DNA of 64,000 bases from Ruminiclostridium josui JCM 17888 (lineage in GTDB: Bacteria; Bacillota; Clostridia; Acetivibrionales; DSM-1351), in the NCBI RefSeq assembly GCF_000526495.1, contig NZ_JAGE01000001.1, forward strand, positions 248,001-312,000, written 5' to 3'. Both the position numbers and the translations under genes were made by a program. Numbering within the stretch: the first letter of the stretch is position 1; every line of letters begins with the position of its first letter. The notes beneath the pieces were generated by a model that was given only the letters and a program-made list of their open reading frames with translations, had not been told where the DNA came from and ran no database searches. Below, one piece after another: positions 1 to 64,000 of this stretch.

Positions 1-336
1 CAACTGAGAAATAAAGATATTTATAATATAGCAGATGTGGAATACGCAATATTGGAAACCAACGGTCAGCTTAGTGTCATACCAAAAGCCGGAAAATCCA
101 CGATAATTCGTGAAGACCTAAATATTTCAGGCAAATATGAAGCACCTGCTATTGAAATCATTATTGACGGTGATCTCATAGAAGAAAATCTAAAGCTTGC
201 CAATTTCAGCAAAGCCAAGCTGGAAAGCGAATTAAAAAAGATGAATATTAAAAGCACAAAAGATGTTTTTTTTGCATGTGTTGGTTCAGATGGTCAGTTA
301 TTCTGTCAGGAAAAAGAAAAAAATAAAAGGAGCTAA
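1..336 (+). CDS. DUF421 (YetF-like) membrane protein, C-terminal part
   Basis: The reading frame is open from base 1, so the start lies outside the window and only about 111 C-terminal residues are seen. The text NIADVEYAILETNGQLSVIP followed by a strand-rich region matches the soluble C-terminal domain of the DUF421/YetF family, whose N-terminal part normally holds three membrane helices. The molecular function of this family is not established. A GTG at 37 is an internal valine codon, not a start. The stop is followed five bases later by the DUF4363 gene, a common partner of DUF421 genes in clostridia, so the two are very likely co-transcribed. Confidence 0.8.
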   Translation, partial: QLRNKDIYNIADVEYAILETNGQLSVIPKAGKSTIIREDLNISGKYEAPAIEIIIDGDLIEENLKLANFSKAKLESELKKMNIKSTKDVFFACVGSDGQLFCQEKEKNKRS

Positions 337-341
337 AAGAT

Positions 342-734
342 ATGTCAAACAGCGTAAAAACATTAACTATAGTTGTTAGTTTAGTTTTGATTATAATCGT
401 TTCAGGAGTTCTATCTCTGTGCTATCTGAACCGCTCCTGCGAAAAACTTGAAAAAACTGTAAACTCAGCGGGCTTATTTATACAATCTAAGCAATGGGAC
501 TCTGCCGAAAAGCTCCTACAGAATTTTGCATCTGATTGGGATAAAACAAAATTCGGTTGGTCTATCCTATTAGACCATTTTGAGATTGATAATATTGATA
601 ATTCATATACAAAAACAAAAAAATATGTTGAAAGCAAGGATTATTCTTCTGCTTTGGCAGAATTGGAAGCGTTAAAAGAGTATATTAATCACATTCCTGT
701 AAAAGAAAGTTTTACTCTTAAAAATATTATGTGA
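342..734 (+). CDS. DUF4363 family protein
   Basis: This is a 130-residue protein with one N-terminal membrane helix (about residues 7-27) and an outward helical domain containing two repeat-like helical pairs (SKQWDSAEKLLQNF and SKDYSSALAELEAL), which is the pattern of the DUF4363 family. A ribosome site (AAAGGAG) sits at the end of the upstream DUF421 gene. The function is unknown; the pairing with DUF421 suggests an envelope role, which is inference. The gene ends two bases before the stop of the convergent cation exchanger. Confidence 0.75.
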   Translation: MSNSVKTLTIVVSLVLIIIVSGVLSLCYLNRSCEKLEKTVNSAGLFIQSKQWDSAEKLLQNFASDWDKTKFGWSILLDHFEIDNIDNSYTKTKKYVESKDYSSALAELEALKEYINHIPVKESFTLKNIM

Positions 735-736
735 TA

Positions 737-1744
737 TTATTTAAACCCTCTCAGTATCAAAATTCCAATAAATAATGCGTAAAATGCTCCCCCTGTTAAA
801 AGGGGCAAAGGTGTTAAGCTATTTTTAACTTTTATCCAGATGTATGTTACAAGAGTGGAGGACAATGCCAGAAGAGAACTTACCAATGTTATTATGTCAA
901 GTTTCCAATTCGTTGTGAGTATTCCTATTGCAACTGGTATACAGCTTTGGAATACCATAGCACCCGATATATTCCCAAGGGAAAGTGTATCCTTATTTTT
1001 GCTTATCCAGATAACACTGTTAAATTTTTCCGGGAGCTCTGTTGCAATAGGAGTAATTATAATTGATAAGGCAAGTGTAGAAACACCCAAAGTCCTGGAG
1101 ATAGCTTCAATATTTCCTACAAACATCTCTGCACCAACTATGATTGAGAAGAGAGCAACAGCAATCTGTAACAAAATAATAACTAAGCTTTCCTTAATCC
1201 TGAATGTTCGCGAGAATATTAGGTCATCGATTTCTTCATTACTTGCCTTATCATTGTTTACTGTTTTATAAACGTAATAAACGTATGCACCTATGAGCAA
1301 TATTGCAGCTATATTCTTAATAAAACCTATTGAAAAAAAAGATACTGAAATAGCTCCTGTGTAAGCAATAACAAAAAATGAAATGTCACGTTCAAGTATA
1401 TTTAAATCCGTATTCAGCTTTTTTCCTGTCTGTCGTCTTCCTGAAAAAATTATTACACTTAAACCCGTTATAAAAAATGCAAGAGTTGATAGCATAAAAG
1501 GTGCTCCCACAATAGCTCCGATTCCTATTTCAACGGAGTCCTTATGCCTATTTGAAAAAAGCAAGGCAATTACTGGTATCAATGTTTCAGGCAAGCAGGT
1601 TCCCACAGCAGAAAAAATGCTTCCTACAACTCCATCTCCAAGCCTTAACTTTTTACCCAACCACTCAATTCCATTTGTAAACAGCTCACATCCTGTAAGG
1701 ATTATACCAAGACTAAGTAATAAAATCAGTATGTTATTTAGCAT
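737..1744 (-). CDS. CaCA-family sodium/calcium (cation) exchanger-like membrane protein
   Basis: The product has 335 residues and about ten hydrophobic segments. Two related blocks stand out: GSIFSAVGTCLPETLIPVIA near residues 41-60, and LALSIIITPIATELPEKFNS with GNISGAMVFQ further on. These correspond to the alpha-1 and alpha-2 repeats of the CaCA superfamily, whose acidic residues bind the exchanged cation. I infer exchange of Ca2+ or another cation against Na+ or H+ at the cytoplasmic membrane; the ion cannot be read from sequence. The start follows a purine-rich AGAGAGAG stretch. It is a single gene, convergent with the DUF4363 gene. Confidence 0.8.
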   Translation of the reverse strand: MLNNILILLLSLGIILTGCELFTNGIEWLGKKLRLGDGVVGSIFSAVGTCLPETLIPVIALLFSNRHKDSVEIGIGAIVGAPFMLSTLAFFITGLSVIIFSGRRQTGKKLNTDLNILERDISFFVIAYTGAISVSFFSIGFIKNIAAILLIGAYVYYVYKTVNNDKASNEEIDDLIFSRTFRIKESLVIILLQIAVALFSIIVGAEMFVGNIEAISRTLGVSTLALSIIITPIATELPEKFNSVIWISKNKDTLSLGNISGAMVFQSCIPVAIGILTTNWKLDIITLVSSLLALSSTLVTYIWIKVKNSLTPLPLLTGGAFYALFIGILILRGFK

Positions 1745-2151
1745 AGCTCTCTCTCTTCTCTTTTTTTAGGACAATGCCCTTCAATTATTTATATGCTGTG
1801 TTTACAAAATTTAACACTAACATTAAGTATCCAGCGAAATCTTAAGTCAACCCTATAATACTTGTGATAAATTGCTTATATTGGGTTCCAACAGTGATAT
1901 GAGTAATAGCTTACATCTTGACATCATATATGTTTATATAGTAGGCTATGCATCATAGAATATTTTTTAGGGGTGAAAAATAATGGATGATGATCCAGCG
2001 GATGTGGATAGTAACACATTAATGTTACAAGTTTATGTTAATAAGAAACGATTTTTTTATCCAAGGCCATAAGACGCGCGATTTACCAAGTGTGTTCTAT
2101 GACTTTTTTTGATTTTTTAAGGTTACTATGTAAATTTGGAGGATAAAAAAA
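1745..2151 (+). promoter_or_regulatory. 407-bp leader region upstream of the CNNM gene
   Basis: The region contains a plausible promoter for the CNNM gene: TTGACA at 1918-1923 and a weak -10, TAGGCT, at 1942-1947. It then holds a 29-codon reading frame (1983-2072, listed separately) with its own ribosome site AGGGGTG. Two exclusive RNA pairings can be drawn. GTAACA (2011-2016) can pair with TGTTAC just downstream (2023-2028). Alternatively 2008-2017 can pair, with one bulge, to GTGTTCTAT (2092-2100), which is followed by seven T residues and would act as a terminator. Such an arrangement fits translation-coupled attenuation, but this is inference. I could not match the region to the M-box or Mn2+ riboswitches. 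Confidence 0.4.
1983..2072 (+). CDS. Possible 29-aa leader peptide
   Basis: A short frame starts at ATG 1983 after the ribosome site AGGGGTG and encodes a peptide that begins MDDDPADVD and ends KKRFFYPRP. Acidic and proline codons right after the start are the feature that makes the enterobacterial MgtL leader peptide sensitive to low Mg2+, because such nascent chains destabilise the ribosome. Here the frame precedes a CNNM/HlyC-family gene, a family linked to Mg2+ transport. The frame overlaps one arm of a possible terminator stem. The reading as a Mg2+-sensing leader is inference; it may also be a chance frame. Confidence 0.4.
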   Translation: MDDDPADVDSNTLMLQVYVNKKRFFYPRP

Positions 2152-3450
2152 TTGCTTACTGAAATTTTATTTTTGATAATTTTGATTGTACTGAATGCGT
2201 TTTTTGCAGCATCAGAAATTGCTTTAATATCTTTGAATGATAATAAAATTAAACTTATGGCTGAAGATGGCGACAAGAAAGCTAAACTTTTACAGAAATT
2301 GCTTGGCGAACCAAGTAGATTTCTTGCAACCATTCAAATAGGTATAACCTTGGCAGGTTTTTTAGCAAGTGCATTTGCTTCAGAAAGCTTCGCTGATAGA
2401 TTAGTAAATATAGTTAATGCCTTTGAAATCCCAATTCCTGAAAACGTATTAAAAACCACCGCGGTAATTGTCATAACAATTATACTATCGTATTTTACTC
2501 TTGTTTTTGGTGAATTGGTTCCTAAACGATTAGCTATGAAAAAAGCTGAGTCAATTTCTTTTTTTGTAGTTAAGCCATTAAATATGTTATCCTCAGTTAC
2601 ATCACCATTTGTAAGACTTCTTACCACCTCTACTAATTTTTTTGTGAGACTTTTTGGTGTTGATCCCTATTCCACTGAAGAACAGAACGTTACCGAAGAA
2701 GAAATACGTATGATGATTGATGTTGGTGAAGAAAAAGGTACTATTGAAGAAACTGAAAAAGAAATGATAAACAATATATTCGAGTTTAACAATAAGACTG
2801 TTTCGGAAATAATGACACACAGAACCGATATAGCTGCTCTTCCTGTTGATTCAACTATCACTGAAGTTACTTCTTTTTTCAATCGTGAAAAGTATTCAAG
2901 GATACCGATATATGAAGACAGCATTGATAATATCATTGGTGTAATGCATTCCAAATATCTAATCCAGTACTTGTCTGAAGGCAATGAGAAAGAAGATTTT
3001 AATTTAAGGAATTTTATCAGGTCACCTTACTTCGTTCCAGCTTCAAAAAGAACTGACGAACTTTTTCAAGAACTTAAGCAAAATAAAAATCATTTAGCAA
3101 TCATTATTGATGAGTATGGAGGAACAGCAGGTCTCGTTACATTAGAAGACTTGATTGAAGAAATTGTCGGAAATATTTTCGACGAAGACGACGAAGTTGA
3201 AAAATATATAGACAAAATAGATGATAATACATTCGTAATAAAAGGTTCAGTTAGCTTGGACGAAGTGCAGGAAGCACTGGGTGTTAATCTTCCTGATGAT
3301 TACGAAACCCTTAGCGGATTTATTACAGGTCAATTGGGAAGAATTCCTGAAAAGGGTGACAAACCAGTAATTGAATATGAAGAATTATTATTTAAAGTAG
3401 AAGAAGTTAAGCAAAAGAAAGTTTCAAAGGTTAAAGTATGTAAAGTTTAA
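2152..3450 (+). CDS. CNNM/HlyC/CorC-family transporter (DUF21, two CBS, CorC domain)
   Basis: The 432-residue product has an N-terminal DUF21/CNNM membrane domain with about four helices (residues 1-150), a CBS pair (about 205-330, including MTHRTDIAALP and IDEYGGTAGLVTLEDLIEEI), and a C-terminal CorC/HlyC domain (about 345-430). Members of this family are called hemolysin C-like, but several (MpfA in Bacillus, CNNM proteins in animals) act in Mg2+ efflux, so divalent metal export is the likely role. The start is TTG with an upstream GGAGG. It is a single gene ending shortly before a transposon insertion. The leader region suggests control by attenuation. Confidence 0.85.
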   Translation: MLTEILFLIILIVLNAFFAASEIALISLNDNKIKLMAEDGDKKAKLLQKLLGEPSRFLATIQIGITLAGFLASAFASESFADRLVNIVNAFEIPIPENVLKTTAVIVITIILSYFTLVFGELVPKRLAMKKAESISFFVVKPLNMLSSVTSPFVRLLTTSTNFFVRLFGVDPYSTEEQNVTEEEIRMMIDVGEEKGTIEETEKEMINNIFEFNNKTVSEIMTHRTDIAALPVDSTITEVTSFFNREKYSRIPIYEDSIDNIIGVMHSKYLIQYLSEGNEKEDFNLRNFIRSPYFVPASKRTDELFQELKQNKNHLAIIIDEYGGTAGLVTLEDLIEEIVGNIFDEDDEVEKYIDKIDDNTFVIKGSVSLDEVQEALGVNLPDDYETLSGFITGQLGRIPEKGDKPVIEYEELLFKVEEVKQKKVSKVKVCKV

Positions 3451-3486
3451 TAAAATAAAGTATTTTAAGTAGGGCTATCGCAAAAC

Positions 3487-4943
3487 GAGCCTGTGAAGAA
3501 AAGTCTGTAAAATCAGCTTTCTATGATAAAATCAAATTATCATAGGAGGCTATTTTTTATGGCAAGAAGAAAGAATTCGATGAGCGAAGGAAAAAAGAAC
3601 ATTATTGCATCCCTACTTCAAGAGTATGACATCAAGACTGCAGAAGACATCCAGGAAGCACTTAAAGACTTGTTAGGGGGTACCATTCAGAGCATGTTGG
3701 AAGCCGAGATGGATCAGCATTTAGGCTATGAACCATACGAACGTTCCAATAACACCAATTACAGGAACGGAAAAAAATCCAAATCAATACAAAGTACATA
3801 TGGTAAGATGGAAATTGACGTTCCACAAGATCGAGAATGTTCCTTTGAGCCACAAATCGTGAAGAAGCGTCAAAAGGATATCTCAAGCATTGACCAAAAG
3901 ATCATTGCTATGTATGCAAGAGGTTTGACAACTCGCCAGATCTCTGACCAGATCGAAGAAATCTACGGATTTGAAGTTAGTGAAGGCATGGTATCCGATA
4001 TCACAAACAAACTGCTTCCAGAAATTGAGGAATGGCAACAACGTCCACTATCCAGCGTTTACCCAATTGTATTCATAGATGCTGTGCACTTTTCTGTTAG
4101 GGACAACAATGTCATCAAGAAGCTGGCTGCATACATCATTCTTGGAATCAATGAAGAAGGCCAAAAGGAAGTGTTAAGCATTCAGATAGGCCAAAATGAA
4201 AGCAGTAAATATTGGCTTAGTGTCCTAAATGAACTGAAGAACCGTGGAGTCAAGGATATTCTTATACTTTGTGCAGATGGCCTGAGTGGCATCAAGGAAT
4301 CCATTGCTGTAGCTTTTCCGGAAACAGAGTATCAACGCTGCATAGTCCATCAGGTAAGAAACACACTAAAATATGTTGCAGACAAAGATAAGAAGGAGTT
4401 TGCTAATGACCTGAAGACAATCTACCATGCCCCTACAGAGGAGACCGGATATGAGCGTATGATGCAAATTACGGACAAGTGGCAGGACCGTTATCCTAAC
4501 GCCATGAAGAGTTGGTCTACGAACTGGGATATCCTAAGCCCGATTTTCAAGTTTTCTACGGATGTTCGCAAGGTAATCTACACAACCAATGCTATAGAAA
4601 GCCTGAACAGCACATATCGTCGTCTGAATCGTCAAAGAAGCGTATTTCCAAGTGACACAGCCCTCTTAAAGGCCCTATATCTAGCAACCTTTGAGGCAAC
4701 CAAGAAGTGGACTATGACTCTCCGTAACTGGGGTAAAGTCTACGGTGAGTTGTCCATCATGTATGAGGGCAGGCTTCTGCAATAAAATCAGGACAATCAA
4801 AAACACCCTTTTGGAAGGGTGCTATTGACATGCCATTAATTTACTATTATATTGTAGACAAGTTATGAAAGCCAGCATCTGGCCTTCACAACTCTAATAA
4901 AATTATCATAGAAAGCTATTTACAGAGATTATTTCACACACTC
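3487..4943 (+). mobile_element. IS256-family insertion sequence, complete (1457 bp)
   Basis: The ends are GAGCCTGTGAAG at 3487 and, read inward on the other strand from 4943, GAGTGTGTGAAA. The inverted match continues through TCTGTAAA and AGCTTTCTATGATAA (3504-3529 against 4926-4903). The element is bracketed by a perfect 8-bp direct repeat, CGCAAAAC, at 3479-3486 and 4944-4951, the length expected for IS256-family target duplication. It carries one intact transposase and about 160 bp of non-coding sequence before the right end. It has inserted into a MITE-like repeat, not into a gene. Intact ends, intact transposase and an intact duplication indicate a fairly recent event. Confidence 0.85.
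3559..4785 (+). CDS. IS256-family transposase
   Basis: This is a 408-residue transposase of the mutator/IS256 type, the usual family length. The DDE triad can be placed in FIDAVHFSVRDN, LCADGLSGIKE and TTNAIESLN. The middle part carries the family signature QRCIVHQVRNTLKYV. The chosen ATG at 3559 follows TAGGAGG by about eight bases; an in-frame upstream start at 3523 would lie inside the terminal inverted repeat and lacks a ribosome site. The gene is intact and lies inside IS ends that retain their target duplication, so it is probably functional. Confidence 0.93.
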   Translation: MARRKNSMSEGKKNIIASLLQEYDIKTAEDIQEALKDLLGGTIQSMLEAEMDQHLGYEPYERSNNTNYRNGKKSKSIQSTYGKMEIDVPQDRECSFEPQIVKKRQKDISSIDQKIIAMYARGLTTRQISDQIEEIYGFEVSEGMVSDITNKLLPEIEEWQQRPLSSVYPIVFIDAVHFSVRDNNVIKKLAAYIILGINEEGQKEVLSIQIGQNESSKYWLSVLNELKNRGVKDILILCADGLSGIKESIAVAFPETEYQRCIVHQVRNTLKYVADKDKKEFANDLKTIYHAPTEETGYERMMQITDKWQDRYPNAMKSWSTNWDILSPIFKFSTDVRKVIYTTNAIESLNSTYRRLNRQRSVFPSDTALLKALYLATFEATKKWTMTLRNWGKVYGELSIMYEGRLLQ

Positions 4944-5138
4944 CGCAAAACAAAAATACTTACTGTTTTAACACTGTACTCCCGTATAAAATTAAATCAA
5001 TTTTGCTTCCAAGCTTTTTATTGATACAATTTATACTCTCAGTACTGGTTAAGAAAGATAAGAATTTGTTTTGCAATAGCCCCTTTTGATTTATCTCGTA
5101 TAATACAGCTGTTTTTATGAAAACTTCCTAAAAGTCAC

Positions 5139-5170
5139 AAAAAAAAACTGCTTGCAAAAACAAGCAGTTC
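5139..5170 (-). terminator. Terminator of tRNA-Val
   Basis: On the minus strand CTGCTTG and CAAGCAG form a stem with a T-rich loop and are followed by about nine T residues. It begins just after the encoded CCA of the tRNA. Confidence 0.8.
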
Positions 5171-5248
5171 TGGTGACGAATACTGGGCTCGAACCAGTGA
5201 CCCCTACCATGTCAAGGTAGTACTCTAACCAACTGAGCTAATCCGTCA
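5171..5248 (-). tRNA. tRNA-Val (GAC anticodon)
   Basis: The minus strand folds as a cloverleaf: acceptor TGACGGA with TTCGTCA, a D-arm AGCTCAGTTGGTTAGAG, an anticodon stem CTACC/GGTAG around loop TTGACAT, and a T-arm with GGTTCGAGCC. The anticodon GAC reads valine GUC/GUU codons. CCA is encoded. It is a single tRNA with its own terminator and lies downstream of the MFS transporter gene on the same strand. Confidence 0.95.
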
Positions 5249-5325
5249 TTTGTACTACTATTATCCATATATTTTCATCTACTGTCAAGTACCTGTAATT
5301 TTTATTTTATAGACATACGGAACTA

Positions 5326-6669
5326 TTATCCTGCCAGATTATTATCATATTCTCCACTATCCTTTTTTCCACTATTGCTCTTAAATTTATAGGCAAAAAT
5401 AACTGCACACAGAATTACAAGTGTACCTGATAATCCGAATAATATCAACATATTGTTGAGTACGGTTATCCCAATGTTAATTTTGACATTTTCCAGGGCT
5501 CCTACGAGAAATGCTCCCAAAAATGCACTTGTAAAGCCGGCCAGTCCCGCAACCGCAGCATTAAATCCTACAAAAATTGTACGTCCTTCCTGTGGTGCGT
5601 GCTTAAACTGAATATTAAATAATGATATGTTAACTCCTGACCACCCTGCTCCGGCTACTATCTGAATAAAAGGTATAATTACATAGCAGATTTCTTTAGT
5701 TACAAAAGCCCAAGTCAGGTGGCATAAGCCTAACATACCTATAGAAATAACAGTAGTAACTTCCCAACTGAACTTATCAGCCAGTTTGCCCCAAAGCTTT
5801 GCTGTAGAAGCCTGTACTACTGAAAGGAGAATGTTTGCAAACATTATAAAGGTATATGACAGTTTTAAACCTGTTACCATATAAACAGAAAAAAAAGGCA
5901 GTGCAATCTGTCCTGCAAAATTCCATGCTGCATTTATAAAGATAACCGGACGGAACTGCTTGTTTTTTAAAGGCAAGGTAAACAAACTCTTAATATTCAC
6001 ATTCTGGCTAATAGGTACTATTTCAGGTTCTTTAATTTTTCTAAGTACATAAATATTCATCATAACTAAAAGCAATACTATAGAAAAAACAAAAATAAAG
6101 CCTAGAAATTCCCTTCCAGACACTTTGAATACATCAAGTATTCTGCCCATGGATAGTGAAAGAACAGCCGCTGATGAAATTATAAAGGTATCCCTTAGCC
6201 CAAAATACCTGCCTCTGTATCTCTCGGGAACCAGACTAATAATCCAGCTTCCGCCTGCAGGGTTAGAAAAACTGAAAATAAGATACGCCGCAAAATACAT
6301 GCCTCCCAGCAAAAGCACTCTGGCAGATGTATTCTGTGTTAAAAGCGGAATAACTATCATCAGTCCAAGCAATGACCTATATAAAAAGCAGGTATTAACA
6401 ATCAAACTCTTTCTACTAGTAAGTTTTTCCAAAAATATTGGACTGAACATCTGTAGAATATTGGCCAATAATGGTATAGCTGCAATAAGGCCAATTATTT
6501 GATCGGATGCGCCTAGAAATTTTGCATACCCAGCCAAAAACGCACCTGCTGTGAGGGTATAAATACCGTTTGAAAGGCAGCCCTCAAGAATAAACCGTCT
6601 ACGGCTCAGCTCATAATTTTCATCTGAAACATCGCCATAAAGCCTTGGTCTTTTAAATTTTAAAACCAT
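5326..6669 (-). CDS. MFS transporter
   Basis: The product has 446 residues with about twelve hydrophobic helices in two halves separated by a charged loop (KIKEPEIVPISQN). Loop motifs such as VPERYRGRYFGLRDT, between early helices, are typical of the major facilitator superfamily. The N-terminal text YELSRRRFILEGCLSNGIY is shared by a clostridial/Bacillus MFS group of unknown substrate. The ATG at 6669 is chosen because GGGGGAG lies eight bases upstream; a start 27 bases further out has no such site. The substrate is not predictable. The next gene upstream is a membrane protein 80 bp away, so co-transcription is possible. Confidence 0.82.
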   Translation of the reverse strand: MVLKFKRPRLYGDVSDENYELSRRRFILEGCLSNGIYTLTAGAFLAGYAKFLGASDQIIGLIAAIPLLANILQMFSPIFLEKLTSRKSLIVNTCFLYRSLLGLMIVIPLLTQNTSARVLLLGGMYFAAYLIFSFSNPAGGSWIISLVPERYRGRYFGLRDTFIISSAAVLSLSMGRILDVFKVSGREFLGFIFVFSIVLLLVMMNIYVLRKIKEPEIVPISQNVNIKSLFTLPLKNKQFRPVIFINAAWNFAGQIALPFFSVYMVTGLKLSYTFIMFANILLSVVQASTAKLWGKLADKFSWEVTTVISIGMLGLCHLTWAFVTKEICYVIIPFIQIVAGAGWSGVNISLFNIQFKHAPQEGRTIFVGFNAAVAGLAGFTSAFLGAFLVGALENVKINIGITVLNNMLILFGLSGTLVILCAVIFAYKFKSNSGKKDSGEYDNNLAG

Positions 6670-6749
6670 GGAAAATACTCCCCCATCAAAGAACATTAGT
6701 ATGAATAAAGCTATAAATAATTAGTGCAAATATAAGTGTGACAGTTCTA

Positions 6750-7529
6750 TTACCTATGGGTTGCTTCTACCTTATATTCCAAATCCATATATATTTTTAC
6801 AATAAATCGTTGAAGAATCAGATTAGTTATTGTTGTCAGAAAAGCTCCAATAAACACACCTGAAATAGAGTTTCCTACCAAAAGAAATACAGGTAACTTA
6901 AATACTACAAAATAAGCTACAAGTATACCCGCAATCTGAGCTTTCTTTCCTTTTGTAATTTCACTGCTGGCAGTCATTGCATCCGCCATGGTCAGTTTCA
7001 AGTCCAATACATAGCAGAAACCAAAAACAAACATTACATAAGCTATTATACCGGGAATAACAAAAAACATAGAGCCAAACATTACTACTAGCCCAAAAAT
7101 AACATTATAGGATATGATTCGGCCAATATACTTGAAAACGCCTGAAAAGCTTGCCTTAAATCCACTGTCCTTCCCCTTTTGTTCTGATAAGTAAGAATAC
7201 ATATAAACAGATAAGAACAAATTTGAAACAAGCTTGGACAAAAGTGATACACCAAGTGCCACTAAAAAAGCATACAAAATATGTATAGACGGCTGATATA
7301 TGTCTGTAGAAGCAGTTGATGAAAATGATGCCAAATTGTTATAGATTTCTTCAATTTCCTCTATAGGGAACATTTGGGCGTATTTGTATAATGCGTATTT
7401 ACCTATTAATTGGCAAAAAAGGACAAGCACAAATATTAATCGTGCCAGCCCCTCTTTTTTTAATTTGTGAAACTTAATACTTTCCGGAAGATATTCAAAA
7501 AAAGTTTTGACTCCTGAAGAATTCCCCAT
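6750..7529 (-). CDS. Polytopic membrane protein, YciC/DUF975-like
   Basis: This 259-residue protein has about six membrane helices. The segment GSMFFVIPGIIAYVMFVFGF, followed by a DLKLTMADAMTASSEITKGKK stretch split here as helix then amphipathic region, resembles the DUF975 / YciC (UPF0259) type of integral membrane protein, whose function is not known. The ATG follows GGAGG at a good distance. The assignment to a family is tentative, since the match rests on the proline-glycine helix and the following amphipathic segment. Neighbours (MFS transporter and SDR) give no clear functional hint. Confidence 0.6.
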   Translation of the reverse strand: MGNSSGVKTFFEYLPESIKFHKLKKEGLARLIFVLVLFCQLIGKYALYKYAQMFPIEEIEEIYNNLASFSSTASTDIYQPSIHILYAFLVALGVSLLSKLVSNLFLSVYMYSYLSEQKGKDSGFKASFSGVFKYIGRIISYNVIFGLVVMFGSMFFVIPGIIAYVMFVFGFCYVLDLKLTMADAMTASSEITKGKKAQIAGILVAYFVVFKLPVFLLVGNSISGVFIGAFLTTITNLILQRFIVKIYMDLEYKVEATHR

Positions 7530-7677
7530 TTATTATCCTCCAAGCTGCCAAGGCAGCATAATATTTTATAAGTAATAATTTTGTGTCCAATACTAACAAA
7601 ACAGACACTTGCTAGTATATACTCAGCATTGTATAAATTCAAGAGTAATTTGTTATAATTAATAATCTTTATTTTAG

Positions 7678-8418
7678 TTAAATTAGAAAACCGCCATTTG
7701 GGCTTATTACTTGCCCCGTTATAAACTTAGCACTGTCTGAGGTCAGAAAGAACACTGTTTCTGCAATATCAGTACCCGTTCCAATTATTCCCAAAGGGGT
7801 TTGTTCCTTCAGCTCATCCAATGTTTGGGCATCAAGTTCTGAATTCATATCAGTATCAATTACACCGGGGGCAACACAATTAACCTGTATATTAGACGGG
7901 CCTACTTCCTTTGCCAATGCCCGTGTCAGTCCTATAACCGCTGCCTTTGAAGCAGAATAATGTACTTCACAGGATGCACCTGTTAACCCCCATATAGATG
8001 ATATATTAACTATTTTCCCCCATTTGCTTCTTATCATATGAGGAAGAACTGCTTTACAGCAATAGAACATTCCTTTTACATTAATGTCAAACATCCTGTC
8101 CCATTCTTCAGTTGTAATGTCTGTGAATAGTCTTTGCCCTGCTATACCTGCATTATTAATTAGTATATCAATATTGCCAAAATGTGAATTAATACTTTGA
8201 ACCATTTCAAGAACCTGTTCCTGACTGCTTACATCCGCCTTTACAGTCATTACATTACATTGCTCCCTAGCTAACTCCCTTTCCAGATTTTCAGCTGCCG
8301 TCCTATTTACGTTAAAGTTTATAGCAACGTTAAATCCGTTTTGGGCAAATTTCTTAGCAATGGCATGGCCTATTCCTCTTGAAGCACCTGTTACAAGAAC
8401 AGTTTTTTGCTTATTCAT
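7678..8418 (-). CDS. Short-chain dehydrogenase/reductase (FabG/YmfI-like)
   Basis: This 246-residue classical SDR shows the NAD(P)-binding motif TGASRGIG (residues 10-17), the structural motif NNAG near residue 90 and the catalytic YSASK near residue 154. It closely resembles 3-oxoacyl-ACP reductases and the YmfI-type reductase that finishes 5-aminopentanol modification of elongation factor P. No fatty-acid genes and no efp lie nearby, so fatty acid synthesis is not supported by context; either role is possible. The start has a GAGG site upstream. It may be transcribed with the DJ-1 family gene 48 bp upstream. Confidence 0.8.
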   Translation of the reverse strand: MNKQKTVLVTGASRGIGHAIAKKFAQNGFNVAINFNVNRTAAENLERELAREQCNVMTVKADVSSQEQVLEMVQSINSHFGNIDILINNAGIAGQRLFTDITTEEWDRMFDINVKGMFYCCKAVLPHMIRSKWGKIVNISSIWGLTGASCEVHYSASKAAVIGLTRALAKEVGPSNIQVNCVAPGVIDTDMNSELDAQTLDELKEQTPLGIIGTGTDIAETVFFLTSDSAKFITGQVISPNGGFLI

Positions 8419-8466
8419 TATATAAATTGCCTCAATTCATTTAGTTAGTTTTTTTATAACAGTAAG

Positions 8467-9045
8467 CTACTTTCCGCTAATCATATCAAAAAAAGCTTTC
8501 TTATCATCAGGATTTTTAAACATACCGAAATAATCTGCTATTTCAATAGAAAAATCAACAAAAGATATACCTTTTGAAGTTATGACATTTTTATCCCTTA
8601 CTACTCTTGTATCAATAAAGTTTTGCCTTGGAAATGGGTCATCTTCATTGTTAAATGCTTCTCTTCTGGCTTGTGTCCATTCAACTATTGACGTAGTATA
8701 TTTAACCTCATCTAATATACCTGCCTTTGCAAGATATCTGGGACCTGCACAGATTGCAGCAACGAGTTTCCCACTTGTATAAAAATCTCTTATCAAATCA
8801 AGGATTTTGGTTTTGACAACTGGATTCCAACCTCCGGGAATCAAAAATCCTTCATAATCATCTACTTTTGCTTCGGCAACAGTAACTACTGGCGTAAACA
8901 ACAAGCCGCCTTTACTCTTAATAGTATTTTTTTCATATGCGCATGGAACTATTTCTTTTGATAATTCATGTCCTAACAAATGCGTAGCATATGAAATTTC
9001 AAAATCTGCCATATCGTTATACATAAATACTAATATTTTACCCAT
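8467..9045 (-). CDS. DJ-1/PfpI family protein
   Basis: The 192-residue product has the DJ-1/PfpI fold signature: MGKILVFMYNDMADFEI at the N-terminus, GFLIPGGW, and the nucleophile elbow AAICAGPRYLA with Cys99. Family members act as glyoxalases, deglycase-like or chaperone-like enzymes, or proteases in special subfamilies; the exact role here is unknown. The ATG is preceded by AAGGAGG. The upstream cysteine-cluster gene ends only 12 bases before it, and CYTH comes before that, so the three are probably one operon. Confidence 0.8.
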   Translation of the reverse strand: MGKILVFMYNDMADFEISYATHLLGHELSKEIVPCAYEKNTIKSKGGLLFTPVVTVAEAKVDDYEGFLIPGGWNPVVKTKILDLIRDFYTSGKLVAAICAGPRYLAKAGILDEVKYTTSIVEWTQARREAFNNEDDPFPRQNFIDTRVVRDKNVITSKGISFVDFSIEIADYFGMFKNPDDKKAFFDMISGK

Positions 9046-9057
9046 GTCTATACCTCC

Positions 9058-9309
9058 TTATTTTGTTAACTCTTCGAGCTTGAGCAAATATTTTAAAGCA
9101 TATTCTCTGGATTCACCGCACATTTCTCTTGAAGGCTTCAGGCTTGAACACACCTGAGGCCTTTCCGGTAACCCGAAAATTCTACAGCTATTATCACTAT
9201 TCAACTGGGCACATCTTACCCCAGCAGGCTTACCTTTTGGCATACCGGGTATAGGTGATGATATTGAAGGAGCTATACAGCAAGCCCCACAATATTTTCT
9301 ACATTCCAT
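9058..9309 (-). CDS. YkgJ-like cysteine cluster protein
   Basis: This 83-residue protein contains eight cysteines, including CRKYCGACC near the start and later single cysteines in [18 protein letters not shown] and EMCGES. This spacing is that of the YkgJ / zinc- or iron-chelating cysteine-cluster family, thought to bind a metal; the biological role is unknown. The ATG at 9309 is preferred to a TTG two codons upstream. It lies between the CYTH gene (31 bp) and the DJ-1 gene (12 bp) on the same strand. Confidence 0.78.
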
Positions 9310-9340
9310 TTTCAATCTCTTTTCTTAAACTTTAACCTGT

Positions 9341-9805
9341 TTACCATGTGTTATAGGGATTATTAACCAGGTTTGAGTTATAGTATCTGACATCAGAAGT
9401 TATTTCTTTTCCAAGCCAGTCTGGTTTTTCAAAACTATCCTTTTCATTATTTAGTTCGATTTCCGCTACTACAAGACCTTTATTAGCCCCAAGAAACTCA
9501 TCTACAATCCATTCATGCCCTTTATATACCAAAAAATGTCTTACCTTTTCTATTATAGGCTGTAAACATAAATTATCAAGCATATTATCGGCATCGTCAG
9601 TTGGAATACAGTACTCATATTCTAATCTGGTGCAGTGATTTGTTTTTCCTTTTACCGTTATATATCCTTTATCGTCATATCTTCTTACCCGTACAGTTCT
9701 CCCAATAGACGTACTCAAATACCCCTGTCTGAATAAAACCGGCTTTGCACAAGCCTTATAGTCATCACTTTTTACAAGAAACTTCTTTTCAATTTCTATT
9801 GACAT
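9341..9805 (-). CDS. CYTH domain protein (triphosphate tunnel metalloenzyme family)
   Basis: The 154-residue product begins MSIEIEKKFLV, the EIEKKF form of the ExExK metal/triphosphate motif that marks the CYTH superfamily. Charged strands follow (RTVRVRRYDDKGYITVKGK, LEYEYCIP, WIVDEFLGANKGLVVAEIEL) that would line the tunnel. Bacterial members hydrolyse tripolyphosphate or nucleotides, or make cAMP in the CyaB case; tripolyphosphatase is the more common activity, so I do not call cyclase. The start has AAGGAG at a good distance. It is probably the first gene of a three-gene run with the cysteine-cluster and DJ-1 genes. Confidence 0.82.
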   Translation of the reverse strand: MSIEIEKKFLVKSDDYKACAKPVLFRQGYLSTSIGRTVRVRRYDDKGYITVKGKTNHCTRLEYEYCIPTDDADNMLDNLCLQPIIEKVRHFLVYKGHEWIVDEFLGANKGLVVAEIELNNEKDSFEKPDWLGKEITSDVRYYNSNLVNNPYNTW

Positions 9806-9936
9806 ATAAGCTACTTCTCCTTTAAGCTACAAATAATTATAATAATCGAGCTCAACTTTTTCAATAGTTTCCAAAGTACTTTTAAAACATACACTTAATT
9901 TCTATTGCAAAATTTCTTATATTACAGGCGCACGCA

Positions 9937-9969
9937 AGAAAGAGTCCGGTATATACCGGACTCTTTCTT
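9937..9969 (-). terminator. Terminator of the yqeY gene
   Basis: A perfect hairpin with arms AGAAAGAGTCCGGT and ACCGGACTCTTTCT overlaps the stop codon region of the YqeY gene. The T content is inside the stem, so termination or 3'-end protection are both possible. Confidence 0.7.
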
Positions 9970-10411
9970 ATTCTAATAACTTTTTTACTATTTGGTTAAC
10001 TAATTTACCGTCAGCCTTGCCTCTGGTTTTAGGCATTACTGCCTGCATTACCTTTCCGATTTCCTTAGCTGAAGTAGCTCCGGTAGAAGAAATAGCTTCT
10101 TTTACAATTTCCTCTATCTCGCCTTCACTCAACTGCTGTGGTAAATATTTTTTCAAAACTTCAATTTCTGCCTTAAGATTATCTATAAGATCCTGTCTGT
10201 TACTTTTTTCAAAGTCAGGCAAAGTATCCATTCTCTTTTTTACTTCTTTTGTAATAATCTCAACTATACCATCATCGTCAAGGGTAACCTTAGTGTCCTT
10301 TTCAACCTGAAGCACTGCTGACCTTGCCATCTGGATAGCTGTCTTTGCGACATCATTACCATCCTTCATAGCATTCTTTAAGTCTTGAACAAGCAATTCT
10401 TTTAGTGACAT
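9968..10411 (-). CDS. GatB/YqeY domain protein
   Basis: The 147-residue product is a stand-alone YqeY protein, the free form of the domain found at the C-terminus of the amidotransferase subunit GatB. Characteristic parts are MSLKELLVQDLKNAMK, a lysine-rich central region, KKYLPQQLSEGEIEEIV and GKVMQAVMPKTRGKADGKLV. A tRNA-related role is assumed from the domain but not proven. The gene follows rpsU by 41 bp on the same strand; the rpsU-yqeY pair is widespread in Firmicutes. The ATG has TAGGAG upstream. Confidence 0.92.
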   Translation of the reverse strand: MSLKELLVQDLKNAMKDGNDVAKTAIQMARSAVLQVEKDTKVTLDDDGIVEIITKEVKKRMDTLPDFEKSNRQDLIDNLKAEIEVLKKYLPQQLSEGEIEEIVKEAISSTGATSAKEIGKVMQAVMPKTRGKADGKLVNQIVKKLLE

Positions 10412-10452
10412 AATAAATATCTCCTATAGTCTTACTATTGTCACAAGATAAA

Positions 10453-10629
10453 TTATTTAAATTTTCTTTTTCTTGCTGCTTCAGATTTCTTTTTTCTCTT
10501 TACGCTAGGCTTCTCATAATGTTCTCTCTTTCTAACCTCAGCTAAAACACCTGATTTTGCACAAGATCTTTTAAACCTTTTGAGAGCACTATCCAAAGAC
10601 TCATTCTCTTTAACTCTTACTTCAGACAC
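10453..10629 (-). CDS. rpsU: 30S ribosomal protein S21
   Basis: This is a 58-residue basic protein beginning (V/M)[18 protein letters not shown] and ending in a lysine- and arginine-rich tail, the standard length and text of bacterial S21. The start is GTG at 10629, which follows a GGAGGGAGG stretch; an in-frame ATG 27 bases upstream would add residues not found in S21. It binds the 3' domain of 16S rRNA in the small subunit. It is followed by the YqeY gene on the same strand, so the two are probably co-transcribed. Confidence 0.96.
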
Positions 10630-10810
10630 ACACTTCCCTCCCTCCGATGGTAACAATTGTGCCGGGAAATAAGCCGTAGTACCTTATCACATACTGTAGG
10701 GAATTAAGCTAAATACAGCACACACTATATTATATATTAATTTTCAAAAAAGTGTCAATATATATTTAATAAAAGATACAAATAAAACGACTTATTTACT
10801 AAACATAATT

Positions 10811-11155
10811 CTACAGTATTTTGGAGCCCATTGAGGTTCCGCCTACCAAATGATAATGCAAATGGAAAACAGTTTGTCCTGCAGCTTCTCCGCAGTTATT
10901 AATCAATCTGTATCCGCTCTCGGAAATACCGAGTTCTTTTGCAATTTCATTTGCAGCTAGATGAATATCTTTCATAACATCAACATTTTCTGGATTAAGT
11001 TCGTTATGTGAAGAAATATGCACTTTTGGAACTATCAGCACATGTATCGGTGCTTCTGGCTTGATGTCATAAAAAGCGTAAACCTTCTCTGTTTCGTAAA
11101 CCTTCTTTGAAGGAATCTCACCTTTTATTATTTTACAAAATATACAATCGCTCAT
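10811..11155 (-). CDS. HIT family protein (HinT-like nucleotide hydrolase)
   Basis: The 114-residue product carries the histidine triad QTVFHLHYHLVGG (HxHxHxx) near residues 95-107 and the N-terminal zinc-type start SDCIFCKIIKGEIPS. It corresponds to the HinT branch, purine nucleoside phosphoramidate hydrolases. Cytoplasmic. It is 34 bp downstream of alaS on the same strand and probably shares its transcript, and hence may be under the alaS T-box. The ATG has AAAGGAG upstream. Confidence 0.92.
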   Translation of the reverse strand: MSDCIFCKIIKGEIPSKKVYETEKVYAFYDIKPEAPIHVLIVPKVHISSHNELNPENVDVMKDIHLAANEIAKELGISESGYRLINNCGEAAGQTVFHLHYHLVGGTSMGSKIL

Positions 11156-11189
11156 AGCATAACTCCTTTACTGTTTTTGCATTTTAATT

Positions 11190-13829
11190 TTATTTAATTT
11201 GTGTTTCCACAATAGAAACAGCAATCTTCAATGCTTCATCTATTTTAGACAAGTCCTTACCACCTGCCTGTGCCATATCTGGACGTCCTCCACCGCCACC
11301 TCCGGCAGTTTTTGCAACTTCCTTTATAATATTTCCTGAATGTATTCCCTTGGCCACAACATCCTTTGTAGCGGTTACAACAAAGCTTACCTTATCTCCA
11401 TAACCTGACCCAAGAACTACCACACCTGAACCAAGTTTGCTTTTTAACATATCTCCAGTATTTCTAAGGCCTTCCATATCCATAGTGTCAAATCGTGCTG
11501 TAACCACTTTTATACCTTTTACTTCAACGGCATTGGCAAGTACACTTTCTGCTTCACCGCTTACCAGTTTGTTACGAAGCTGTTCTATTTCCTTTTCAGC
11601 ATTTTTAAGTTCCTGTCCAAGGCTTTCTACTTTTTTAATACTGTCCTGAGGAGTTGCTTTTAATGCCTGTGCAACTTCGTTTAGCAAGTTCTCTCTCTCT
11701 CTGTAATATCTTATTGCAGCTTCTCCTGTAAGAGCTTCCAATCTCCTTACACCAGCCGCTACGCCGCTTTCACCGAGAATTTTAACAAGACCCGCCTGAG
11801 AAGTATTTTTCAGATGAGTACCTCCGCACAATTCAATGCTGTAATCCTCTACCTTTACAACTCTTACAGTATCTCCGTATTTCTCGCCAAATAAAGCCAT
11901 TGCGCCAAGTTTTTTAGCTTCATCAATAGGCATTTCCCTTATATCAACTTCCATACTGCTGAGAATAGCTTCATTTGTCATATCCTCAACCTTTTTTAGT
12001 TCTTCAGAAGTCATTGCTGAAAAATGGCTAAAGTCGAATCTCAGTTTATTGGGTTCTACAAGAGAACCAGCCTGATGAACATGATCTCCCAATACAGCTC
12101 TCAGTGCTTTGTGCAGTAAATGAGTAACCGTATGATTTCTGTTTATGGCAATTCTTCTTTTCTCATCTATTGAAGCAGTAACCGTACTACCTGTTTCCAC
12201 AAGACCGGTTTCAACGACTCCCGTATGAAGGAATTTTCCATCAGCAGTTTTTGTACAATTTGAAATTCTTATAAGGCCATTTTGGTTGCTCAGAACTCCC
12301 GAATCACCTACCTGACCACCCATTTCAGCGTAAAAAGGAGTCTTGTCAAGAATAACTGTTATTTCGTCACCTTCTTGGGCGTTATCAACGATATCCCCAT
12401 CTTTTACAAGGTACAGTATTTTTGACTGACATTCTGTTTGCTCGTACCCAAGGAAAGTTGTTTTTTGACTTTTATCCAGTTTGTCAAAAACACTGTCAGA
12501 CCACGCTGATGTGTCTTTGCTGTTATGAGCATCTCTTGCTTTCTTCCTCTGAGCATCCATTTCCTTTTTGAAACCGTCTTCGTCTATCCCCAGACCGTTT
12601 TCTTCTGCAATTTCCCTGGTCAAATCAAGTGGGAATCCATAGGTATCATGGAGTTTGAATACCATTTCACCTGGTATTACTTCCTGCTTTTTTGCTTTTA
12701 TTTCATCTATGAATTCATTGAGAATAACTATTCCCTGATCAACAGTTGCTTCAAATCTTTCTTCCTCTATTTTTATAACCTTTTTAATATACTCAGCCTT
12801 TTCAGCAAGCTCAGGATAAGCTTCCTTAGACTCATTTATTACAACCATAGCTACATCATAAAGGAAGGGCTTGTTTATTCCTAAAAGTCTGCCATGTCTT
12901 GCAGCTCTTCTCAATAGCCTTCTTAAAACATAGCCTCTGCCTTCATTGGACGGCAAAACTCCATCACAAACCATCATTGTTGTACTTCTAATGTGGTCTG
13001 TGACTACACGTATGGATATATCTGTTTTCTCAGACTTTTTATATTCAACTCCTGCTGTTTTACATATATAATCCAGTATATTCCACACAGTATCCACCTC
13101 AAAGAGGTTGTCAACATCCTGTGAAATACATGCAAGTCTTTCAAGGCCCATTCCAGTATCAATATTAGGATGAGCAAGTCTTGTATAGTTACCTTGTTCA
13201 TCTCTGTTAAACTGTGTAAAAACGTTGTTCCAGAATTCTACGTAACGGTCACATTCACAACCTACCTTGCAGTCAGGGCTTCCACAGCCTTTTTCAGGCC
13301 CTCTGTCAAAGTATATTTCCGAACAAGGACCGCAAGGGCCTGTACCATGCTCCCAAAAGTTGTCCTTTTTGCCCATTCGAACAATTCTCTCAGCAGGCAA
13401 ACCTACAACCTTATGCCATATATCAAAAGCTTCGTCATCGTCCTCATAAATTGTTACCCATAACCTGTCAACAGGCATTTTAAGGTCTTCAGTTACAAAT
13501 TCCCATGCCCATGGAATAGCTTCGTTTTTAAAGTAATCTCCAAATGAAAAATTACCCAGCATTTCGAAATAAGTACCATGGCGGGCTGTTTTTCCTACAT
13601 TTTCTATATCAGGTGTTCTTATGCACTTTTGACAAGTTGTTACTCTTTTTCTAGGAGGCTCTTCTTGTCCTGTAAAAAATGGTTTCAACGGTGCCATTCC
13701 TGAGTTAATAAGCAAGAGGCTAGGGTCATTTCTAGGAACTAAAGATGCACTGGGAAGCCTTAAATGTCCTTTACTTTCAAAAAACTTTAGATAACGTTCT
13801 CTTAATTCATTCAATCCTAGTTTTTGCAT
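11190..13829 (-). CDS. alaS: Alanine--tRNA ligase
   Basis: At 879 residues this has the usual full length of AlaRS. In order: class II catalytic core (residues 1-240, with [20 protein letters not shown] and [13 protein letters not shown] at about 305), the editing domain with [13 protein letters not shown] and the CGGTH zinc motif, a coiled-coil, and a glycine-rich DHHA1 C-terminal domain ([15 protein letters not shown]). It charges tRNA-Ala and hydrolyses misacylated Ser/Gly-tRNA-Ala. Start ATG at 13829 after AAAGGA. A T-box leader with a GCA specifier lies immediately upstream, so expression should respond to uncharged tRNA-Ala. Confidence 0.98.
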
Positions 13830-13879
13830 TTATGTTCGTCCTTTCAAATATATTGGTCTTAAATTTAAAAAGTTTTTTC

Positions 13880-14118
13880 AATAAAAAACTCCCATCCCCA
13901 AATAAAGGGACGAGAGATATCTCACGCGGTACCACCCTAATTCCCCCAAACGGGGGCTCTTAGTCAATCCACAATAACGCCGTGGGTACGTCCATCCTTT
14001 TTACCGGACAGAAGCTCCGGAAACTGCTTCGTAAAATGCTCTGCAAGAACTCGCACCAACCGTTCTCTCTCTTTAGTCAGAAAACATAAAACTACTTCTT
14101 CCCTTCATTGCCATTCTT
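13880..14118 (-). promoter_or_regulatory. T-box riboswitch for alaS
   Basis: Reading the minus strand, the leader begins with AAGGGAAGAAGTAG, then AGAGAG and GGTTGGTGCGAG of Stem I, then GAAGCAGTTTCCGGAGC, where the GCA triplet (14027-14025) occupies the usual specifier position for alanine. The conserved T-box AGGGTGGTACCGCG is at 13938-13925. A terminator hairpin with arms CTCGTCCC and GGGATGGGAG (with mispairing), followed by TTTTTT, ends near 13880. Uncharged tRNA-Ala is expected to favour read-through into alaS and probably the HIT gene. Confidence 0.95.
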
Positions 14119-14168
14119 GATAAAATTATATACAATCTTATATTCCAGTGTCAAGGATTGCAGTAAAA

Positions 14169-14834
14169 TTAATCCTTGTTAGTGCCGGTTATAAAGTCTA
14201 CCAGTTCAGTAGGCGAAGACAGCAATATCTTTCCGCCGCATGCTATTAATTCCTCTTGCTCCCGGAATCCCCATAATACACCTGCTGCCAGCATGCCTGC
14301 CCTGTTAGCCGACTCCATATCACCGCCTGAATCTCCAACATATATTGTCTTACTCGGTGCAACTCCCAAACTTTCAGCCGCTTCTGTCAGTGAAGCCGGA
14401 TCCGGCTTACGTGGTATTCCATCTCTCTCACCAAAGACTACGTCAAAATACTCACATCCAAATAACTTTTCAACAATTTCATTTGTGGGTTTGTGAGGTT
14501 TGTTTGAGCAAACTCCCATTTTTACCCCTGCTTTTTTTAGATTATCCAACATCTCATGTATTCCATCATAAGCTCTTGTTTTATTTACATAATTTTTGTT
14601 GTATATTATACGATAATCCTGGAGTATCATATCAACGACGCTATCATCTGTTCCGCTGGGTGCAGCGTTTTTTATCAGGTTCCGTACTCCGTTTCCTACA
14701 AACTTTTTATATGAATCCGTGGGGTGAGTTTTGAATCCGTATTTATTTAAGACCTCATTGGCACTGTCAGCCAAATCTTCCAGTGAGTTTATAAGTGTTC
14801 CGTCCAAATCAAACAATATAGCTTTGTATTCCAT
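14169..14834 (-). CDS. HAD-family phosphatase (phosphoglycolate phosphatase-like)
   Basis: The 221-residue protein has the HAD motifs: LFDLDGTLINS at the N-terminus (motif I, two aspartates), VCSNKP (motif II) and GIPRKPDP...IYVGDSGGDMESA (motifs III and IV). The helical cap between motifs I and II places it in subfamily IA, the Gph/PGP type. Phosphoglycolate phosphatase is the common name, but substrates of such enzymes vary. The ATG at 14834 follows GGAGGAG; an ATG 24 bases upstream lies before this site. It is a single gene downstream of the alaS leader on the same strand. Confidence 0.85.
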   Translation of the reverse strand: MEYKAILFDLDGTLINSLEDLADSANEVLNKYGFKTHPTDSYKKFVGNGVRNLIKNAAPSGTDDSVVDMILQDYRIIYNKNYVNKTRAYDGIHEMLDNLKKAGVKMGVCSNKPHKPTNEIVEKLFGCEYFDVVFGERDGIPRKPDPASLTEAAESLGVAPSKTIYVGDSGGDMESANRAGMLAAGVLWGFREQEELIACGGKILLSSPTELVDFITGTNKD

Positions 14835-15024
14835 TTTTCTCCTCCGATAAAATTGCATAGATTAGCGGCAGGACTATTATAGCACAACATTCTCAATTTA
14901 AAATGATTATATACCAAATTTAATTGATTCATTCTGCATAATTATGTATAATCAACTTAAAATAAAGATGTTATTATTTGTATTTAAATTTAAATAGAGC
15001 CTTAATAGGCACATGGAGGTTCAC

Positions 15025-16227
15025 ATGAATATTATTGATGGTGGTGTTACTGCTCCCAAAGGCTTTAAAGCCGCAGGAGTTGCCTGTGGAACAAAGAAAA
15101 ATAACAGAAAAGATCTTGCTATAGTTTGTTCTGAGGATACAGCTGTTGCGTCAGGGGTGTTTACAACCAATGTTGTTAAAGGACACTCCCTGCAGGTTTC
15201 AATGGAACATATTAAAAATGGTTTTGCTAGAGCTATTGTAATCAACAGTGGAAATGCCAACGCCTGTGTTGGTGAAACAGGGTACAAGGATGCAAAGGAA
15301 ATGGCCGAGTTAACTGCCGAACTTTTGCAGTGTGATGCTCAGGATATTCTTGTTAATTCTACCGGAGTAATAGGTACAAAGCTAAATATGCCTTCCATAA
15401 GATCAGGTATACGTTCAGCGGTTAATGCTCTCAGCTCTCAAGGCGGGTCAGATGCTGAAGAAGCCATTATGACTACTGATTTGATGCCAAAGGAAATCGC
15501 CGTTGATATAGAACTTCAAGGTGAAACCGTTCGCATTGGCGGTATTGCAAAGGGTTCAGGAATGATTCATCCTAACATGGCTACTATGATAGGTATAATC
15601 ACAACAGATGCAAATATATCAAGAAGCCTTCTGGATAAAGCACTTAAGCAATGTGTAAAAAAGACTTTTAACAGAGTTTCGGTAGATGGAGACACCAGTG
15701 TTTGTGATTCTGTTTTTGTATTAGCTAACGGTTTTGCAGATAATGATGCCATTGTAAAGGAAGACTATGAGTATTCAAAATTTGTTGATGCAATGATGTT
15801 TGTCTGTACTTATCTCGCAAAGCTAATAGCTAAAGACGGTGAAGGAGCTACAAAGCTTATTGAAGTTCAAGTTGACGGTGCCGGTGATGAAAACGATGCC
15901 TATAAGGTTGTAAGTGCAGTTGCTAAATCTCCATTAGTTAAAACTGCTATTTTCGGTGAAGATGCCAACTGGGGAAGAATCTTTACGGCAGTAGGATATT
16001 CAGGTGCTTCATTTGACCCTAATCTTACAGATATCTATTTAGGAGATATTCTTGTCTGTCGAAATGGAACAGCCGCTAATTTTGATGAATCTGCTGTAAA
16101 AGAGATACTCAAGAAAAAAGAAATTGTTATTAAAATAAATCTTAAAAAAGGAAATGTGTCAGACAGAATATGGACTTGTGATTTTTCATATGATTATGTT
16201 AAGATAAACGGAAGTTACAGAAGTTAA
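15025..16227 (+). CDS. argJ: Glutamate N-acetyltransferase / amino-acid acetyltransferase
   Basis: The 400-residue product is a complete ArgJ proenzyme. The autocleavage site is in MIHPNMATMIGIITTDA, with Thr187 as the new N-terminus and nucleophile of the beta chain. SGNANACVG and the C-terminal WGRIFTAVGYSG also match the family. It transfers acetyl from N-acetylornithine to glutamate in arginine synthesis, and may also use acetyl-CoA. The ATG at 15025 follows GGAGG; a start 12 bases upstream overlaps that site. No other arginine gene is in the window, so it stands apart from the usual argC-J-B-D cluster. The CheW-like gene follows after 70 bp. Confidence 0.95.
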   Translation: MNIIDGGVTAPKGFKAAGVACGTKKNNRKDLAIVCSEDTAVASGVFTTNVVKGHSLQVSMEHIKNGFARAIVINSGNANACVGETGYKDAKEMAELTAELLQCDAQDILVNSTGVIGTKLNMPSIRSGIRSAVNALSSQGGSDAEEAIMTTDLMPKEIAVDIELQGETVRIGGIAKGSGMIHPNMATMIGIITTDANISRSLLDKALKQCVKKTFNRVSVDGDTSVCDSVFVLANGFADNDAIVKEDYEYSKFVDAMMFVCTYLAKLIAKDGEGATKLIEVQVDGAGDENDAYKVVSAVAKSPLVKTAIFGEDANWGRIFTAVGYSGASFDPNLTDIYLGDILVCRNGTAANFDESAVKEILKKKEIVIKINLKKGNVSDRIWTCDFSYDYVKINGSYRS

Positions 16228-16297
16228 ACGATTGCCGAATTTTAGTATTATTGATATAATGTCTATACAAGAACTTTTAGGGGGAGGTAATTGTAAA

Positions 16298-16717
16298 ATG
16301 TCTACACAGTTGGTTTTATTTAAGATAAACAATGAAATATTTGCAATTAGTATAAATAACGTAAATATAATCGAAAGAATTACAGATATTTACAAAGTTC
16401 CTGATACACCTGAATATATTGATGGATTGATTAACTTAAGAGGAAAAGTCCATACAGTTTTTAATTTAAGAAAGAAGTTTGGATATGCGCCAAAAGAGTC
16501 TGATGACAATACTAGAATTATCATATTGAATCATCAATCAAACATTGGTCTCCTCGTTGATGAAGTAATGGAAATATTCAGTGCAGAAGATACGGAAGTA
16601 AAGCCTGCTCCTGAACTTATTTCAGGCATTTCAGGCAAATTTTTCAGCGGTGTTATTGAAAGAGACGGTCGTATAGTACTTATTCTTGATCTTGAAAAAT
16701 TGTTTGAAGTTAAATAA
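16298..16717 (+). CDS. CheW-like chemotaxis coupling protein
   Basis: The 139-residue product is a single CheW domain: MSTQLVLFKINNEIFAI, YIDGLINLRGKVHTVFNLRK (the conserved receptor/kinase interface), GLLVDEV, and a C-terminal ILDLEKLF. CheW links chemoreceptors to the CheA kinase. The ATG at 16298 is chosen because GGGGGAGG lies just upstream; a longer frame from 16232 lacks a site. It ends convergent with a chemoreceptor gene across a shared terminator, which suggests the two may work together, though no cheA is in the window. Confidence 0.87.
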   Translation: MSTQLVLFKINNEIFAISINNVNIIERITDIYKVPDTPEYIDGLINLRGKVHTVFNLRKKFGYAPKESDDNTRIIILNHQSNIGLLVDEVMEIFSAEDTEVKPAPELISGISGKFFSGVIERDGRIVLILDLEKLFEVK

Positions 16718-16723
16718 TACATT

Positions 16724-16763
16724 AAAAAATACCCGGTTTGACATTATCAAACCGGGTATTTTT
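16724..16763. terminator. Bidirectional terminator between cheW-like and receptor genes
   Basis: A perfect hairpin AAAAATACCCGGTTTGA / TCAAACCGGGTATTTTT has A and T runs on both sides, so it can end both the CheW-like transcript and the convergent receptor transcript. Confidence 0.9.
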
Positions 16764-16778
16764 ATAACCTATCGAAAT

Positions 16779-18809
16779 TTAAACTTTGAATAACCCTACA
16801 GATGAATTCAACTTTTTGGATAAGTTCTTAAATATGTTTGATTTTTCATGGACTTTTTTTACGGAACTAATATTATTTTTAGTGTACTGATGCACATCGT
16901 CAGAACTATTTGCTATCTCTTCGGCAGCATTATTAATTTGATCTACCAGCAATACAAGATTATCCTTTTGCTTATCCATTTCATGCAAATAATCAGTTAT
17001 ATTAAAAAGGCGAGTATTTATATTGTCTATATTCTTCTTGATTTCCAGAAAGCACTCTTTAGTTTCATTTATACAGCTGTTTTGTGTGTCTGTTCCTGTA
17101 CTTACCTCTTCAAAACTCATGCTAAGGTTATTTGAATTGTGTACAATACTCTCAATCATTTTTCTTATTACCCCTGCCTGTGAGTTCGTCTGGTTAGATA
17201 GTTCCTTAATTTCTTCAGCCACTACTGCAAATCCTTTTCCTGACTCTCCTGCTCTCGAAGCCTCTATTCTGGCATTAAGTGACAACAGTTGTGTTTGTTT
17301 AGCTATACTCTGAATTGTAGCAGTTATAGTATTTATTTGTTGCATTTGTGCCTGAAGTCCGATTATCATTTTATTCATTTTACTTATACTTTGAAGATTT
17401 AGTGTTGAATTTGCCTCCAGCTTATCCATTTGGCTCTTACCCCTTTCCGCTGAATTGTTGAGTCCGTCAAGAAAGTTGTAGACATTGTTTGAGTGTTCCC
17501 TTGTTGTAGCAATCTGCTCTGCCAGACTTTTTATTTCCGCTGCTGCATAACTTGTATTGTCTGCTTGATTCTTTATATTGATATTTATGTTTGAAACTGA
17601 TTTTAGAGTGTATTCTGATTTTTCAAATGATTCACTGGCCTCACTATACATAAGAGCGGACATTTCATCTATTTCCCTTGATGCTGAACTGATACCGGAT
17701 ATAAGTGTATTCAGATTACTTACCATTTTTTTGAATGCATTTCTTAAACTGTTTATTTCTAATATATTGCTTTTCTCGTTAAAGTCAACTTCCAGAAAGC
17801 CTTCTTCAATTTTCTTTATTTGTGTGGTAAGTTCAACTACAGGGTTTGAAATATATTTAGAATAAATAATGGAGATAATTGTGGCAAGGAGAAGAGATAA
17901 TACTAAAACTATTATAAGAATAAGAATATATTGCTTTACAGGCTGCATAACTATGTTATAGTTCATTTGAGCACATACTATCCAATTTGCAAGACCTGAT
18001 TTCTCCAAATGGGCTATTTTTTTTATTCCAGAATCCGTATAAGTAATACTTTCATTATATACAGCTCCTTTAATTGGGTTTTTGCTGTTTATTTTACTGT
18101 TGTCCGTGCCAAAAAAAACTTTAAACCCACTGTCCAATATAATAATTTCGCTTTTTATTTTGTTATTGTCAAGTTTGAAGAATTTATCATAGTCCACCAA
18201 TGCAGTTATTGTTCCGCTGAATCCTGCAAGACTTTTGACTGCTCTCGTAACTGGTATTACCTCTTTGTTCGCTTCTTTTAATATAATGCAATTTCCTACT
18301 ATAACTTCATTCTTTGTATCTGTTTTTATTCTTTCAAAAAGCTGCATATCGTAGAATTTTACTATACCCGATGTTTTGGTTTTTTTGGCAGCCGAAGCAA
18401 TGACTTTTCCACTTTTATTGCACAAGTACATTGTATCAATAAGTCCTTCTGAGCCTTCTACTACATTTTTCATTGAAAGCTGAATCCCGCTGTACGTTGC
18501 TGTATCCATTTTAGCATTAATACTGTTGGCCATTTCAAGTCCAACTAAAAAGTCGGGCTGAGAAGCTACTCCCTTAATGGTACTGTCCAAACTTTTTATT
18601 TTTACTTCTATATTGTTCATAGTGTTATAGGAATCAGATTTAAGATTGTTTAATGAAAGTTCTTTTATTTTTCCTATGGTTGTTATATAAGTTGTAGTGC
18701 TTACTGCAATTATTGGAATAAGTGTTACCGTTATAAGTACTATAAGAAGTTGTATACGAAGTCTTATATTAATGTTTTTTATTTTTCTGCATATTCTTGT
18801 CACAATCAT
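16779..18809 (-). CDS. Methyl-accepting chemotaxis protein
   Basis: The 676-residue receptor has a first membrane helix (about residues 17-40), a large extracellular sensing region of Cache type, a second helix (about 300-325), a HAMP domain, and a long cytoplasmic signalling domain containing the hairpin-tip sequence [20 protein letters not shown] (the family usually has LALNAAIEAARAGE). The tip differs from the canonical form, so partner specificity may differ. The ligand is unknown. The ATG at 18809 follows AAGGGGAATGG; an ATG 66 bases upstream has no clear site and would start within the terminator region after pstS. Confidence 0.92.
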
Positions 18810-18845
18810 TTTCCATTCCCCTTTGGAGATATTTCGGCTTTTATG

Positions 18846-18880
18846 TAAAACGTGGCACTTATTTAAAAGTGCCACGTTTA
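18846..18880 (-). terminator. Terminator downstream of pstS
   Basis: The hairpin AAACGTGGCACTT / AAGTGCCACGTTT lies between the pstS stop and the receptor gene start, with a short T run on the minus strand. Confidence 0.75.
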
Positions 18881-18893
18881 TCTTAATTTATAC

Positions 18894-19835
18894 TTATTTG
18901 ATCTTGGCTTTTTCGGCATCGTAGCTTTCGAGAGGTATATATCCTACTTCTTGAGTTAATTGTTCAGCATTATCCAGATAGAATTTTACAAATTCTTTAA
19001 GAGGGGATTTACTAAGCTTATCTTTGTTGACATAAATATACAATGGTCTTGACAAAGGACTATAGGTTTTATCTTTAATTGTTTTTATAGTTGGTTCAAC
19101 AGGTCCCTTTCCTGAATCAATTTTCAACACTTTTAATGAATCCTGATTTTCTTCATAGTAAGCAAACCCGAAATAACCCATTGCATCCTTGTCACCTGCA
19201 ATACCCTGTACCAGAACATTGTCGTCTTCACTTGGAGTGTAATCAGTTCTTGATTCCTTTGCCTTTTTATTAATCATTTCGGTAAAGAATTCAAATGTAC
19301 CTGAATCCGTACCCGGTCCATATAGTTTTATAGGCTCGTCTGGCCATGCAGGATTTACTTCTTTCCATGTTTTTACTTTACTATCCTTGCCCCAGATTTT
19401 ATTCAGTTCATCAACAGTAATAGATTCAGCCCAAGTATTATCTTTGTTAACAACAACAGAAATTCCGTCATATGCAATTTCAAGTTCTACATATTCTATG
19501 CCCTTTGCTTTTAAAGCTTCTTCTTCTTCCGGCTTTATTTTTCTGGAAGCATCACATATATCAATTTCCCCTGCTGTGAACTTTTTCATACCACCGCCAG
19601 TTCCTGACATGGCTACCGATACTTCAACCTCAGGCTGCTCGATTTGAAATTCTTCAGCGACAGCTGATGTTACCGGATAAACGGTACTTGAACCGTCTAT
19701 AACTATCTTCCCGCTTAGATTGGCGTTCCCAACATTATCATTTTTAGTGCCGCTCCCGCAAGCTGTTAATGATAAAGTTAAGGCTACCCCTAACGCTAAT
19801 GAAACCACTTTTTTGATATTTACTAATTTAACCAT
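18894..19835 (-). CDS. pstS: Phosphate ABC transporter, substrate-binding lipoprotein
   Basis: The 313-residue product has a lipoprotein signal ending in the lipobox LTACGSG, then a PBP-like domain. Phosphate-contact motifs are IDGSSTVYPVT near residue 48, SGTGGGMKKF near 80, SRKI, and GPGTDSGTFEFF. It captures phosphate outside the membrane for PstC/PstA/PstB. The ATG at 19835 follows GGGAGG. It is the last gene of the pstC-pstA-PNPOx-pstS run but lies 200 bp after its neighbour. In that gap GGTTAA (19937-19942) and TGTTAA (19947-19952) hint at a degenerate Pho box of its own. Confidence 0.95.
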   Translation of the reverse strand: MVKLVNIKKVVSLALGVALTLSLTACGSGTKNDNVGNANLSGKIVIDGSSTVYPVTSAVAEEFQIEQPEVEVSVAMSGTGGGMKKFTAGEIDICDASRKIKPEEEEALKAKGIEYVELEIAYDGISVVVNKDNTWAESITVDELNKIWGKDSKVKTWKEVNPAWPDEPIKLYGPGTDSGTFEFFTEMINKKAKESRTDYTPSEDDNVLVQGIAGDKDAMGYFGFAYYEENQDSLKVLKIDSGKGPVEPTIKTIKDKTYSPLSRPLYIYVNKDKLSKSPLKEFVKFYLDNAEQLTQEVGYIPLESYDAEKAKIK

Positions 19836-20038
19836 TTTTATACCTCCCAAATTGTATCCTGCTTAGTTTTCGCAATTTAATGGAATTTATTATGATTCTA
19901 TTATATTATGGTATTTTAAAGTCCATATTGTGATTTGGTTAATTAATGTTAATTCATTATTAAGAAATATTAACACATATTTCTAGTGCCATATAAAAAG
20001 CGGACCTATAAAAGCCCGCAACGTACAGTCAGTTAAAG

Positions 20039-20506
20039 CTATTTTCTTTTTGCAGTAAATCCTGTTGAAACAAGTTTTAAAACCGTTACACCTTTAAGGT
20101 GATTTTCGTCATATGTGTAGTCATTCTTTTGAGTGTATTTTTTCATTATAAGGTTCAAACCATGAATTTTATCTTCATTATTTACTACTATATATACAAC
20201 AGCATCTCCTATAACACTTTCGAAATCCATTGTACAGTCACATGCATTTGTTCCGGTTACCAACCTATGTTTACAATCCATTTCAAAACATACCCTATTG
20301 TTCTTTTTTAATATGTCAAGCTTTCTTCCTTCATTTGCACAATGCAAGTATATAATAATATTACTATCCACAACCTCGTAACCAAAATTCATAGGCACAA
20401 TATACGGCATATTATCATCTGATAAAGCAATTCTGCAAACATCACATCTTTCTATAATTTCAATTATCTCAGTCAATTCAGTAACTTGTCTGTCTCTTCT
20501 TCTCAT
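20039..20506 (-). CDS. PNPOx-like FMN-binding protein (NimA type)
   Basis: The 155-residue protein matches the pyridoxamine-5'-phosphate oxidase-like split-barrel family of the NimA (5-nitroimidazole resistance-related) type: RRRDRQVTELTEIIEII, CRIALSDDNMPYIVPMNFGY, YLHCANEGRKLDIL and CFEMDC. Such proteins bind flavin; the natural substrate is unknown. It sits between pstA (44 bp) and pstS (203 bp) on the same strand, an odd position for a gene with no known link to phosphate. A good GGAGAA site precedes its ATG. Confidence 0.83.
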   Translation of the reverse strand: MRRRDRQVTELTEIIEIIERCDVCRIALSDDNMPYIVPMNFGYEVVDSNIIIYLHCANEGRKLDILKKNNRVCFEMDCKHRLVTGTNACDCTMDFESVIGDAVVYIVVNNEDKIHGLNLIMKKYTQKNDYTYDENHLKGVTVLKLVSTGFTAKRK

Positions 20507-20550
20507 TCTTTTCTCCTAAATTACAAATATCTTATTAAATATTATATCAA

Positions 20551-21405
20551 TTATTCTATGGATTTTTGATATTTATTCCTCAGAACAATAGCAATTGCAT
20601 TTGTTGTTAAAAGAATTCCCAGAAGCACTATAATACCTGCAGCAGCCAAATCCTTAAACTGTTCTTTGGGAAGCCCCATCCAATAATAGATTTGCATAGG
20701 TAATGCTGTAAATATTGAGTTTAATCCTTCAGGAAGTTTTGAAACATAAGTCGCCGCCCCTACCATAATAAGCGGTGCAGTCTCTCCCAACGCCCTTGAT
20801 ACGGATAGTATGACACCTGTAAATATTCCGGGAAGTGCCGCCGGTATAACTATTTTTCTGATGGTCTGCCACTTTGTAGCACCAAGGGCATAGGAACCGT
20901 GTCTCAAATACTGTGGTACAGCTTTAATGGCCTCCTGAGATGCTACTATTACTATAGGTAATACAACTAACGACATGGTTAATGCTCCTGCTAAAACACT
21001 TTTTCCTAAACCAAGTGTTTTTACAAAAACAGTAAGTCCAAGTAAACCGTATACAATTGACGGAGTACCTGACAGATTTGATATATTTATTTTTATAAAT
21101 TTGGTAAAGCGATTCTTTTTCGCGTATTCCTCTAAGTATACTGCTGTCCCCAACCCTATAGGAACTGAAAAAAGTATCGTTAGCAATATAATGTATATAC
21201 TTCCGTATATGCCTGGCAGTATTCCTGCTTTTTTTGGAAAACGGGACGGAAAGTTAGTAAAAAAGTGTTTTGTAAGATATGGTACACCTCTCATGATAAT
21301 ATCAGCCAGCAGAATAACGAGTACTACTATTCCTATCAATGTTATACAAAATATTACTCCGTGAAAAATAGAATTTTTCATTTTCCTATACTTAATCTGA
21401 TTCAT
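20551..21405 (-). CDS. pstA: Phosphate ABC transporter permease PstA
   Basis: The 284-residue permease has six hydrophobic helices and the ABC permease EAA loop near residues 155-205, with the Pst form SYALGATKWQTIRKIVIPAALPGI followed by GVILSVSRALGETAPLI, split here as two adjacent stretches. It pairs with PstC to form the membrane channel. The ATG follows GGAGG and lies 24 bp downstream of pstC, so both are in one operon. Confidence 0.96.
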   Translation of the reverse strand: MNQIKYRKMKNSIFHGVIFCITLIGIVVLVILLADIIMRGVPYLTKHFFTNFPSRFPKKAGILPGIYGSIYIILLTILFSVPIGLGTAVYLEEYAKKNRFTKFIKINISNLSGTPSIVYGLLGLTVFVKTLGLGKSVLAGALTMSLVVLPIVIVASQEAIKAVPQYLRHGSYALGATKWQTIRKIVIPAALPGIFTGVILSVSRALGETAPLIMVGAATYVSKLPEGLNSIFTALPMQIYYWMGLPKEQFKDLAAAGIIVLLGILLTTNAIAIVLRNKYQKSIE

Positions 21406-21429
21406 ATAATCACCTCCGCTATTATGCTT

Positions 21430-22362
21430 TTAATATTCCTTCCTGTATTTTTCAACCATATAATGAGAAAGAATATTAAGTCCCAATGTAATAATAAACA
21501 GCAGCAGGCCTACCGCAAATAATGAATAGTAGCCTACTGTTCCATGAGGGTTGTCTCCCTGACTGGCCTGTACTATAAATGAAGTCATGGTCTGCATGCT
21601 CTCTAAAGGATTAAATGTAAGGTTCGGCCTTGCTCCAGCAGCAATTGTTACAATCATTGTTTCCCCTATAGCTCTTGAAATTGCAAGAACAAAGGATGCG
21701 GAAATTCCCGATATTGCAGCCGGAACCACTACTTTCAAGGAGGTTTCCATTTTAGTTGAACCTAAAGCAAGTGCCCCCTGCCTTAAACTGTCTGGAACAG
21801 CTCTTAATGCATCCTCGCTCAGTGAAGAAACCAGAGGTATGGTCATAATACCAACTGCAATACTGGCACTGAGTGCATTGAAAATTTCTGTCTGTGGTAT
21901 AAATGCTTTAAGTAAAGGTGTAATCAAGGTCAATGCAAAGTATCCGAATACTATTGAAGGAATTCCTGCCAAAACCTCCAGAATAGGCTTTATAACCTTT
22001 CTTACTCTTTTATTGGCGTACTCGCTGAGGTATATTGCAGTAAACAAGCCTATAGGGATTGATATAACCGCTGATACTAGTGTTATTATTAATGTTCCCA
22101 TTACCAACGGCAGTACTCCGAAACTGGGGTTGCTAAATAAAGGTGTCCATTTCCGTCCAAAAAGGAAGTCTGTAATTGATACATTTGAAAAAAAACCAAT
22201 AGAATCCTTTAAAAGTGAAACGATGATTCCGATAGTAGTTAATATTGTAACTATTGCAAACAAAAACAGGATGCTTCTGGCTATTACATTTGATGCCCTC
22301 ATTCTTTTAATCCTGTTGTTTACAGCTTTTTTATTTTGAAAATTATTTGTCGTATCTGTCAT
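21430..22362 (-). CDS. pstC: Phosphate ABC transporter permease PstC
   Basis: The 310-residue permease has six membrane helices and the EAA-like loop LRQGALALGSTKMETSLKVV with VLAISRAIGETMIV after it, as in PstC. Two ATG codons are close together; the second (22362) has a better distance from TAGGAGG than the one at 22368. It is the first gene of the minus-strand pst operon. Three TTAACA hexamers at 11-bp spacing lie 60-90 bp upstream, so PhoP-type control under phosphate limitation is expected. Confidence 0.95.
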   Translation of the reverse strand: MTDTTNNFQNKKAVNNRIKRMRASNVIARSILFLFAIVTILTTIGIIVSLLKDSIGFFSNVSITDFLFGRKWTPLFSNPSFGVLPLVMGTLIITLVSAVISIPIGLFTAIYLSEYANKRVRKVIKPILEVLAGIPSIVFGYFALTLITPLLKAFIPQTEIFNALSASIAVGIMTIPLVSSLSEDALRAVPDSLRQGALALGSTKMETSLKVVVPAAISGISASFVLAISRAIGETMIVTIAAGARPNLTFNPLESMQTMTSFIVQASQGDNPHGTVGYYSLFAVGLLLFIITLGLNILSHYMVEKYRKEY

Positions 22363-22422
22363 ATACATTCCTCCTAATAATGTTATAATAGCATTTGGAG
22401 TAATTCACCGAAAGCAAACTCA

Positions 22423-22450
22423 TGTTAAACGTGTGTTAATATAATGTTAA
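22423..22450 (-). promoter_or_regulatory. Pho box upstream of pstC
   Basis: On the minus strand there are three exact TTAACA hexamers separated by five bases each (plus-strand TGTTAA at 22423, 22434 and 22445). The Bacillus PhoP box is a direct repeat of TT(A/T)ACA with 4-6 bp spacers, so this is a strong PhoP-type site for pstC-pstA. Confidence 0.85.
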
Positions 22451-22544
22451 GTTGTTTTGAGCAATTTCATCATTAGTTTTGTCCTATATAAACAAAATTT
22501 ATATATTTCAGCATTTATGTTAATAATAAAATATATATACATTG

Positions 22545-22572
22545 TTAACATCGAATTAACAAGGAATTAAAC
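22545..22572 (+). promoter_or_regulatory. Pho box upstream of pstB-phoU-phoP-phoR
   Basis: On the plus strand TTAACA (22545), TTAACA (22556) and TTAAAC (22567) are spaced by exactly 11 bp. The site points toward pstB and lies about 95 bp from the box for pstC, giving each divergent operon its own box. Because phoP and phoR are in this operon, autoregulation is implied. Confidence 0.82.
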
Positions 22573-22642
22573 CTGCATTAAAAATATATTGATATTATTA
22601 ATTTGTACCAGTAATAATATTTTTTGTATAAGGAATGATAAC

Positions 22643-23401
22643 ATGACTAACGAATATAGAATTGTTACTAAGGATCTAAATCTTTACTATGGAGATATGC
22701 AGGCGTTAAAGAATGTTTCATTGGAAATTCCCAGCAATAAGGTTACTGCCTTTATAGGCCCTTCCGGATGCGGTAAATCTACTTTTTTGAAAACTCTAAA
22801 CAGAATGAACGATCTTGTAGCATCAGTCAGAATCAACGGTGATGTCTATTTCGACGGTTTGAATGTTTATAAGGAATATGATATAGTTGAGTTAAGGAAA
22901 AATATTGGAATGGTATTCCAAAAACCTAATCCATTTCCAATGTCTATTTATGACAATATTGCTTATGGGCCGCGTATTCATGGGATAAAGTCCAAATCCA
23001 AACTGGATGAAATAGTTGAAAAAAGCCTCAGAAACAGTGCCCTCTGGGATGAGATTAAGGACAGATTAAAGCAGAATGCACTTGGTTTATCAGGTGGTCA
23101 GCAGCAACGTCTTTGTATCGCAAGGGTTTTAGCTGTAGAGCCTGAAGTTGTTTTGATGGATGAACCTACATCAGCTCTTGATCCGATTTCTACTCTTAAA
23201 ATAGAGGATTTAATTGAAGAATTGAAGCAAAATTATACTATTGTAATAGTTACGCATAATATGCAGCAAGCAGCAAGAATATCAGATTTAACAGCATTTT
23301 TCCTCCATGGGGAGGTAGTTGAATTTGGCAGTACAAACCAATTGTTCAGTAATCCAAAAGATAAGAGAACTGAAGACTATATTACAGGAAGATTTGGTTA
23401 A
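22643..23401 (+). CDS. pstB: Phosphate ABC transporter ATP-binding protein
   Basis: The 252-residue ATPase has Walker [10 protein letters not shown], the Q-loop [12 protein letters not shown] (the PstB form), signature [16 protein letters not shown] and Walker [14 protein letters not shown]. It powers phosphate import by PstC/PstA. The ATG at 22643 follows AAGGA and begins [17 protein letters not shown]; a longer frame from 22589 lacks a ribosome site. It is the first gene of the plus-strand operon pstB-phoU-phoP-phoR, separate from the other pst genes, which is unusual since pstB commonly follows pstA. Confidence 0.97.
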
Positions 23402-23414
23402 GAGGTGATTAATA

Positions 23415-24080
23415 ATGGTAAGAAATTCATTTGACAAAGAACTGGAACATTTGCACGGTCTTATGGTTAAAATGTCAGCAATGGTTGAGGAATCTATTGA
23501 AAATTCAGTTATCGCTTTCAAGAAGCAGGATGTGAGTCTCGCTAAACAGGTATTTGAAAGTGATGATACCATTGATGATATGGAAAGCAAAATAGAAAAA
23601 ATATGTATTAATCTGATTGCAAGACAGCAGCCGCTGGCAAAGGACCTTAGAACAATAAGCACAGCTCTTAAAATAATAACCGACATGGAGCGAATAGCAG
23701 ATCATGCGGCAGATATTGCCGAATTGACAATCAGAATGGCTGATTTAAAGCAAGTTAAGCCTTTGATTGATATACCTCTTATGGCTGATTTGGCAAAGAA
23801 AATGGTTACAAAATCAATTGATTCCTATGTAAAACAGGATATTGCTCTTGCTAAAGCGGTTTGTGACAGCGATGATGAGGTAGATAATTTATTTTCAAAA
23901 ATTGTTCTTGAGCTAATTAATATAATGAAGAACAACCCTGAAACTGTTGAACAGGCAACTGATTACATGTTTGTAGTAAAGTATCTGGAAAGAATAGGAG
24001 ACCACGCTACCAACATTGCAGAATGGGTTGTTTTCAATGTAACGGGTTCCCACGAGCATTTAGCCCGGAAAAATGAGTAA
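23415..24080 (+). CDS. phoU: Phosphate signalling protein PhoU
   Basis: The 221-residue product is all-helical with two PhoU repeats, each with the metal-binding pattern: DMERIADHAADIAEL near residues 90-105 and LERIGDHATNIAEW near 192-205. PhoU links the Pst transporter to the PhoR kinase and damps the Pho response when phosphate is plentiful. It starts 13 bp after pstB with GAGGTG upstream and is followed by the two-component genes, so transporter, signal protein and sensor are one operon. Confidence 0.96.
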   Translation: MVRNSFDKELEHLHGLMVKMSAMVEESIENSVIAFKKQDVSLAKQVFESDDTIDDMESKIEKICINLIARQQPLAKDLRTISTALKIITDMERIADHAADIAELTIRMADLKQVKPLIDIPLMADLAKKMVTKSIDSYVKQDIALAKAVCDSDDEVDNLFSKIVLELINIMKNNPETVEQATDYMFVVKYLERIGDHATNIAEWVVFNVTGSHEHLARKNE

Positions 24081-24104
24081 ATTTATATTTTATGGGGTGA
24101 CAAA

Positions 24105-24821
24105 ATGTCAAAGCAGGTTATTTTTGTAGTAGAAGATGAAATGCATATTCAGCAATTGATAAAATATAACCTTGAGGCAAATGGCTTTAAGGTTAATGTT
24201 TTTGATAACGGAGAAGATTTATTGGCATATAGTTCGGAAAATATACCGGATTTATTTATTCTGGATATAATGCTCCCAGGTATAGATGGGCTGGAAGTTT
24301 GCAGACACCTAAAGCAAACCCCCAATACAAAAACTATTCCAATAATTATGTTAACAGCAAAAAGTGAAGAGTTTGATAAAGTATTGGGATTAGAACTTGG
24401 GGCCGATGATTATATTACAAAGCCTTTCAGCGTAAGGGAACTTGTTGCCAGGGTTAAAGCCTTATTTAGAAGAGTGAATATAACTACTGAGCCAAAAGTC
24501 GAAGTCCTGTCTCACGGTGAGATTACAATTGACTGTAACAGAAGAGAAGTATACAAAGGTAACAGACTGCTGGAAATGCCGCTGAAAGAATTCGAACTAC
24601 TTAAAATGCTGATTCTTAACAAGGGTAAGGTTTTATCTAGGGAACATCTTTTGGATAAAATATGGGGTTTTGACTACTACGGTGAAACCAGGACAGTTGA
24701 TGTTCATATAAGATATTTGAGACAGAAAATTGAAGATAATGATGAAAATCCCACTTATATTGAAACTGTTCGCGGAATTGGCTACCGTTTTACTGATAAA
24801 ATCCCTGATTCAGCCAATTAG
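24105..24821 (+). CDS. phoP: OmpR-family response regulator (PhoP/PhoB type)
   Basis: The 238-residue regulator has a receiver domain with the phosphorylation site Asp54 in FILDIMLPG, the conserved TAKSE and K(105)PFS region, and a winged-helix DNA-binding domain (LKEFELLKMLILNKGKVLSRE, RTVDVHIRYLRQKIE, VRGIGYRF). Its place between phoU and the phoR kinase and beside Pho boxes makes it the likely PhoP/PhoB of this organism. The ATG follows GGGGTG 24 bp after phoU. Confidence 0.93.
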   Translation: MSKQVIFVVEDEMHIQQLIKYNLEANGFKVNVFDNGEDLLAYSSENIPDLFILDIMLPGIDGLEVCRHLKQTPNTKTIPIIMLTAKSEEFDKVLGLELGADDYITKPFSVRELVARVKALFRRVNITTEPKVEVLSHGEITIDCNRREVYKGNRLLEMPLKEFELLKMLILNKGKVLSREHLLDKIWGFDYYGETRTVDVHIRYLRQKIEDNDENPTYIETVRGIGYRFTDKIPDSAN

Positions 24822-24860
24822 ATTAATAATTAATCGCTAATGGGGGTGCCCTGAAAGTAA

Positions 24861-26657
24861 ATGAGAAAAAGAATAATTCACTACTCTGTTATGCTTGTAA
24901 TAATTGGTATTACTATTGCAGGAATTTTTACTTCTGCAATGGCCAGATATTTCTACAAACTGGAAGTTCAAAACAATATTGAAAGTATCGCTGTTCTATT
25001 AAGGAATGATATATTAGAAAAGGCATCCGTAAAAAGAAAATTAGACTATAATAAGTTTGCAAAAGATTACGCATATCTTCTTAATTCCAGAACAGACAAA
25101 GATAAAAATTTCCCCTTAGTTACCAGAATAACAATTATTAACTTTCAGGGAAAAGTCCTGGGTGACTCAGACTCAAATATCGATACAATGGAAAACCATT
25201 TAAACAGAAAGGAAATTCAGGAAGCTATCCAAGGTCAAACAGGAAAAGACCAACGGTTTAGTTCTTCCATGGAAATGCCTTACTTGTACGTCGCTTTGCC
25301 AATAAATGAGCATAGCATAATTGTAAGAATTTCTGTTCCTTTATATCAGCTTAATGCTATAAATAAAGCATTTTTATATTATACTTTGCTTGGAATCCTT
25401 GCGGGCTTGTTACTTACATTACTTATTTCATTTAAATTATCCAGTCACATAACTAAGCCAATTCAAAACTTAATCAATACTTCTAAGGAAATAGCCGGAG
25501 GTAACTACAAAAAAAGAGTTGATGCTAATTATAAGGATGAAATTGGTCAGCTTGCTTTAACCTTTAATGAAATGGCTGATAAACTTGATGAGACTCTTAG
25601 CGGCATAATGGATAAAAATGTAAAGGTAGATACAGTTATTAATAGTATGAGAAATGGCATAATTGCTATAGATATCAACTCAAAAATTATTATTGTAAAC
25701 ACTACAGCCTGCGATATATTCGATGTTCAGTATGGACCTGGAATTATCGGCAAAAACCTTATAGATATTACAAGGAATTCCAAAGTTAATTCATTGTTAC
25801 GTGAAACAATTAAAAATGATTCATCTTTAATTGATGAAATTGTGCTGTTCTCTCCCTCACTGGGTATAGACAAAATCTATAGAATTTATACTAACACTAT
25901 CAAATCATCGGATGGTACAAACCAAATCGCAGGAGCGGTAATTACACTAAATGACATAACATCAGTAAGAAAGTTGGAGCAAATACGTACTGAGTTTGTA
26001 TCAAATGTTACCCATGAGCTTAAAACTCCCCTCACTTCAATAAGAGGGTTTGTGGAAACTTTAAAAAATGGTGCTATTGAGGATACCTCAGTAGCTGTAA
26101 AATTCCTTGACATTATTGATATTGAAGCCGAAAGGCTCTATACTCTCATTAACGATATTTTACAACTATCAGAAATAGAGGCTATGCAAAAAGATGAGGG
26201 AATAATAGAAATGGATTTGAGACAGATAATTGATGAAGTTGTTCTTATTTTAAAATCTTCAGCAGACAAAAAGAATATTACTCTGGAAGTTTCTTCAACT
26301 CCTTCTCAAATTCAGGTTATAGCCAATAGAAACAGAATAAAGCAAATGCTTATTAACCTTATTGATAACGCTATTAAGTATAATGTTGAAAATGGCAAAG
26401 TTGATATAAAAGTAGAAAAACATAATGGAAATACAATAATTTCTATAAAAGATACAGGTATAGGAATTCCTAAAATACACCATTCAAGAATTTTTGAAAG
26501 ATTTTACAGAGTAGATAAAGGGCGTTCCAGGAATATGGGCGGTACAGGACTTGGACTGTCTATTGTAAAACATATAGTAAATCTTTACAGCGGCGACATT
26601 AATATTATAAGTGAACCGGGTAAGGGAACAGAATTCGTAGTTAAACTGCCATTGTAA
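24861..26657 (+). CDS. phoR: Sensor histidine kinase PhoR
   Basis: The 598-residue kinase has membrane helices at about 8-27 and 168-190 flanking an extracellular Cache-like region, a HAMP domain (about 192-245), a PAS domain (about 258-360), a HisKA dimer domain with the phospho-His in FVSNVTHELKTPL near residue 383, and HATPase_c with NLIDNAIKYN, DTGIGIP and GTGLGLSI. This is the layout of Gram-positive PhoR. It lies 39 bp after phoP and ends the operon before a strong terminator. Confidence 0.94.
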   Translation: MRKRIIHYSVMLVIIGITIAGIFTSAMARYFYKLEVQNNIESIAVLLRNDILEKASVKRKLDYNKFAKDYAYLLNSRTDKDKNFPLVTRITIINFQGKVLGDSDSNIDTMENHLNRKEIQEAIQGQTGKDQRFSSSMEMPYLYVALPINEHSIIVRISVPLYQLNAINKAFLYYTLLGILAGLLLTLLISFKLSSHITKPIQNLINTSKEIAGGNYKKRVDANYKDEIGQLALTFNEMADKLDETLSGIMDKNVKVDTVINSMRNGIIAIDINSKIIIVNTTACDIFDVQYGPGIIGKNLIDITRNSKVNSLLRETIKNDSSLIDEIVLFSPSLGIDKIYRIYTNTIKSSDGTNQIAGAVITLNDITSVRKLEQIRTEFVSNVTHELKTPLTSIRGFVETLKNGAIEDTSVAVKFLDIIDIEAERLYTLINDILQLSEIEAMQKDEGIIEMDLRQIIDEVVLILKSSADKKNITLEVSSTPSQIQVIANRNRIKQMLINLIDNAIKYNVENGKVDIKVEKHNGNTIISIKDTGIGIPKIHHSRIFERFYRVDKGRSRNMGGTGLGLSIVKHIVNLYSGDINIISEPGKGTEFVVKLPL

Positions 26658-26680
26658 GTTAAATCTTGAAACTTAAATAG

Positions 26681-26730
26681 CAAAGCAGCCTTCTATTGTA
26701 TAGCCTGTACAATAGAAGGCTGCTTTGTTT
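26681..26730 (+). terminator. Terminator after phoR (probably bidirectional)
   Basis: A perfect 20-bp stem pairs CAAAGCAGCCTTCTATTGTA with its complement after a 10-base loop. It ends the phoR operon and also faces the convergent cbpA gene. Confidence 0.9.
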
Positions 26731-26763
26731 GCATATTGAGGAATCTATTTTAATTTAAGGAAA

Positions 26764-29199
26764 TTATCCCATTACAACTTCAACCTTATGTGTCTTTCCA
26801 TCATCAAATACAGGAATTATATTACCATCAATCTCATTGCCATCTACAACAAGCTTCTTAACTCCTTTTGAAACGTGTTCAGGATTGCTAATGGCAATTT
26901 CAAAAATCACATTTCTGAATTTTCTTGTAACTTTGTAACCATCCCAACTTTTTGGTATACACGGATCAATCTTCAGTCCTAAATAATCAGGCTTTATTCC
27001 GAGTATATTTTGAGAAATAACGACAAAGTTCCATGCTGCAGTACCAGTAAGCCATGAATTCTTTGCTTCTCCCGGTCTCTTAGCATCCTTACCTGCAATC
27101 ATCTGAGAATAAACATAAGGCTCAGTTTTGTGGATATCACTTATCTCTTCAGTATATGCAGGAGCTATTTTAGAATAATATTCAAAAGCTCTGTCTCCTC
27201 TGCCTATAACTGTTTCACCAGCAATTATCCATGGATTGTTGTGGCAGAATATGCCCGCATTTTCTTTATATCCTGCAGGGTATGTAGATATTTCACCCAT
27301 ATTCACATAGTATTTTGTATATGCCGGATTCTGAAGTACAAGTCCATATGGAGTATCCAAATACTTTCTTGCAGAATCCAGAGCTTTTTCCACATAACCA
27401 TCTTCTAAACCAATTTCCGCCATCGAGCAGAAACCCTGTGATTCAATGAATATCTTACCTTCTTCGTTTTCATTACTGCCTATCTTTTCACCATTATCAT
27501 CGTAAGCACGAATGAACCATTCTCCATCCCAACCATATTCCTTAACAGTCTTTATCATTTTATCAATTTCAACTTGAGCCTTTGCAGCTTCATCTTCAAG
27601 ACCATTAAGTTTACAGAGCTTTACATACTCAGGACCATAATAAACAAACATTCCTGCTATCAAAACAGACTCTGCAACTTTACCGTCTTTACTTGTAGTT
27701 GTCTGGAATGATTCGTCCGGAGTTGTTGAGAAACAGTTAAGATTCAAACAGTCATTCCAGTCTGCCCTTCCTATAAGTGGCAGTCCATGAGGTCCAAGAT
27801 TATTAACAACATGATAGAAAGATCTTCTTAAGTGTTCAAACAGAGAAGCAGCTTTCTTCTCATCGTTATCAAAAGGAACATTTTCCTTTAGTATGTCCAT
27901 ATCCCCTGTTTCTTTTATATAAGCAGCAACAGAAGCAATCAGCCACAATGGGTCATCATTAAAATTACCACCGATTTCATTGTTACCCTTCTTTGTAAGT
28001 GGCTGGTACTGATGATATGCACCGCCATTTTCCAATTGGGTTGCAGCAATATCAAGTATTCTTTCTCTTGCTCTGTCAGGTATTTGGTGTACGAATCCCA
28101 ATATATCCTGATTTGAATCTCTGAAACCCATACCTCTTCCGATACCTGTTTCAAAATATGAAGCACTTCTCGACATATTAAAAGTAACCATACATTGATA
28201 TTGGTTCCAAATGTTTACCATTCTGGACAGTTTTTCGTCTTTATGCTCCAGTTTGTACTGTGTAAACAGCTGACTCCAATAATCCTGCAGTTCTTCAAAA
28301 GCTGACTGAACACCTGCTGGATTACCCTTTTCTTCTATCATCTTATATGCTTTCTTTTTATTTATAACGCCCTTGCTTTCCCATTTGTCATTTACATCGT
28401 TTTCAACATAACCCAAAATGAAATCAAATTCCTTTTCTTCACCTGCATTTAATTCAACCGTTATGCAATGTGAAGCCATTGGGCCCCATCCGTGAGCTAT
28501 GGTATTCTTAGGCTCACCACTAACAGGTACCTGAGGAGCATCAAAGCCGTTATATAAACCGATAAACTGATCTCTGTCAGTATCAAATCCTGTTAATTCA
28601 GCATTAACAGAATAAAAAGAAAAGTGATTTCTTCTTTCTTTGTATTCGGTTTTATGATAAATTACTGATTTCTCAACTTCAACTTCACCAGTACTTAAAT
28701 TTCTCTGATAATTTGTCATGTCATCATATGCATTCCATAAACAAAATTCAATACATGAGAATAACTTAACACTTTTTTTATCAGATGTTGTATTCTTAAC
28801 TCTTACACGATGAATTTCACCATTAAAATTTAACGGGACAAAATATAATACCTCTGTACTGATACCATTTTTGCTTCCGGTTATCTTGGTGTATCCCAAT
28901 CCATGTCTACACTCATATGAATCTAACTCAGCCTTAACAGGAGACCATCCCGGTGACCAAAGAGAACCGTTATCATTTATATAGAAGTATCTTCCTCCCA
29001 TATCTATTGGGACGTTGTTATATCTATAACGGGTTATTCTGCGCAAACGCGCATCCTTATAGAAGCAATAGCCACCTGCAGTATTTGATATCAAAGAAAA
29101 GAACTCCTGAGTTCCCAGATAATTTATCCAAGGATAAGGTGTTTTAGGTGTTGTGATGACATATTCTCTATTTGAATCATCAAAAAAACCGTATTTCAA
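26764..29199 (-). CDS. cbpA: Cellobiose phosphorylase (GH94)
   Basis: The 811-residue protein has the length and text of clostridial GH94 cellobiose phosphorylases: [20 protein letters not shown] at the N-terminus, an N-terminal beta-sandwich, and an (alpha/alpha)6 barrel with the acid catalyst in RADWNDCLN near residue 480. It splits cellobiose with phosphate into glucose-1-phosphate and glucose in the cytoplasm, saving ATP. The start is TTG at 29199 after AAAGGGG; an upstream in-frame ATG has no site and would add unrelated residues. It is the last gene of the cua/cbp cluster, with a 550-bp leader. Cellodextrin phosphorylase, the near alternative, is usually longer. Confidence 0.93.
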
Positions 29200-29771
29200 A
29201 ATTATAACCCCTTTCAACTGTCTAATTATTTTATAAGAAATCCTGTTAGAATTTATAACATATTTCTCCAAGTAATCAGTATTTTATTATTTTATACTTA
29301 GAACAATAAATAAAGAAATTTGCAATTTATATTTTCTCAGAGAATCAAAAAGACGGGGGTTCCTTTTTAGAGACATTCATTTGAACATTAGCTTATCTTT
29401 CTCAATTCTTTCCCCCGCCTGTTTCTACTTTTTAAAATTACTTTACAACATATATTGTTTATAAACAACAAGTGAAACAATACTTTCAATTTTAGTATTG
29501 TATAATTGCCGATGCCACTTTTCCTCACAAAAAGTTTAATAATGCAACTTTTTGTAGAAAATTAATCTATTTATATTTTATTCAAATTAAGAAAAACTTG
29601 AATAGAACAACTTGCTTTAATGTGCAATATTTTGTCATGGCTTAATTGTAATAATCCACATTTAAATTATCCTAGTTAATTTTCTTTGAGCAGTCATATA
29701 TCTGCTCAAAGAGTAATTTAACCAGTTTATTTCAAACACGCTTAATACCTATATATCATAAGGCAAGCGAA
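29200..29771 (-). promoter_or_regulatory. Long leader of cbpA with a GC-rich hairpin
   Basis: No gene is visible in this stretch of about 570 bp. On the minus strand CGGGGG (29417-29412) can pair with CCCCCG (29358-29353) and the second arm is followed by TCTTTTTG, so a terminator-like or stability hairpin lies about 150-220 bp upstream of cbpA. A second hairpin, CTTTGAGCAG / CTGCTCAAAG, is at 29682-29712 and has no T run. Known processing of clostridial cellulosome transcripts suggests RNA-level control is possible; this is inference. Confidence 0.5.
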
Positions 29772-29807
29772 ACAAAAAACTTCTAAAATCGAATGTACAG
29801 TAGAAGT
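29772..29807 (-). terminator. Terminator after cuaC
   Basis: On the minus strand ACTTCTA and TAGAAGT form a stem followed by TTTTTTG, 20 bases after the cuaC stop codon. It separates most cuaABC transcripts from cbpA. Confidence 0.6.
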
Positions 29808-29825
29808 CTGTACATAAAACTACCC

Positions 29826-30653
29826 TTAGCCTTTTACAGACCCGGCAGTAATACCTTGAATAAGTGATTTTGAGAATGCCAGGAATATACAGAACATAGG
29901 TATTGTACCTATAACTAAGGCTGCTATTCTAGCACCATAGTTTGCTCTGTACAACGCATCCAGTGTTGATAATCCAAGAGTTACAGTGTATTTCTTTTGA
30001 TCACTGATTAATACCAGCGGTAACAGATAATTGTTCCAAGATGCCATAAATGACAACAATGCTTGTGAACCAAGAGCCGGTTTAATAAATGGCACAACCA
30101 GCTTGAAGAATATGCCACCTTCAGTACACCCATCCATTCTTCCGCTCTCGATTATTTCTGTGGGAACACCTTGAACTGTATATTGTCTTATCCAGTATAC
30201 CGCAAATGCATTTGCTGCTGCTGGAATGATAAGTGACAAGTGTGAGTCAGTCCAACCAATCTTGTTCATTTCAGTTACAAATGCTATCAAACCAAGCTGA
30301 GTAGGAAGCATCATAGTAATCAAAATTGCATAATATGCTGCCTTTTTGAGTTTAAAGTTAAATTTTGCAAGTGCATATCCGCACATAGCACATACAAGTA
30401 CTGTCAAAGTTGTTGTTAAAACAGCAATATATATACTGTTAAAATAGTATCTGCCAAATCCAGCATTCAGGAATACATCCTTTATATTAACCATAAAGTT
30501 GTTTCCAGGCAATAAATGAAGGTCGGTAAAAAGAGCATTTGTATCATATGTACTCATTATTACCATAAGATAAAAAGGACCTATAGCAATTATTGAACAA
30601 ACAGTGAGAAATATATATAAAATAAAGGAATAAACTTTATTAGTTTGCTCCAT
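29826..30653 (-). CDS. cuaC: Cellodextrin ABC transporter permease (MalG-type)
   Basis: The 275-residue permease has six helices and the MalG-type EAA loop ESGRMDGCTEGGIFFKLVVP near residues 175-195. It is the second membrane subunit of a CUT1-type oligosaccharide importer. The start ATG at 30653 follows GGGGGGG and overlaps the end of the preceding permease gene by 14 bases, which shows tight translational coupling. The place between the binding-protein gene and cbpA indicates import of cellobiose and cellodextrins. The name follows the R. cellulolyticum cua cluster, recognised from gene order. No ATPase gene is nearby; a shared MsmK-type ATPase elsewhere is likely. Confidence 0.88.
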   Translation of the reverse strand: MEQTNKVYSFILYIFLTVCSIIAIGPFYLMVIMSTYDTNALFTDLHLLPGNNFMVNIKDVFLNAGFGRYYFNSIYIAVLTTTLTVLVCAMCGYALAKFNFKLKKAAYYAILITMMLPTQLGLIAFVTEMNKIGWTDSHLSLIIPAAANAFAVYWIRQYTVQGVPTEIIESGRMDGCTEGGIFFKLVVPFIKPALGSQALLSFMASWNNYLLPLVLISDQKKYTVTLGLSTLDALYRANYGARIAALVIGTIPMFCIFLAFSKSLIQGITAGSVKG

Positions 30654-31560
30654 CTTTATCCCCCCCATTCATAAGCTTTAATGAAATAAATGAGAATACT
30701 GCTATTACTACAAACATTCCATATGCAACAGCACTACCATAGCCATACTGTGAGTTCTGGAACGCACCCTTACCCATAAGCATTACCAAAGTCATTACTG
30801 TATTATCAGGTCCTCCTGAGTATGGTCCGGTTTGATAATTTCCCTGGGTATAAATAATATTTGGTTCATCAAAGGTTTGGAAACCACCTATAAGGGATGT
30901 AATAACCATATATATTATTATAGGCTTTATCATTGGAAGAGAAATATTCCAGAAATTGTGCCATGCTCTGGCTCCATCAACACGTGCAGCCTCAAATAAC
31001 TCTTCCGGTACTGATACAAAACCGGCTATAAAGAACAGTACACAATATCCTGTGTATCTCCACATCATAATAACTGCAATAACCACTTTAGCCAATTTCG
31101 GGTCTGCAAGATATTCAACAGGATCTTTAATAATATGGAGTTTCATTAAGATTGCATTGATTGTTCCTGATGAACCTCCATCGAAAAAGAATGCCCACAA
31201 CAATCCCGCAGCTATAGGTATAACAAGATATGGAGTAAAAACTGCAGTTTTAAAAATTTCTTTGTGTCTAACAAGTTTTGAATTAATCATATAGGCAATA
31301 ATTACTGCAAATATCAACTGTAATGGTATCAATAGTAACATGATAATCGCAGTATTTTTTAAAGCTAGTACAAACTCCCCGTTTTCAAACATTCTTTGGT
31401 AATTTGCTAATCCTACAAATTTTATATCCGTGTATCCGTCCCATTCATTAAGACTCATATACAGCGTAAATAATATAGGAATTAACGAAAATGCTATAAA
31501 AAGCAGGAAGTAAGGTGCCATGAAAAGATAAGGTGCTGATTTCTTTGAGAGATTTTTCAT
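30640..31560 (-). CDS. cuaB: Cellodextrin ABC transporter permease (MalF-type)
   Basis: The 306-residue protein has six main membrane helices and the MalF/LacF-type loop LFEAARVDGARAWHNFWNIS near residue 200-220. It forms the channel with the following permease, whose start lies within its 3' end. The ATG at 31560 follows GGGGGTGG; a start 66 bases upstream lacks a site. It is a CUT1 sugar permease with context for cello-oligosaccharides. The gene follows cuaA by 107 bp on the same strand. Confidence 0.88.
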   Translation of the reverse strand: MKNLSKKSAPYLFMAPYFLLFIAFSLIPILFTLYMSLNEWDGYTDIKFVGLANYQRMFENGEFVLALKNTAIIMLLLIPLQLIFAVIIAYMINSKLVRHKEIFKTAVFTPYLVIPIAAGLLWAFFFDGGSSGTINAILMKLHIIKDPVEYLADPKLAKVVIAVIMMWRYTGYCVLFFIAGFVSVPEELFEAARVDGARAWHNFWNISLPMIKPIIIYMVITSLIGGFQTFDEPNIIYTQGNYQTGPYSGGPDNTVMTLVMLMGKGAFQNSQYGYGSAVAYGMFVVIAVFSFISLKLMNGGDKDGAN

Positions 31561-31666
31561 TACTAACCACCCCCGTGTGCTTGATAAAGTACAAACATTA
31601 AAATAATCAAGGAGAGGGAATTTCACCCTCTCCTAAATCATCAATAACATTCAGATAATTCCGAAA

Positions 31667-33016
31667 TTACTTCAGTTCAGGAACATTTTTCTTCATATCA
31701 GCAATCATGAAGTCAACTGCTTCTTGAGCTGTTTTTCCTTTTTTGATTTCCTGTAATCCTTTTACGAAGTTAGCTTCGAGGAAATTATCGTATTTACCAA
31801 GGGCCTTAACCTTTACAGCATCCATATTATCCATGTAGAATTGTCCTACATCCTGGCCACCCCAATACTCTTCTTTTTGGCTAAAGAAACCTGGTTTATC
31901 CATGAATTCTTTAACAGGAGTAATATTCATACCAGTTGTGAATGCGTTCTTAACACCGTTTTCATTGAGTACTTGGTCAGCTATGTAACCCCAAGCTGCT
32001 TCCTTAACCTTTGAATCTTTCCAGATTGACAGTGCAGTTCCACCCCAGTTGAACATTCCACCTGGAGCAACTGTTACTCCCCAGTCACCTTTACCATTAG
32101 GATCTGCTGGTTCTATAACATACTTGAGGAACCAAGGTGCTGCTGCTGAAAATACATCTTCGCTCTTAGCAAATGATGCAGTCCAGTTAGGAGCCCACAT
32201 GTCATATTTGTTGATAACGCCAGCCTTCCACAACTTTTCGATAACCTGGAAAGTAGGAAGGTAAACTTCGTTAAACTTGATTGTTCCATCCTGAATTGGG
32301 TTTTGAGGATTATATCCGTCAACTATATGGAATATATCTCTTACTGATCTGAACGCATATACCTTCTTGCCATCTATCTTAGCATCCTTGAAAGCAGCAA
32401 TTACATTATCCCAAGTCTTAAACTTGTCTGCCAACTCTTTAGGATCATCAGTATTGAATAATTTCTTTGTCATACTTCTTCTGTAAGCAATACCTGATGG
32501 GTTGAACTGTGTTGGAGCTCCCAATATCTGTCCCTTGTCATTTGTAACAAGTGGCAATGCCTTTTCAGCTAATTTTGACTTATCAAAGTTGTATGGAGCT
32601 TGTGAAAGATCTTCACAAATATCCATGTCGAAGAGAGTTCCTCTGAAACCAACTTCTCCTCTAATTACATCCGGTAAAGCTGTTTTTGCTGCTACTGCAG
32701 TCTGTATTTTCTTAACATAGTCTGCACTTGCAACCGGTACTGATTCAACCTTTACATTTGGATATCTGGTATTAAAATCAGCTATTGCTTCCTTAAGCTG
32801 ATCCTGGTTTTCCCAGTTCCACATTACTATTGTTCCGGAAGCCTTTGTGAAGTCTGTTGATGTAGCAGCTGGTGAAGAAGTAGCTGCTACTGAGCTAGTG
32901 CTAGCTGCTGAGCTTGATGCAGAAGCAGTACTGTCACCTGACTCAGTGTTTCCGCAGGCAGCCATACCAAGCACCATAACACCTGTTAAAACAGAAGCTA
33001 TTACCTTTTTAAACAT
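31667..33016 (-). CDS. cuaA: Cellodextrin-binding lipoprotein of the ABC transporter
   Basis: The 449-residue protein has a lipoprotein signal with lipobox GMAACGNT, then a Ser/Ala/Thr-rich linker (about residues 30-55) and an SBP_bac_1-type binding domain (IVMWNWENQDQLKEAIADFN, then GAPTQFNPSGIAYRR and APWFLKYV). It captures cello-oligosaccharides released by the cellulosome and passes them to the two permeases downstream. The ligand is inferred from cbpA and from the cua cluster of R. cellulolyticum. The ATG follows AAGGAGG. It is the first gene of its operon. Confidence 0.88.
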   Translation of the reverse strand: MFKKVIASVLTGVMVLGMAACGNTESGDSTASASSSAASTSSVAATSSPAATSTDFTKASGTIVMWNWENQDQLKEAIADFNTRYPNVKVESVPVASADYVKKIQTAVAAKTALPDVIRGEVGFRGTLFDMDICEDLSQAPYNFDKSKLAEKALPLVTNDKGQILGAPTQFNPSGIAYRRSMTKKLFNTDDPKELADKFKTWDNVIAAFKDAKIDGKKVYAFRSVRDIFHIVDGYNPQNPIQDGTIKFNEVYLPTFQVIEKLWKAGVINKYDMWAPNWTASFAKSEDVFSAAAPWFLKYVIEPADPNGKGDWGVTVAPGGMFNWGGTALSIWKDSKVKEAAWGYIADQVLNENGVKNAFTTGMNITPVKEFMDKPGFFSQKEEYWGGQDVGQFYMDNMDAVKVKALGKYDNFLEANFVKGLQEIKKGKTAQEAVDFMIADMKKNVPELK

Positions 33017-33349
33017 TTTAAAATCCTCCTTTTTGATTTAGCAATTCATATTGAAATGCTTACATTAGTGCCATTAAAGCACTTTGCAACATTTATTCTA
33101 TAAAAATAGACTTTCTTTCTAAATAGATAATGTTGCTTTATGTTTTAATATTTTGACTATATATGTATAGCAATAAATTACACTATAAAAGACACGTACT
33201 CTAATAAATACGTGTCTTTTATATGTATTTTTTGGCGAATTTTATCATTTTTATATTTTTTTGTTCTATTCTTGTCTGTTAACAAAATATGGTTACGTGC
33301 AATTATTTCCATTAAAGGTCAATATTAAACACCTATTAATATGATTAAG
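33017..33349 (-). promoter_or_regulatory. Intergenic region with cuaA promoter and cuaR terminator
   Basis: A hairpin with arms AAAAGACACGTA and TACGTGTCTTTT (33187-33220) ends the upstream cuaD-cuaS-cuaR transcript. The remaining 170 bp up to cuaA must hold its promoter and the CuaR target. A TTGCAA (33087-33082 on the minus strand) is a possible -35. I saw no gene here and no clear repeat that would define a CuaR site. Confidence 0.6.
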
Positions 33350-34966
33350 TTAAAATAAACTGTCTCTGTATTCAGACGGCGTCATTCCAGAATATTTCTT
33401 AAATAGCTTTGAAAAATAGTGGGGATCAGAGATACCAACCTTCTCTGCAACTTCATATGTCTTATATCTTACATCCTTTAGAAGTTCCTTTGCTTTATCA
33501 ATTCTAACATCATTAAGGTAATCTACAAAACTTTTTCCCAACTCCTTTTTAAACATCCTGCTAATATAAAAAGTACTGACATATATATTTTCTGCTACTT
33601 CGTTAAGAGTTACCTGTTCATTGTAATGGTCTTGTATATAGTCTATTGCTTTGCGCAATATTAGTTTTATACTTTTATTATTAAAACTTTTAACTTTAGA
33701 TGCGATTTTTAAGGATACCTCTTCCAGCAGAGAATTAAGTTCTTCTGCTTTATCTGTCTTTTCTATAAGCTTAATAAGACTTGCTATATCCTCTCCCTCT
33801 GAATATCTTTTGTCAGTATCTACTGATGAAACGGATATTCTAATATTATTTATTGAAGATAACGTTGTATAATAAAAATTTCGCATATAGTGTATATTTA
33901 TATTGTTGTTTGTTAGATAATCAGATATAAGCTTTGTATTTTCCCTTACTCCAACCTCATTTCCCGATTTTATGTTTTCAATAAGTTGTTTTTGATACTT
34001 GTCCAATATGGAATAGTCTTCATATCTGAAAAATGAGTTTAAGTCACTGTACTGAATAATAGAATTATCTCCCATATAACTCTTGTAATCCAATGACCCC
34101 AGACACTCTTTTAGTTTGTCCGGAAGCTCCATAGCTTTTTTTCCATTTGAACTAACTGCTATTGTGACAGTAAAACCGAATCCGCTATTTATTACCTCCT
34201 GTAGATAGGCACATTTTTCACTTACCTTTTCAATATCCAAAGGTGAGTTATCAGATTTCTGTATTATAAATCCTACCCTGTTACTGTTAAGCATAATACT
34301 TAGCACTTCATAATTCTCTGCAAATATTTCTTCAAAAGATTTTACAATACCAAACTGGTAAAGATGTTTGTCGTACAGAGAACTATTTGATTTATCGTTG
34401 TAATCATTTTCCATTACAACTAAAACAAAATTTCGTATTGATATGTTGAAGAGCTTCATTTTTTCGTATATTTCATTTTCGCTTGTGTTAAGTCCATATA
34501 TAATATCATATAGAAGTTTTTCTCTGAGTACGGGAATATTTTGCTCAAAAAGCATTCTAAAACGCGCAATCTCGTTGTGCTTGCTCTTTTGCTCATTTAA
34601 TTCCTTAACTGCCTTTGTCAATACAGTAGTCAGTTCTTCAATTTTTGACGGTTTAAGGAGAAAATCAAATGCTCCGCATTTAATAGCCTTCTGTACGTAA
34701 TCAAAATCCCTATACCCCGTTAGTATTATTATTTTTGAATTGGGAACAATTTCCCTTACCTGCTTGATCATTTCCAGACCATCCATACCAGGCATGCGAA
34801 TATCTGTTATAATCACTTCCGGCAGATATTTTTTAATCAAATCAATTCCTTCGATACCATCACAGGCATCTGCACAAACCTCGCAATCAAGCTGTTTCCA
34901 ATTAATAATGTTCTTGATTCCTTTTCGTATTATGGATTCATCATCAATTATTAGAACCTTGTACAT
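33350..34966 (-). CDS. cuaR: AraC-type response regulator of the cellodextrin cluster
   Basis: The 538-residue regulator has an N-terminal receiver domain with phospho-acceptor Asp55 in VIITDIRMPG, a middle region of about 300 residues, and two AraC helix-turn-helix units at the C-terminus (about 430-535: VTLNEVAENIYVSTFYISRM and EVAEKVGISDPHYFSKLFKK). This is the YesN type paired with YesM-type kinases. It overlaps the end of cuaS by 23 bases. It is expected to switch on cuaABC and cbpA when extracellular cellodextrins are sensed, as known for the R. cellulolyticum cluster. Confidence 0.9.
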   Translation of the reverse strand: MYKVLIIDDESIIRKGIKNIINWKQLDCEVCADACDGIEGIDLIKKYLPEVIITDIRMPGMDGLEMIKQVREIVPNSKIIILTGYRDFDYVQKAIKCGAFDFLLKPSKIEELTTVLTKAVKELNEQKSKHNEIARFRMLFEQNIPVLREKLLYDIIYGLNTSENEIYEKMKLFNISIRNFVLVVMENDYNDKSNSSLYDKHLYQFGIVKSFEEIFAENYEVLSIMLNSNRVGFIIQKSDNSPLDIEKVSEKCAYLQEVINSGFGFTVTIAVSSNGKKAMELPDKLKECLGSLDYKSYMGDNSIIQYSDLNSFFRYEDYSILDKYQKQLIENIKSGNEVGVRENTKLISDYLTNNNINIHYMRNFYYTTLSSINNIRISVSSVDTDKRYSEGEDIASLIKLIEKTDKAEELNSLLEEVSLKIASKVKSFNNKSIKLILRKAIDYIQDHYNEQVTLNEVAENIYVSTFYISRMFKKELGKSFVDYLNDVRIDKAKELLKDVRYKTYEVAEKVGISDPHYFSKLFKKYSGMTPSEYRDSLF

Positions 34967-36827
34967 AATAACTCTCCTTAGTATTGAATGTTTGAAGTGG
35001 TAAAGAAACCGTTACTTTAGTAAATATGTTAACACTGCTCTCTATTTTGATACCGTATTTTTCACCATAGAATAGCTTTATTCTTCTATTTACATTATCG
35101 ATACCGATACTTTTATTTTTTTTCTCCCTAAGAGATTTAAAGTATGTGTCATTATCCATTTCAAGGCTCTTATTTAGCTTTATTAGATCGTCTTTAGATA
35201 TTCCGTTGCCATTATCAATTACTTCTAATATAAGTAAATCTCCCTGAATTCTGGCATTAAGCATAATGACACCTTTTCCTCTGCTGTTTTCCACTCCATG
35301 ATATACAGCATTTTCGATTAAGGGTTGTATCAAAAGTCTTGGAATCTTTATATATAGAACCTGAGGGTCTATTTCTTTTTTTAAAGTTATCTTATCTTCA
35401 AATCTTCGCTTTAAGAGGGATATATATTTATCTATGTACATAAATTCCTCTTCTATAGGAATAAGCCTGTCATCCCTTCCTATACTGGCTTCAAGTAATG
35501 CCGAAAGATCCGATACTATATCGCTTATCTCAGGGACATTGTTTAATTGTGCCATCCAGTTTATTGATTCCAGTGTATTAAAGAGAAAATGAGGATTTAT
35601 TTGAGACTGTAATGCTTTGAGTTCAGCCTCTTTGCGGGTAATCTGTTCTCTGTAAATCCATGTAACCAAATGGTCAATCTCTTTAGCCATATTATTAAAG
35701 GTCTTATGAAGGAAACCAAGCTCGTCACTTCTGTCAACCTCAATATAGCTATCTGATATATTATTTATATTCATATTTTTCATTGCCTTTACCAATCTGT
35801 TGATAGGTTTTATCATATCAAATGACATGTAAATGCTGACTATAGACAGTATAATAATAGATGCAAGGCAGAGCACAATTATCCTGTTTCTCAATTTATC
35901 TACGTCAGAATATAGTTCATTTAAAGGAATAAATGTTACTATTCTCCAATTAATGTTATCTTTTAAATAGGTATAAGCAACAAATATATCATTTTCTTGA
36001 TCTATGAAAGAATCCTTATCATACGGTGTATCCTTTATAACGGATTTATATCTCTCTAATGCTTGTTTATTCTTTGATACAATTATATCGCCTTTTGGCG
36101 TGAGAATTGTAGTATTTTGCATTACTTCAGACTCGAGTCCCTTTAATACATCTTTCAAAGAGTCCATTTTTATCTGGACTACCAACATTCCTATTTCAGT
36201 ATAATCATCCCTGTTGTATACCTTTTTTACTAAATACGCATTCTTAACAACTCCTGATGAGGTTTCAAAGAACCAAGCTGCTTTTCTGGTAACTTCATCA
36301 GCTTTTTCACTCATTTTAGAGTATTCTCTGTTCACTACTGATCTTAACTCCGAATCAGTACTTGGATAACGTCTCGGCAGAACTAAACCACTGTCAGTTA
36401 CTATACATATAGAATTAATTTCCGGTCTATTTCCCTTTACCGTTATAAATAGGTTTGTTAACTGAGAATCTATTTCATGAATACTCATTTCCGTTAAGTT
36501 ATTATTGTTATTACCTGTGTCATAACTGATTAGTGCATCATATATGTTTTTATCCATACTTATGTCACCGGAAATGTTGGTCAAATTTGTTACCGTATCC
36601 TGTAGCCTTAGCCCAATAGAGCTTAATACGTCGTTAGAGTACGAAAGAGATTTACTATTTATAATCTCTTCAGAACTCTTATACGCAAAAAAGCCTACAA
36701 ATATAAGAGGTATTAAAATTTGTAGGTTTACTACAAGTAGTAATTTCTTCTTTATTGATATGTTTTTGTAAAATTGTGAACCCCTAAGTATTTTTGCAAA
36801 CATACTTGAAGTAATTTTATTTATCAT
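34944..36827 (-). CDS. cuaS: YesM-type sensor histidine kinase of the cellodextrin cluster
   Basis: The 627-residue kinase has membrane helices at about 27-47 and 315-338 around a large extracellular Cache-type domain, a HAMP domain, and a His_kinase domain with the phospho-His in LQSQINPHFLFNTLESINWM near residue 413, then HATPase_c (QPLIENAVYHGVE, DNGNGI, SIGIDNVNRRI). This marks the HPK7/YesM group. It follows cuaD by 44 bp and overlaps cuaR. With the upstream binding protein it forms a three-component sensor for soluble cellulose breakdown products. Confidence 0.9.
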   Translation of the reverse strand: MINKITSSMFAKILRGSQFYKNISIKKKLLLVVNLQILIPLIFVGFFAYKSSEEIINSKSLSYSNDVLSSIGLRLQDTVTNLTNISGDISMDKNIYDALISYDTGNNNNNLTEMSIHEIDSQLTNLFITVKGNRPEINSICIVTDSGLVLPRRYPSTDSELRSVVNREYSKMSEKADEVTRKAAWFFETSSGVVKNAYLVKKVYNRDDYTEIGMLVVQIKMDSLKDVLKGLESEVMQNTTILTPKGDIIVSKNKQALERYKSVIKDTPYDKDSFIDQENDIFVAYTYLKDNINWRIVTFIPLNELYSDVDKLRNRIIVLCLASIIILSIVSIYMSFDMIKPINRLVKAMKNMNINNISDSYIEVDRSDELGFLHKTFNNMAKEIDHLVTWIYREQITRKEAELKALQSQINPHFLFNTLESINWMAQLNNVPEISDIVSDLSALLEASIGRDDRLIPIEEEFMYIDKYISLLKRRFEDKITLKKEIDPQVLYIKIPRLLIQPLIENAVYHGVENSRGKGVIMLNARIQGDLLILEVIDNGNGISKDDLIKLNKSLEMDNDTYFKSLREKKNKSIGIDNVNRRIKLFYGEKYGIKIESSVNIFTKVTVSLPLQTFNTKESYYVQGSNN

Positions 36828-36871
36828 TATTTCACCATATCCTAAGCAGTAATAACAAAAGGCAATTTAAA

Positions 36872-38170
36872 TCATTGTAATCTATTCAAAGCTTTTTCCC
36901 ATATTTCTTCTGCAGAAATCTTATTATCTAGATAATTTGGAAACTCCTTAACAATAACCTTTTCCCAAGTGCTTCTATCAATTACATGATCAGGTATGGC
37001 ACACCGATCCTGTTCAGGAGTGTTTTCATAAACACCGATACTTTGTTTTGCTAATGCATTATAGGGAGTTTCCATTGTTATGTTTAATGTACTGAATAGA
37101 CCGGCTTCTTTATATAAATAATCAGATGTCTCATTTGACGTAAGGAACTTCAAAAGTTTTACAGTGTTTTCTTTTCCTTTTGGTGTACTCCAAGCACTTT
37201 TACTTATGTAAAAGGTTCCCCCACCTAACCCTGCCGGTATTTTACTTCTCCCATTTCCCATGGACGGAAACGGTATCATTTCAACTGTTGTATCAAATTT
37301 ACCAAAGTACGCTGCAAACCATGAGCCCTGAACTATCATAGCTGCCTGTTTCTTTATAAAAAGATTGTTTCTTTCTTCACTTGTAATTGATATTAAATCA
37401 TTAGGAAATGCATGCATTTCATATAGCTCTTTCATATATTTCATTGCATCTATGTAATATTTATTTATTTTATTATTAACAATGAACTTTTCTACTCCTT
37501 CGTTTCCTCCGAGGCTGGCAATCATATTCTGATATATATATGAACCTTCGGCAGTAGCGTTATAGGCAATAGGGGTTATGTTATGCTTATTAAATATATT
37601 TATTGCATTTTTAAGTTCCTGGTAATTTTGTGGTATTTTTACATTATATTGTTGAAATAAATCCTTATTGATGAACATACCTTCAAATACAAGTTCAAAA
37701 GGTATACCAAATATTCTGTTATTGTATGTAGTCAAGTCAAAGTAGTTACCCTTGAAGCTTCCCATCCATTCGCTGTCATTCTTAAGCATGTCCGTCAGGT
37801 CAGCAAGCTTATTTGCTCTTATCATATATTTTATATCAGAGCAAGGCCATAATCCAAAAACATCGGGTTCATTTCCTGAAGCAAACCTTGTTTTAAGAGT
37901 AGGCAAATATTCATCACCAAAAATAGACTGATTTGAAACTTTTATATTAGGATTTTCGTTTTCAAATTTGTCCAGCAAATCCGTCAAACAGCCAGCTTTG
38001 CTATCAACACCGCCCCAGCTTGTCATTAAGCTTATTGTACTGGTTTCAGTGTGAGTATTGCTATTACGAGCAGCATCTGAAACGTAGGAATTGTCACTGC
38101 CGCAAGAAACTGACATAACACTGACTAGCGTAAATAGTGCTAAACATAAAAGTTTTTTTGAGTGTTTCAT
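36872..38170 (-). CDS. cuaD: Sugar-binding lipoprotein of the three-component sensor
   Basis: The 432-residue protein has a lipoprotein signal with lipobox SVSCGSD and an SBP_bac_1 domain (ISLMTSWGGVDSKAGCLTDL, FGIPFELVFEGMFINK, MIVQGSWFAAYFGKF). It is coupled to a kinase and regulator, not to permeases, so it should work as an accessory sugar sensor for cuaS, as described for the cua cluster. The ATG at 38170 follows TTGGAGTG; an upstream start 72 bases away has no site. It is the first gene of the cuaD-S-R operon. Confidence 0.87.
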   Translation of the reverse strand: MKHSKKLLCLALFTLVSVMSVSCGSDNSYVSDAARNSNTHTETSTISLMTSWGGVDSKAGCLTDLLDKFENENPNIKVSNQSIFGDEYLPTLKTRFASGNEPDVFGLWPCSDIKYMIRANKLADLTDMLKNDSEWMGSFKGNYFDLTTYNNRIFGIPFELVFEGMFINKDLFQQYNVKIPQNYQELKNAINIFNKHNITPIAYNATAEGSYIYQNMIASLGGNEGVEKFIVNNKINKYYIDAMKYMKELYEMHAFPNDLISITSEERNNLFIKKQAAMIVQGSWFAAYFGKFDTTVEMIPFPSMGNGRSKIPAGLGGGTFYISKSAWSTPKGKENTVKLLKFLTSNETSDYLYKEAGLFSTLNITMETPYNALAKQSIGVYENTPEQDRCAIPDHVIDRSTWEKVIVKEFPNYLDNKISAEEIWEKALNRLQ

Positions 38171-38368
38171 TTGTTTCACTCCAATTCTTATTTTATATAG
38201 CCATTTTTTGTCTACTGTTAAGAACGAGGATAACACAATCATTCAGGAGAATCCTATTTTTTATTTCACATATATTATAAATACTATTGGGTATATATTG
38301 CAATAAATTTATCAACATTAAAATAGCAGCAAGAGTATAAATCCTGCCGCTATTTATAATAAAAAATG

Positions 38369-40711
38369 CTAAATAATTTTTAATATTATTTCATTATTTT
38401 CATCTAAGTCAACCCCTACAAGTGAACCTTCTTTTATTGTACCTTTTAAATACTCTTCCGAAAGACGATCCTCTATATAGTTCTGTACTGTTCTTCTCAA
38501 AGGTCTTGCACCATACTTGGGGTCATAGCCTTTTTCCAATATAAATTCTTTGACCTTATCGGAAACATTTACTCTGATGTCCTTTTCGCCAGCTTCATGG
38601 TAAACTTCTTCCAACATTAAATCGATTATTTTCTTTAATTCTTCTTTTCCAAGTTCAGTAAATACAATTATCTCATCTATTCTATTGAGGAATTCCGGCC
38701 TGAAAGTTTCCTTTATTACATCTCGTACTCTGCTTTCAAGGGCAGTATAGGTATTATTTGAAAAACCTATGCCACCGGATTTTAAATTAGTTCCTGCATT
38801 TGATGTCATGATAATAATTGTATTCTCAAAGTTTACAGTTTTACCATGGCTATCTGTTAACCTTCCGTCTTCTAGAATTTGAAGCAGCATATTGAATACA
38901 TCAGGATGAGCTTTTTCGATTTCATCCAATAATATTACCGAATATGGTCTTCTTCTTACTTTTTCTGTTAATTGACCTGCATCATCATATCCAACATATC
39001 CCGGTGGTGAACCAATTAACTTTGAAACTGTATGCTTTTCCATGTATTCAGACATATCAAGCCTTATCATTGCTTCCTCACTTCCAAACAGTTCCGTTGA
39101 AAGTGCTCGTACTAGTTCAGTCTTACCAACACCAGTTGGACCTACAAAAATGAAAGAAGATGGTTTTTTCTTCTTTTTAAACCCTGATCTGCTTCTTCTT
39201 ATTGCCCTTGCTACGCCTTCTACAGCTTTTTCCTGTCCAATCACCTTTTGATGAATACGCGTTTCCAGGCTCATCAGTTTTTCAGCTTCACCTTCAGTGA
39301 GCCTTTGAATAGGAATTTTAGTCCATGCCTCTATTACTGCAGCTATGTCTTCTACGGTAAGTTCAACATCTTTACTGGTATCCTCTATGTCTTTAATAAG
39401 CTCAGTAAGCTTGCACTCATAGACCTTTAAATCTGCTGCCTTCTGATAATCTTCTATTGAATCTGCTGAAACTGCAGATTCTTTCTCCTCTTGAACTCTT
39501 TTCAGTTCTTCTTTGTATGTCTCTAGCTCAGCTAGTTTTGTATTTTTCAGATTGGCTCTAGAACCTGCTTCATCTATTACATCTATTGCTTTGTCAGGCA
39601 AAAGTCTGTCGGTAATATACCTCTCAGAATAATTTACTGCGGCCTTTACTATCTCATCACTTATTTTAACCCTGTGATATTGCTCATAGTAGTGTTTAAT
39701 ACCTTTTAAAATTTCTATGCTTTCCTCAATGGATGGTTCATCAACAATTATAGGTTGAAATCTCCTTTCCAAAGCAGTGTCTTTTTCTATATGCTTTCTA
39801 TATTCATTCAGAGTTGTAGCCCCAATTACCTGAATCTCACCTCTGGATAATGCAGGCTTTAAAATATTGGCAGCATTCATTGCACCTTCAGCTTCACCGG
39901 CGCCCATTATATTATGAAGTTCATCTATTACAAGAATTATATTTCCAAAGGATTTAGCTTCTTCTATTATTCCCTTCATTCTGCTTTCAAACTGTCCTCT
40001 GAACTGTGTTCCCGCAACAACGCTAGTCATATCCAGAAGATAAACCTCAGAATTCTGAATTTTTACAGGAACTGTTTTTTCAGCAATTCTTATTGCTAGT
40101 CCTTCTGCAATAGCAGTTTTACCTACACCGGGTTCTCCTATTAAAACAGGATTATTTTTAGTTCTTCTGTTCAATATCTGAATAACTCTTTCAATTTCAC
40201 GACTTCTACCTATAATCTTATCTATGCTTCCTTCTTTAGCCTTGTCTATAAGATTTGTTCCATACATCTCAAGATATTTCTTCTTTTTACCAGCCTTTTT
40301 ATCCTGAGCCTTTGTTTTAGTAGAATTTTTATCTTTATCATCCCCATCTTTATCCTGACCCATTGGGTGGAAGCTCTTTGAATTACTTTCTTCAACGTCA
40401 TTTGCCTTTGGAAATGCCTTATTCAATATACTAAAAAAGGGATTTGCCTGATTAATGTTTTCAGGGTCTACCTGCATTGCTTCCATTATTTCAGATCCAT
40501 CCATCTCTTCAAGCATATCTCCTACTTGTTTACTTATATTATCAAGCTCATATTCTGTCATACCGGTTTGTGACAGCAATTGATCTATGGGCTGTAAATT
40601 CTGCTTTTTTGCACAACTAACACACAAGCCTTCCTGAATCTGCTTCCCGTCTATAATTTTTGTTACAAACACTACTGCAATATTTTTATTACAAATGGAA
40701 CATTTTATCAT
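38369..40711 (-). CDS. clpE: ClpE/ClpC-type AAA+ unfoldase with N-terminal zinc finger
   Basis: The 780-residue protein starts with a four-cysteine zinc finger (Cys4, Cys7, Cys30, Cys33), as in ClpE, and lacks the usual ClpC N-domain. Two AAA+ modules follow, with Walker A motifs GEPGVGKT and GPTGVGKT and a UVR-like middle segment (about residues 400-440). It would unfold substrates for ClpP; a tripeptide loop of ClpP-binding type is in the second module region (IGFSN). The name clpE is by domain layout; other names for such proteins exist. A perfect 9-bp inverted repeat lies about 100 bp upstream. Confidence 0.85.
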
Positions 40712-41029
40712 TTAATCACCTCTTCTTATAATTCCAGTATATTCCCTCTAATTTATATACTATATTATTTCCATAAATGTCCAATATTTTATTATTATAC
40801 TGCTTTTTTAATCTATACTAGTTTTTTACTAGTATAACACAAGTATTTTTTGAGGTCTAACCGATTTGCTTTATTTTTTAATTTTTGCATTATATAGTCC
40901 GTAGTTTAGATGACGAAAAAACCTGAATTATAGTCCTTATATCTAATCTATACGACAATAATTCAGGTTTATTGATGCTATAATTATAACCATTTCTATT
41001 TAGAAATAAGTACATTTTTTAACAATTTA
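40712..41029 (-). promoter_or_regulatory. clpE upstream region with a perfect inverted repeat
   Basis: TATACTAGT (40814-40822), five T residues and ACTAGTATA (40828-40836) form a perfect inverted repeat 103 bp upstream of clpE. It does not match the CtsR heptads or the CIRCE element as I know them, so the binding protein, if any, is unknown. The rest of the stretch holds the pit terminator (40915-40970) and no gene. Confidence 0.45.
40915..40970 (-). terminator. Terminator after pit
   Basis: On the minus strand AAACCTGAATTAT pairs with ATAATTCAGGTTT across a loop of about 25 bases and is followed by TTTTTTC. It lies 60 bp after the pit stop codon. Confidence 0.8.
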
Positions 41030-42028
41030 TTATGCAAAGAATTTAAATATAGTTGTTATAAATGCTCCGATTATTGCTGACACAGGGATTGTAAATATCC
41101 AAGCATATACTATATTTCTTGCTAGTGCCCATTTTACAGCAGATAATCTTTTAGAAGCTCCAACACCCATTATTGATGTTGATATAACATGTGTTGTACT
41201 TACAGGTGCTCCAAAATGAGTCATTGTTTCAATAACGATTGCTGCACCAGTTTCGGCTGCAAAACCGCCAATTGGCTGAAGCCTTATCATATTAACACCT
41301 ATTGTCTTAATAATTTTCCAACCGCCTATTGATGTACCAAGTGCCATTGAAATAGCACATGCAAGCATAACCCAAGGTTGAACTTCTGTATGGCCATTAT
41401 TTAAATTTGCACCTACCAATGCCAGTGTTATTATTCCCATAGACTTCTGAGCATCATTATTTCCGTGAGAATATGCCATAAATGCTGCTGAAAGTATTTG
41501 CAATTTAGAGAACCATTTGTTTACAAATCTTTGAGAAAAAGGACGGAGTATCTTGTATAGAAACGACATAAATACAAAGCCTATTACAAAACCTATTATC
41601 GGAGATGTTACTAAAGGTATAACAACCTTGTCCAGTACTCCTTGCCATTTTACTATACTTAACCCGCCTGAATACGCTATTGATGATCCTACAAGAGCAC
41701 CTATCAACGCATGTGATGAACTACTGGGTATACCAAAATACCATGTAATTAAATCCCATATTATTGAAGCTATTAAAGTTGCTATAATTACATATTGCAC
41801 TTTAATCATGCTACCATCAACCAAACCATTGGTGATAGTATGTGCTACCTTACTGCTCATTAATGCACCTACAAAATTAAGTACTGCAGACATCAATATT
41901 GCTGTACGAGGAGATAAAACTCTTGTTGAAACTGAAGTAGCGATAGAATTTGCGGTATCGTGGAATCCGTTAATAAAATCAAATCCTAGTGCCAGTACAA
42001 CAACTACGACTAATGAAACACTAAGCAT
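41030..42028 (-). CDS. pit: PiT-family inorganic phosphate transporter
   Basis: The 332-residue protein has about ten membrane helices and the duplicated PiT signature: GFHDTANSIATSVSTRVLSP near residues 20-40 and SHGNNDAQKSMGIITLALVG near 190-210. It imports phosphate as a metal-phosphate or cation symport. Its start overlaps the end of the DUF47 gene by 8 bases. A Pho-box-like repeat upstream of the DUF47 gene suggests that this low-affinity route is also under PhoP control. The Pst genes lie 20 kb away. Confidence 0.93.
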   Translation of the reverse strand: MLSVSLVVVVVLALGFDFINGFHDTANSIATSVSTRVLSPRTAILMSAVLNFVGALMSSKVAHTITNGLVDGSMIKVQYVIIATLIASIIWDLITWYFGIPSSSSHALIGALVGSSIAYSGGLSIVKWQGVLDKVVIPLVTSPIIGFVIGFVFMSFLYKILRPFSQRFVNKWFSKLQILSAAFMAYSHGNNDAQKSMGIITLALVGANLNNGHTEVQPWVMLACAISMALGTSIGGWKIIKTIGVNMIRLQPIGGFAAETGAAIVIETMTHFGAPVSTTHVISTSIMGVGASKRLSAVKWALARNIVYAWIFTIPVSAIIGAFITTIFKFFA

Positions 42029-42644
42029 TTTTCATAACAACCCCTTCTACTATATTCGCAACATCTTCGCAAGCATCTATTGTATTTTCAAGAAGTTCAA
42101 ATATTTCTTTCCACTTTATAACTTCTACTGCATCATGCTCAGTTATAAACAGATTTGCCATTGCATCTCTAAAAATAGTATCTGCTTCATCTTCAACATT
42201 GTTTACTTCAATTATTTTATTCTGGAGTTGTTTACTCTTCTTCATATTTTTCATTTCAATCATTACATTTTTCAGCTCGCTTGTTGCTCTGACAATCAAT
42301 TTTGTCATGGTAACAGCTTCAGGTTTTACTGTCTTGACATTATACATGCTAAATCTGTGTGCAGCAGTTTCAATGTCATCTGTAATGTTATCCAGTTCTT
42401 TTGCTATTGTAAAAATATCTTCACGATCAATGGGGGTAATAAAAGATTGGTTAAGCTCATTTAAAATTTTATGGACATTACTATCGCATGCATGCTCAGT
42501 ACCTTCAATAGTTGAGATCTTTTCATTTACATTAACATAGTTTGTAGCTAAATCCTCAAGAAGTGATGCTGCTTTGCAGATAATCTCACATGTCTCAATA
42601 AAATAGTCAAAAAATTTCTCTTCCTTAGGTGTAATTCTAAACAT
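42021..42644 (-). CDS. DUF47 (PhoU-like) regulator of Pit
   Basis: This 207-residue, all-helical protein of the DUF47/TIGR00153 family is a PhoU relative. Visible features are LTNDIT-like segments such as ELDNITDDIETAAHRFSMYN and NVEDEADTIFRDAMANLF. Such proteins almost always precede pit and are thought to regulate it. It overlaps pit by 8 bases. The start has AAAGGTAG upstream. Confidence 0.9.
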   Translation of the reverse strand: MFRITPKEEKFFDYFIETCEIICKAASLLEDLATNYVNVNEKISTIEGTEHACDSNVHKILNELNQSFITPIDREDIFTIAKELDNITDDIETAAHRFSMYNVKTVKPEAVTMTKLIVRATSELKNVMIEMKNMKKSKQLQNKIIEVNNVEDEADTIFRDAMANLFITEHDAVEVIKWKEIFELLENTIDACEDVANIVEGVVMKNA

Positions 42645-42724
42645 TTATAAACTACCTTCTTTCGACAAAATATAACATATTTACTATTTAATTATATAGC
42701 AATGCAAAATTATTTACAACAAAG

Positions 42725-42741
42725 TTAACATAGAATTAACA
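42725..42741 (+). promoter_or_regulatory. Pho-box-like repeat upstream of the DUF47-pit operon
   Basis: TTAACA occurs at 42725-42730 and 42736-42741, 11 bp apart, as in the two boxes at the pst region. Here the TTAACA orientation is on the strand opposite to the operon, and there are only two perfect hexamers. It lies about 80-100 bp upstream of the DUF47 start. Confidence 0.6.
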
Positions 42742-42846
42742 AACCTTCTTAGTATTTACTACAGTTGTATATATAATGTAATTTTTATTTATATATTTTT
42801 ATTATATTATTTTTTATAAACAAGCCTTCTCTTTTGGGTAATAATA

Positions 42847-42900
42847 AAAAAATATTTCCAAAGACAAGTGCGTCAAAGTACTTGCCCTTGAAAATATTTA
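42847..42900 (-). terminator. Terminator after uvrA
   Basis: On the minus strand AAATATTTTCAAGGGCAAGT pairs, with a few mismatches, to ACTTGTCTTTGGAAATATTT and is followed by a T run. It starts about 13 bases after the uvrA stop. Confidence 0.75.
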
Positions 42901-42912
42901 GGTAAATTCAAA

Positions 42913-45744
42913 TTACTTACTATCTAAAATTTTGCTAAGGTATTGTCCTGTATATGATTCTTTTACTTTTGCAACTTCTTCGGGGGTACCCTGCGCAATA
43001 ATGGTACCTCCTTTGTCGCCGCCCTCAGGCCCAAGATCAATTATATAGTCAGAAGTTTTTATAACATCAAGATTGTGTTCAATAACTACTATAGAATTAC
43101 CTGCATCTACCAATCTTTGAAGGATATCTATCAACCTGTGGACATCAGCTACATGAAGACCGGTTGTAGGTTCGTCCAAAATATACAGTGTATTTCCCGT
43201 ACTTCTCTTGGATAACTCAGTAGCAAGCTTTACTCTCTGAGCTTCGCCTCCTGACAAAGTTGTAGAAGGTTGACCAACCTTCACATACCCCAATCCTACA
43301 TCATATAATGTCTGCAATTTTCTCTGTATTTTTGGAATATTCTTAAAAAATTCCAGGGCATCTTCTATTGTCATATTAAGTACATCTGATATGCTTTTAC
43401 CTTTGTACTTAACCTCAAGTGTCTCCCTGTTATACCTTTTCCCCTTACAAACCTCACATGGTACATATACATCAGGAAGAAAATGCATCTCAATCTTTAT
43501 AATTCCATCTCCACTGCAGGCTTCACACCTGCCACCTTTTATATTAAAGCTGAATCTTCCAGTTTTATATCCCTTCATTTTTGCTTCATTGGTGGAAGCA
43601 TATACCTCCCTTATAAGATCGAATACCCCTGTATAGGTTGCCGGATTTGACCTTGGAGTTCTTCCAATTGGTGATTGGTCAATATTTATAACCTTATCAA
43701 TATTTTTTATACCTTTTATTTTTCCATGATTACCCGGTCTGGTTTTAGCTCTGTATAACTGACTGGCAAGGCTGTTATACAAAATCTCATTTATCAATGT
43801 GCTTTTTCCTGAACCAGAAACACCTGTAACAGAAGTCAACACTCCAAGTGGAATTTTTACATTAATGTTTTTTAAATTGTTCTGCTTTGCACCTACAATT
43901 TCAAGCCATTTCCCATTTGGCTTTCTTCTAACCTGTGGAACTTCTATTTTTTTACGTCCGCTTAAATATTGTCCTGTCAGGGAATCCTCACATTTCAGTA
44001 TATCCTCCAGTTTTCCCTCTGCAACAACATGTCCGCCGTGGATTCCAGCTCCGGGGCCCATGTCAATGATATGATCTGCTGCATACATGGTATCTTCGTC
44101 ATGTTCTACAACAATAAGTGTATTTCCAAGGTTCCTAAGCCGCTCTAAGGTTTTAAGAAGCTTTTCATTATCTCTTTGGTGCAATCCGATACTTGGCTCA
44201 TCCAAAATATAAAGCACTCCCATTAAGCCAGAGCCTATCTGAGTGGCTAACCTTATTCTCTGTGCTTCACCTCCGGATAAAGTACCAGCCGGTCTTGAAA
44301 GTGTAAGATAGTCTAGACCAACATCAACAAGAAAGCCTATTCTTGCCTCAATCTCTTTTAAAATCTGGCTTGCTACCATCTTATCTCTTTCACTAAGCTC
44401 GAGATTGTCAAAAAAATCTTTTATATCTGCTACAGCCATGGAAGATACTTCGTGTATATTTTTACCTCCTACTGTAACCGCAAGACTTTCAGGTTTTAAT
44501 CTGGCACCTTTACAATCCGGACACAGATTATGGCTCATGAACTGCTCATAATACTGTTTCATGCCTTCTGACTGGGTTTCGTGGTAACGGCGTTCAATAG
44601 AATTGATAATTCCTTCGAATTCAGCCATATAAGATCCTTTGCCGTATTCTCTTTCGTAATCTACTTTTATTTTTTCGCCTTTTGTCCCGTAAAGTACTAT
44701 ATCTACTACTTTCCCTGGAAGCTTATTAAACGGAGTGTCCAAATCAAAATTATAATGCTTCGCCAATGCGTTGAACAACATCCTAGCATATGCATCCTCG
44801 CTCTCGATATTCCAGCCTGTGACATTAATTGCACCATTTGTAAGTGACAAGGATCTGTCAGGTATAACAAGATCAGGGTCTACCTTCAGAAGAGTTCCCA
44901 AGCCGGTACATGTCTGGCATGCTCCAAAAGGATTGTTGAAGGAAAACATCCTTGGTACAAGTTCTTCTATGCTAATTCCACAATCGCTGCATGCAAAGTT
45001 CTGGCTAAACAGTATATCTTCTTTCCCCACTACATCAACAATTACTATCCCCCCGCTTAAGCGAAGTACTGTTTCCAATGAATCAGTAAGTCTTTTCCGA
45101 ATATCACCACGGACTACAAGTCTGTCAACAACTATCTCAATATTATGTTTTTTGTTTTTATCTAATTTAATCTCATCATTTATGTCTACTATTTCCCCGT
45201 CCACACGCAATCTCACGAAACCATCTTTTTTAGCATCCTCTATAAGCTTATGGTATTCTCCTTTTCTACCTCTTACAACAGGAGCAAGCAACTGTATTCT
45301 GGTTCCTTCTTCAAAAAATATTATCTGATCTACCATCTGGTCAACAGTTTGCTGAGAAATCTCCTTGCCACACTTGGGACAATGGGGAATTCCTATCCTT
45401 GAGTACAAAAGTCTAAGGTAATCGTGAATTTCCGTTACTGTTCCTACAGTAGATCTTGGGTTTCTGCTGGTTGTCTTTTGGTCAATTGATATTGCCGGAG
45501 ACAACCCGTCTATATAGTCTACATCTGGCTTGTCCATCTGACCTAGGAACTGCCTTGCGTAGGATGATAATGATTCAACATACCTTCTCTGGCCTTCAGC
45601 ATAAATAGTATCAAAAGCAAGAGAAGACTTACCTGAACCGCTTAATCCGGTTATGACAACAAATTTATCTCTTGGTATTTCAACATCAACATTTTTTAGG
45701 TTATGCTCACGTGCACCTTTTATAAAAATATTATCTCTAATCAT
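42913..45744 (-). CDS. uvrA: Excinuclease ABC subunit A
   Basis: The 943-residue protein is full-length UvrA. It has two ABC modules with Walker [15 protein letters not shown] and [10 protein letters not shown], signature [12 protein letters not shown] and [12 protein letters not shown], and zinc fingers at CPKCG...CSDC/CQTC and CEACSGDG...CEVCKGKR. It searches for DNA lesions with UvrB in nucleotide excision repair. The ATG at 45744 has AAGGTG at a good distance; a start three codons upstream is less well placed. No uvrB or uvrC is in this window. The gene is alone between two terminators. Confidence 0.97.
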
Positions 45745-45957
45745 ACAATACACCTTTTTCTACAAATGTTATATTTTAACTTTATGGTTAATTATATCCT
45801 TAATGAATTATACCGCTTTTACTATTATATCAAATCCCAAAATAAATGCAAACATTTGTTCGATATTTGTCAATATTTTTCATAATAATAAGCCGAATTT
45901 TTATGTTGCTACTTTTTTAACTATCTGTTATAATTTCTTTGGTCAAAATTGAATATT

Positions 45958-46046
45958 AAAGGGGAGCTGGAAAATAATCCGGCTGAGATAAGTATGTTTT
46001 ACTTAAAACCCATGTACCTGATCTGGGTAATGCCAGCGTAGGAATT
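45958..46046 (+). promoter_or_regulatory. TPP riboswitch upstream of thiT
   Basis: The thi box is complete: GGGGAGCTGG, CCGGCTGAGATAAG, AACCCATGTACCTGATCTG and GGGTAATGCCAGCGTAGGAA. It lies about 110 bp upstream of the thiamine transporter gene on the same strand. A terminator-like hairpin follows at 46053-46095, so thiamine pyrophosphate should stop transcription. Confidence 0.97.
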
Positions 46047-46052
46047 TTGTTT

Positions 46053-46095
46053 TGTCATACTCTGCGTTTTCAATCAGGTATGGCATTTTTTATTT
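46053..46095 (+). terminator. Expression-platform terminator of the TPP riboswitch
   Basis: TGTCATAC pairs with GTATGGCA across a loop and is followed by TTTTTTATTT. It lies directly after the aptamer and before thiT. Confidence 0.7.
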
Positions 46096-46157
46096 GCTAA
46101 TCTTTTAAGCATAAGGAGTTCTAAAACATATTACACTGAGGAAGGAATTATATATTT

Positions 46158-46691
46158 ATGAAAACAATGTCTAACCGAATATTGGTGGAGGCAGGAGTTT
46201 TAATTGCTCTTGCACAGATTCTGAGTTTTATTAAATATGAAATGCCCTATGGTGGCTCTGTAACACTGGGAAGTATGGTACCTATAATTATTTTTGCAAT
46301 TCGTTGGGGTACAAAACGAGGTATTATTGTAGGTCTTGTTTACGGTTTTCTGCAGTTTGCTCTTGGAACTAAATTTTCATATCATCCACTTGGTATATTT
46401 CTTGACTATATTTTTGCTTATGGCTGCCTTGGTCTTGCCGGAATATTTAAAAAAAATTTGTTTGCCATAATTTCAAGTACTGCTTTGGCAATGATTGGCA
46501 GATTTGCATTTCACTTTCTTTCCGGTATTATTCTATGGTATACATATGCTCCTGAGGGAATGAACATCTACCTTTATTCTATTATTTATAACGCTCAGTA
46601 CATGGTTCCTGAATTTATAATAACATCTGTTATTTTGTGTGCTCTTTATAAACCATTAGGAAAATATATTAACAGGCAGAGCAGCCTTTAG
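46158..46691 (+). CDS. thiT: Thiamine ECF transporter substrate-binding subunit
   Basis: This 177-residue membrane protein has about six helices. The N-terminal motif LVEAGVLIALAQILSF and the loop MPYGGSVTLGSMVPI, together with RWGTKRGIIVGLVYG, are typical of ThiT, the thiamine-binding S component of ECF transporters. It relies on a shared EcfAA'T module coded elsewhere. The upstream TPP riboswitch supports thiamine as substrate. The ATG has GAGGAAGG upstream, and a strong terminator follows. Confidence 0.95.
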   Translation: MKTMSNRILVEAGVLIALAQILSFIKYEMPYGGSVTLGSMVPIIIFAIRWGTKRGIIVGLVYGFLQFALGTKFSYHPLGIFLDYIFAYGCLGLAGIFKKNLFAIISSTALAMIGRFAFHFLSGIILWYTYAPEGMNIYLYSIIYNAQYMVPEFIITSVILCALYKPLGKYINRQSSL

Positions 46692-46714
46692 CCTGTTTGA
46701 ATAATTGATACTAT

Positions 46715-46756
46715 AGCAAAAAAGATGATCCTTTTTACCGAATCATCTTTTTTGCT
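46715..46756. terminator. Bidirectional terminator between thiT and the spoIVA 3' part
   Basis: A perfect stem, AGCAAAAAAGATGAT with ATCATCTTTTTTGCT, has a T-rich second arm in either direction, so it can end thiT and the convergent spoIVA transcript. Confidence 0.85.
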
Positions 46757-46791
46757 ATTTATGTTTTATTTATGTTTAATGTGAGCTACAG

Positions 46792-47085
46792 CTACAGTAT
46801 AATGCATATTAATCCGCCACTGCCCTCATTTATTATTTTCTGCAAGGTTTCCTGAAGTTTGAGCTGTGCATCCTCCGGCATTCTAAAAAGCTTGTTCTGC
46901 AAGCCTTCATTTACGAGTTCATGGAGAGACTTTCCAAATATGTTTGACTCCCACAGCTTTCCGGTATCGTTTTCAAATTCTTTTAGCAAATATGAAACCA
47001 ACTCTTCTGACTGCTTTTCGGTTCCAACCAAAGGAGCAATTTCTGTTTCAATATCAGCCCTTATCATATGTATTGCATGGAGCAA
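46792..47085 (-). CDS. spoIVA: spoIVA, separated 3' part (C-terminal 91 residues)
   Basis: The frame contains the C-terminal domain of the spore coat morphogenetic ATPase SpoIVA: HMIRADIETEIAPLVGTEKQ, WESNIFGKSLHELV, and the family ending IINEGSGGLICIIL. True SpoIVA text starts at the IH codons (47073-47068). The few residues before them (MLHA, from a TTG) are not SpoIVA and come from the inserted element. There is no good ribosome site, so it is not an independent gene. The missing N-terminal 401 residues are at 53299-54567. Joining both at the shared core ATATGTATTG gives SAPSIH|MIRADIET in frame and 492 residues in total. This domain is needed for SpoIVA localisation, so spore coat assembly should require the rejoined gene. 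Confidence 0.92.
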   Translation of the reverse strand: MLHAIHMIRADIETEIAPLVGTEKQSEELVSYLLKEFENDTGKLWESNIFGKSLHELVNEGLQNKLFRMPEDAQLKLQETLQKIINEGSGGLICIIL

Positions 47086-48707
47086 ACAGAAGTACTTTTT
47101 CCATCACGTAATATTTTATAATCAAAGGGTTTTGTCAAAACTTTAAAGTACACTTTTAAATCTATTTCGTTTTTCTTATCTGTCTTATATACTTCAATCT
47201 TTTCTAACAATGACTCTATTAATTTATTGTCCAGTCCATCATCATAATTAATTTCCTTGGCAATTACTTTTCGTAGGGTTTCAACGGAATACGTTATTTC
47301 TTTATTTCTCAATTCCTCCTCATCTAGTTCTTTTAACCTTATACCTAGTCTATCAATATCCTCATTGAATCGATTGTTTCTTCTTTCAAATTCATCATCA
47401 GACAGTCTGCCGTTTATACTTAGCTCCAATAACTTGTCTTTCATTTTGAGTATTTGATTAATTTCAATTTTAATCTTTGAAATATCTTCTTTTATCTTAG
47501 ATTGAGTACCAAGACTTGAATACATGGTAACCATTTCATGTATAATTTCTGAACGGTTAACTATTATTTCATCGTATGCTTTCTTTATTATTATGTCCAA
47601 CTCGGATGTATATATAGATGGAGACGTACAACCTTCTTTCCCCTTCTCAACATACCTTTTGCACTGCCATACTTCCTTATTACCTGAGCTATAACGATAA
47701 AGTGTCCTGTAATAAGGAACATTATGTTCTTTACATATTATTTTTCCGCTGTATGGGTACTTGTTTTGGTAGCTGGTCTTGTCTTCTGCTGATTGTTTTT
47801 CACTTCTTTTTTTTAATATATAATTTGCCTTTTGCCATATTTCTTCAGATACTATGGGAGGAACCGATTCTTCATCTTTGTACATAACCCATTCTGTCTG
47901 GTCAAGATACTTTCTATCATGAAGCTTATAATCAATTTTGTGTGTTTTATTTCCGCAATAATATCCCATATATTTGGGATTTGTAAGTATGCTCTTAATA
48001 GTGGAAAAAGAAAAGGGATTACCGTTTTTATTTCTGATTCCCATATTGTCAAGCTTTGCACTTATTCCTCGTATTCCAATGTTTTGTGTGGCATACATAT
48101 CAAATATCAGTCTTACTATCTCAGCTTCCTTTTCATCAATTACAAGTTTGCCGGAATCTTTCCTATAGCCCCATATTTTATTATTTCCAAGTACTACTCC
48201 CTTTTCTATGGCTCTTTTAAAACCGAATTTAACTCTCTCAGATATTTTTCTAACCTCATCCTGAGCTATACTGGACATTATTGTCAATCGCAACTCTGCA
48301 TCCGGCATTAATGTATTTATATTGTCAGATTGAAAAAGAACACCTACTCCATAAGACAGCAGCTCCTGAGTATATTTTATACTGTCCAAGGTGTTTCTTG
48401 AAAATCTAGAAATCTCTTTTGTAATAATAAAATCAAATTTTTTTAATTTAGCATCCGAAACCATTTTGAGAAAAGAATCTCTTTTATTTACACTTGTGCC
48501 ACTTATACCTTCATCTATATATCCATCTACATATGTCCATTTATGATTTCTTTTAATAAAATCTGAATAATATTCTATCTGGTTTTTCAGTGAGTGAACC
48601 TGTTCATCCTTTTCAGTAGATACTCTTGCATAATAAGTAACTCTCAGATTTAAATCATATATTGTTTTACCCGTGTTCAGTTCATTTCTTATAGTGTACA
48701 AATCCAT
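47064..48707 (-). CDS. Large serine recombinase of the spoIVA element
   Basis: The 547-residue protein has an N-terminal resolvase domain with catalytic Ser30 in YYARVS and the motifs DEGISGTS, ITKEISRFSRN and LRLTIMSSIAQDEVRKISERV; a recombinase domain (about 170-300); a zinc ribbon (CKEHNVPYYR...WQCKRY...EGCTSP); and a coiled coil (about 400-470). This is the SpoIVCA/phiC31-type architecture. It should catalyse integration or excision at the ATATGTATTG cores. The ATG at 48707 has GAGGTG upstream. The last codons and the stop lie over the att core, with the final base of the stop inside spoIVA sequence, so the C-terminus differs between integrated and circular forms. Confidence 0.95.
   Translation of the reverse strand: MDLYTIRNELNTGKTIYDLNLRVTYYARVSTEKDEQVHSLKNQIEYYSDFIKRNHKWTYVDGYIDEGISGTSVNKRDSFLKMVSDAKLKKFDFIITKEISRFSRNTLDSIKYTQELLSYGVGVLFQSDNINTLMPDAELRLTIMSSIAQDEVRKISERVKFGFKRAIEKGVVLGNNKIWGYRKDSGKLVIDEKEAEIVRLIFDMYATQNIGIRGISAKLDNMGIRNKNGNPFSFSTIKSILTNPKYMGYYCGNKTHKIDYKLHDRKYLDQTEWVMYKDEESVPPIVSEEIWQKANYILKKRSEKQSAEDKTSYQNKYPYSGKIICKEHNVPYYRTLYRYSSGNKEVWQCKRYVEKGKEGCTSPSIYTSELDIIIKKAYDEIIVNRSEIIHEMVTMYSSLGTQSKIKEDISKIKIEINQILKMKDKLLELSINGRLSDDEFERRNNRFNEDIDRLGIRLKELDEEELRNKEITYSVETLRKVIAKEINYDDGLDNKLIESLLEKIEVYKTDKKNEIDLKVYFKVLTKPFDYKILRDGKSTSVCSMQYI
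47066..47093. other. Attachment site at the recombinase end (att core plus arm)
   Basis: The core ATATGTATTG (47066-47075) is followed inside the element, after seven bases, by the arm CAAACAGAAGT (47083-47093). The arm is the exact inverse of that at the other end. The core overlaps the last codons of the recombinase and the IH codons of spoIVA. Confidence 0.85.
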
Positions 48708-48724
48708 TTTACACACCTCGTTTA

Positions 48725-48774
48725 CACTTCTGTTTGTTACTTTTCATTATATTATCCGAATAATATTTGTCAAT
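48725..48774 (-). promoter_or_regulatory. Recombinase promoter overlapped by an att-arm copy
   Basis: On the minus strand TTGACA (48774-48769), a 16-bp spacer and TATAAT (48752-48747) form a near-consensus sigma-A promoter. Just downstream, at the expected start of transcription, is the 14-mer ACACTTCTGTTTGT (plus strand 48725-48738), identical to the arm at 53341-53354. Binding of recombinase here would block its own promoter, so autorepression is a reasonable inference. Confidence 0.75.
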
Positions 48775-48785
48775 TGTTTCCCAAC

Positions 48786-48810
48786 AAAAAAGCACCGATT
48801 TCCGGTGCAA
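48786..48810 (-). terminator. Terminator after the galactanase gene
   Basis: The stem GCACCG/CGGTGC is followed on the minus strand by TTTTTTG, 20 bases after the galactanase stop. It separates this gene from the recombinase promoter. Confidence 0.85.
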
Positions 48811-48829
48811 TTTTTGAATTTCATATATA

Positions 48830-50101
48830 CTAATTTAAAAACCCTTCCAATGCAATTGTTGGTTTACCATCTGAGTTCCAGCAGCCTTTAGTATAACCGT
48901 TCATTCCCGGGTATGACTCCGGCTCCCAATAGAATACACCCAACCCCTTATTTTTTGGTAAAGACTTAGTTTTGCTTATCATGTCAGCAATAAATGCTTT
49001 GCTTTCTGAAGCGTAGTCATATGACATTCCTATTTCACATATCATTATTTCTTTATTATACCTTGATACCATATCCTTCATGTTCGAGAGGCATTGGCTT
49101 GAAAGAGCAGTATAGTTATCTTTCTCAGGATATAGTGACATTCCGATAACATCGTATTTTGCTCCATTAGATTTAAGGCCGTCAAACATCCACCTGAATA
49201 ACGAATTATTAAATCCATTTGATAAATGTACAATTACCTTGGTTTGTGAACTTACGGCTTTTACAGCATCATATCCACAATTTACTAGCCATGCGAAGTT
49301 TTTCATATTATTTGATGCTTTTCCATCCTCCCACAGCATTCCATTGTTGGTTTCATTACCAACCTGCACCCACTCAGGTAATATTCCATTATTCTTAAGT
49401 TGAGTCATTACATCATATGTATAGTCATACGTCATCTTCATTAAACCATTGAAATCCAGTTTTGACCATGCTGCAGGTTTTGTCTGTTTTCCCGGATCTG
49501 CCCAGGAATCACTATAATGAAAATCAATCATAATCTTGAAACCAAGGTTTTTGGCTCTCTTTGCCAGTGCTATTGTTTCACTAGTACTACAGTGTCCGTT
49601 CCATTTATCTGTGGAAGGATTAACCCAGGTTCTTATTCTCACTGAGTTAATTCCATAGTCTTTTAATATTTGTAAACAATCCTTTTGAACGCCATTTTTG
49701 TTATAAAACTTATAACCATTTGCCTCCATCTGAGGGAGCCAGCTTATATCAGCACCTTTTGCAAACATACTCGTAGGAGTTTCTGCAGGAAATTTTTCTA
49801 TAATTCCTAAAATAAAACTTTTAGTTAAAGAAATATCCAACGAGTCTATGCTACCATCTCCATTTACATCAGCAGCACTTTTCCCGTTAGCATCAGGGAA
49901 GTCAGTTATATTTCCCAGTAAGTAGCTTTTTATTAGTGCATAATCAATTGAATTTACTTCTCCACTTCCGTCCACGTCACCATATAAAAACTGTGAAGTA
50001 GTTGCTGAAACCATATTTTTATTTATAAAAAAATTCCCCAATACTATCATCAAAACTAAAAGAGGGACAACAATCAATTTATTTAATTTAAAAGTGTTCA
50101 T
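48830..50101 (-). CDS. Cellulosomal endo-beta-1,4-galactanase (dockerin I - GH53)
   Basis: The 423-residue secreted enzyme has a signal or anchor helix (about 8-30), a type I dockerin near the N-terminus (two Ca2+-binding repeats, GDVDGSGEVNSIDYALIKSY at 41-60 and ADVNGDGSIDSLDISLTKSF at 77-96), and a GH53 domain from about residue 112. The catalytic glutamates are in VQVGNETNNGMLW (acid/base) and MICEIGMSY (nucleophile). It cuts beta-1,4-galactan of type I arabinogalactan and pectin side chains while bound to the cellulosome scaffold. An N-terminal dockerin is less common than a C-terminal one. The gene is cargo in the spoIVA element and has no functional link to sporulation. Confidence 0.92.
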   Translation of the reverse strand: MNTFKLNKLIVVPLLVLMIVLGNFFINKNMVSATTSQFLYGDVDGSGEVNSIDYALIKSYLLGNITDFPDANGKSAADVNGDGSIDSLDISLTKSFILGIIEKFPAETPTSMFAKGADISWLPQMEANGYKFYNKNGVQKDCLQILKDYGINSVRIRTWVNPSTDKWNGHCSTSETIALAKRAKNLGFKIMIDFHYSDSWADPGKQTKPAAWSKLDFNGLMKMTYDYTYDVMTQLKNNGILPEWVQVGNETNNGMLWEDGKASNNMKNFAWLVNCGYDAVKAVSSQTKVIVHLSNGFNNSLFRWMFDGLKSNGAKYDVIGMSLYPEKDNYTALSSQCLSNMKDMVSRYNKEIMICEIGMSYDYASESKAFIADMISKTKSLPKNKGLGVFYWEPESYPGMNGYTKGCWNSDGKPTIALEGFLN

Positions 50102-50203
50102 TTAAATTCCCCCAATATACTTCTTACTATTAGTGTAATATTAAGTATATTATACCAATTAATGCAATATATTTACAACCTTCATTATTTCTCTAATAAA
50201 AAA

Positions 50204-50275
50204 GGGGGTATCGCAAAACTTATTTTTTATCTTTTCTAACCGTACATGAGTACAATTGTATCAATGGAAGCTTGG
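50204..50275. repeat. Partial copy of the MITE-like repeat
   Basis: GGGGGTATCGCAAAAC and the following bases (TATCTTTTCTAACC, AATTGTATCAATGG, AAGCTTGG) align with the right end of the repeat at 3472-5083 read on its other strand. Only about 72 bp are alike and no second end is nearby, so this is a truncated copy. It lies inside the spoIVA element, in the gap between the galactanase and the 48-aa gene. Confidence 0.7.
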
Positions 50276-50300
50276 TTAAATATAAAGGCATTTCAATAAT

Positions 50301-50447
50301 TCATATTTTAACGCTATCTTTTAAAATTATTTCCTTTGCTTTTGTATACATTTCTTCGGTTATATACCCTTGTTCAAACAGTCGCTGGTTGATATGTAGT
50401 TTAACTTCCACTATCACAAGCTTCACCGCCTCTTCATTAAAAGCCAT
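50301..50447 (-). CDS. Small 48-aa protein in the spoIVA element
   Basis: ATG at 50447 is preceded by TTGGAGGT, a strong ribosome site. The product begins MAFNEEAVKLVIVEVKLHIN and goes on to RLFEQGYITEEMYTKAKEII. The second half has the short two-helix look of SHOCT-like domains (L-x-x-G-x-I-T/S-x-E-x-Y/F-x-x-x-K). I recall similar small proteins near clostridial serine recombinases. Excision by large serine recombinases normally needs a small directionality factor, so this is a candidate for that role; that is inference from size and place only. It could equally be a remnant gene of unknown function. Confidence 0.65.
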   Translation of the reverse strand: MAFNEEAVKLVIVEVKLHINQRLFEQGYITEEMYTKAKEIILKDSVKI

Positions 50448-50812
50448 TTTAACCTCCAATGTATTTTCTGTCTGTTATAATTTATTAGTTAAAAGCTTTT
50501 TTATGATTTAAATATAAAAACCGTTAAGTATTTCCGACAGCTACAACCATTTGTGACTAAAACAGATAAAAACTATTTTTATAGCATATATTTAAATGTT
50601 ATAATGTGTTATTATTGAAATGAATTATTTTTGAACAAAATACTCGAAAAAGGAATATAAACATTTTAAAACAGCATTTTTTTTACATTAAATGATATCA
50701 TTAATGAGAAAAACATAATATAATGTAAATTAGGATAGGTGTATTGGAAATTACTCATTGATTAAAATAAAAAATTTATTATCAAAGGATTCCGAGCTTG
50801 GAGGGAAATATA
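50448..50812. other. Non-coding gap between the 48-aa gene and agrC
   Basis: This 365-bp stretch separates two divergent genes, so it must hold the promoters of both. I found no gene, hairpin with a T run, or long repeat. It is very AT-rich and no promoter can be named with confidence. Confidence 0.5.
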
Positions 50813-52105
50813 GTGTTTATAATTGGTCAGCTGTTAATAAATACAGTTTTTGCAATGATAACTGCCTACATAACTTACTTATTTCTTAAAAATAATTTTA
50901 ATTTAAAAGTACAAATGAATTTTTTAGTTGCATTTATTGCTTGTAATGGTGTACTAAACGGAGTTTTGTCTACTTTATGGATGAGTGTACTTCCCATACC
51001 CAGTAATTTGCAATTTTTAAAATCTATTCTATTGACAATTCTCAATGTAATACTAATTAGGTACCTATTACGTGTTGAATGGCTAAAATCGGTATTATCC
51101 TTTTGTTTGATTATACTTTTTGTTGGAGTAGGAAATTTCACCGTACCATTGATTTTTTATTCTGTAGGTATTAATGCAACACCTGAGACAATAAATAATA
51201 ATCTATTTTTATTTTTTATTATGAATTTGATTATTTACTGCCTAGCTCTGGTTCTTATTAAATTTATACCTTATGCTAAATTAATCGGAAATATAAAAAA
51301 CCATACTCCCATAGGCATTTTACTTTTTATTACCATATTGATAATGGCCTCTTTTCTTGGAATGCATTTCGTAGTTCACTTTGACCCTGTCTCGTTTGTT
51401 ATTGTACTTATTTCATCTTTATCATATTTCTTCTTCTCGGCTTGGTATATAAACATCTATCATAAATACGAAATGAAGAAAGAAGAACAAAAACAGCAGG
51501 AATTCTATAATGAATCTCTTGCCAATACACTTCATGATTTAAGACGTATAAAACATGATCAAATGAATCACCTTTCTGTCTTATATGCTATGCACCAAAT
51601 GAACAAGTATGAAGCGGCTGCTTCATATCTAAAAGAAATAATAGGAACAAGTCAAAGTATAGGAAATACCGCTATATATAACATTAAGAATGCCGGACTA
51701 TTCGGATTAATATCCTCTAAAGTAAACTATGCCAATAGCCTTGGAATTAGTTTTAACTTGGATACCATCGGAGAAGTTGATTCTATTCCCAATATTAAAA
51801 TTTCTGATTTATGTGAAGTAATAGGCATTTATCTTGACAATGCATTGGAGGAGGTTTTAAGTAACGGAAAACTTAAGCTTGATATGAAAATTTTAAGTAC
51901 AGATGAGAGTCTTACAATTAGAATAGAAAACGAATGCGTTAAAACACCAAACACGAAAAGTTCATCAAAGGGAGCAGGACGTGGAAACGGGTTAGTCATT
52001 GCAAATAAAATACTTGCTTCATATAAAAATATTTCAAGTTCTACTATATTTGATGAAAAAAGAATGGTATTCGCACAAGTTATTAGAATAGCAAAAGAGG
52101 CTTAA
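50813..52105 (+). CDS. agrC: AgrC-type sensor histidine kinase
   Basis: The 430-residue kinase has an N-terminal polytopic membrane sensor with six or seven helices (residues 1-215) and a cytoplasmic HPK10/GHKL kinase part with the phospho-His in LRRIKHDQMNHLSVLYAM, then IYLDNALEEV and GAGRGNGLVIANKIL. This is the AgrC layout for sensing cyclic peptides. The GTG at 50813 is preferred because the GGAGGG site lies just upstream; an in-frame TTG at 50798 would overlap that site. It is convergent with agrBD. No LytTR-type response regulator (AgrA) lies in the window, so its partner must be elsewhere. Confidence 0.88.
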   Translation: MFIIGQLLINTVFAMITAYITYLFLKNNFNLKVQMNFLVAFIACNGVLNGVLSTLWMSVLPIPSNLQFLKSILLTILNVILIRYLLRVEWLKSVLSFCLIILFVGVGNFTVPLIFYSVGINATPETINNNLFLFFIMNLIIYCLALVLIKFIPYAKLIGNIKNHTPIGILLFITILIMASFLGMHFVVHFDPVSFVIVLISSLSYFFFSAWYINIYHKYEMKKEEQKQQEFYNESLANTLHDLRRIKHDQMNHLSVLYAMHQMNKYEAAASYLKEIIGTSQSIGNTAIYNIKNAGLFGLISSKVNYANSLGISFNLDTIGEVDSIPNIKISDLCEVIGIYLDNALEEVLSNGKLKLDMKILSTDESLTIRIENECVKTPNTKSSSKGAGRGNGLVIANKILASYKNISSSTIFDEKRMVFAQVIRIAKEA

Positions 52106-52119
52106 TAGCCTCTTTTTGC
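52091..52119. terminator. Bidirectional terminator between agrC and agrD
   Basis: GCAAAAGAGGCT and AGCCTCTTTTTGC form a near-perfect hairpin with A/T runs on both sides. It overlaps the agrC stop codon and lies next to the agrD stop. Confidence 0.8.
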
Positions 52120-52254
52120 TTACTTGAGTAATGATTTTGGGCATTCTTTTTGATAATAAGACCAAAACCAGCATGCACCTGCAGACGCAGTAGCTGCAAA
52201 TACTCCGATTAGAGATAGAACAGTTAGTACCAGTAATTTAATTTTACCCTTCAT
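52120..52254 (-). CDS. agrD: AgrD cyclic autoinducer peptide precursor
   Basis: The 44-residue peptide has the three AgrD parts: an amphipathic N-terminal leader (MKGKIKLLVLTVLSLIGVFA), a core around ACWFWSYYQ, and a charged recognition tail KECPKSLLK. By analogy with the C. perfringens precursor, where CLWFT is followed by a tail ending in PKSL, the mature signal here is probably a thiolactone ring formed by Cys28 with the residue four places on (CWFWS), perhaps with extra N-terminal residues. The ATG overlaps the agrB stop (ATGA), which shows coupling. The gene is too short for most gene finders. Confidence 0.9.
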   Translation of the reverse strand: MKGKIKLLVLTVLSLIGVFAATASAGACWFWSYYQKECPKSLLK

Positions 52255-52835
52255 GTAATTATCCCACCCCTCTTATTTTTTGTTAATCTATACACTATAG
52301 GTGTAATATTAACCGCTGATATTAGTGTAATTACTGAAATGATATTTGAGTAAATGTCAGGAACTATAAGTGTAATAACAAAGCATATTGCTAATAAAAT
52401 ACTACCCTTTATCCTTAACTCCTTTTTTCTTTTCTCAGTTACAATTGGTTTTGACGTCAGATCTGCAGGTGCGTATAAAAATGTCAAAATCCCTGATATA
52501 GCAAATAAAACTATATTTAAGAATTTAATATTAAGAATCTGTGCCAGATATACAGTACCGAATATAAATAAAAAGTGAGTGATTACACATCCAATTTGCG
52601 TTTTTGCATGTACTCCTCCTAAGTAGGATTTGTTTAATGAGAAAACTATTACAGCAACTACCGCATACTTCAATTGTCCCAGAAATAAAGCTGTAAGTAA
52701 CACTGCAAGTAATTTCAAACCATCTGCAAAAGCCATATACAAACCATAATCAATTTGCTCAGCTTTTTCTTCTGAGATTCCCGGAATATTTAAAACAATC
52801 TCATTAGTGATTTTCTTTGTTATTTCCTCTAGCAC
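52251..52835 (-). CDS. agrB: AgrB peptide-processing membrane protease
   Basis: The 194-residue membrane protein has about five helices and the AgrB catalytic pair His76 and Cys83 in YLGGVHAKTQIGC, with the same seven-residue spacing as in Staphylococcus AgrB. It cuts the C-terminal tail of AgrD and closes the thiolactone ring, and helps export. The start is GTG at 52835 after GGTGGTG. It overlaps agrD by four bases. The pair agrBD is inside the spoIVA element and would be lost with it on excision. Confidence 0.93.
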   Translation of the reverse strand: MLEEITKKITNEIVLNIPGISEEKAEQIDYGLYMAFADGLKLLAVLLTALFLGQLKYAVVAVIVFSLNKSYLGGVHAKTQIGCVITHFLFIFGTVYLAQILNIKFLNIVLFAISGILTFLYAPADLTSKPIVTEKRKKELRIKGSILLAICFVITLIVPDIYSNIISVITLISAVNITPIVYRLTKNKRGGIIT

Positions 52836-53298
52836 CCAATCACCACCACTTACATTTTACACCATTATATACTATTTTTCTTTCTTTGTCGATATTTTTT
52901 TCCCAATATTGATATGCAATACCACTCATTATGACAAAGAGCATATATTCCATAATATTAAAATTAAGTGCCAAATGCTACATTTATTTGCTTATGCATC
53001 GTATAATTTTTTATAACCATGCCATAATTTGTCCTAAATTATACATATTTCTTTCTACTTCTTCATCATTAAGCTGTATTCTAATCCTTTTGCTACTGTA
53101 TATCAATTTTATTTTTTTTGCATTTAATCTATTTTGTTACTTTTTTATAATTAAGTGTATTTAAAACCATGCTACAATCTGAAATTGATTAAGTCAAGCT
53201 ACATTTATTCGCGCACAAAATTACAGCCTGCAAAGACTCTTTTTTGCAGGCTGTATGCTTATGAAACCCCTATAAGAATTTGAACATTAAATTTAAAA
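52836..53298. other. AT-rich stretch between agrB and the spoIVA 5' part
   Basis: This stretch holds the agrB promoter region and a hairpin, ACAGCCTGCAAA / TTTGCAGGCTGT (53222-53256), about 45 bp after the end of the spoIVA 5' frame. On the minus strand it is followed by a short T run, so it may stop spoIVA transcription inside the element. A 31-codon frame from a TTG at 53106 to 53011 (minus), with the text IRIQLNDEEVERNMYNLGQI, looks protein-like but has no ribosome site; it may be a gene remnant. Confidence 0.5.
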
Positions 53299-54567
53299 TC
53301 ACGCGGTTTTGTTGTTCCTGTACCTCCTCTTGTTAAGATTACACTTCTGTTTGTACCTAACAATATGTATTGAAGGAGCACTTGCTCTAAGTTTTACCCC
53401 AAACTTGTTACCCTGCTTGATAATCTCAGGTTCTTCCAACGTGAGTTCTTCCATATGCGGTGAGACCATACCATACCCCTTAACCTTAACTTCATGTAAG
53501 GCATATTCTACTCTGTCATATTCCTTCTTTATTCTTGCAAGATCTTTTATAAGACTTATAAGTTTATGCTCACCCTCTATTTCTATTCCTGACTCTTCAC
53601 TTAAAATCTTATACAAAAGTCCATCAGCAGCCGATAAATCGATTAATACAGTGCCTTCTCCTAGACTTACCTTATCTATAGCAGCCCTTTTGACAAATTC
53701 ATATTGTTCAAAAGAAGGCAGAGCGTCCTTTATTGCACGTATTTTCGTAGCTGCTTTAAAAGTATTCCTGATTGAGTCAATAATATCTGCTTTTAGCCAA
53801 TGAGAATCATCCAAAGCTTCCACCCATCTCGGTATATTTATACCTATTTCACAGATAGGGAACTCGTGCAGAACCTTTTCCATAATCGTATCAACATCAT
53901 CAATTCTCATCTGCAGACAATCCATTGCAATTACGGTTACACCGTACTTTTGCTCCAACTCGTCACGCAATTTCAGTGTCTCTGAATCCCTGGGATTTGT
54001 TGAATTAATAATCACTACAAAAGGTTTATTAATAGCCTTTAGCTCTGTTATTACTCTTCTTTCAGCTTCAACATAATCCTCTCTTGGAATTTCAGAAATT
54101 GAGCCGTCTGTTGTGATTACAATACCTATGGTTGAATGTTCATTGATTACTTTCTTAGTACCAAGCTCAGCTGCTTCCTCAAAAGGTATCTGACGATCAA
54201 ACCACGGTGTTGAAACCATTCTCGGTGCATCATTCTCCAAATGTCCCATTGCACCTTTTACCATGTAACCCACACAGTCAATCATTCTTACTTTAATCTG
54301 CACATTTTCGTCAATAACAACTTCTACTGCTTCATTGGGGATAAATTTAGGTTCAGTGGTCATTATAGTTCTTCCGGATGCACTTTGCGGAAGTTCATCT
54401 ATTGCCCTCTCTTTTTGATATGTGTTCTCTATATTTGGGATAACCAACAATTCCATGAACCTTTTAATAAAAGTTGATTTTCCCGTTCTTACAGGTCCCA
54501 CAATTCCTATGTAAATATCCCCTTGAGTTCTTTCAGCTATTTGCTGGTATATGTTGAATTTATCCAC
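53299..54567 (-). CDS. spoIVA: spoIVA, separated 5' part (residues 1-401 plus foreign tail)
   Basis: SpoIVA is the ATPase that polymerises on the forespore surface to form the basement layer of the spore coat. This part starts at GTG 54567 (GGGAGGG upstream) and has the Walker A-type motif GPVRTGKST (residues 24-32), PQSASGRTIMTTEPKF, VDCVGY-like MIDCVGYMVKG and VITTDGSISEI. True homology ends at SAPSIH (residue 401). The last 21 residues (from IVRYKQ on) are read from the inserted element and are not SpoIVA. In this form the protein lacks its C-terminal domain. The remaining 91 residues are at 46792-47073. Rejoined length is 492. A sigma-E-type promoter upstream is expected, but I could place only weak matches. 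Confidence 0.93.
   Translation of the reverse strand: MDKFNIYQQIAERTQGDIYIGIVGPVRTGKSTFIKRFMELLVIPNIENTYQKERAIDELPQSASGRTIMTTEPKFIPNEAVEVVIDENVQIKVRMIDCVGYMVKGAMGHLENDAPRMVSTPWFDRQIPFEEAAELGTKKVINEHSTIGIVITTDGSISEIPREDYVEAERRVITELKAINKPFVVIINSTNPRDSETLKLRDELEQKYGVTVIAMDCLQMRIDDVDTIMEKVLHEFPICEIGINIPRWVEALDDSHWLKADIIDSIRNTFKAATKIRAIKDALPSFEQYEFVKRAAIDKVSLGEGTVLIDLSAADGLLYKILSEESGIEIEGEHKLISLIKDLARIKKEYDRVEYALHEVKVKGYGMVSPHMEELTLEEPEIIKQGNKFGVKLRASAPSIHIVRYKQKCNLNKRRYRNNKTA
53343..53372. other. Attachment site at the agrB end (att core plus arm)
   Basis: The core ATATGTATTG (53363-53372) is preceded inside the element, after nine bases, by the arm ACTTCTGTTTG (53343-53353), the exact inverse of the arm at the other end. 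With both ends joined, the two 11-bp arms flank 26 bp, giving a 48-bp site centred on the core, a size typical of attP sites of large serine recombinases. Confidence 0.85.
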
Positions 54568-54798
54568 CTTTAGAACCCTCCCCTATATTGTTACACGTCC
54601 CGTTACGGACTATGTATATTGTCTTTTTCAATATTAAATATATGTCCGAAAACAGTTATTATTACAAAAAAATAAATTTATTGAAAAATGTGTTTATATA
54701 CTGAAAACGTTGGGACGACTGATGTAAATCACGACAACCTATTTTCACAAGACGGGAATTGACATTAACAAACATTCCACGATATAATTTTTTTATAT

Positions 54799-54951
54799 AA
54801 AGGCTGAATCCTCATTAAATGAGGTACGGAGGAACCAATTTTGGGGCTAATCTGAAAAAGATAATTAGTAAGTGTACATACATATAATCATATTTGTCTT
54901 TTTCGTAGGGCGTCCTATTACCCGAACCCGACAGCTAACTTCGGAAGCCAT
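54799..54951 (+). promoter_or_regulatory. c-di-AMP riboswitch (ydaO/yuaA type)
   Basis: Conserved blocks are present in order: AAGGCTGAATCC, GAGGTACGGAGGAACCAAT, TTGGGGCTAATC, then GTAGGGCGTCC, TACCCGAACCCGACAGC and TAACTTCGGAAGCC. It lies directly upstream of a cell-wall hydrolase gene, the commonest type of target. High c-di-AMP should turn the gene off. Confidence 0.95.
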
Positions 54952-54966
54952 AAATAGGAGGCTAAA

Positions 54967-55674
54967 ATGTTACAACTAAAGAGAATGATTTCCGGTGCAG
55001 CAACCATTGTGTTGTGCCTGGGATTGTTTGCATTTTCATCTTTTGCTGATGAAATTCAGACTGGAACAGTTTCCGCATCTGTTCTAAATCTCCGAAGTGA
55101 ACCCGGAACAACTTCAAAGGTCTTAGGAAGTATGACCCGAGGGGACAAGCTCAGTATTCTTGAAAGTTCTGGTGATTGGTTAAAAGTAAAAACATCAGAT
55201 GGTAAAACAGGTTGGGCTTTCAGTCAATATGTTGTTCTTTCCAAAATTTCTGATGCCAAAACATCAGACAAGCAGTCTGAAAATTCTGCTGACCAATCAG
55301 AGCAGATTGTGAATTTTGCAAAAACTTTATTGGGTACAGAGTATGTTTATGGAGGTACAACTCCTAAGGGCTTTGATTGCTCAGGATTTGTACAGTATGT
55401 TTTTAAGCACTTTGATATTTCATTAGAAAGGGTAGCTTCCAAGCAGGCAACCCAAGGCAGTAGTGTTTCAAGTCAAGACCTGAGTGCAGGTGATTTAGTT
55501 TTCTTTGACACAGATGGAGGTCACAACAGTATTAGCCATGTAGGGATATACATTGGCAACGGACAATTTATCCATGCGGCATCAGGAAGCTCTACACGAA
55601 AAGTTATAATTTCTGATATGACTTCCGGGTATTATGCAAACAATTTCATGAAAGCAAAACGAGTTATAGTATAA
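54967..55674 (+). CDS. Secreted SH3 - NlpC/P60 peptidoglycan hydrolase
   Basis: The 235-residue protein has a signal peptide (cut near residue 28, FSSFADE), a bacterial SH3 domain (about 33-92: VLNLRSEPGTTSKVLG, DWLKVKTSDGKTGW), a polar linker and an NlpC/P60 domain with catalytic Cys138 in FDCSGFVQYVF and the histidine in SHVGIYIG. It is expected to cut gamma-D-Glu to diamino-acid bonds in peptidoglycan stem peptides. The ATG follows TAGGAGG. The c-di-AMP riboswitch upstream ties it to osmotic and cell-wall control. A terminator follows. Confidence 0.95.
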   Translation: MLQLKRMISGAATIVLCLGLFAFSSFADEIQTGTVSASVLNLRSEPGTTSKVLGSMTRGDKLSILESSGDWLKVKTSDGKTGWAFSQYVVLSKISDAKTSDKQSENSADQSEQIVNFAKTLLGTEYVYGGTTPKGFDCSGFVQYVFKHFDISLERVASKQATQGSSVSSQDLSAGDLVFFDTDGGHNSISHVGIYIGNGQFIHAASGSSTRKVIISDMTSGYYANNFMKAKRVIV

Positions 55675-55682
55675 TTTTGTGG

Positions 55683-55707
55683 CTGCTCTTTTTGAGCAGT
55701 TTTTTTC
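55683..55707 (+). terminator. Terminator after the NlpC/P60 gene
   Basis: The stem CTGCTC / GAGCAG is followed by TTTTTTTC, eight bases after the stop codon. Confidence 0.9.
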
Positions 55708-55714
55708 TTAGCTA

Positions 55715-55753
55715 AAAAGGGCTGTCTTCCAATAAGAATTGGATGGCAGCCCT
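55715..55753 (-). terminator. Terminator after gpsA
   Basis: AGGGCTG(TC/CC)ATCC-type arms form a long stem, 55718-55753, followed on the minus strand by TTTTTAGC. It lies 10 bases past the gpsA stop. Confidence 0.85.
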
Positions 55754-55763
55754 ATCATCAACA

Positions 55764-56759
55764 TTACATTTCTGTTTTTTTATCTCTTGTCATTAATGCT
55801 CCTACAGCACTTCTGGGGTCTTTACCTTCAAAAAGTATTTTATATGCTTGTTCAGTTATAGGCATTGAAACACCAAGTTTTTTGGCCAGCTCATATGCAG
55901 GCTTTGTAGTTGCTACACCCTCCACTACCATATTTACTTCATCCAATGCCTCCTGTACGCTCTTTCCCTGCCCAATCAAAATACCGGCTCTTCTATTTCT
56001 GCTATGCATACTCGTACATGTAACTATCAAGTCGCCTACTCCCGTAAGGCCCGAAAAAGTGTCAGCATGCCCTCCCATGGCTACACCCAATCTGGATATT
56101 TCTGCAATTCCTCTTGTCATAAGAGCGGCTTTTGTATTGTCACCATATCCCAGGCCATCTGATATTCCAGCACATAATGCAATAATATTTTTAAGTGCTC
56201 CTCCCAGTTCAACCCCTACTACATCGGTATTTGTGTAAACTCTGAAATTCGGAGTCATAAACAAATCCTGAAGGAACTCAGCAATTTCTATTTTTTCACA
56301 AGCAGCTACTACAGTAGTAGGTATATCCCTTCCTATTTCTTCTGCATGGCTTGGTCCTGATAATACTGCCACGTTGTTATTAGGCAGTTCTTCTTTCATT
56401 ATTTCTGCAAGCAACTTACAAGTTTCATTTTCAATTCCCTTAGAGCAGGTAACAACAATAGTATCCTTTGATATAATGCCAGCAAGAGTTTTACAGTTCT
56501 GCCTTGTAGTCTGTGACGGAACAGCCAGCACAACTACTTCTGCCTCTTTGCATGCCTCTTTAATATCATTGGTAAATTCAACACTTTCAGGAACTTTAAC
56601 TCCAGGCAATCGTGTAATATGTTCCCTGTTTTTCTTTAACATTTCTATTTCTTCTACCATAGGTGACCACAATCTAACCTTGTTACCGTTCTTAGATAAC
56701 AATACTGCCATTGCTGTACCCATGCTTCCCGCACCAACAATTGCTATATTTCTATTCAT
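55764..56759 (-). CDS. gpsA: Glycerol-3-phosphate dehydrogenase [NAD(P)+]
   Basis: The 331-residue enzyme has the N-terminal dinucleotide motif [15 protein letters not shown], the [18 protein letters not shown] region, catalytic Lys in [13 protein letters not shown] and the signature [21 protein letters not shown], split across adjacent residues. It reduces dihydroxyacetone phosphate to sn-glycerol-3-phosphate for membrane lipids. It follows plsY, which uses the product, by 30 bp on the same strand. The ATG has GGGAGG upstream. Confidence 0.97.
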
Positions 56760-56789
56760 GTTTGCCTCCCTATATCAATAAAGTTATAT

Positions 56790-57431
56790 TCAAACTTTTT
56801 TCTTTTCACCGATTTTTGATTCTGTTCCATTCAAAAGTCTCTTAATATTCCCATTATGACGGGCAATCGCTAATATTGACAGTATTGCCGCAAAAATAAT
56901 AAAAACCAAACCGTTACCTTTTATAGCAGCAGCTATTGGAAAAGCTACACATGCCAATATTGATCCCAGTGATACATATCTGGTAATAGCTACTATTATA
57001 ACAAACAAACCCAAAAGAATAAGGCCAAGTTTCCAATCCATCATCATTACTACTGAAAATGAAGTGAGAATACCCTTTCCGCCTTTAAACCCGAAGTATA
57101 TTGGCCAGTTATGACCTGCTATAGCAGCAATACCACCAACCATACCACCCATCCCTGAAATATACAATTTAATTGAATCATCAGGTATAGAAGTAATAAT
57201 CAAGTTACCAATAATATATGATAAAACTCCTTTAATAATATCTCCGATTATTACAAGAACAGCTGCAGTTTTCCCAAGTGTCCTCAATGTATTTGTCATT
57301 CCAGCATTACCACTGCCATGCTTACGTATATCAGTTCCGTAAATTTTTCCCACAACAATGGAAGTGTTCAAGCTTCCAAGGAGATATCCTATAATTATAA
57401 CCAATAAAATCTTTATTAAAAAAAGACCCAT
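56790..57431 (-). CDS. plsY: Glycerol-3-phosphate acyltransferase PlsY
   Basis: The 213-residue membrane protein has about five helices and PlsY motifs: LLGSLNTSIVVGKIYG, DIRKHGSGNAGMTNTLRTLG, and AGHNWPIYFGFKGGKGILTS. It transfers the acyl group of acyl-phosphate to glycerol-3-phosphate, the first step of phospholipid synthesis. The ATG at 57431 follows GGAGGG; a start four codons upstream overlaps that site. It lies in the der-plsY-gpsA run, a common order in clostridia. Confidence 0.96.
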   Translation of the reverse strand: MGLFLIKILLVIIIGYLLGSLNTSIVVGKIYGTDIRKHGSGNAGMTNTLRTLGKTAAVLVIIGDIIKGVLSYIIGNLIITSIPDDSIKLYISGMGGMVGGIAAIAGHNWPIYFGFKGGKGILTSFSVVMMMDWKLGLILLGLFVIIVAITRYVSLGSILACVAFPIAAAIKGNGLVFIIFAAILSILAIARHNGNIKRLLNGTESKIGEKKKV

Positions 57432-57503
57432 CTTTCCCTCCATAAGCCTAACGGCTAAAAATCATTAAAAAGATATAATTCCAATCTGTCTGCAATGCTA
57501 AGA

Positions 57504-58829
57504 CTAATCTTCTTTTTCACGTTGCCTATGGATAAATCTTATAGGAGTTCCTTCAAATCCGAAATTCTTCCTCAGCTGATTTTCCAAATATCGCTCATAG
57601 GAATAATGGAACAATTCCAAATCATTGACAAATACAACAAATGACGGTGGCTTTATACCAGACTGAGTCATATAGTATATTTTCAGTCTCTTACCCTTGT
57701 CTGAAGGAGGCTGAACCATTGCAACTGCTTCATTTACAAGATCATTCAACATTCCTGTAGAAATACGGAAGGATGCCTGGTCGGCAACAAATTTGATAAG
57801 CTCATAAATTTTATTAACCCTTTGTCCGGTTTTAGCAGATATAAATAGAACCGGTGCATATGTCATAAATCCAAGTTTCTCATGTACTACTTTTCTGTAT
57901 TCCTCAAGTGTGCCTGTCTGCTTTTCAATCAAATCCCATTTATTTATAACTATAATTGATGCTTTTCCCTGCTGATGTGCATAACCTGCAATCTTTGTAT
58001 CCTGTTCAGTTACACCGTCTTCGGCATCAATCATAATAAGACATACATCTGCACGTTCAATGGCAGTCCAAGACCTAATTGTACTATATTTTTCAATAGC
58101 TTCGTTGATTTTGCTTCTTTTTCTTATTCCGGCTGTATCAATAAAAGTGTACTTCTGTCCATCCTTTTCCACATGAGTATCAATAGCATCTCTTGTAGTC
58201 CCCGGAATATTACTTACAATAACTCTGTTTTCACCAAGAATTGTATTTATTAATGAGGATTTTCCTGCATTAGGCTTTCCCACAACGGCTACCTTTATAA
58301 CATCCTCATCCTCTTCAGCATCAATATCTTCAGGAAAATGCTCAAAAACCGCATCAAGAAGATCACCCATACCAAGGCCATGAACAGATGAAATTATCTG
58401 CATATCACCCATACCCAGGTTATAAAATTCATATACATCCGGAGGCGGTGCACCAACTCTATCAACTTTATTTACACATAGCACAATTGGCTTACGGGAT
58501 TTTCTAAGCATGGTTGCTACTTCCTTGTCGGTAGCCGTCATACCATCTTTTGCATCAACCATAAAAATAATAACGTCCGCTGTTTCAATAGCAATTTCTG
58601 CCTGACGCTTCATTTGCTGCATGATGATATCCTCAGAATAAGGCTCAATTCCTCCCGTGTCTATCAATGTAAACTTTTTATTTCTCCATTCTATCTCAGT
58701 ATATATCCTGTCTCTTGTTACACCAGGAGTATCTTCAACAATAGAAATTCTGCTGCCTGCCAGATAATTAAAAAAAGTAGACTTACCAACATTCGGTCTG
58801 CCAACGACTGCTACAACAGGTTTACCCAA
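57504..58829 (-). CDS. der: Ribosome biogenesis GTPase Der (EngA)
   Basis: The 441-residue protein has two tandem GTPase domains with G1 motifs GRPNVGKST and [13 protein letters not shown] and DTAG G3 motifs, and NKVD / NKWD G4 motifs, followed by a KH-like C-terminal domain. It acts in 50S subunit maturation. The start is TTG at 58829 after GGAGGTG. It is followed by plsY (72 bp) and gpsA, and preceded by the DUF512 gene (56 bp), so all four may be one transcript. Confidence 0.97.
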
Positions 58830-58885
58830 ATACTACACCTCCACGTAAAATTAACAACCAACTTTAATATATTTATATAAAATAA

Positions 58886-60202
58886 CTAGTTTCCAATCAA
58901 TGCATTTACAAAATCACTACCCGAGCTATCCACTATACGGATTGGAATACTAAGCTCTTCTTCAATACCTTCAACAGTATAATCGTCTAGAAAAACATGT
59001 TCTCCGGCCCGCAGCATATTCCTGCTTATTAAAAGTTCCTGTCCCAAATCACGGCCTTTAAGCTGCTTTACAATATCCTGGCCTGTGAGTAACCCCGTAA
59101 CAGTTACGTAAGGGCCAAAGAAATCATTTTCTATATCATAAACATTGACTTCCAAACCATTATATACATTTTTTATTTCATCTACCAATTGTAATATATT
59201 TTTATATACAAGTCTACCAGTTACTATACTTACCTTTCGTTGAATAGAATTTATGTGGTTTTTCTTGTTTTTAAGGGCTTCCTTTACTTCTTGTCTGAGC
59301 AATGCCACCATTCCAACGCCATTTTCAATCTGTGGAAATCCCTCATATTCCTTGTATTTTGGAATATCAATACCCGCATTAATATAAAACTCGTCAGACA
59401 AGTAAATAACTCTGGAGCCTTTCTCTTTCAATAGTTTATTCTGCCATTTATGTACCTGCTTTATAACATTGGCACTGCTCTCCATATCAAATGGCTTTAA
59501 TTCAAAAAGGTTTTCTCTATGTTTGGTAATACCTACTGGTACAATTGAAACACTGTTTATAGCAGGATAAAGCTGACACAAGTCACCAATGGTTTTATCC
59601 AACTCATCTTTATCATTAATATCCCTGCATAAAACAATCTGACAGTTAACTTCAATACCGTTATCAGTTAACATCTTTATTTTGTCCATAACATCACCGG
59701 CAAACCTGTTTCCAAGCATGAATTTTCTTAAATCAGGATTCGTCGTATGAACAGAAACATTTATAGGTGACATTCTATAATGAATAATTCTCTCAAGTTC
59801 TTCATTTTTTATATTAGTCAGAGTAACATAATTTCCGGTAAGAAAAGAAAGTCTTGAATCATCGTCTTTAAAGTATACTGTTTCTCTCATTCCCTTGGGA
59901 AGTTGGTCAATAAAACAGAAAATACACTTGTTGGTGCAGCTCTTAGCTCCATCAATAAGTGAATCCTCAAATTCAAGTCCTAAATCTTCAATTTCATCCT
60001 TTTCAACTTCTATTTCCCATATCTCACCATCAGGCTTTTCAATTTCCAAAAGTAATTCCTCAGAAGCCTGGTAATACCGATAATCAAAAATATCCTTTAT
60101 ATTCTGCTTGTTTATGGACAACAGGAAGTCTCCTGCTTCAACCCCAGCTTCTTCTGCTATACTCCCAGGTTGAACCATACATATTTTAATTTTGTTGTGC
60201 AA
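58886..60202 (-). CDS. DUF512 protein with PDZ and radical-SAM-like regions
   Basis: The 438-residue protein has an N-terminal PDZ-like part (VQPGSIAEEAGVEAGDFLLS) and a cysteine cluster CTNKCIFCFIDQLPKGMRE that resembles a radical-SAM iron-sulfur motif, then SIVPVGITKHRENL and a DUF512 C-terminal part with VTVTGLLTGQDI. The family is common in clostridia next to der; its reaction is unknown. The start is TTG at 60202 with AGGATGG upstream. Confidence 0.88.
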   Translation of the reverse strand: MHNKIKICMVQPGSIAEEAGVEAGDFLLSINKQNIKDIFDYRYYQASEELLLEIEKPDGEIWEIEVEKDEIEDLGLEFEDSLIDGAKSCTNKCIFCFIDQLPKGMRETVYFKDDDSRLSFLTGNYVTLTNIKNEELERIIHYRMSPINVSVHTTNPDLRKFMLGNRFAGDVMDKIKMLTDNGIEVNCQIVLCRDINDKDELDKTIGDLCQLYPAINSVSIVPVGITKHRENLFELKPFDMESSANVIKQVHKWQNKLLKEKGSRVIYLSDEFYINAGIDIPKYKEYEGFPQIENGVGMVALLRQEVKEALKNKKNHINSIQRKVSIVTGRLVYKNILQLVDEIKNVYNGLEVNVYDIENDFFGPYVTVTGLLTGQDIVKQLKGRDLGQELLISRNMLRAGEHVFLDDYTVEGIEEELSIPIRIVDSSGSDFVNALIGN

Positions 60203-60308
60203 TGCTATAACACCATCCTACTAATTTTTTCATAAACAAGCGAATATTTTTCGCTCTATACTATCATTTGCATCTGCTAAAAAAATAATCAAATTATTTT
60301 AAAAAATC

Positions 60309-60340
60309 AAAAAGCAGCAAGATATCATCCTGCTGCTTTA
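60309..60340 (-). terminator. Terminator after rpmF
   Basis: AAAGCAGCAAGA-type arms (AAAGCAGCA / TGCTGCTTT) form a stem 12 bases after the rpmF stop, followed on the minus strand by TTTTGATTTTTT. Confidence 0.85.
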
Positions 60341-60351
60341 ATGACATATTA

Positions 60352-60534
60352 TTATTTAGCTTCTACTTTAACTACCTGTTTGCCATCATAATATCCACAT
60401 TCACCACATACCCTGTGAGGCAGCTTGAAAACATGACACTGTGGGCAGCTTACTAGAGTTGGTGATGCCAGCTTCCACTGGGATCTTCTTTTACCTGTTC
60501 TTGCCTTGGACCATCTACGCTTTGGATTTGCCAT
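60352..60534 (-). CDS. rpmF: 50S ribosomal protein L32
   Basis: The 60-residue protein begins MANPKRRWSKARTGKRRSQW and has a zinc ribbon with CPQC and CGEC pairs, the usual zinc form of L32. The ATG at 60534 follows GGGAGG; an upstream in-frame start is not supported. It lies 43 bp after the DUF177 gene, the standard DUF177-rpmF pairing. Confidence 0.97.
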   Translation of the reverse strand: MANPKRRWSKARTGKRRSQWKLASPTLVSCPQCHVFKLPHRVCGECGYYDGKQVVKVEAK

Positions 60535-60577
60535 CAATAACACCTCCCTACTATAATGCAACCATCTAAGTAGAAAC

Positions 60578-61075
60578 CTACTTGAAATAATCTTTAAGTA
60601 TTTCCAACCTTGGGTCTACTATCTCGCGCTCATCACATTTACAACTTTTAATATTTAAATTGGTTCCACAAGTCCTGCATAACCCCTTGCAGTCTTCACT
60701 GCATACAATTTTCATGGGCATTGCAAGAATAATGTTGTCTATAAGTGGCTTATCAATGTCAACAACATTACCTTCAAATGTATATGCATCAACATCATCG
60801 GATTTTGAAACCTCGACAAAGCTTTCTTCAACCTCAATATCTTCTGTCATATCTAAACGCTTCAGACACCTGAGGCAATTTGCACTAAACTCATAATGAA
60901 GCTCACCACTTAACTTTAACAGGCCACCTAAATTAACTATGCGCCCTGTAAACTTAAAAGAAGGTTTAAACTCTACTGAAGTATCATACTTCCGTATTTC
61001 AGGCAAATCATCAACAAAATTGATATCTATTCCTGCTCCTTCAGTTTTAATAATATCAGACACATTTACTCTCAT
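60578..61075 (-). CDS. DUF177 (YceD) family protein
   Basis: The 165-residue protein matches the DUF177/YceD family, which precedes rpmF in most bacteria and takes part in 23S rRNA or large-subunit maturation in the species studied. Visible signs are NCLRCLKRL, VDIDKPLIDNIILAMPMKIV, and the cysteine cluster CSEDCKGLCRTCGTNLN, which probably binds a metal. The ATG at 61075 follows AGAGG; a longer frame from 61099 is less likely. Confidence 0.92.
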   Translation of the reverse strand: MRVNVSDIIKTEGAGIDINFVDDLPEIRKYDTSVEFKPSFKFTGRIVNLGGLLKLSGELHYEFSANCLRCLKRLDMTEDIEVEESFVEVSKSDDVDAYTFEGNVVDIDKPLIDNIILAMPMKIVCSEDCKGLCRTCGTNLNIKSCKCDEREIVDPRLEILKDYFK

Positions 61076-61220
61076 AAGTAACCTCTTGAAAACCGACAAC
61101 TGATATTATACTAACTAATACAGCTTTTGTCAATAATTCAATTTCGGTAAAATTATATTATTAATTGCGTTATTATTGTTACCTGTTTTTACATATATAT
61201 TATATTGAATATATCAAAAA

Positions 61221-62414
61221 TTATTTTATAAATTTTACTGTTTCTTTTGCAATTGCAAGCTCTTCATTAGTTGGGATTACTAGAGTTCTTACAGTAGCAT
61301 CTGCAGCAGAAATATCTATTTCCTGTCCTCTGAGCTTATTCTTTTCTTCATCTATTTTGATACCAAAGAAATCCATATCGCTTACAATCATATTTCTTAC
61401 AACGGAATTATTTTCACCTACACCGGCTGTAAATACGATTGCATCAACACCGTTCATAACTGCAATATATTCTCCGATGAATTTCTTAACACCATAACTG
61501 AAAATTTCAATTGCCAATTCAGCTCTGCTGTTTCCTGAATCAGCTGCAGCATGTAAATCTCTGAAGTCACTGCTTACACCAGATATACCCAGAACACCTG
61601 ACTTTTTATTTAAGAGAGTGCTTACACCTTTAACATCTAGATTTTCCTTTTCCATAAGGAATGTAACAACTTCAGGGTCAATTGTACCACTTCTTGTACC
61701 CATTGCAAGTCCTTGCAATGGTGTAAAGCCCATTGATGTATCAACTGACTTGCCCTTGTTTACTGCACAAATACTTGAACCGTTTCCTAGATGACATGTA
61801 ATTATTTTTAAGTCACTTAATGGCTTACCAAGCATTGCAGCAGCTCTTTCTGCAACATACTTATGGGATGTTCCATGGAAACCGTACTTTCTTATACCAT
61901 ATTTTTCATATAATTCATATGGCAATGCATAAAGATATGCGTAATCAGGCATAGAGCTGTGGAAAGTTGTATCAAATACAGCTACCATAGGTATATTAGG
62001 CATAATCTGTTGACAAGCCTCTATACCTATTATATTTGGAGGATTATGAAGGGGAGCTATGTCTATACACTCTCTTACCGCTGCCATAACCTTTTCATCT
62101 ATAACTACTGAACTGTTGAATTTTTCTCCACCATGTACTATTCTGTGTCCTACAGCTGATATTTCGGACATATTCTTTATAACGCCTATCTTATCATCTG
62201 TAAGTGCACTAATAACTGCTTCTATGGCATCTTTGTGGTTCTTTAGTTCTTTATTTAAAACAACAGCCTCCTCAGAACCCCTTGACTGTTTTATAAAGGA
62301 ATTGTCAATCCCTATTCTGTCACATAACCCCTTTGCAAGAACTGTTTCGTTTGTCATATCGATTAATTGATATTTCAATGAAGAACTTCCTGCATTGATA
62401 ACCAAAACTTTCAT
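61221..62414 (-). CDS. ackA: Acetate kinase
   Basis: The 397-residue enzyme has the two family signatures [15 protein letters not shown] at the N-terminus and [20 protein letters not shown], and also [10 protein letters not shown] and [10 protein letters not shown]. It turns acetyl-phosphate and ADP into acetate and ATP, the ATP-yielding end of acetate fermentation. It lies 44 bp after pta on the same strand, so the two form the classic operon. Confidence 0.98.
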
Positions 62415-62458
62415 TGTTTGTTCATCTCCCCTAATAGTCGTTAATCGTATTTTTTATA

Positions 62459-63831
<1,373 letters not shown>

Positions 63832-64000
63832 ATGAAAAAAAAGCTACTCTTATATTCCACATCATTCTTTTGCGGAATGTCTGTAATGGCAGTAGAATTA
63901 AGTGTTTCTAAACTTCTTGCTCCGTATTTCGGGACTTCTCAGATTATATGGACCGTTATTATAGGATTGATTATGATATCTCTGAGTGTAGGAAACGTTT
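63832..64000 (+). CDS. Spermidine synthase-like membrane protein, N-terminal part
   Basis: The frame starts at ATG 63832 with AAGGT upstream and runs off the window after 56 codons. The text VMAVELSVSKLLAPYFGTSQ and IIWTVIIGLIMISLSVGNV forms the first membrane helices of the fused membrane / spermidine-synthase-like proteins (the N-terminal transmembrane domain). The rest, including any methyltransferase-fold domain, is outside the window, so the catalytic role cannot be judged. Confidence 0.75.
   Translation, partial: MKKKLLLYSTSFFCGMSVMAVELSVSKLLAPYFGTSQIIWTVIIGLIMISLSVGNV

Follow-up and report, generated by a model that had tools for sequence, protein, structure and literature searches.

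In this study, we analyzed a 64,000-nt stretch of the Ruminiclostridium josui JCM 17888 genome (GCF_000526495.1, NZ_JAGE01000001.1, positions 248,001-312,000 of the forward strand; hereafter the window, to which all coordinates refer) and found that spoIVA, whose product forms the spore-coat foundation, is split by a 6,297-bp element (Table 1). Judged from sequence, this is very likely a skin-type gene-intervening element, which its recombinase would excise to rebuild spoIVA in the mother cell. It interrupts the coding region of a sporulation gene whose full frame its precise removal would restore, is bounded by a direct repeat at its junctions and carries its own site-specific recombinase. 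A skin-like system had been proposed in a preliminary description of this DNA, and the proposal gained support from a split shared within the genus, a recombinase confined to interrupted genomes, signs of selection, in-frame restoration in most of the other pairs joined and inverted half-sites. That description did not include the wide distribution of the system, the position of attP in the recombinase ORF, the candidate directionality factor or the fragmented sigK.

Table 1. Features of the interrupted spoIVA locus (window coordinates)
Feature	Position	Strand	Remarks
spoIVA 5' piece: ATPase domain and almost the entire middle domain (codons 1 to ~402)	53363..54567	-	
spoIVA 3' piece, up to residue 492 (last part of middle domain, then C-terminal domain)	46792..47075	-	
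Sigma-E-like promoter of spoIVA, TAATATT-15 nt-CATAGT	54609..54636	-	alignment; sigma-E assignment by eye
spoIVA-intervening element, 6,297 bp	47066..53362		orthologues of 5.4-6.3 kb in G002, G005, G006, G007
att core copy at 5' piece, CAATACATAT on gene strand	53363..53372	-	
att core copy at 3' piece	47066..47075	-	
Recombinase half-site arm ACTTCTGTTTG, inside element beside 5' piece	53343..53353	+	inverted pair
Inverted half-site arm CAAACAGAAGT, inside element beside 3' piece	47083..47093	+	inverted pair
Large serine recombinase (550 aa when integrated; ATG at 48707 the likely start)	47064..48716	-	
Recombinase C-terminal tail, 37 codons counted from core, plus stop	53259..53372	-	
Sigma-A-type promoter-like TTGACA-16 nt-TATAAT upstream of recombinase	48746..48773	-	
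16-nt exact copy of element-end half-site (TTACACTTCTGTTTGT on +), between -10 box and recombinase start	48722..48737	-	
48-aa helical-hairpin protein, candidate recombination directionality factor	50301..50447	-	conserved 5/5; model pLDDT 91.9
Glycosyl hydrolase family 53 with dockerin I (cargo)	48830..50101	-	absent in G005
GHKL-domain sensor kinase, AgrC-like by position (cargo)	50798..52105	+	conserved 5/5
44-aa AgrD-like precursor peptide (cargo)	52120..52254	-	named by eye; conserved 5/5
AgrB-type peptide processing protein (cargo)	52251..52835	-	

Split spoIVA and its predicted restoration

Against TIGR02836 (SpoIVA, 492 positions), the open reading frame at 53299-54567(-) covers positions 1-405 and the one at 46792-47085(-) covers 399-492, with concordant Pfam matches, which confirmed the break after residue 401 given in the preliminary description. 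Other claims made there also held: the pieces joined at the 10-bp repeat encode an uninterrupted protein of 492 residues; the repeat, ATATGTATTG, stands at both break points (47066-47075 and 53363-53372); and the inserted DNA, put at about 6.3 kb, has a recombinase at one end. The repeat occurs nowhere else in the window. A second intact spoIVA, named there as a refuting finding, was sought in the whole genome (2 contigs, completeness 100), and no second copy was found. Past the break, the 5' frame continues through foreign codons as far as 53299. For the 3' frame, the listed TTG start is only a convention of the tool, and the single start-like codon at the joint, found by eye, is a Met codon overlapping the recombinase stop (ATGA), whose TGA starts at the last base of the 3'-piece att core. 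GC content is 0.31 in the element and 0.35 outside it.

The chance expectation for ATATGTATTG is 0.41 matches, and two or more occurred anywhere in 6 of 100 shuffles; by itself, the repeat is weak evidence. It becomes convincing because it occupies both breaks, is conserved in four further orthologous elements and is adjoined by inverted arms. CAATACATAT is present at both junctions in all five short elements and once in the intact relatives G001 and G010, with a variant form in the intact G003, G004 and G008. The inverted half-sites stand inside both element ends, and the arm beside the 5' piece differs by one base in G005. We also tried to fix the crossover dinucleotide from att variation; the elements disagree by eye, and the attempt was abandoned. 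One pattern scan of virus contigs with the exact window arms found no free attP.

The split gene might instead function unexcised, its N and C fragments assembling as two polypeptides with the latter made by translational coupling. The ATGA overlap, found in the window and the four orthologous elements, is consistent with this, as is the single open frame that joins recombinase and SpoIVA C-terminus in G205, G367, G433 and G430. We consider it improbable all the same, for the split removes a C-terminal region implicated in SpoVM binding according to the part of the source available (PMC11076785), the N fragment would bear a foreign tail, and the 3' piece would depend on a vegetative-type promoter.

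Distribution within the genus and selection

Intact and interrupted forms were expected to coexist in related Ruminiclostridium, and alignment revealed both: spoIVA is intact in 5 of the 11 genus genomes and interrupted in six, always at the same codon, with the recombinase present in 6/6 interrupted and 0/5 intact genomes (E<=1e-100). Pairwise comparison of the 3' piece among the five species with a short element gave 11-32 synonymous vs 0-2 non-synonymous changes per pair (10 pairs, which are non-independent; G009 excluded from the selection counts), and both pieces of spoIVA are under purifying selection, which is strong on the 3' piece. The element genes are likewise constrained (dN/dS 0.06-0.15), and synonymous divergence of the short element in these species is similar to that of spoIVA.

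These data bear on whether spoIVA has simply been inactivated in lineages that no longer sporulate. The integrated form cannot encode the whole protein, and spoIVA, reported to be expressed in the mother cell and preceded here by a sigma-E-like promoter, is described in the available part of one report (PMC11076785) as essential for resistant spores. Such inactivation is nevertheless very improbable, given the purifying selection that acts on the two gene pieces, the recombinase and the small protein, and a spoIVA promoter block conserved in 11/11 genus genomes.

In the genus, sigK was also observed in pieces.

Distribution beyond the genus

Outside the genus, a split spoIVA adjoining a related recombinase or its half-sites was found in at least 16 further genomes, in at least 13 of them at the window's site, so that the split recurs in at least 22 genomes overall. 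That it is an artefact of assembly or sequencing can be practically dismissed. In favor of an artefact, Galperin et al. (2012) included the spoIVA gene of C. cellulolyticum H10 in a list of genes that annotation had omitted, naming no element in the part of the paper available (PMC3533761); the same kind of split in independent assemblies, six from the genus and at least 16 others, refutes this reading. In one genome, spoIVA appears to be cut by two tandem elements; this double split and an apparent split of 252 kb belong to G430 and G434.

The order-level search gave a SpoIVA match in 56 of 58 genomes. In a further search, 12 of the genomes with two or three SpoIVA matches among those listed were followed, G016 included; G278 (three matches, two listed as full-length) fell outside this set. 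So did three genomes of the order-level search: G023, where the gene breaks at residue 150 and has one stop; G034, where an additional 408-492 piece accompanies a whole gene; and G057, whose three pieces are spread over two contigs. The counts leave aside G064 (spoIVA intact), G157 (one contig, with a break at residue 107) and G016, G322 and G415, whose contigs end at the att position with no recombinase at E<=1e-40. Automatic joining of 13 pairs in other genomes, a set without G428, G429, G430 and G434, restored proper frame and ending in 10. The joined gene is full length from the Walker motif on in G072 and G353. In the other three, G293, G433 and G436, the automatic join used a wrong core; spoIVA of G436 was restored by joining by hand, and that of G293 has a correct reading across the joint up to the contig end, which falls within the gene.

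A quick tree, from which 14 fragments, duplicates or near-copies were omitted, recovered one recombinase clade (SH-aLRT 96), with 17 of 19 entries at spoIVA site 1; the site-1 enzyme of L087 was placed outside it. Element size ranges from 5.2 to 39.4 kb across the clade, and cargo is very different. The clade includes a relative on a virus contig, L133 (124 kb). We considered L133 as a phage inserted in spoIVA and rejected this, its two end stretches having no SpoIVA match.

Alternatively, spoIVA might be no more than a site where mobile elements or phages conveniently attach, with occasional, sporulation-independent excision and good spores only from cells that had lost the element. The site preference across the clade despite differing cargo and size, the virus-contig relative and some constraint on the circle-only tail of the recombinase (see below), which suggests that circles and re-integration matter, all point this way; moreover, yin of C. 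botulinum was excised in part of the cells at every time point, according to the accessible portion of that report (PMC10747680). Nevertheless, one short element has been kept in five species, where its synonymous divergence resembles that of spoIVA, and spoIVA is reported to be essential for resistant spores. Reliable excision at each sporulation is therefore favored, and we regard the attachment-site explanation as rather unlikely, though the most serious competitor.

Recombinase and its C-terminus

The recombinase contains Resolvase, Recombinase and Zn_ribbon domains (Pfam), and its dN/dS is 0.06 across five species. Its attP is located within its own reading frame, and integration would thus swap the C-terminus of the enzyme, the distal tail being in frame only in the predicted circle. 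This tail is less constrained (pN/pS 0.33, vs a dN/dS of 0.06 for the remaining enzyme) and nearly missing in G430. The AlphaFold monomer model was too poor for use.

Sigma-A-type promoter matches precede the recombinase in four of the five short elements and in 11 of 20 recombinases overall, against 0.54 expected, four of the 11 being orthologues of one element. The other nine lack the pattern, among them G002, which has also lost the half-site copy; a sigma-E pattern was found upstream of 0/20. The half-site copy between the -10 box and the start is a possible autoregulatory site. No close phage source of the recombinase was found, as all 437 matching phage records showed <60% identity.

Small protein and cargo genes

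The helical-hairpin protein of about 50 residues is our candidate for the directionality factor. Its relatives were found in most site-1 elements by a profile built from the window, G002, L042, L046 and L047, which match by construction; the search found none in L087, in L100, in L051, for which little upstream sequence exists, or at the site-2 loci G367 and G430. No sigma-E promoter was detected at the window's 48-aa gene by eye or pattern, and 4 of 15 small genes have the pattern, against 0.275 expected from simple shuffles, two of the four being close kin.

A special tie of the element to agr quorum sensing was rejected. All 11 genus genomes carry 3-6 AgrB genes, interrupted or not, and G009 has none within its spoIVA element, so the agr cassette was treated as cargo; its 44-aa AgrD-like peptide has no significant Pfam match. 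Considering a temperate prophage, we found no phage structural or lysis gene among the five element ORFs scanned with Pfam (recombinase, GH53-dockerin, sensor kinase, AgrB and the small protein, the last without a match); a PHROGs scan covered the recombinase and two small proteins. By eye, no structural gene was recognised in the 39.4-kb element of G009.

Proposed mechanism and known systems

In the proposed programmed excision, the recombinase would be present in growing cells and kept in the integrated state, and the small protein would act as directionality factor at sporulation. The recombinase would then join attL and attR, the element leaving as a circle, and the reassembled, in-frame spoIVA would be transcribed from its sigma-E promoter early enough for the coat foundation. 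The forespore chromosome would retain the element, which would thus be inherited. Because attP lies within the recombinase frame, excision would extend the enzyme, which has 550 residues and ends in QYI when integrated, by 34 residues; this longer circular form could favor integration and so help to set direction. We know of no earlier case of a C-terminus swap as the source of direction in a serine integrase.

The closest parallel is skin in sigK (SpoIVCA in B. subtilis, CD1231 and CD1234 in C. difficile), a likeness that rests on descriptions rather than sequence comparison. Both split a mother-cell sporulation gene in frame, and both encode a large serine recombinase and a separate small protein, in our case only a candidate factor. 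As far as the available text goes, CD1231 of C. difficile is sigma-A-driven and CD1234, its factor of 72 aa, is controlled by sigma-E and SpoIIID (PMC5025042); for the spoIVA-element recombinase, sigma-A is a pattern match. The spoIVA element differs from skin in its host gene, in its candidate factor, a helical-hairpin protein of some 50 aa, in its cargo (agr-like genes and a cellulosomal enzyme; in the window element, nothing was recognised as a phage gene) and perhaps in having attP inside the recombinase ORF.

Sporulation genes other than sigK are also split by gin (gerE, B. cereus), vfbin (spoVFB, B. weihenstephanensis) and vrin (spoVR, Geobacillus). In the portions of these sources available, gin is described as non-prophage, like the spoIVA element, and all three differ from it in target gene and in having hosts among the Bacilli. 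Similarly, yin in yabG of C. botulinum V73 interrupts a clostridial sporulation gene, with a flanking direct repeat, inverted repeats and a putative small factor of 53 aa; it was reported as unique to one strain, in contrast to a spoIVA split in at least 22 genomes. SP-beta in spsM shares a large serine integrase with a small factor (SprA/SprB) and a gene rebuilt at sporulation, but it is an active large prophage in a spore-polysaccharide gene. Thus, the kind of element is already known (skin, vfbin, vrin, gin, yin) and spoIVA is a new target gene; we found no description of a programmed spoIVA deletion in the literature. The C-terminus swap and the tandem double interruption go beyond the published descriptions found, as far as their accessible text extends.

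Since the same kind of cut is found in many related spore formers, spore formation in these lineages probably depends on programmed DNA deletion. A broader proposal, for which we would claim slightly less than an even chance, is a developmental switch widespread in Clostridia: a recombinase clade devoted to this task and equipped with a small partner protein, in which recombination rewrites the recombinase C-terminus (short and excision-competent when integrated, long and integration-competent when circular, hence self-latching), and a genus that needs two programmed excisions, of spoIVA and sigK. The swap, if true, would also be useful to genome engineers. If spoIVA needs reassembly by excision, annotation may label competent genomes as spoIVA-defective, and programmed rearrangement of DNA could operate as early as the sigma-E stage, ahead of the sigK (skin) step. 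One codon repeatedly occupied by one recombinase clade would then be a natural experiment in how mobile DNA becomes a developmental switch.

Results

Structure of the interrupted spoIVA gene

The preliminary description held that SpoIVA homology breaks at residue 401 and resumes downstream, and the profile matches of the two gene pieces stop and resume accordingly (table below). The 10-bp repeat CAATACATAT (gene strand), hereafter the core, is present at both break points. Removal of the 6,297 bp from copy to copy leaves an uninterrupted 492-residue SpoIVA, equal in length to the TIGR02836 profile, so that the proposed in-frame joining also held. Because 6 of 100 shuffles gave two copies of CAATACATAT somewhere in the window, the repeat by itself would be weak evidence. 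The inverted pair ACTTCTGTTTG / CAAACAGAAGT (the arms) just inside the two element ends adds an independent signature; in a circle, the arms would flank the core, as a serine-integrase attP should. The element also carries an agr-like cassette, and no response regulator was found among the element ORFs scanned.

Coordinates of the features discussed (window positions unless a genome and contig are named)
Feature	Location	Strand	Remarks
spoIVA 5' piece	from 54567	minus	family match ends after about residue 401
spoIVA 3' piece	47075-46792	minus	profile positions 399-492; 6.3 kb beyond the 5' piece
Small protein gene	50301-50447		48 aa; kept in 5/5 short elements
agr-like cassette	50798-52835		agrB, AgrD-like peptide gene, divergent GHKL kinase gene
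sigK pieces, same genome, outside the window	G000:C1:3338635-3338973 and 3355340-3355696
Apparent tandem elements (L046)	G430:C4:25034-115857
Wide split, a lead (L100)	G434:C20:236830-490534
Extra SpoIVA piece	G034:C87:4854-5108		matches SpoIVA 408-492
Contig ends at the spoIVA att position	G016:C44/C175, G322:C73/C33, G415:C26/C52

Comparison within the genus and selection

Comparison with related genomes, proposed as a check, returned both forms of the gene. Among 11 genomes of the genus searched, spoIVA was in two pieces, broken at the same codon, in six (the window's own genome, G000; G002, which we take to be R. cellulolyticum H10; G005; G006, R. papyrosolvens C7; G007; and G009, R. sufflavum DSM 19573) and whole in five (G001, G003, G004, G008 and G010). 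The recombinase (E<=1e-100) occurred in 6/6 split and 0/5 intact genomes. Five of the elements are orthologous and short (5.4-6.3 kb), with an identical core and nearly identical arms (G005 differs by one base); the G009 element is 39.4 kb long with different cargo; it shares the arms, and its core (ATACATAT) is shorter.

The 3' piece showed 11-32 synonymous versus 0-2 non-synonymous differences per pair of the five short-element species (10 non-independent pairs). The dN/dS values were 0.06 for the recombinase, 0.08 for a small protein, 0.15 for AgrB, 0.08 for AgrD, 0.09 for the kinase and 0.09 for GH53 (four species), and the AgrD-like peptide was identical in three of the five species. Mean dS of these six genes was 0.16-0.63, and the spoIVA 5' piece gave 0.18-0.56 per pair, comparable values in line with chromosomal inheritance of the element.

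A recombinase reading frame divided by attP

The integrated recombinase terminates in QYI-stop at the att core. Read through the junction predicted for the circle, its frame continues for 37 codons from the core (QYI + 34) in all five species, and the tail ends ...TNRSV..TRGGTGTTKPHDFKFNVQILIGVS or close to it. This frame stays open to a shared stop in 5/5 species, and its pN/pS is 0.33, compared with 1.40 and 0.71 for the two alternative frames; the tail aligns to the C-terminal end of four members of the clade that are unsplit (TRGGNTR..K.YDL.FNY), and the arms encode TSVC and NRSV. G009 and L043 have a related tail, tails are less alike in L045, G431 and G432, and G430 has almost none. Because the tail is in frame only past the predicted junction, integration would exchange the end of the recombinase, and the partial constraint on the tail suggests that the circle form matters, via re-integration or transfer.

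Distribution outside the genus

In an even class sample of 393 genomes, 288 had a SpoIVA match, and 12 of those with more than one were followed; ten were broken within about residues 400-412 (profile ends 399-419). An element end accompanied seven of these splits: the recombinase lay immediately before the 3' piece in G072, G311, G293, G205 and G367, G132 retained a recombinase stump at the split, and G353 had matching arms at both spoIVA junctions and the recombinase on another contig. In G016, G322 and G415, only contig ends met at the att position, the paired contigs overlapping there by about 10 bp in the first two and about 60 bp in the third; such a branch point could reflect a mix of integrated and empty forms in the sequenced DNA. 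With the genus six included, at least 16 of the 288 genomes are split here, 13 with element evidence. In an order-level search, an extra SpoIVA piece was seen on a separate contig of G034, whose genome has a whole spoIVA as well.

A recombinase scan of named genomes gave 68 loci, ten with a SpoIVA match (two from the genus, eight others). The eight, together with L046, whose short SpoIVA stub was read by eye, added nine genomes (G428-G436), including Marasmitruncus massiliensis, an Anaerotruncus MAG, Defluviitaleaceae MAGs, Pseudoflavonifractor sp. Marseille-P3106 and a Lawsonibacter MAG in which only the 3' piece was found. The total of 22 genomes comprises 19 with the break at the window's site (site 1), G430 among them also with one at a second site (site 2), two broken at site 2 only (G205 and G367), and one broken elsewhere in the gene (G434).

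Several arrangements depart from that of the window. In G428, the recombinase is on the strand opposite to the 5' piece that it adjoins, and the element is therefore inverted. In G205 and G367, the break comes about ten codons later, at TEV, and the reading frame of the recombinase continues into the SpoIVA C-terminus as a single ORF of 638 and 641 residues. Stretches fetched from one G430 contig read as a site-1 element, about 12 SpoIVA codons and a site-2 element whose recombinase is likewise fused to the SpoIVA C-terminus, so this spoIVA appears to be cut by two tandem elements. In G434, the break falls near residue 145-150, and 252 kb separate the two pieces on the same strand of one scaffold, where a recombinase sits at the 3' piece; this wide split is only a lead.

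Recombinase phylogeny

In a quick maximum-likelihood tree of 83 recombinases, whose several long branches leave deep placement unsure, 17 of 18 site-1 enzymes fell in one clade of 19 (SH-aLRT 96); the site-1 label of the G353 enzyme (L048) was taken from the arms in its genome. The other two members were L133, from a virus contig, and L049, from a Defluviitaleaceae locus without a SpoIVA match. L133 stems from a virus-classed IMG/VR contig of 124 kb, its recombinase being 60% identical, with a small-protein relative near the contig end. The eighteenth enzyme, L087, formed a long branch outside the clade, and the three site-2 enzymes formed their own clade (support 100). A sister group of 47 rows, mostly L052-L101, comes from Ruminococcus and other Clostridia; its tested loci, which leave aside the virus-contig rows and L145 of G293, held no SpoIVA match.

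A candidate directionality factor and control of the recombinase

The small protein is 100% identical to the window copy over 47 residues in G006 and G007, and 87% in G002. Searching the fetched loci with a profile gave relatives in the majority of site-1 elements (the window type, L041, L042, L043, L045, L046, L047, L048, G072, G293 and G311) and in L049, usually a short way upstream of the recombinase, and weaker matches in L044, L102, L133 and the G205 site-2 locus. The sister group gave one weak match (L055, E 0.002), and the search returned none in L087, L051, L100, G367 or the second G430 element. Pfam hits were sub-threshold (SHOCT and GvpG only), and the structure is modelled with confidence as a two-helix hairpin (pLDDT 91.9). 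By size and position, the protein would fit a directionality factor; for comparison, 72 aa are reported for CD1234 of the C. difficile skin (PMC5025042) and 53 aa for the putative factor of yin (PMC10747680).

A sigma-E-like pattern preceded 4 of the 15 small genes scanned (0.275 expected), the window's gene not among them. Upstream of the recombinases, a sigma-A pattern was found in 11 of 20, four of these being orthologues, where simple shuffles predict 0.54; a sigma-E pattern was seen in 0 of 20. Four of the five short elements have an end half-site copy between the -10 box and the recombinase start. The window's copy repeats 16 nt of the element end exactly, suggesting possible self-repression by the recombinase; related motifs were seen by eye at the same place in L041, L042, L043 and L044. 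In the G002 element (L030), the recombinase lies close behind GH53, without the sigma-A promoter or half-site copy of the other four. For the C. difficile skin, a constitutive recombinase with a sporulation-controlled factor has been reported (PMC5025042).

Discussion

Intervening elements have been described in sigK, spsM, spoVFB, spoVR, gerE and yabG. We did not find spoIVA named as such a target in the open-access papers searched, most subscription papers and preprints lying outside that scope. Galperin et al. 2012 (PMC3533761) count the C. cellulolyticum H10 spoIVA among the sporulation genes left out of annotation, apparently an earlier sighting that went unexplained.

The sigK profile was also in two pieces in 9 of the 11 genus genomes; G008 had it as one piece, G003 held the sole whole sigK above the family cut-off, and in-frame stops interrupted the matched stretch in pieces of G001, G004 and G008. 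In the window's genome, the pieces cover profile positions 4-118 and 109-226, 16.4 kb apart. Since sigK is divided as well, the organism probably needs two excisions, in spoIVA and in sigK. As judged from genome comparison, the skin-like system in spoIVA is real and widespread, and its excision is predicted.
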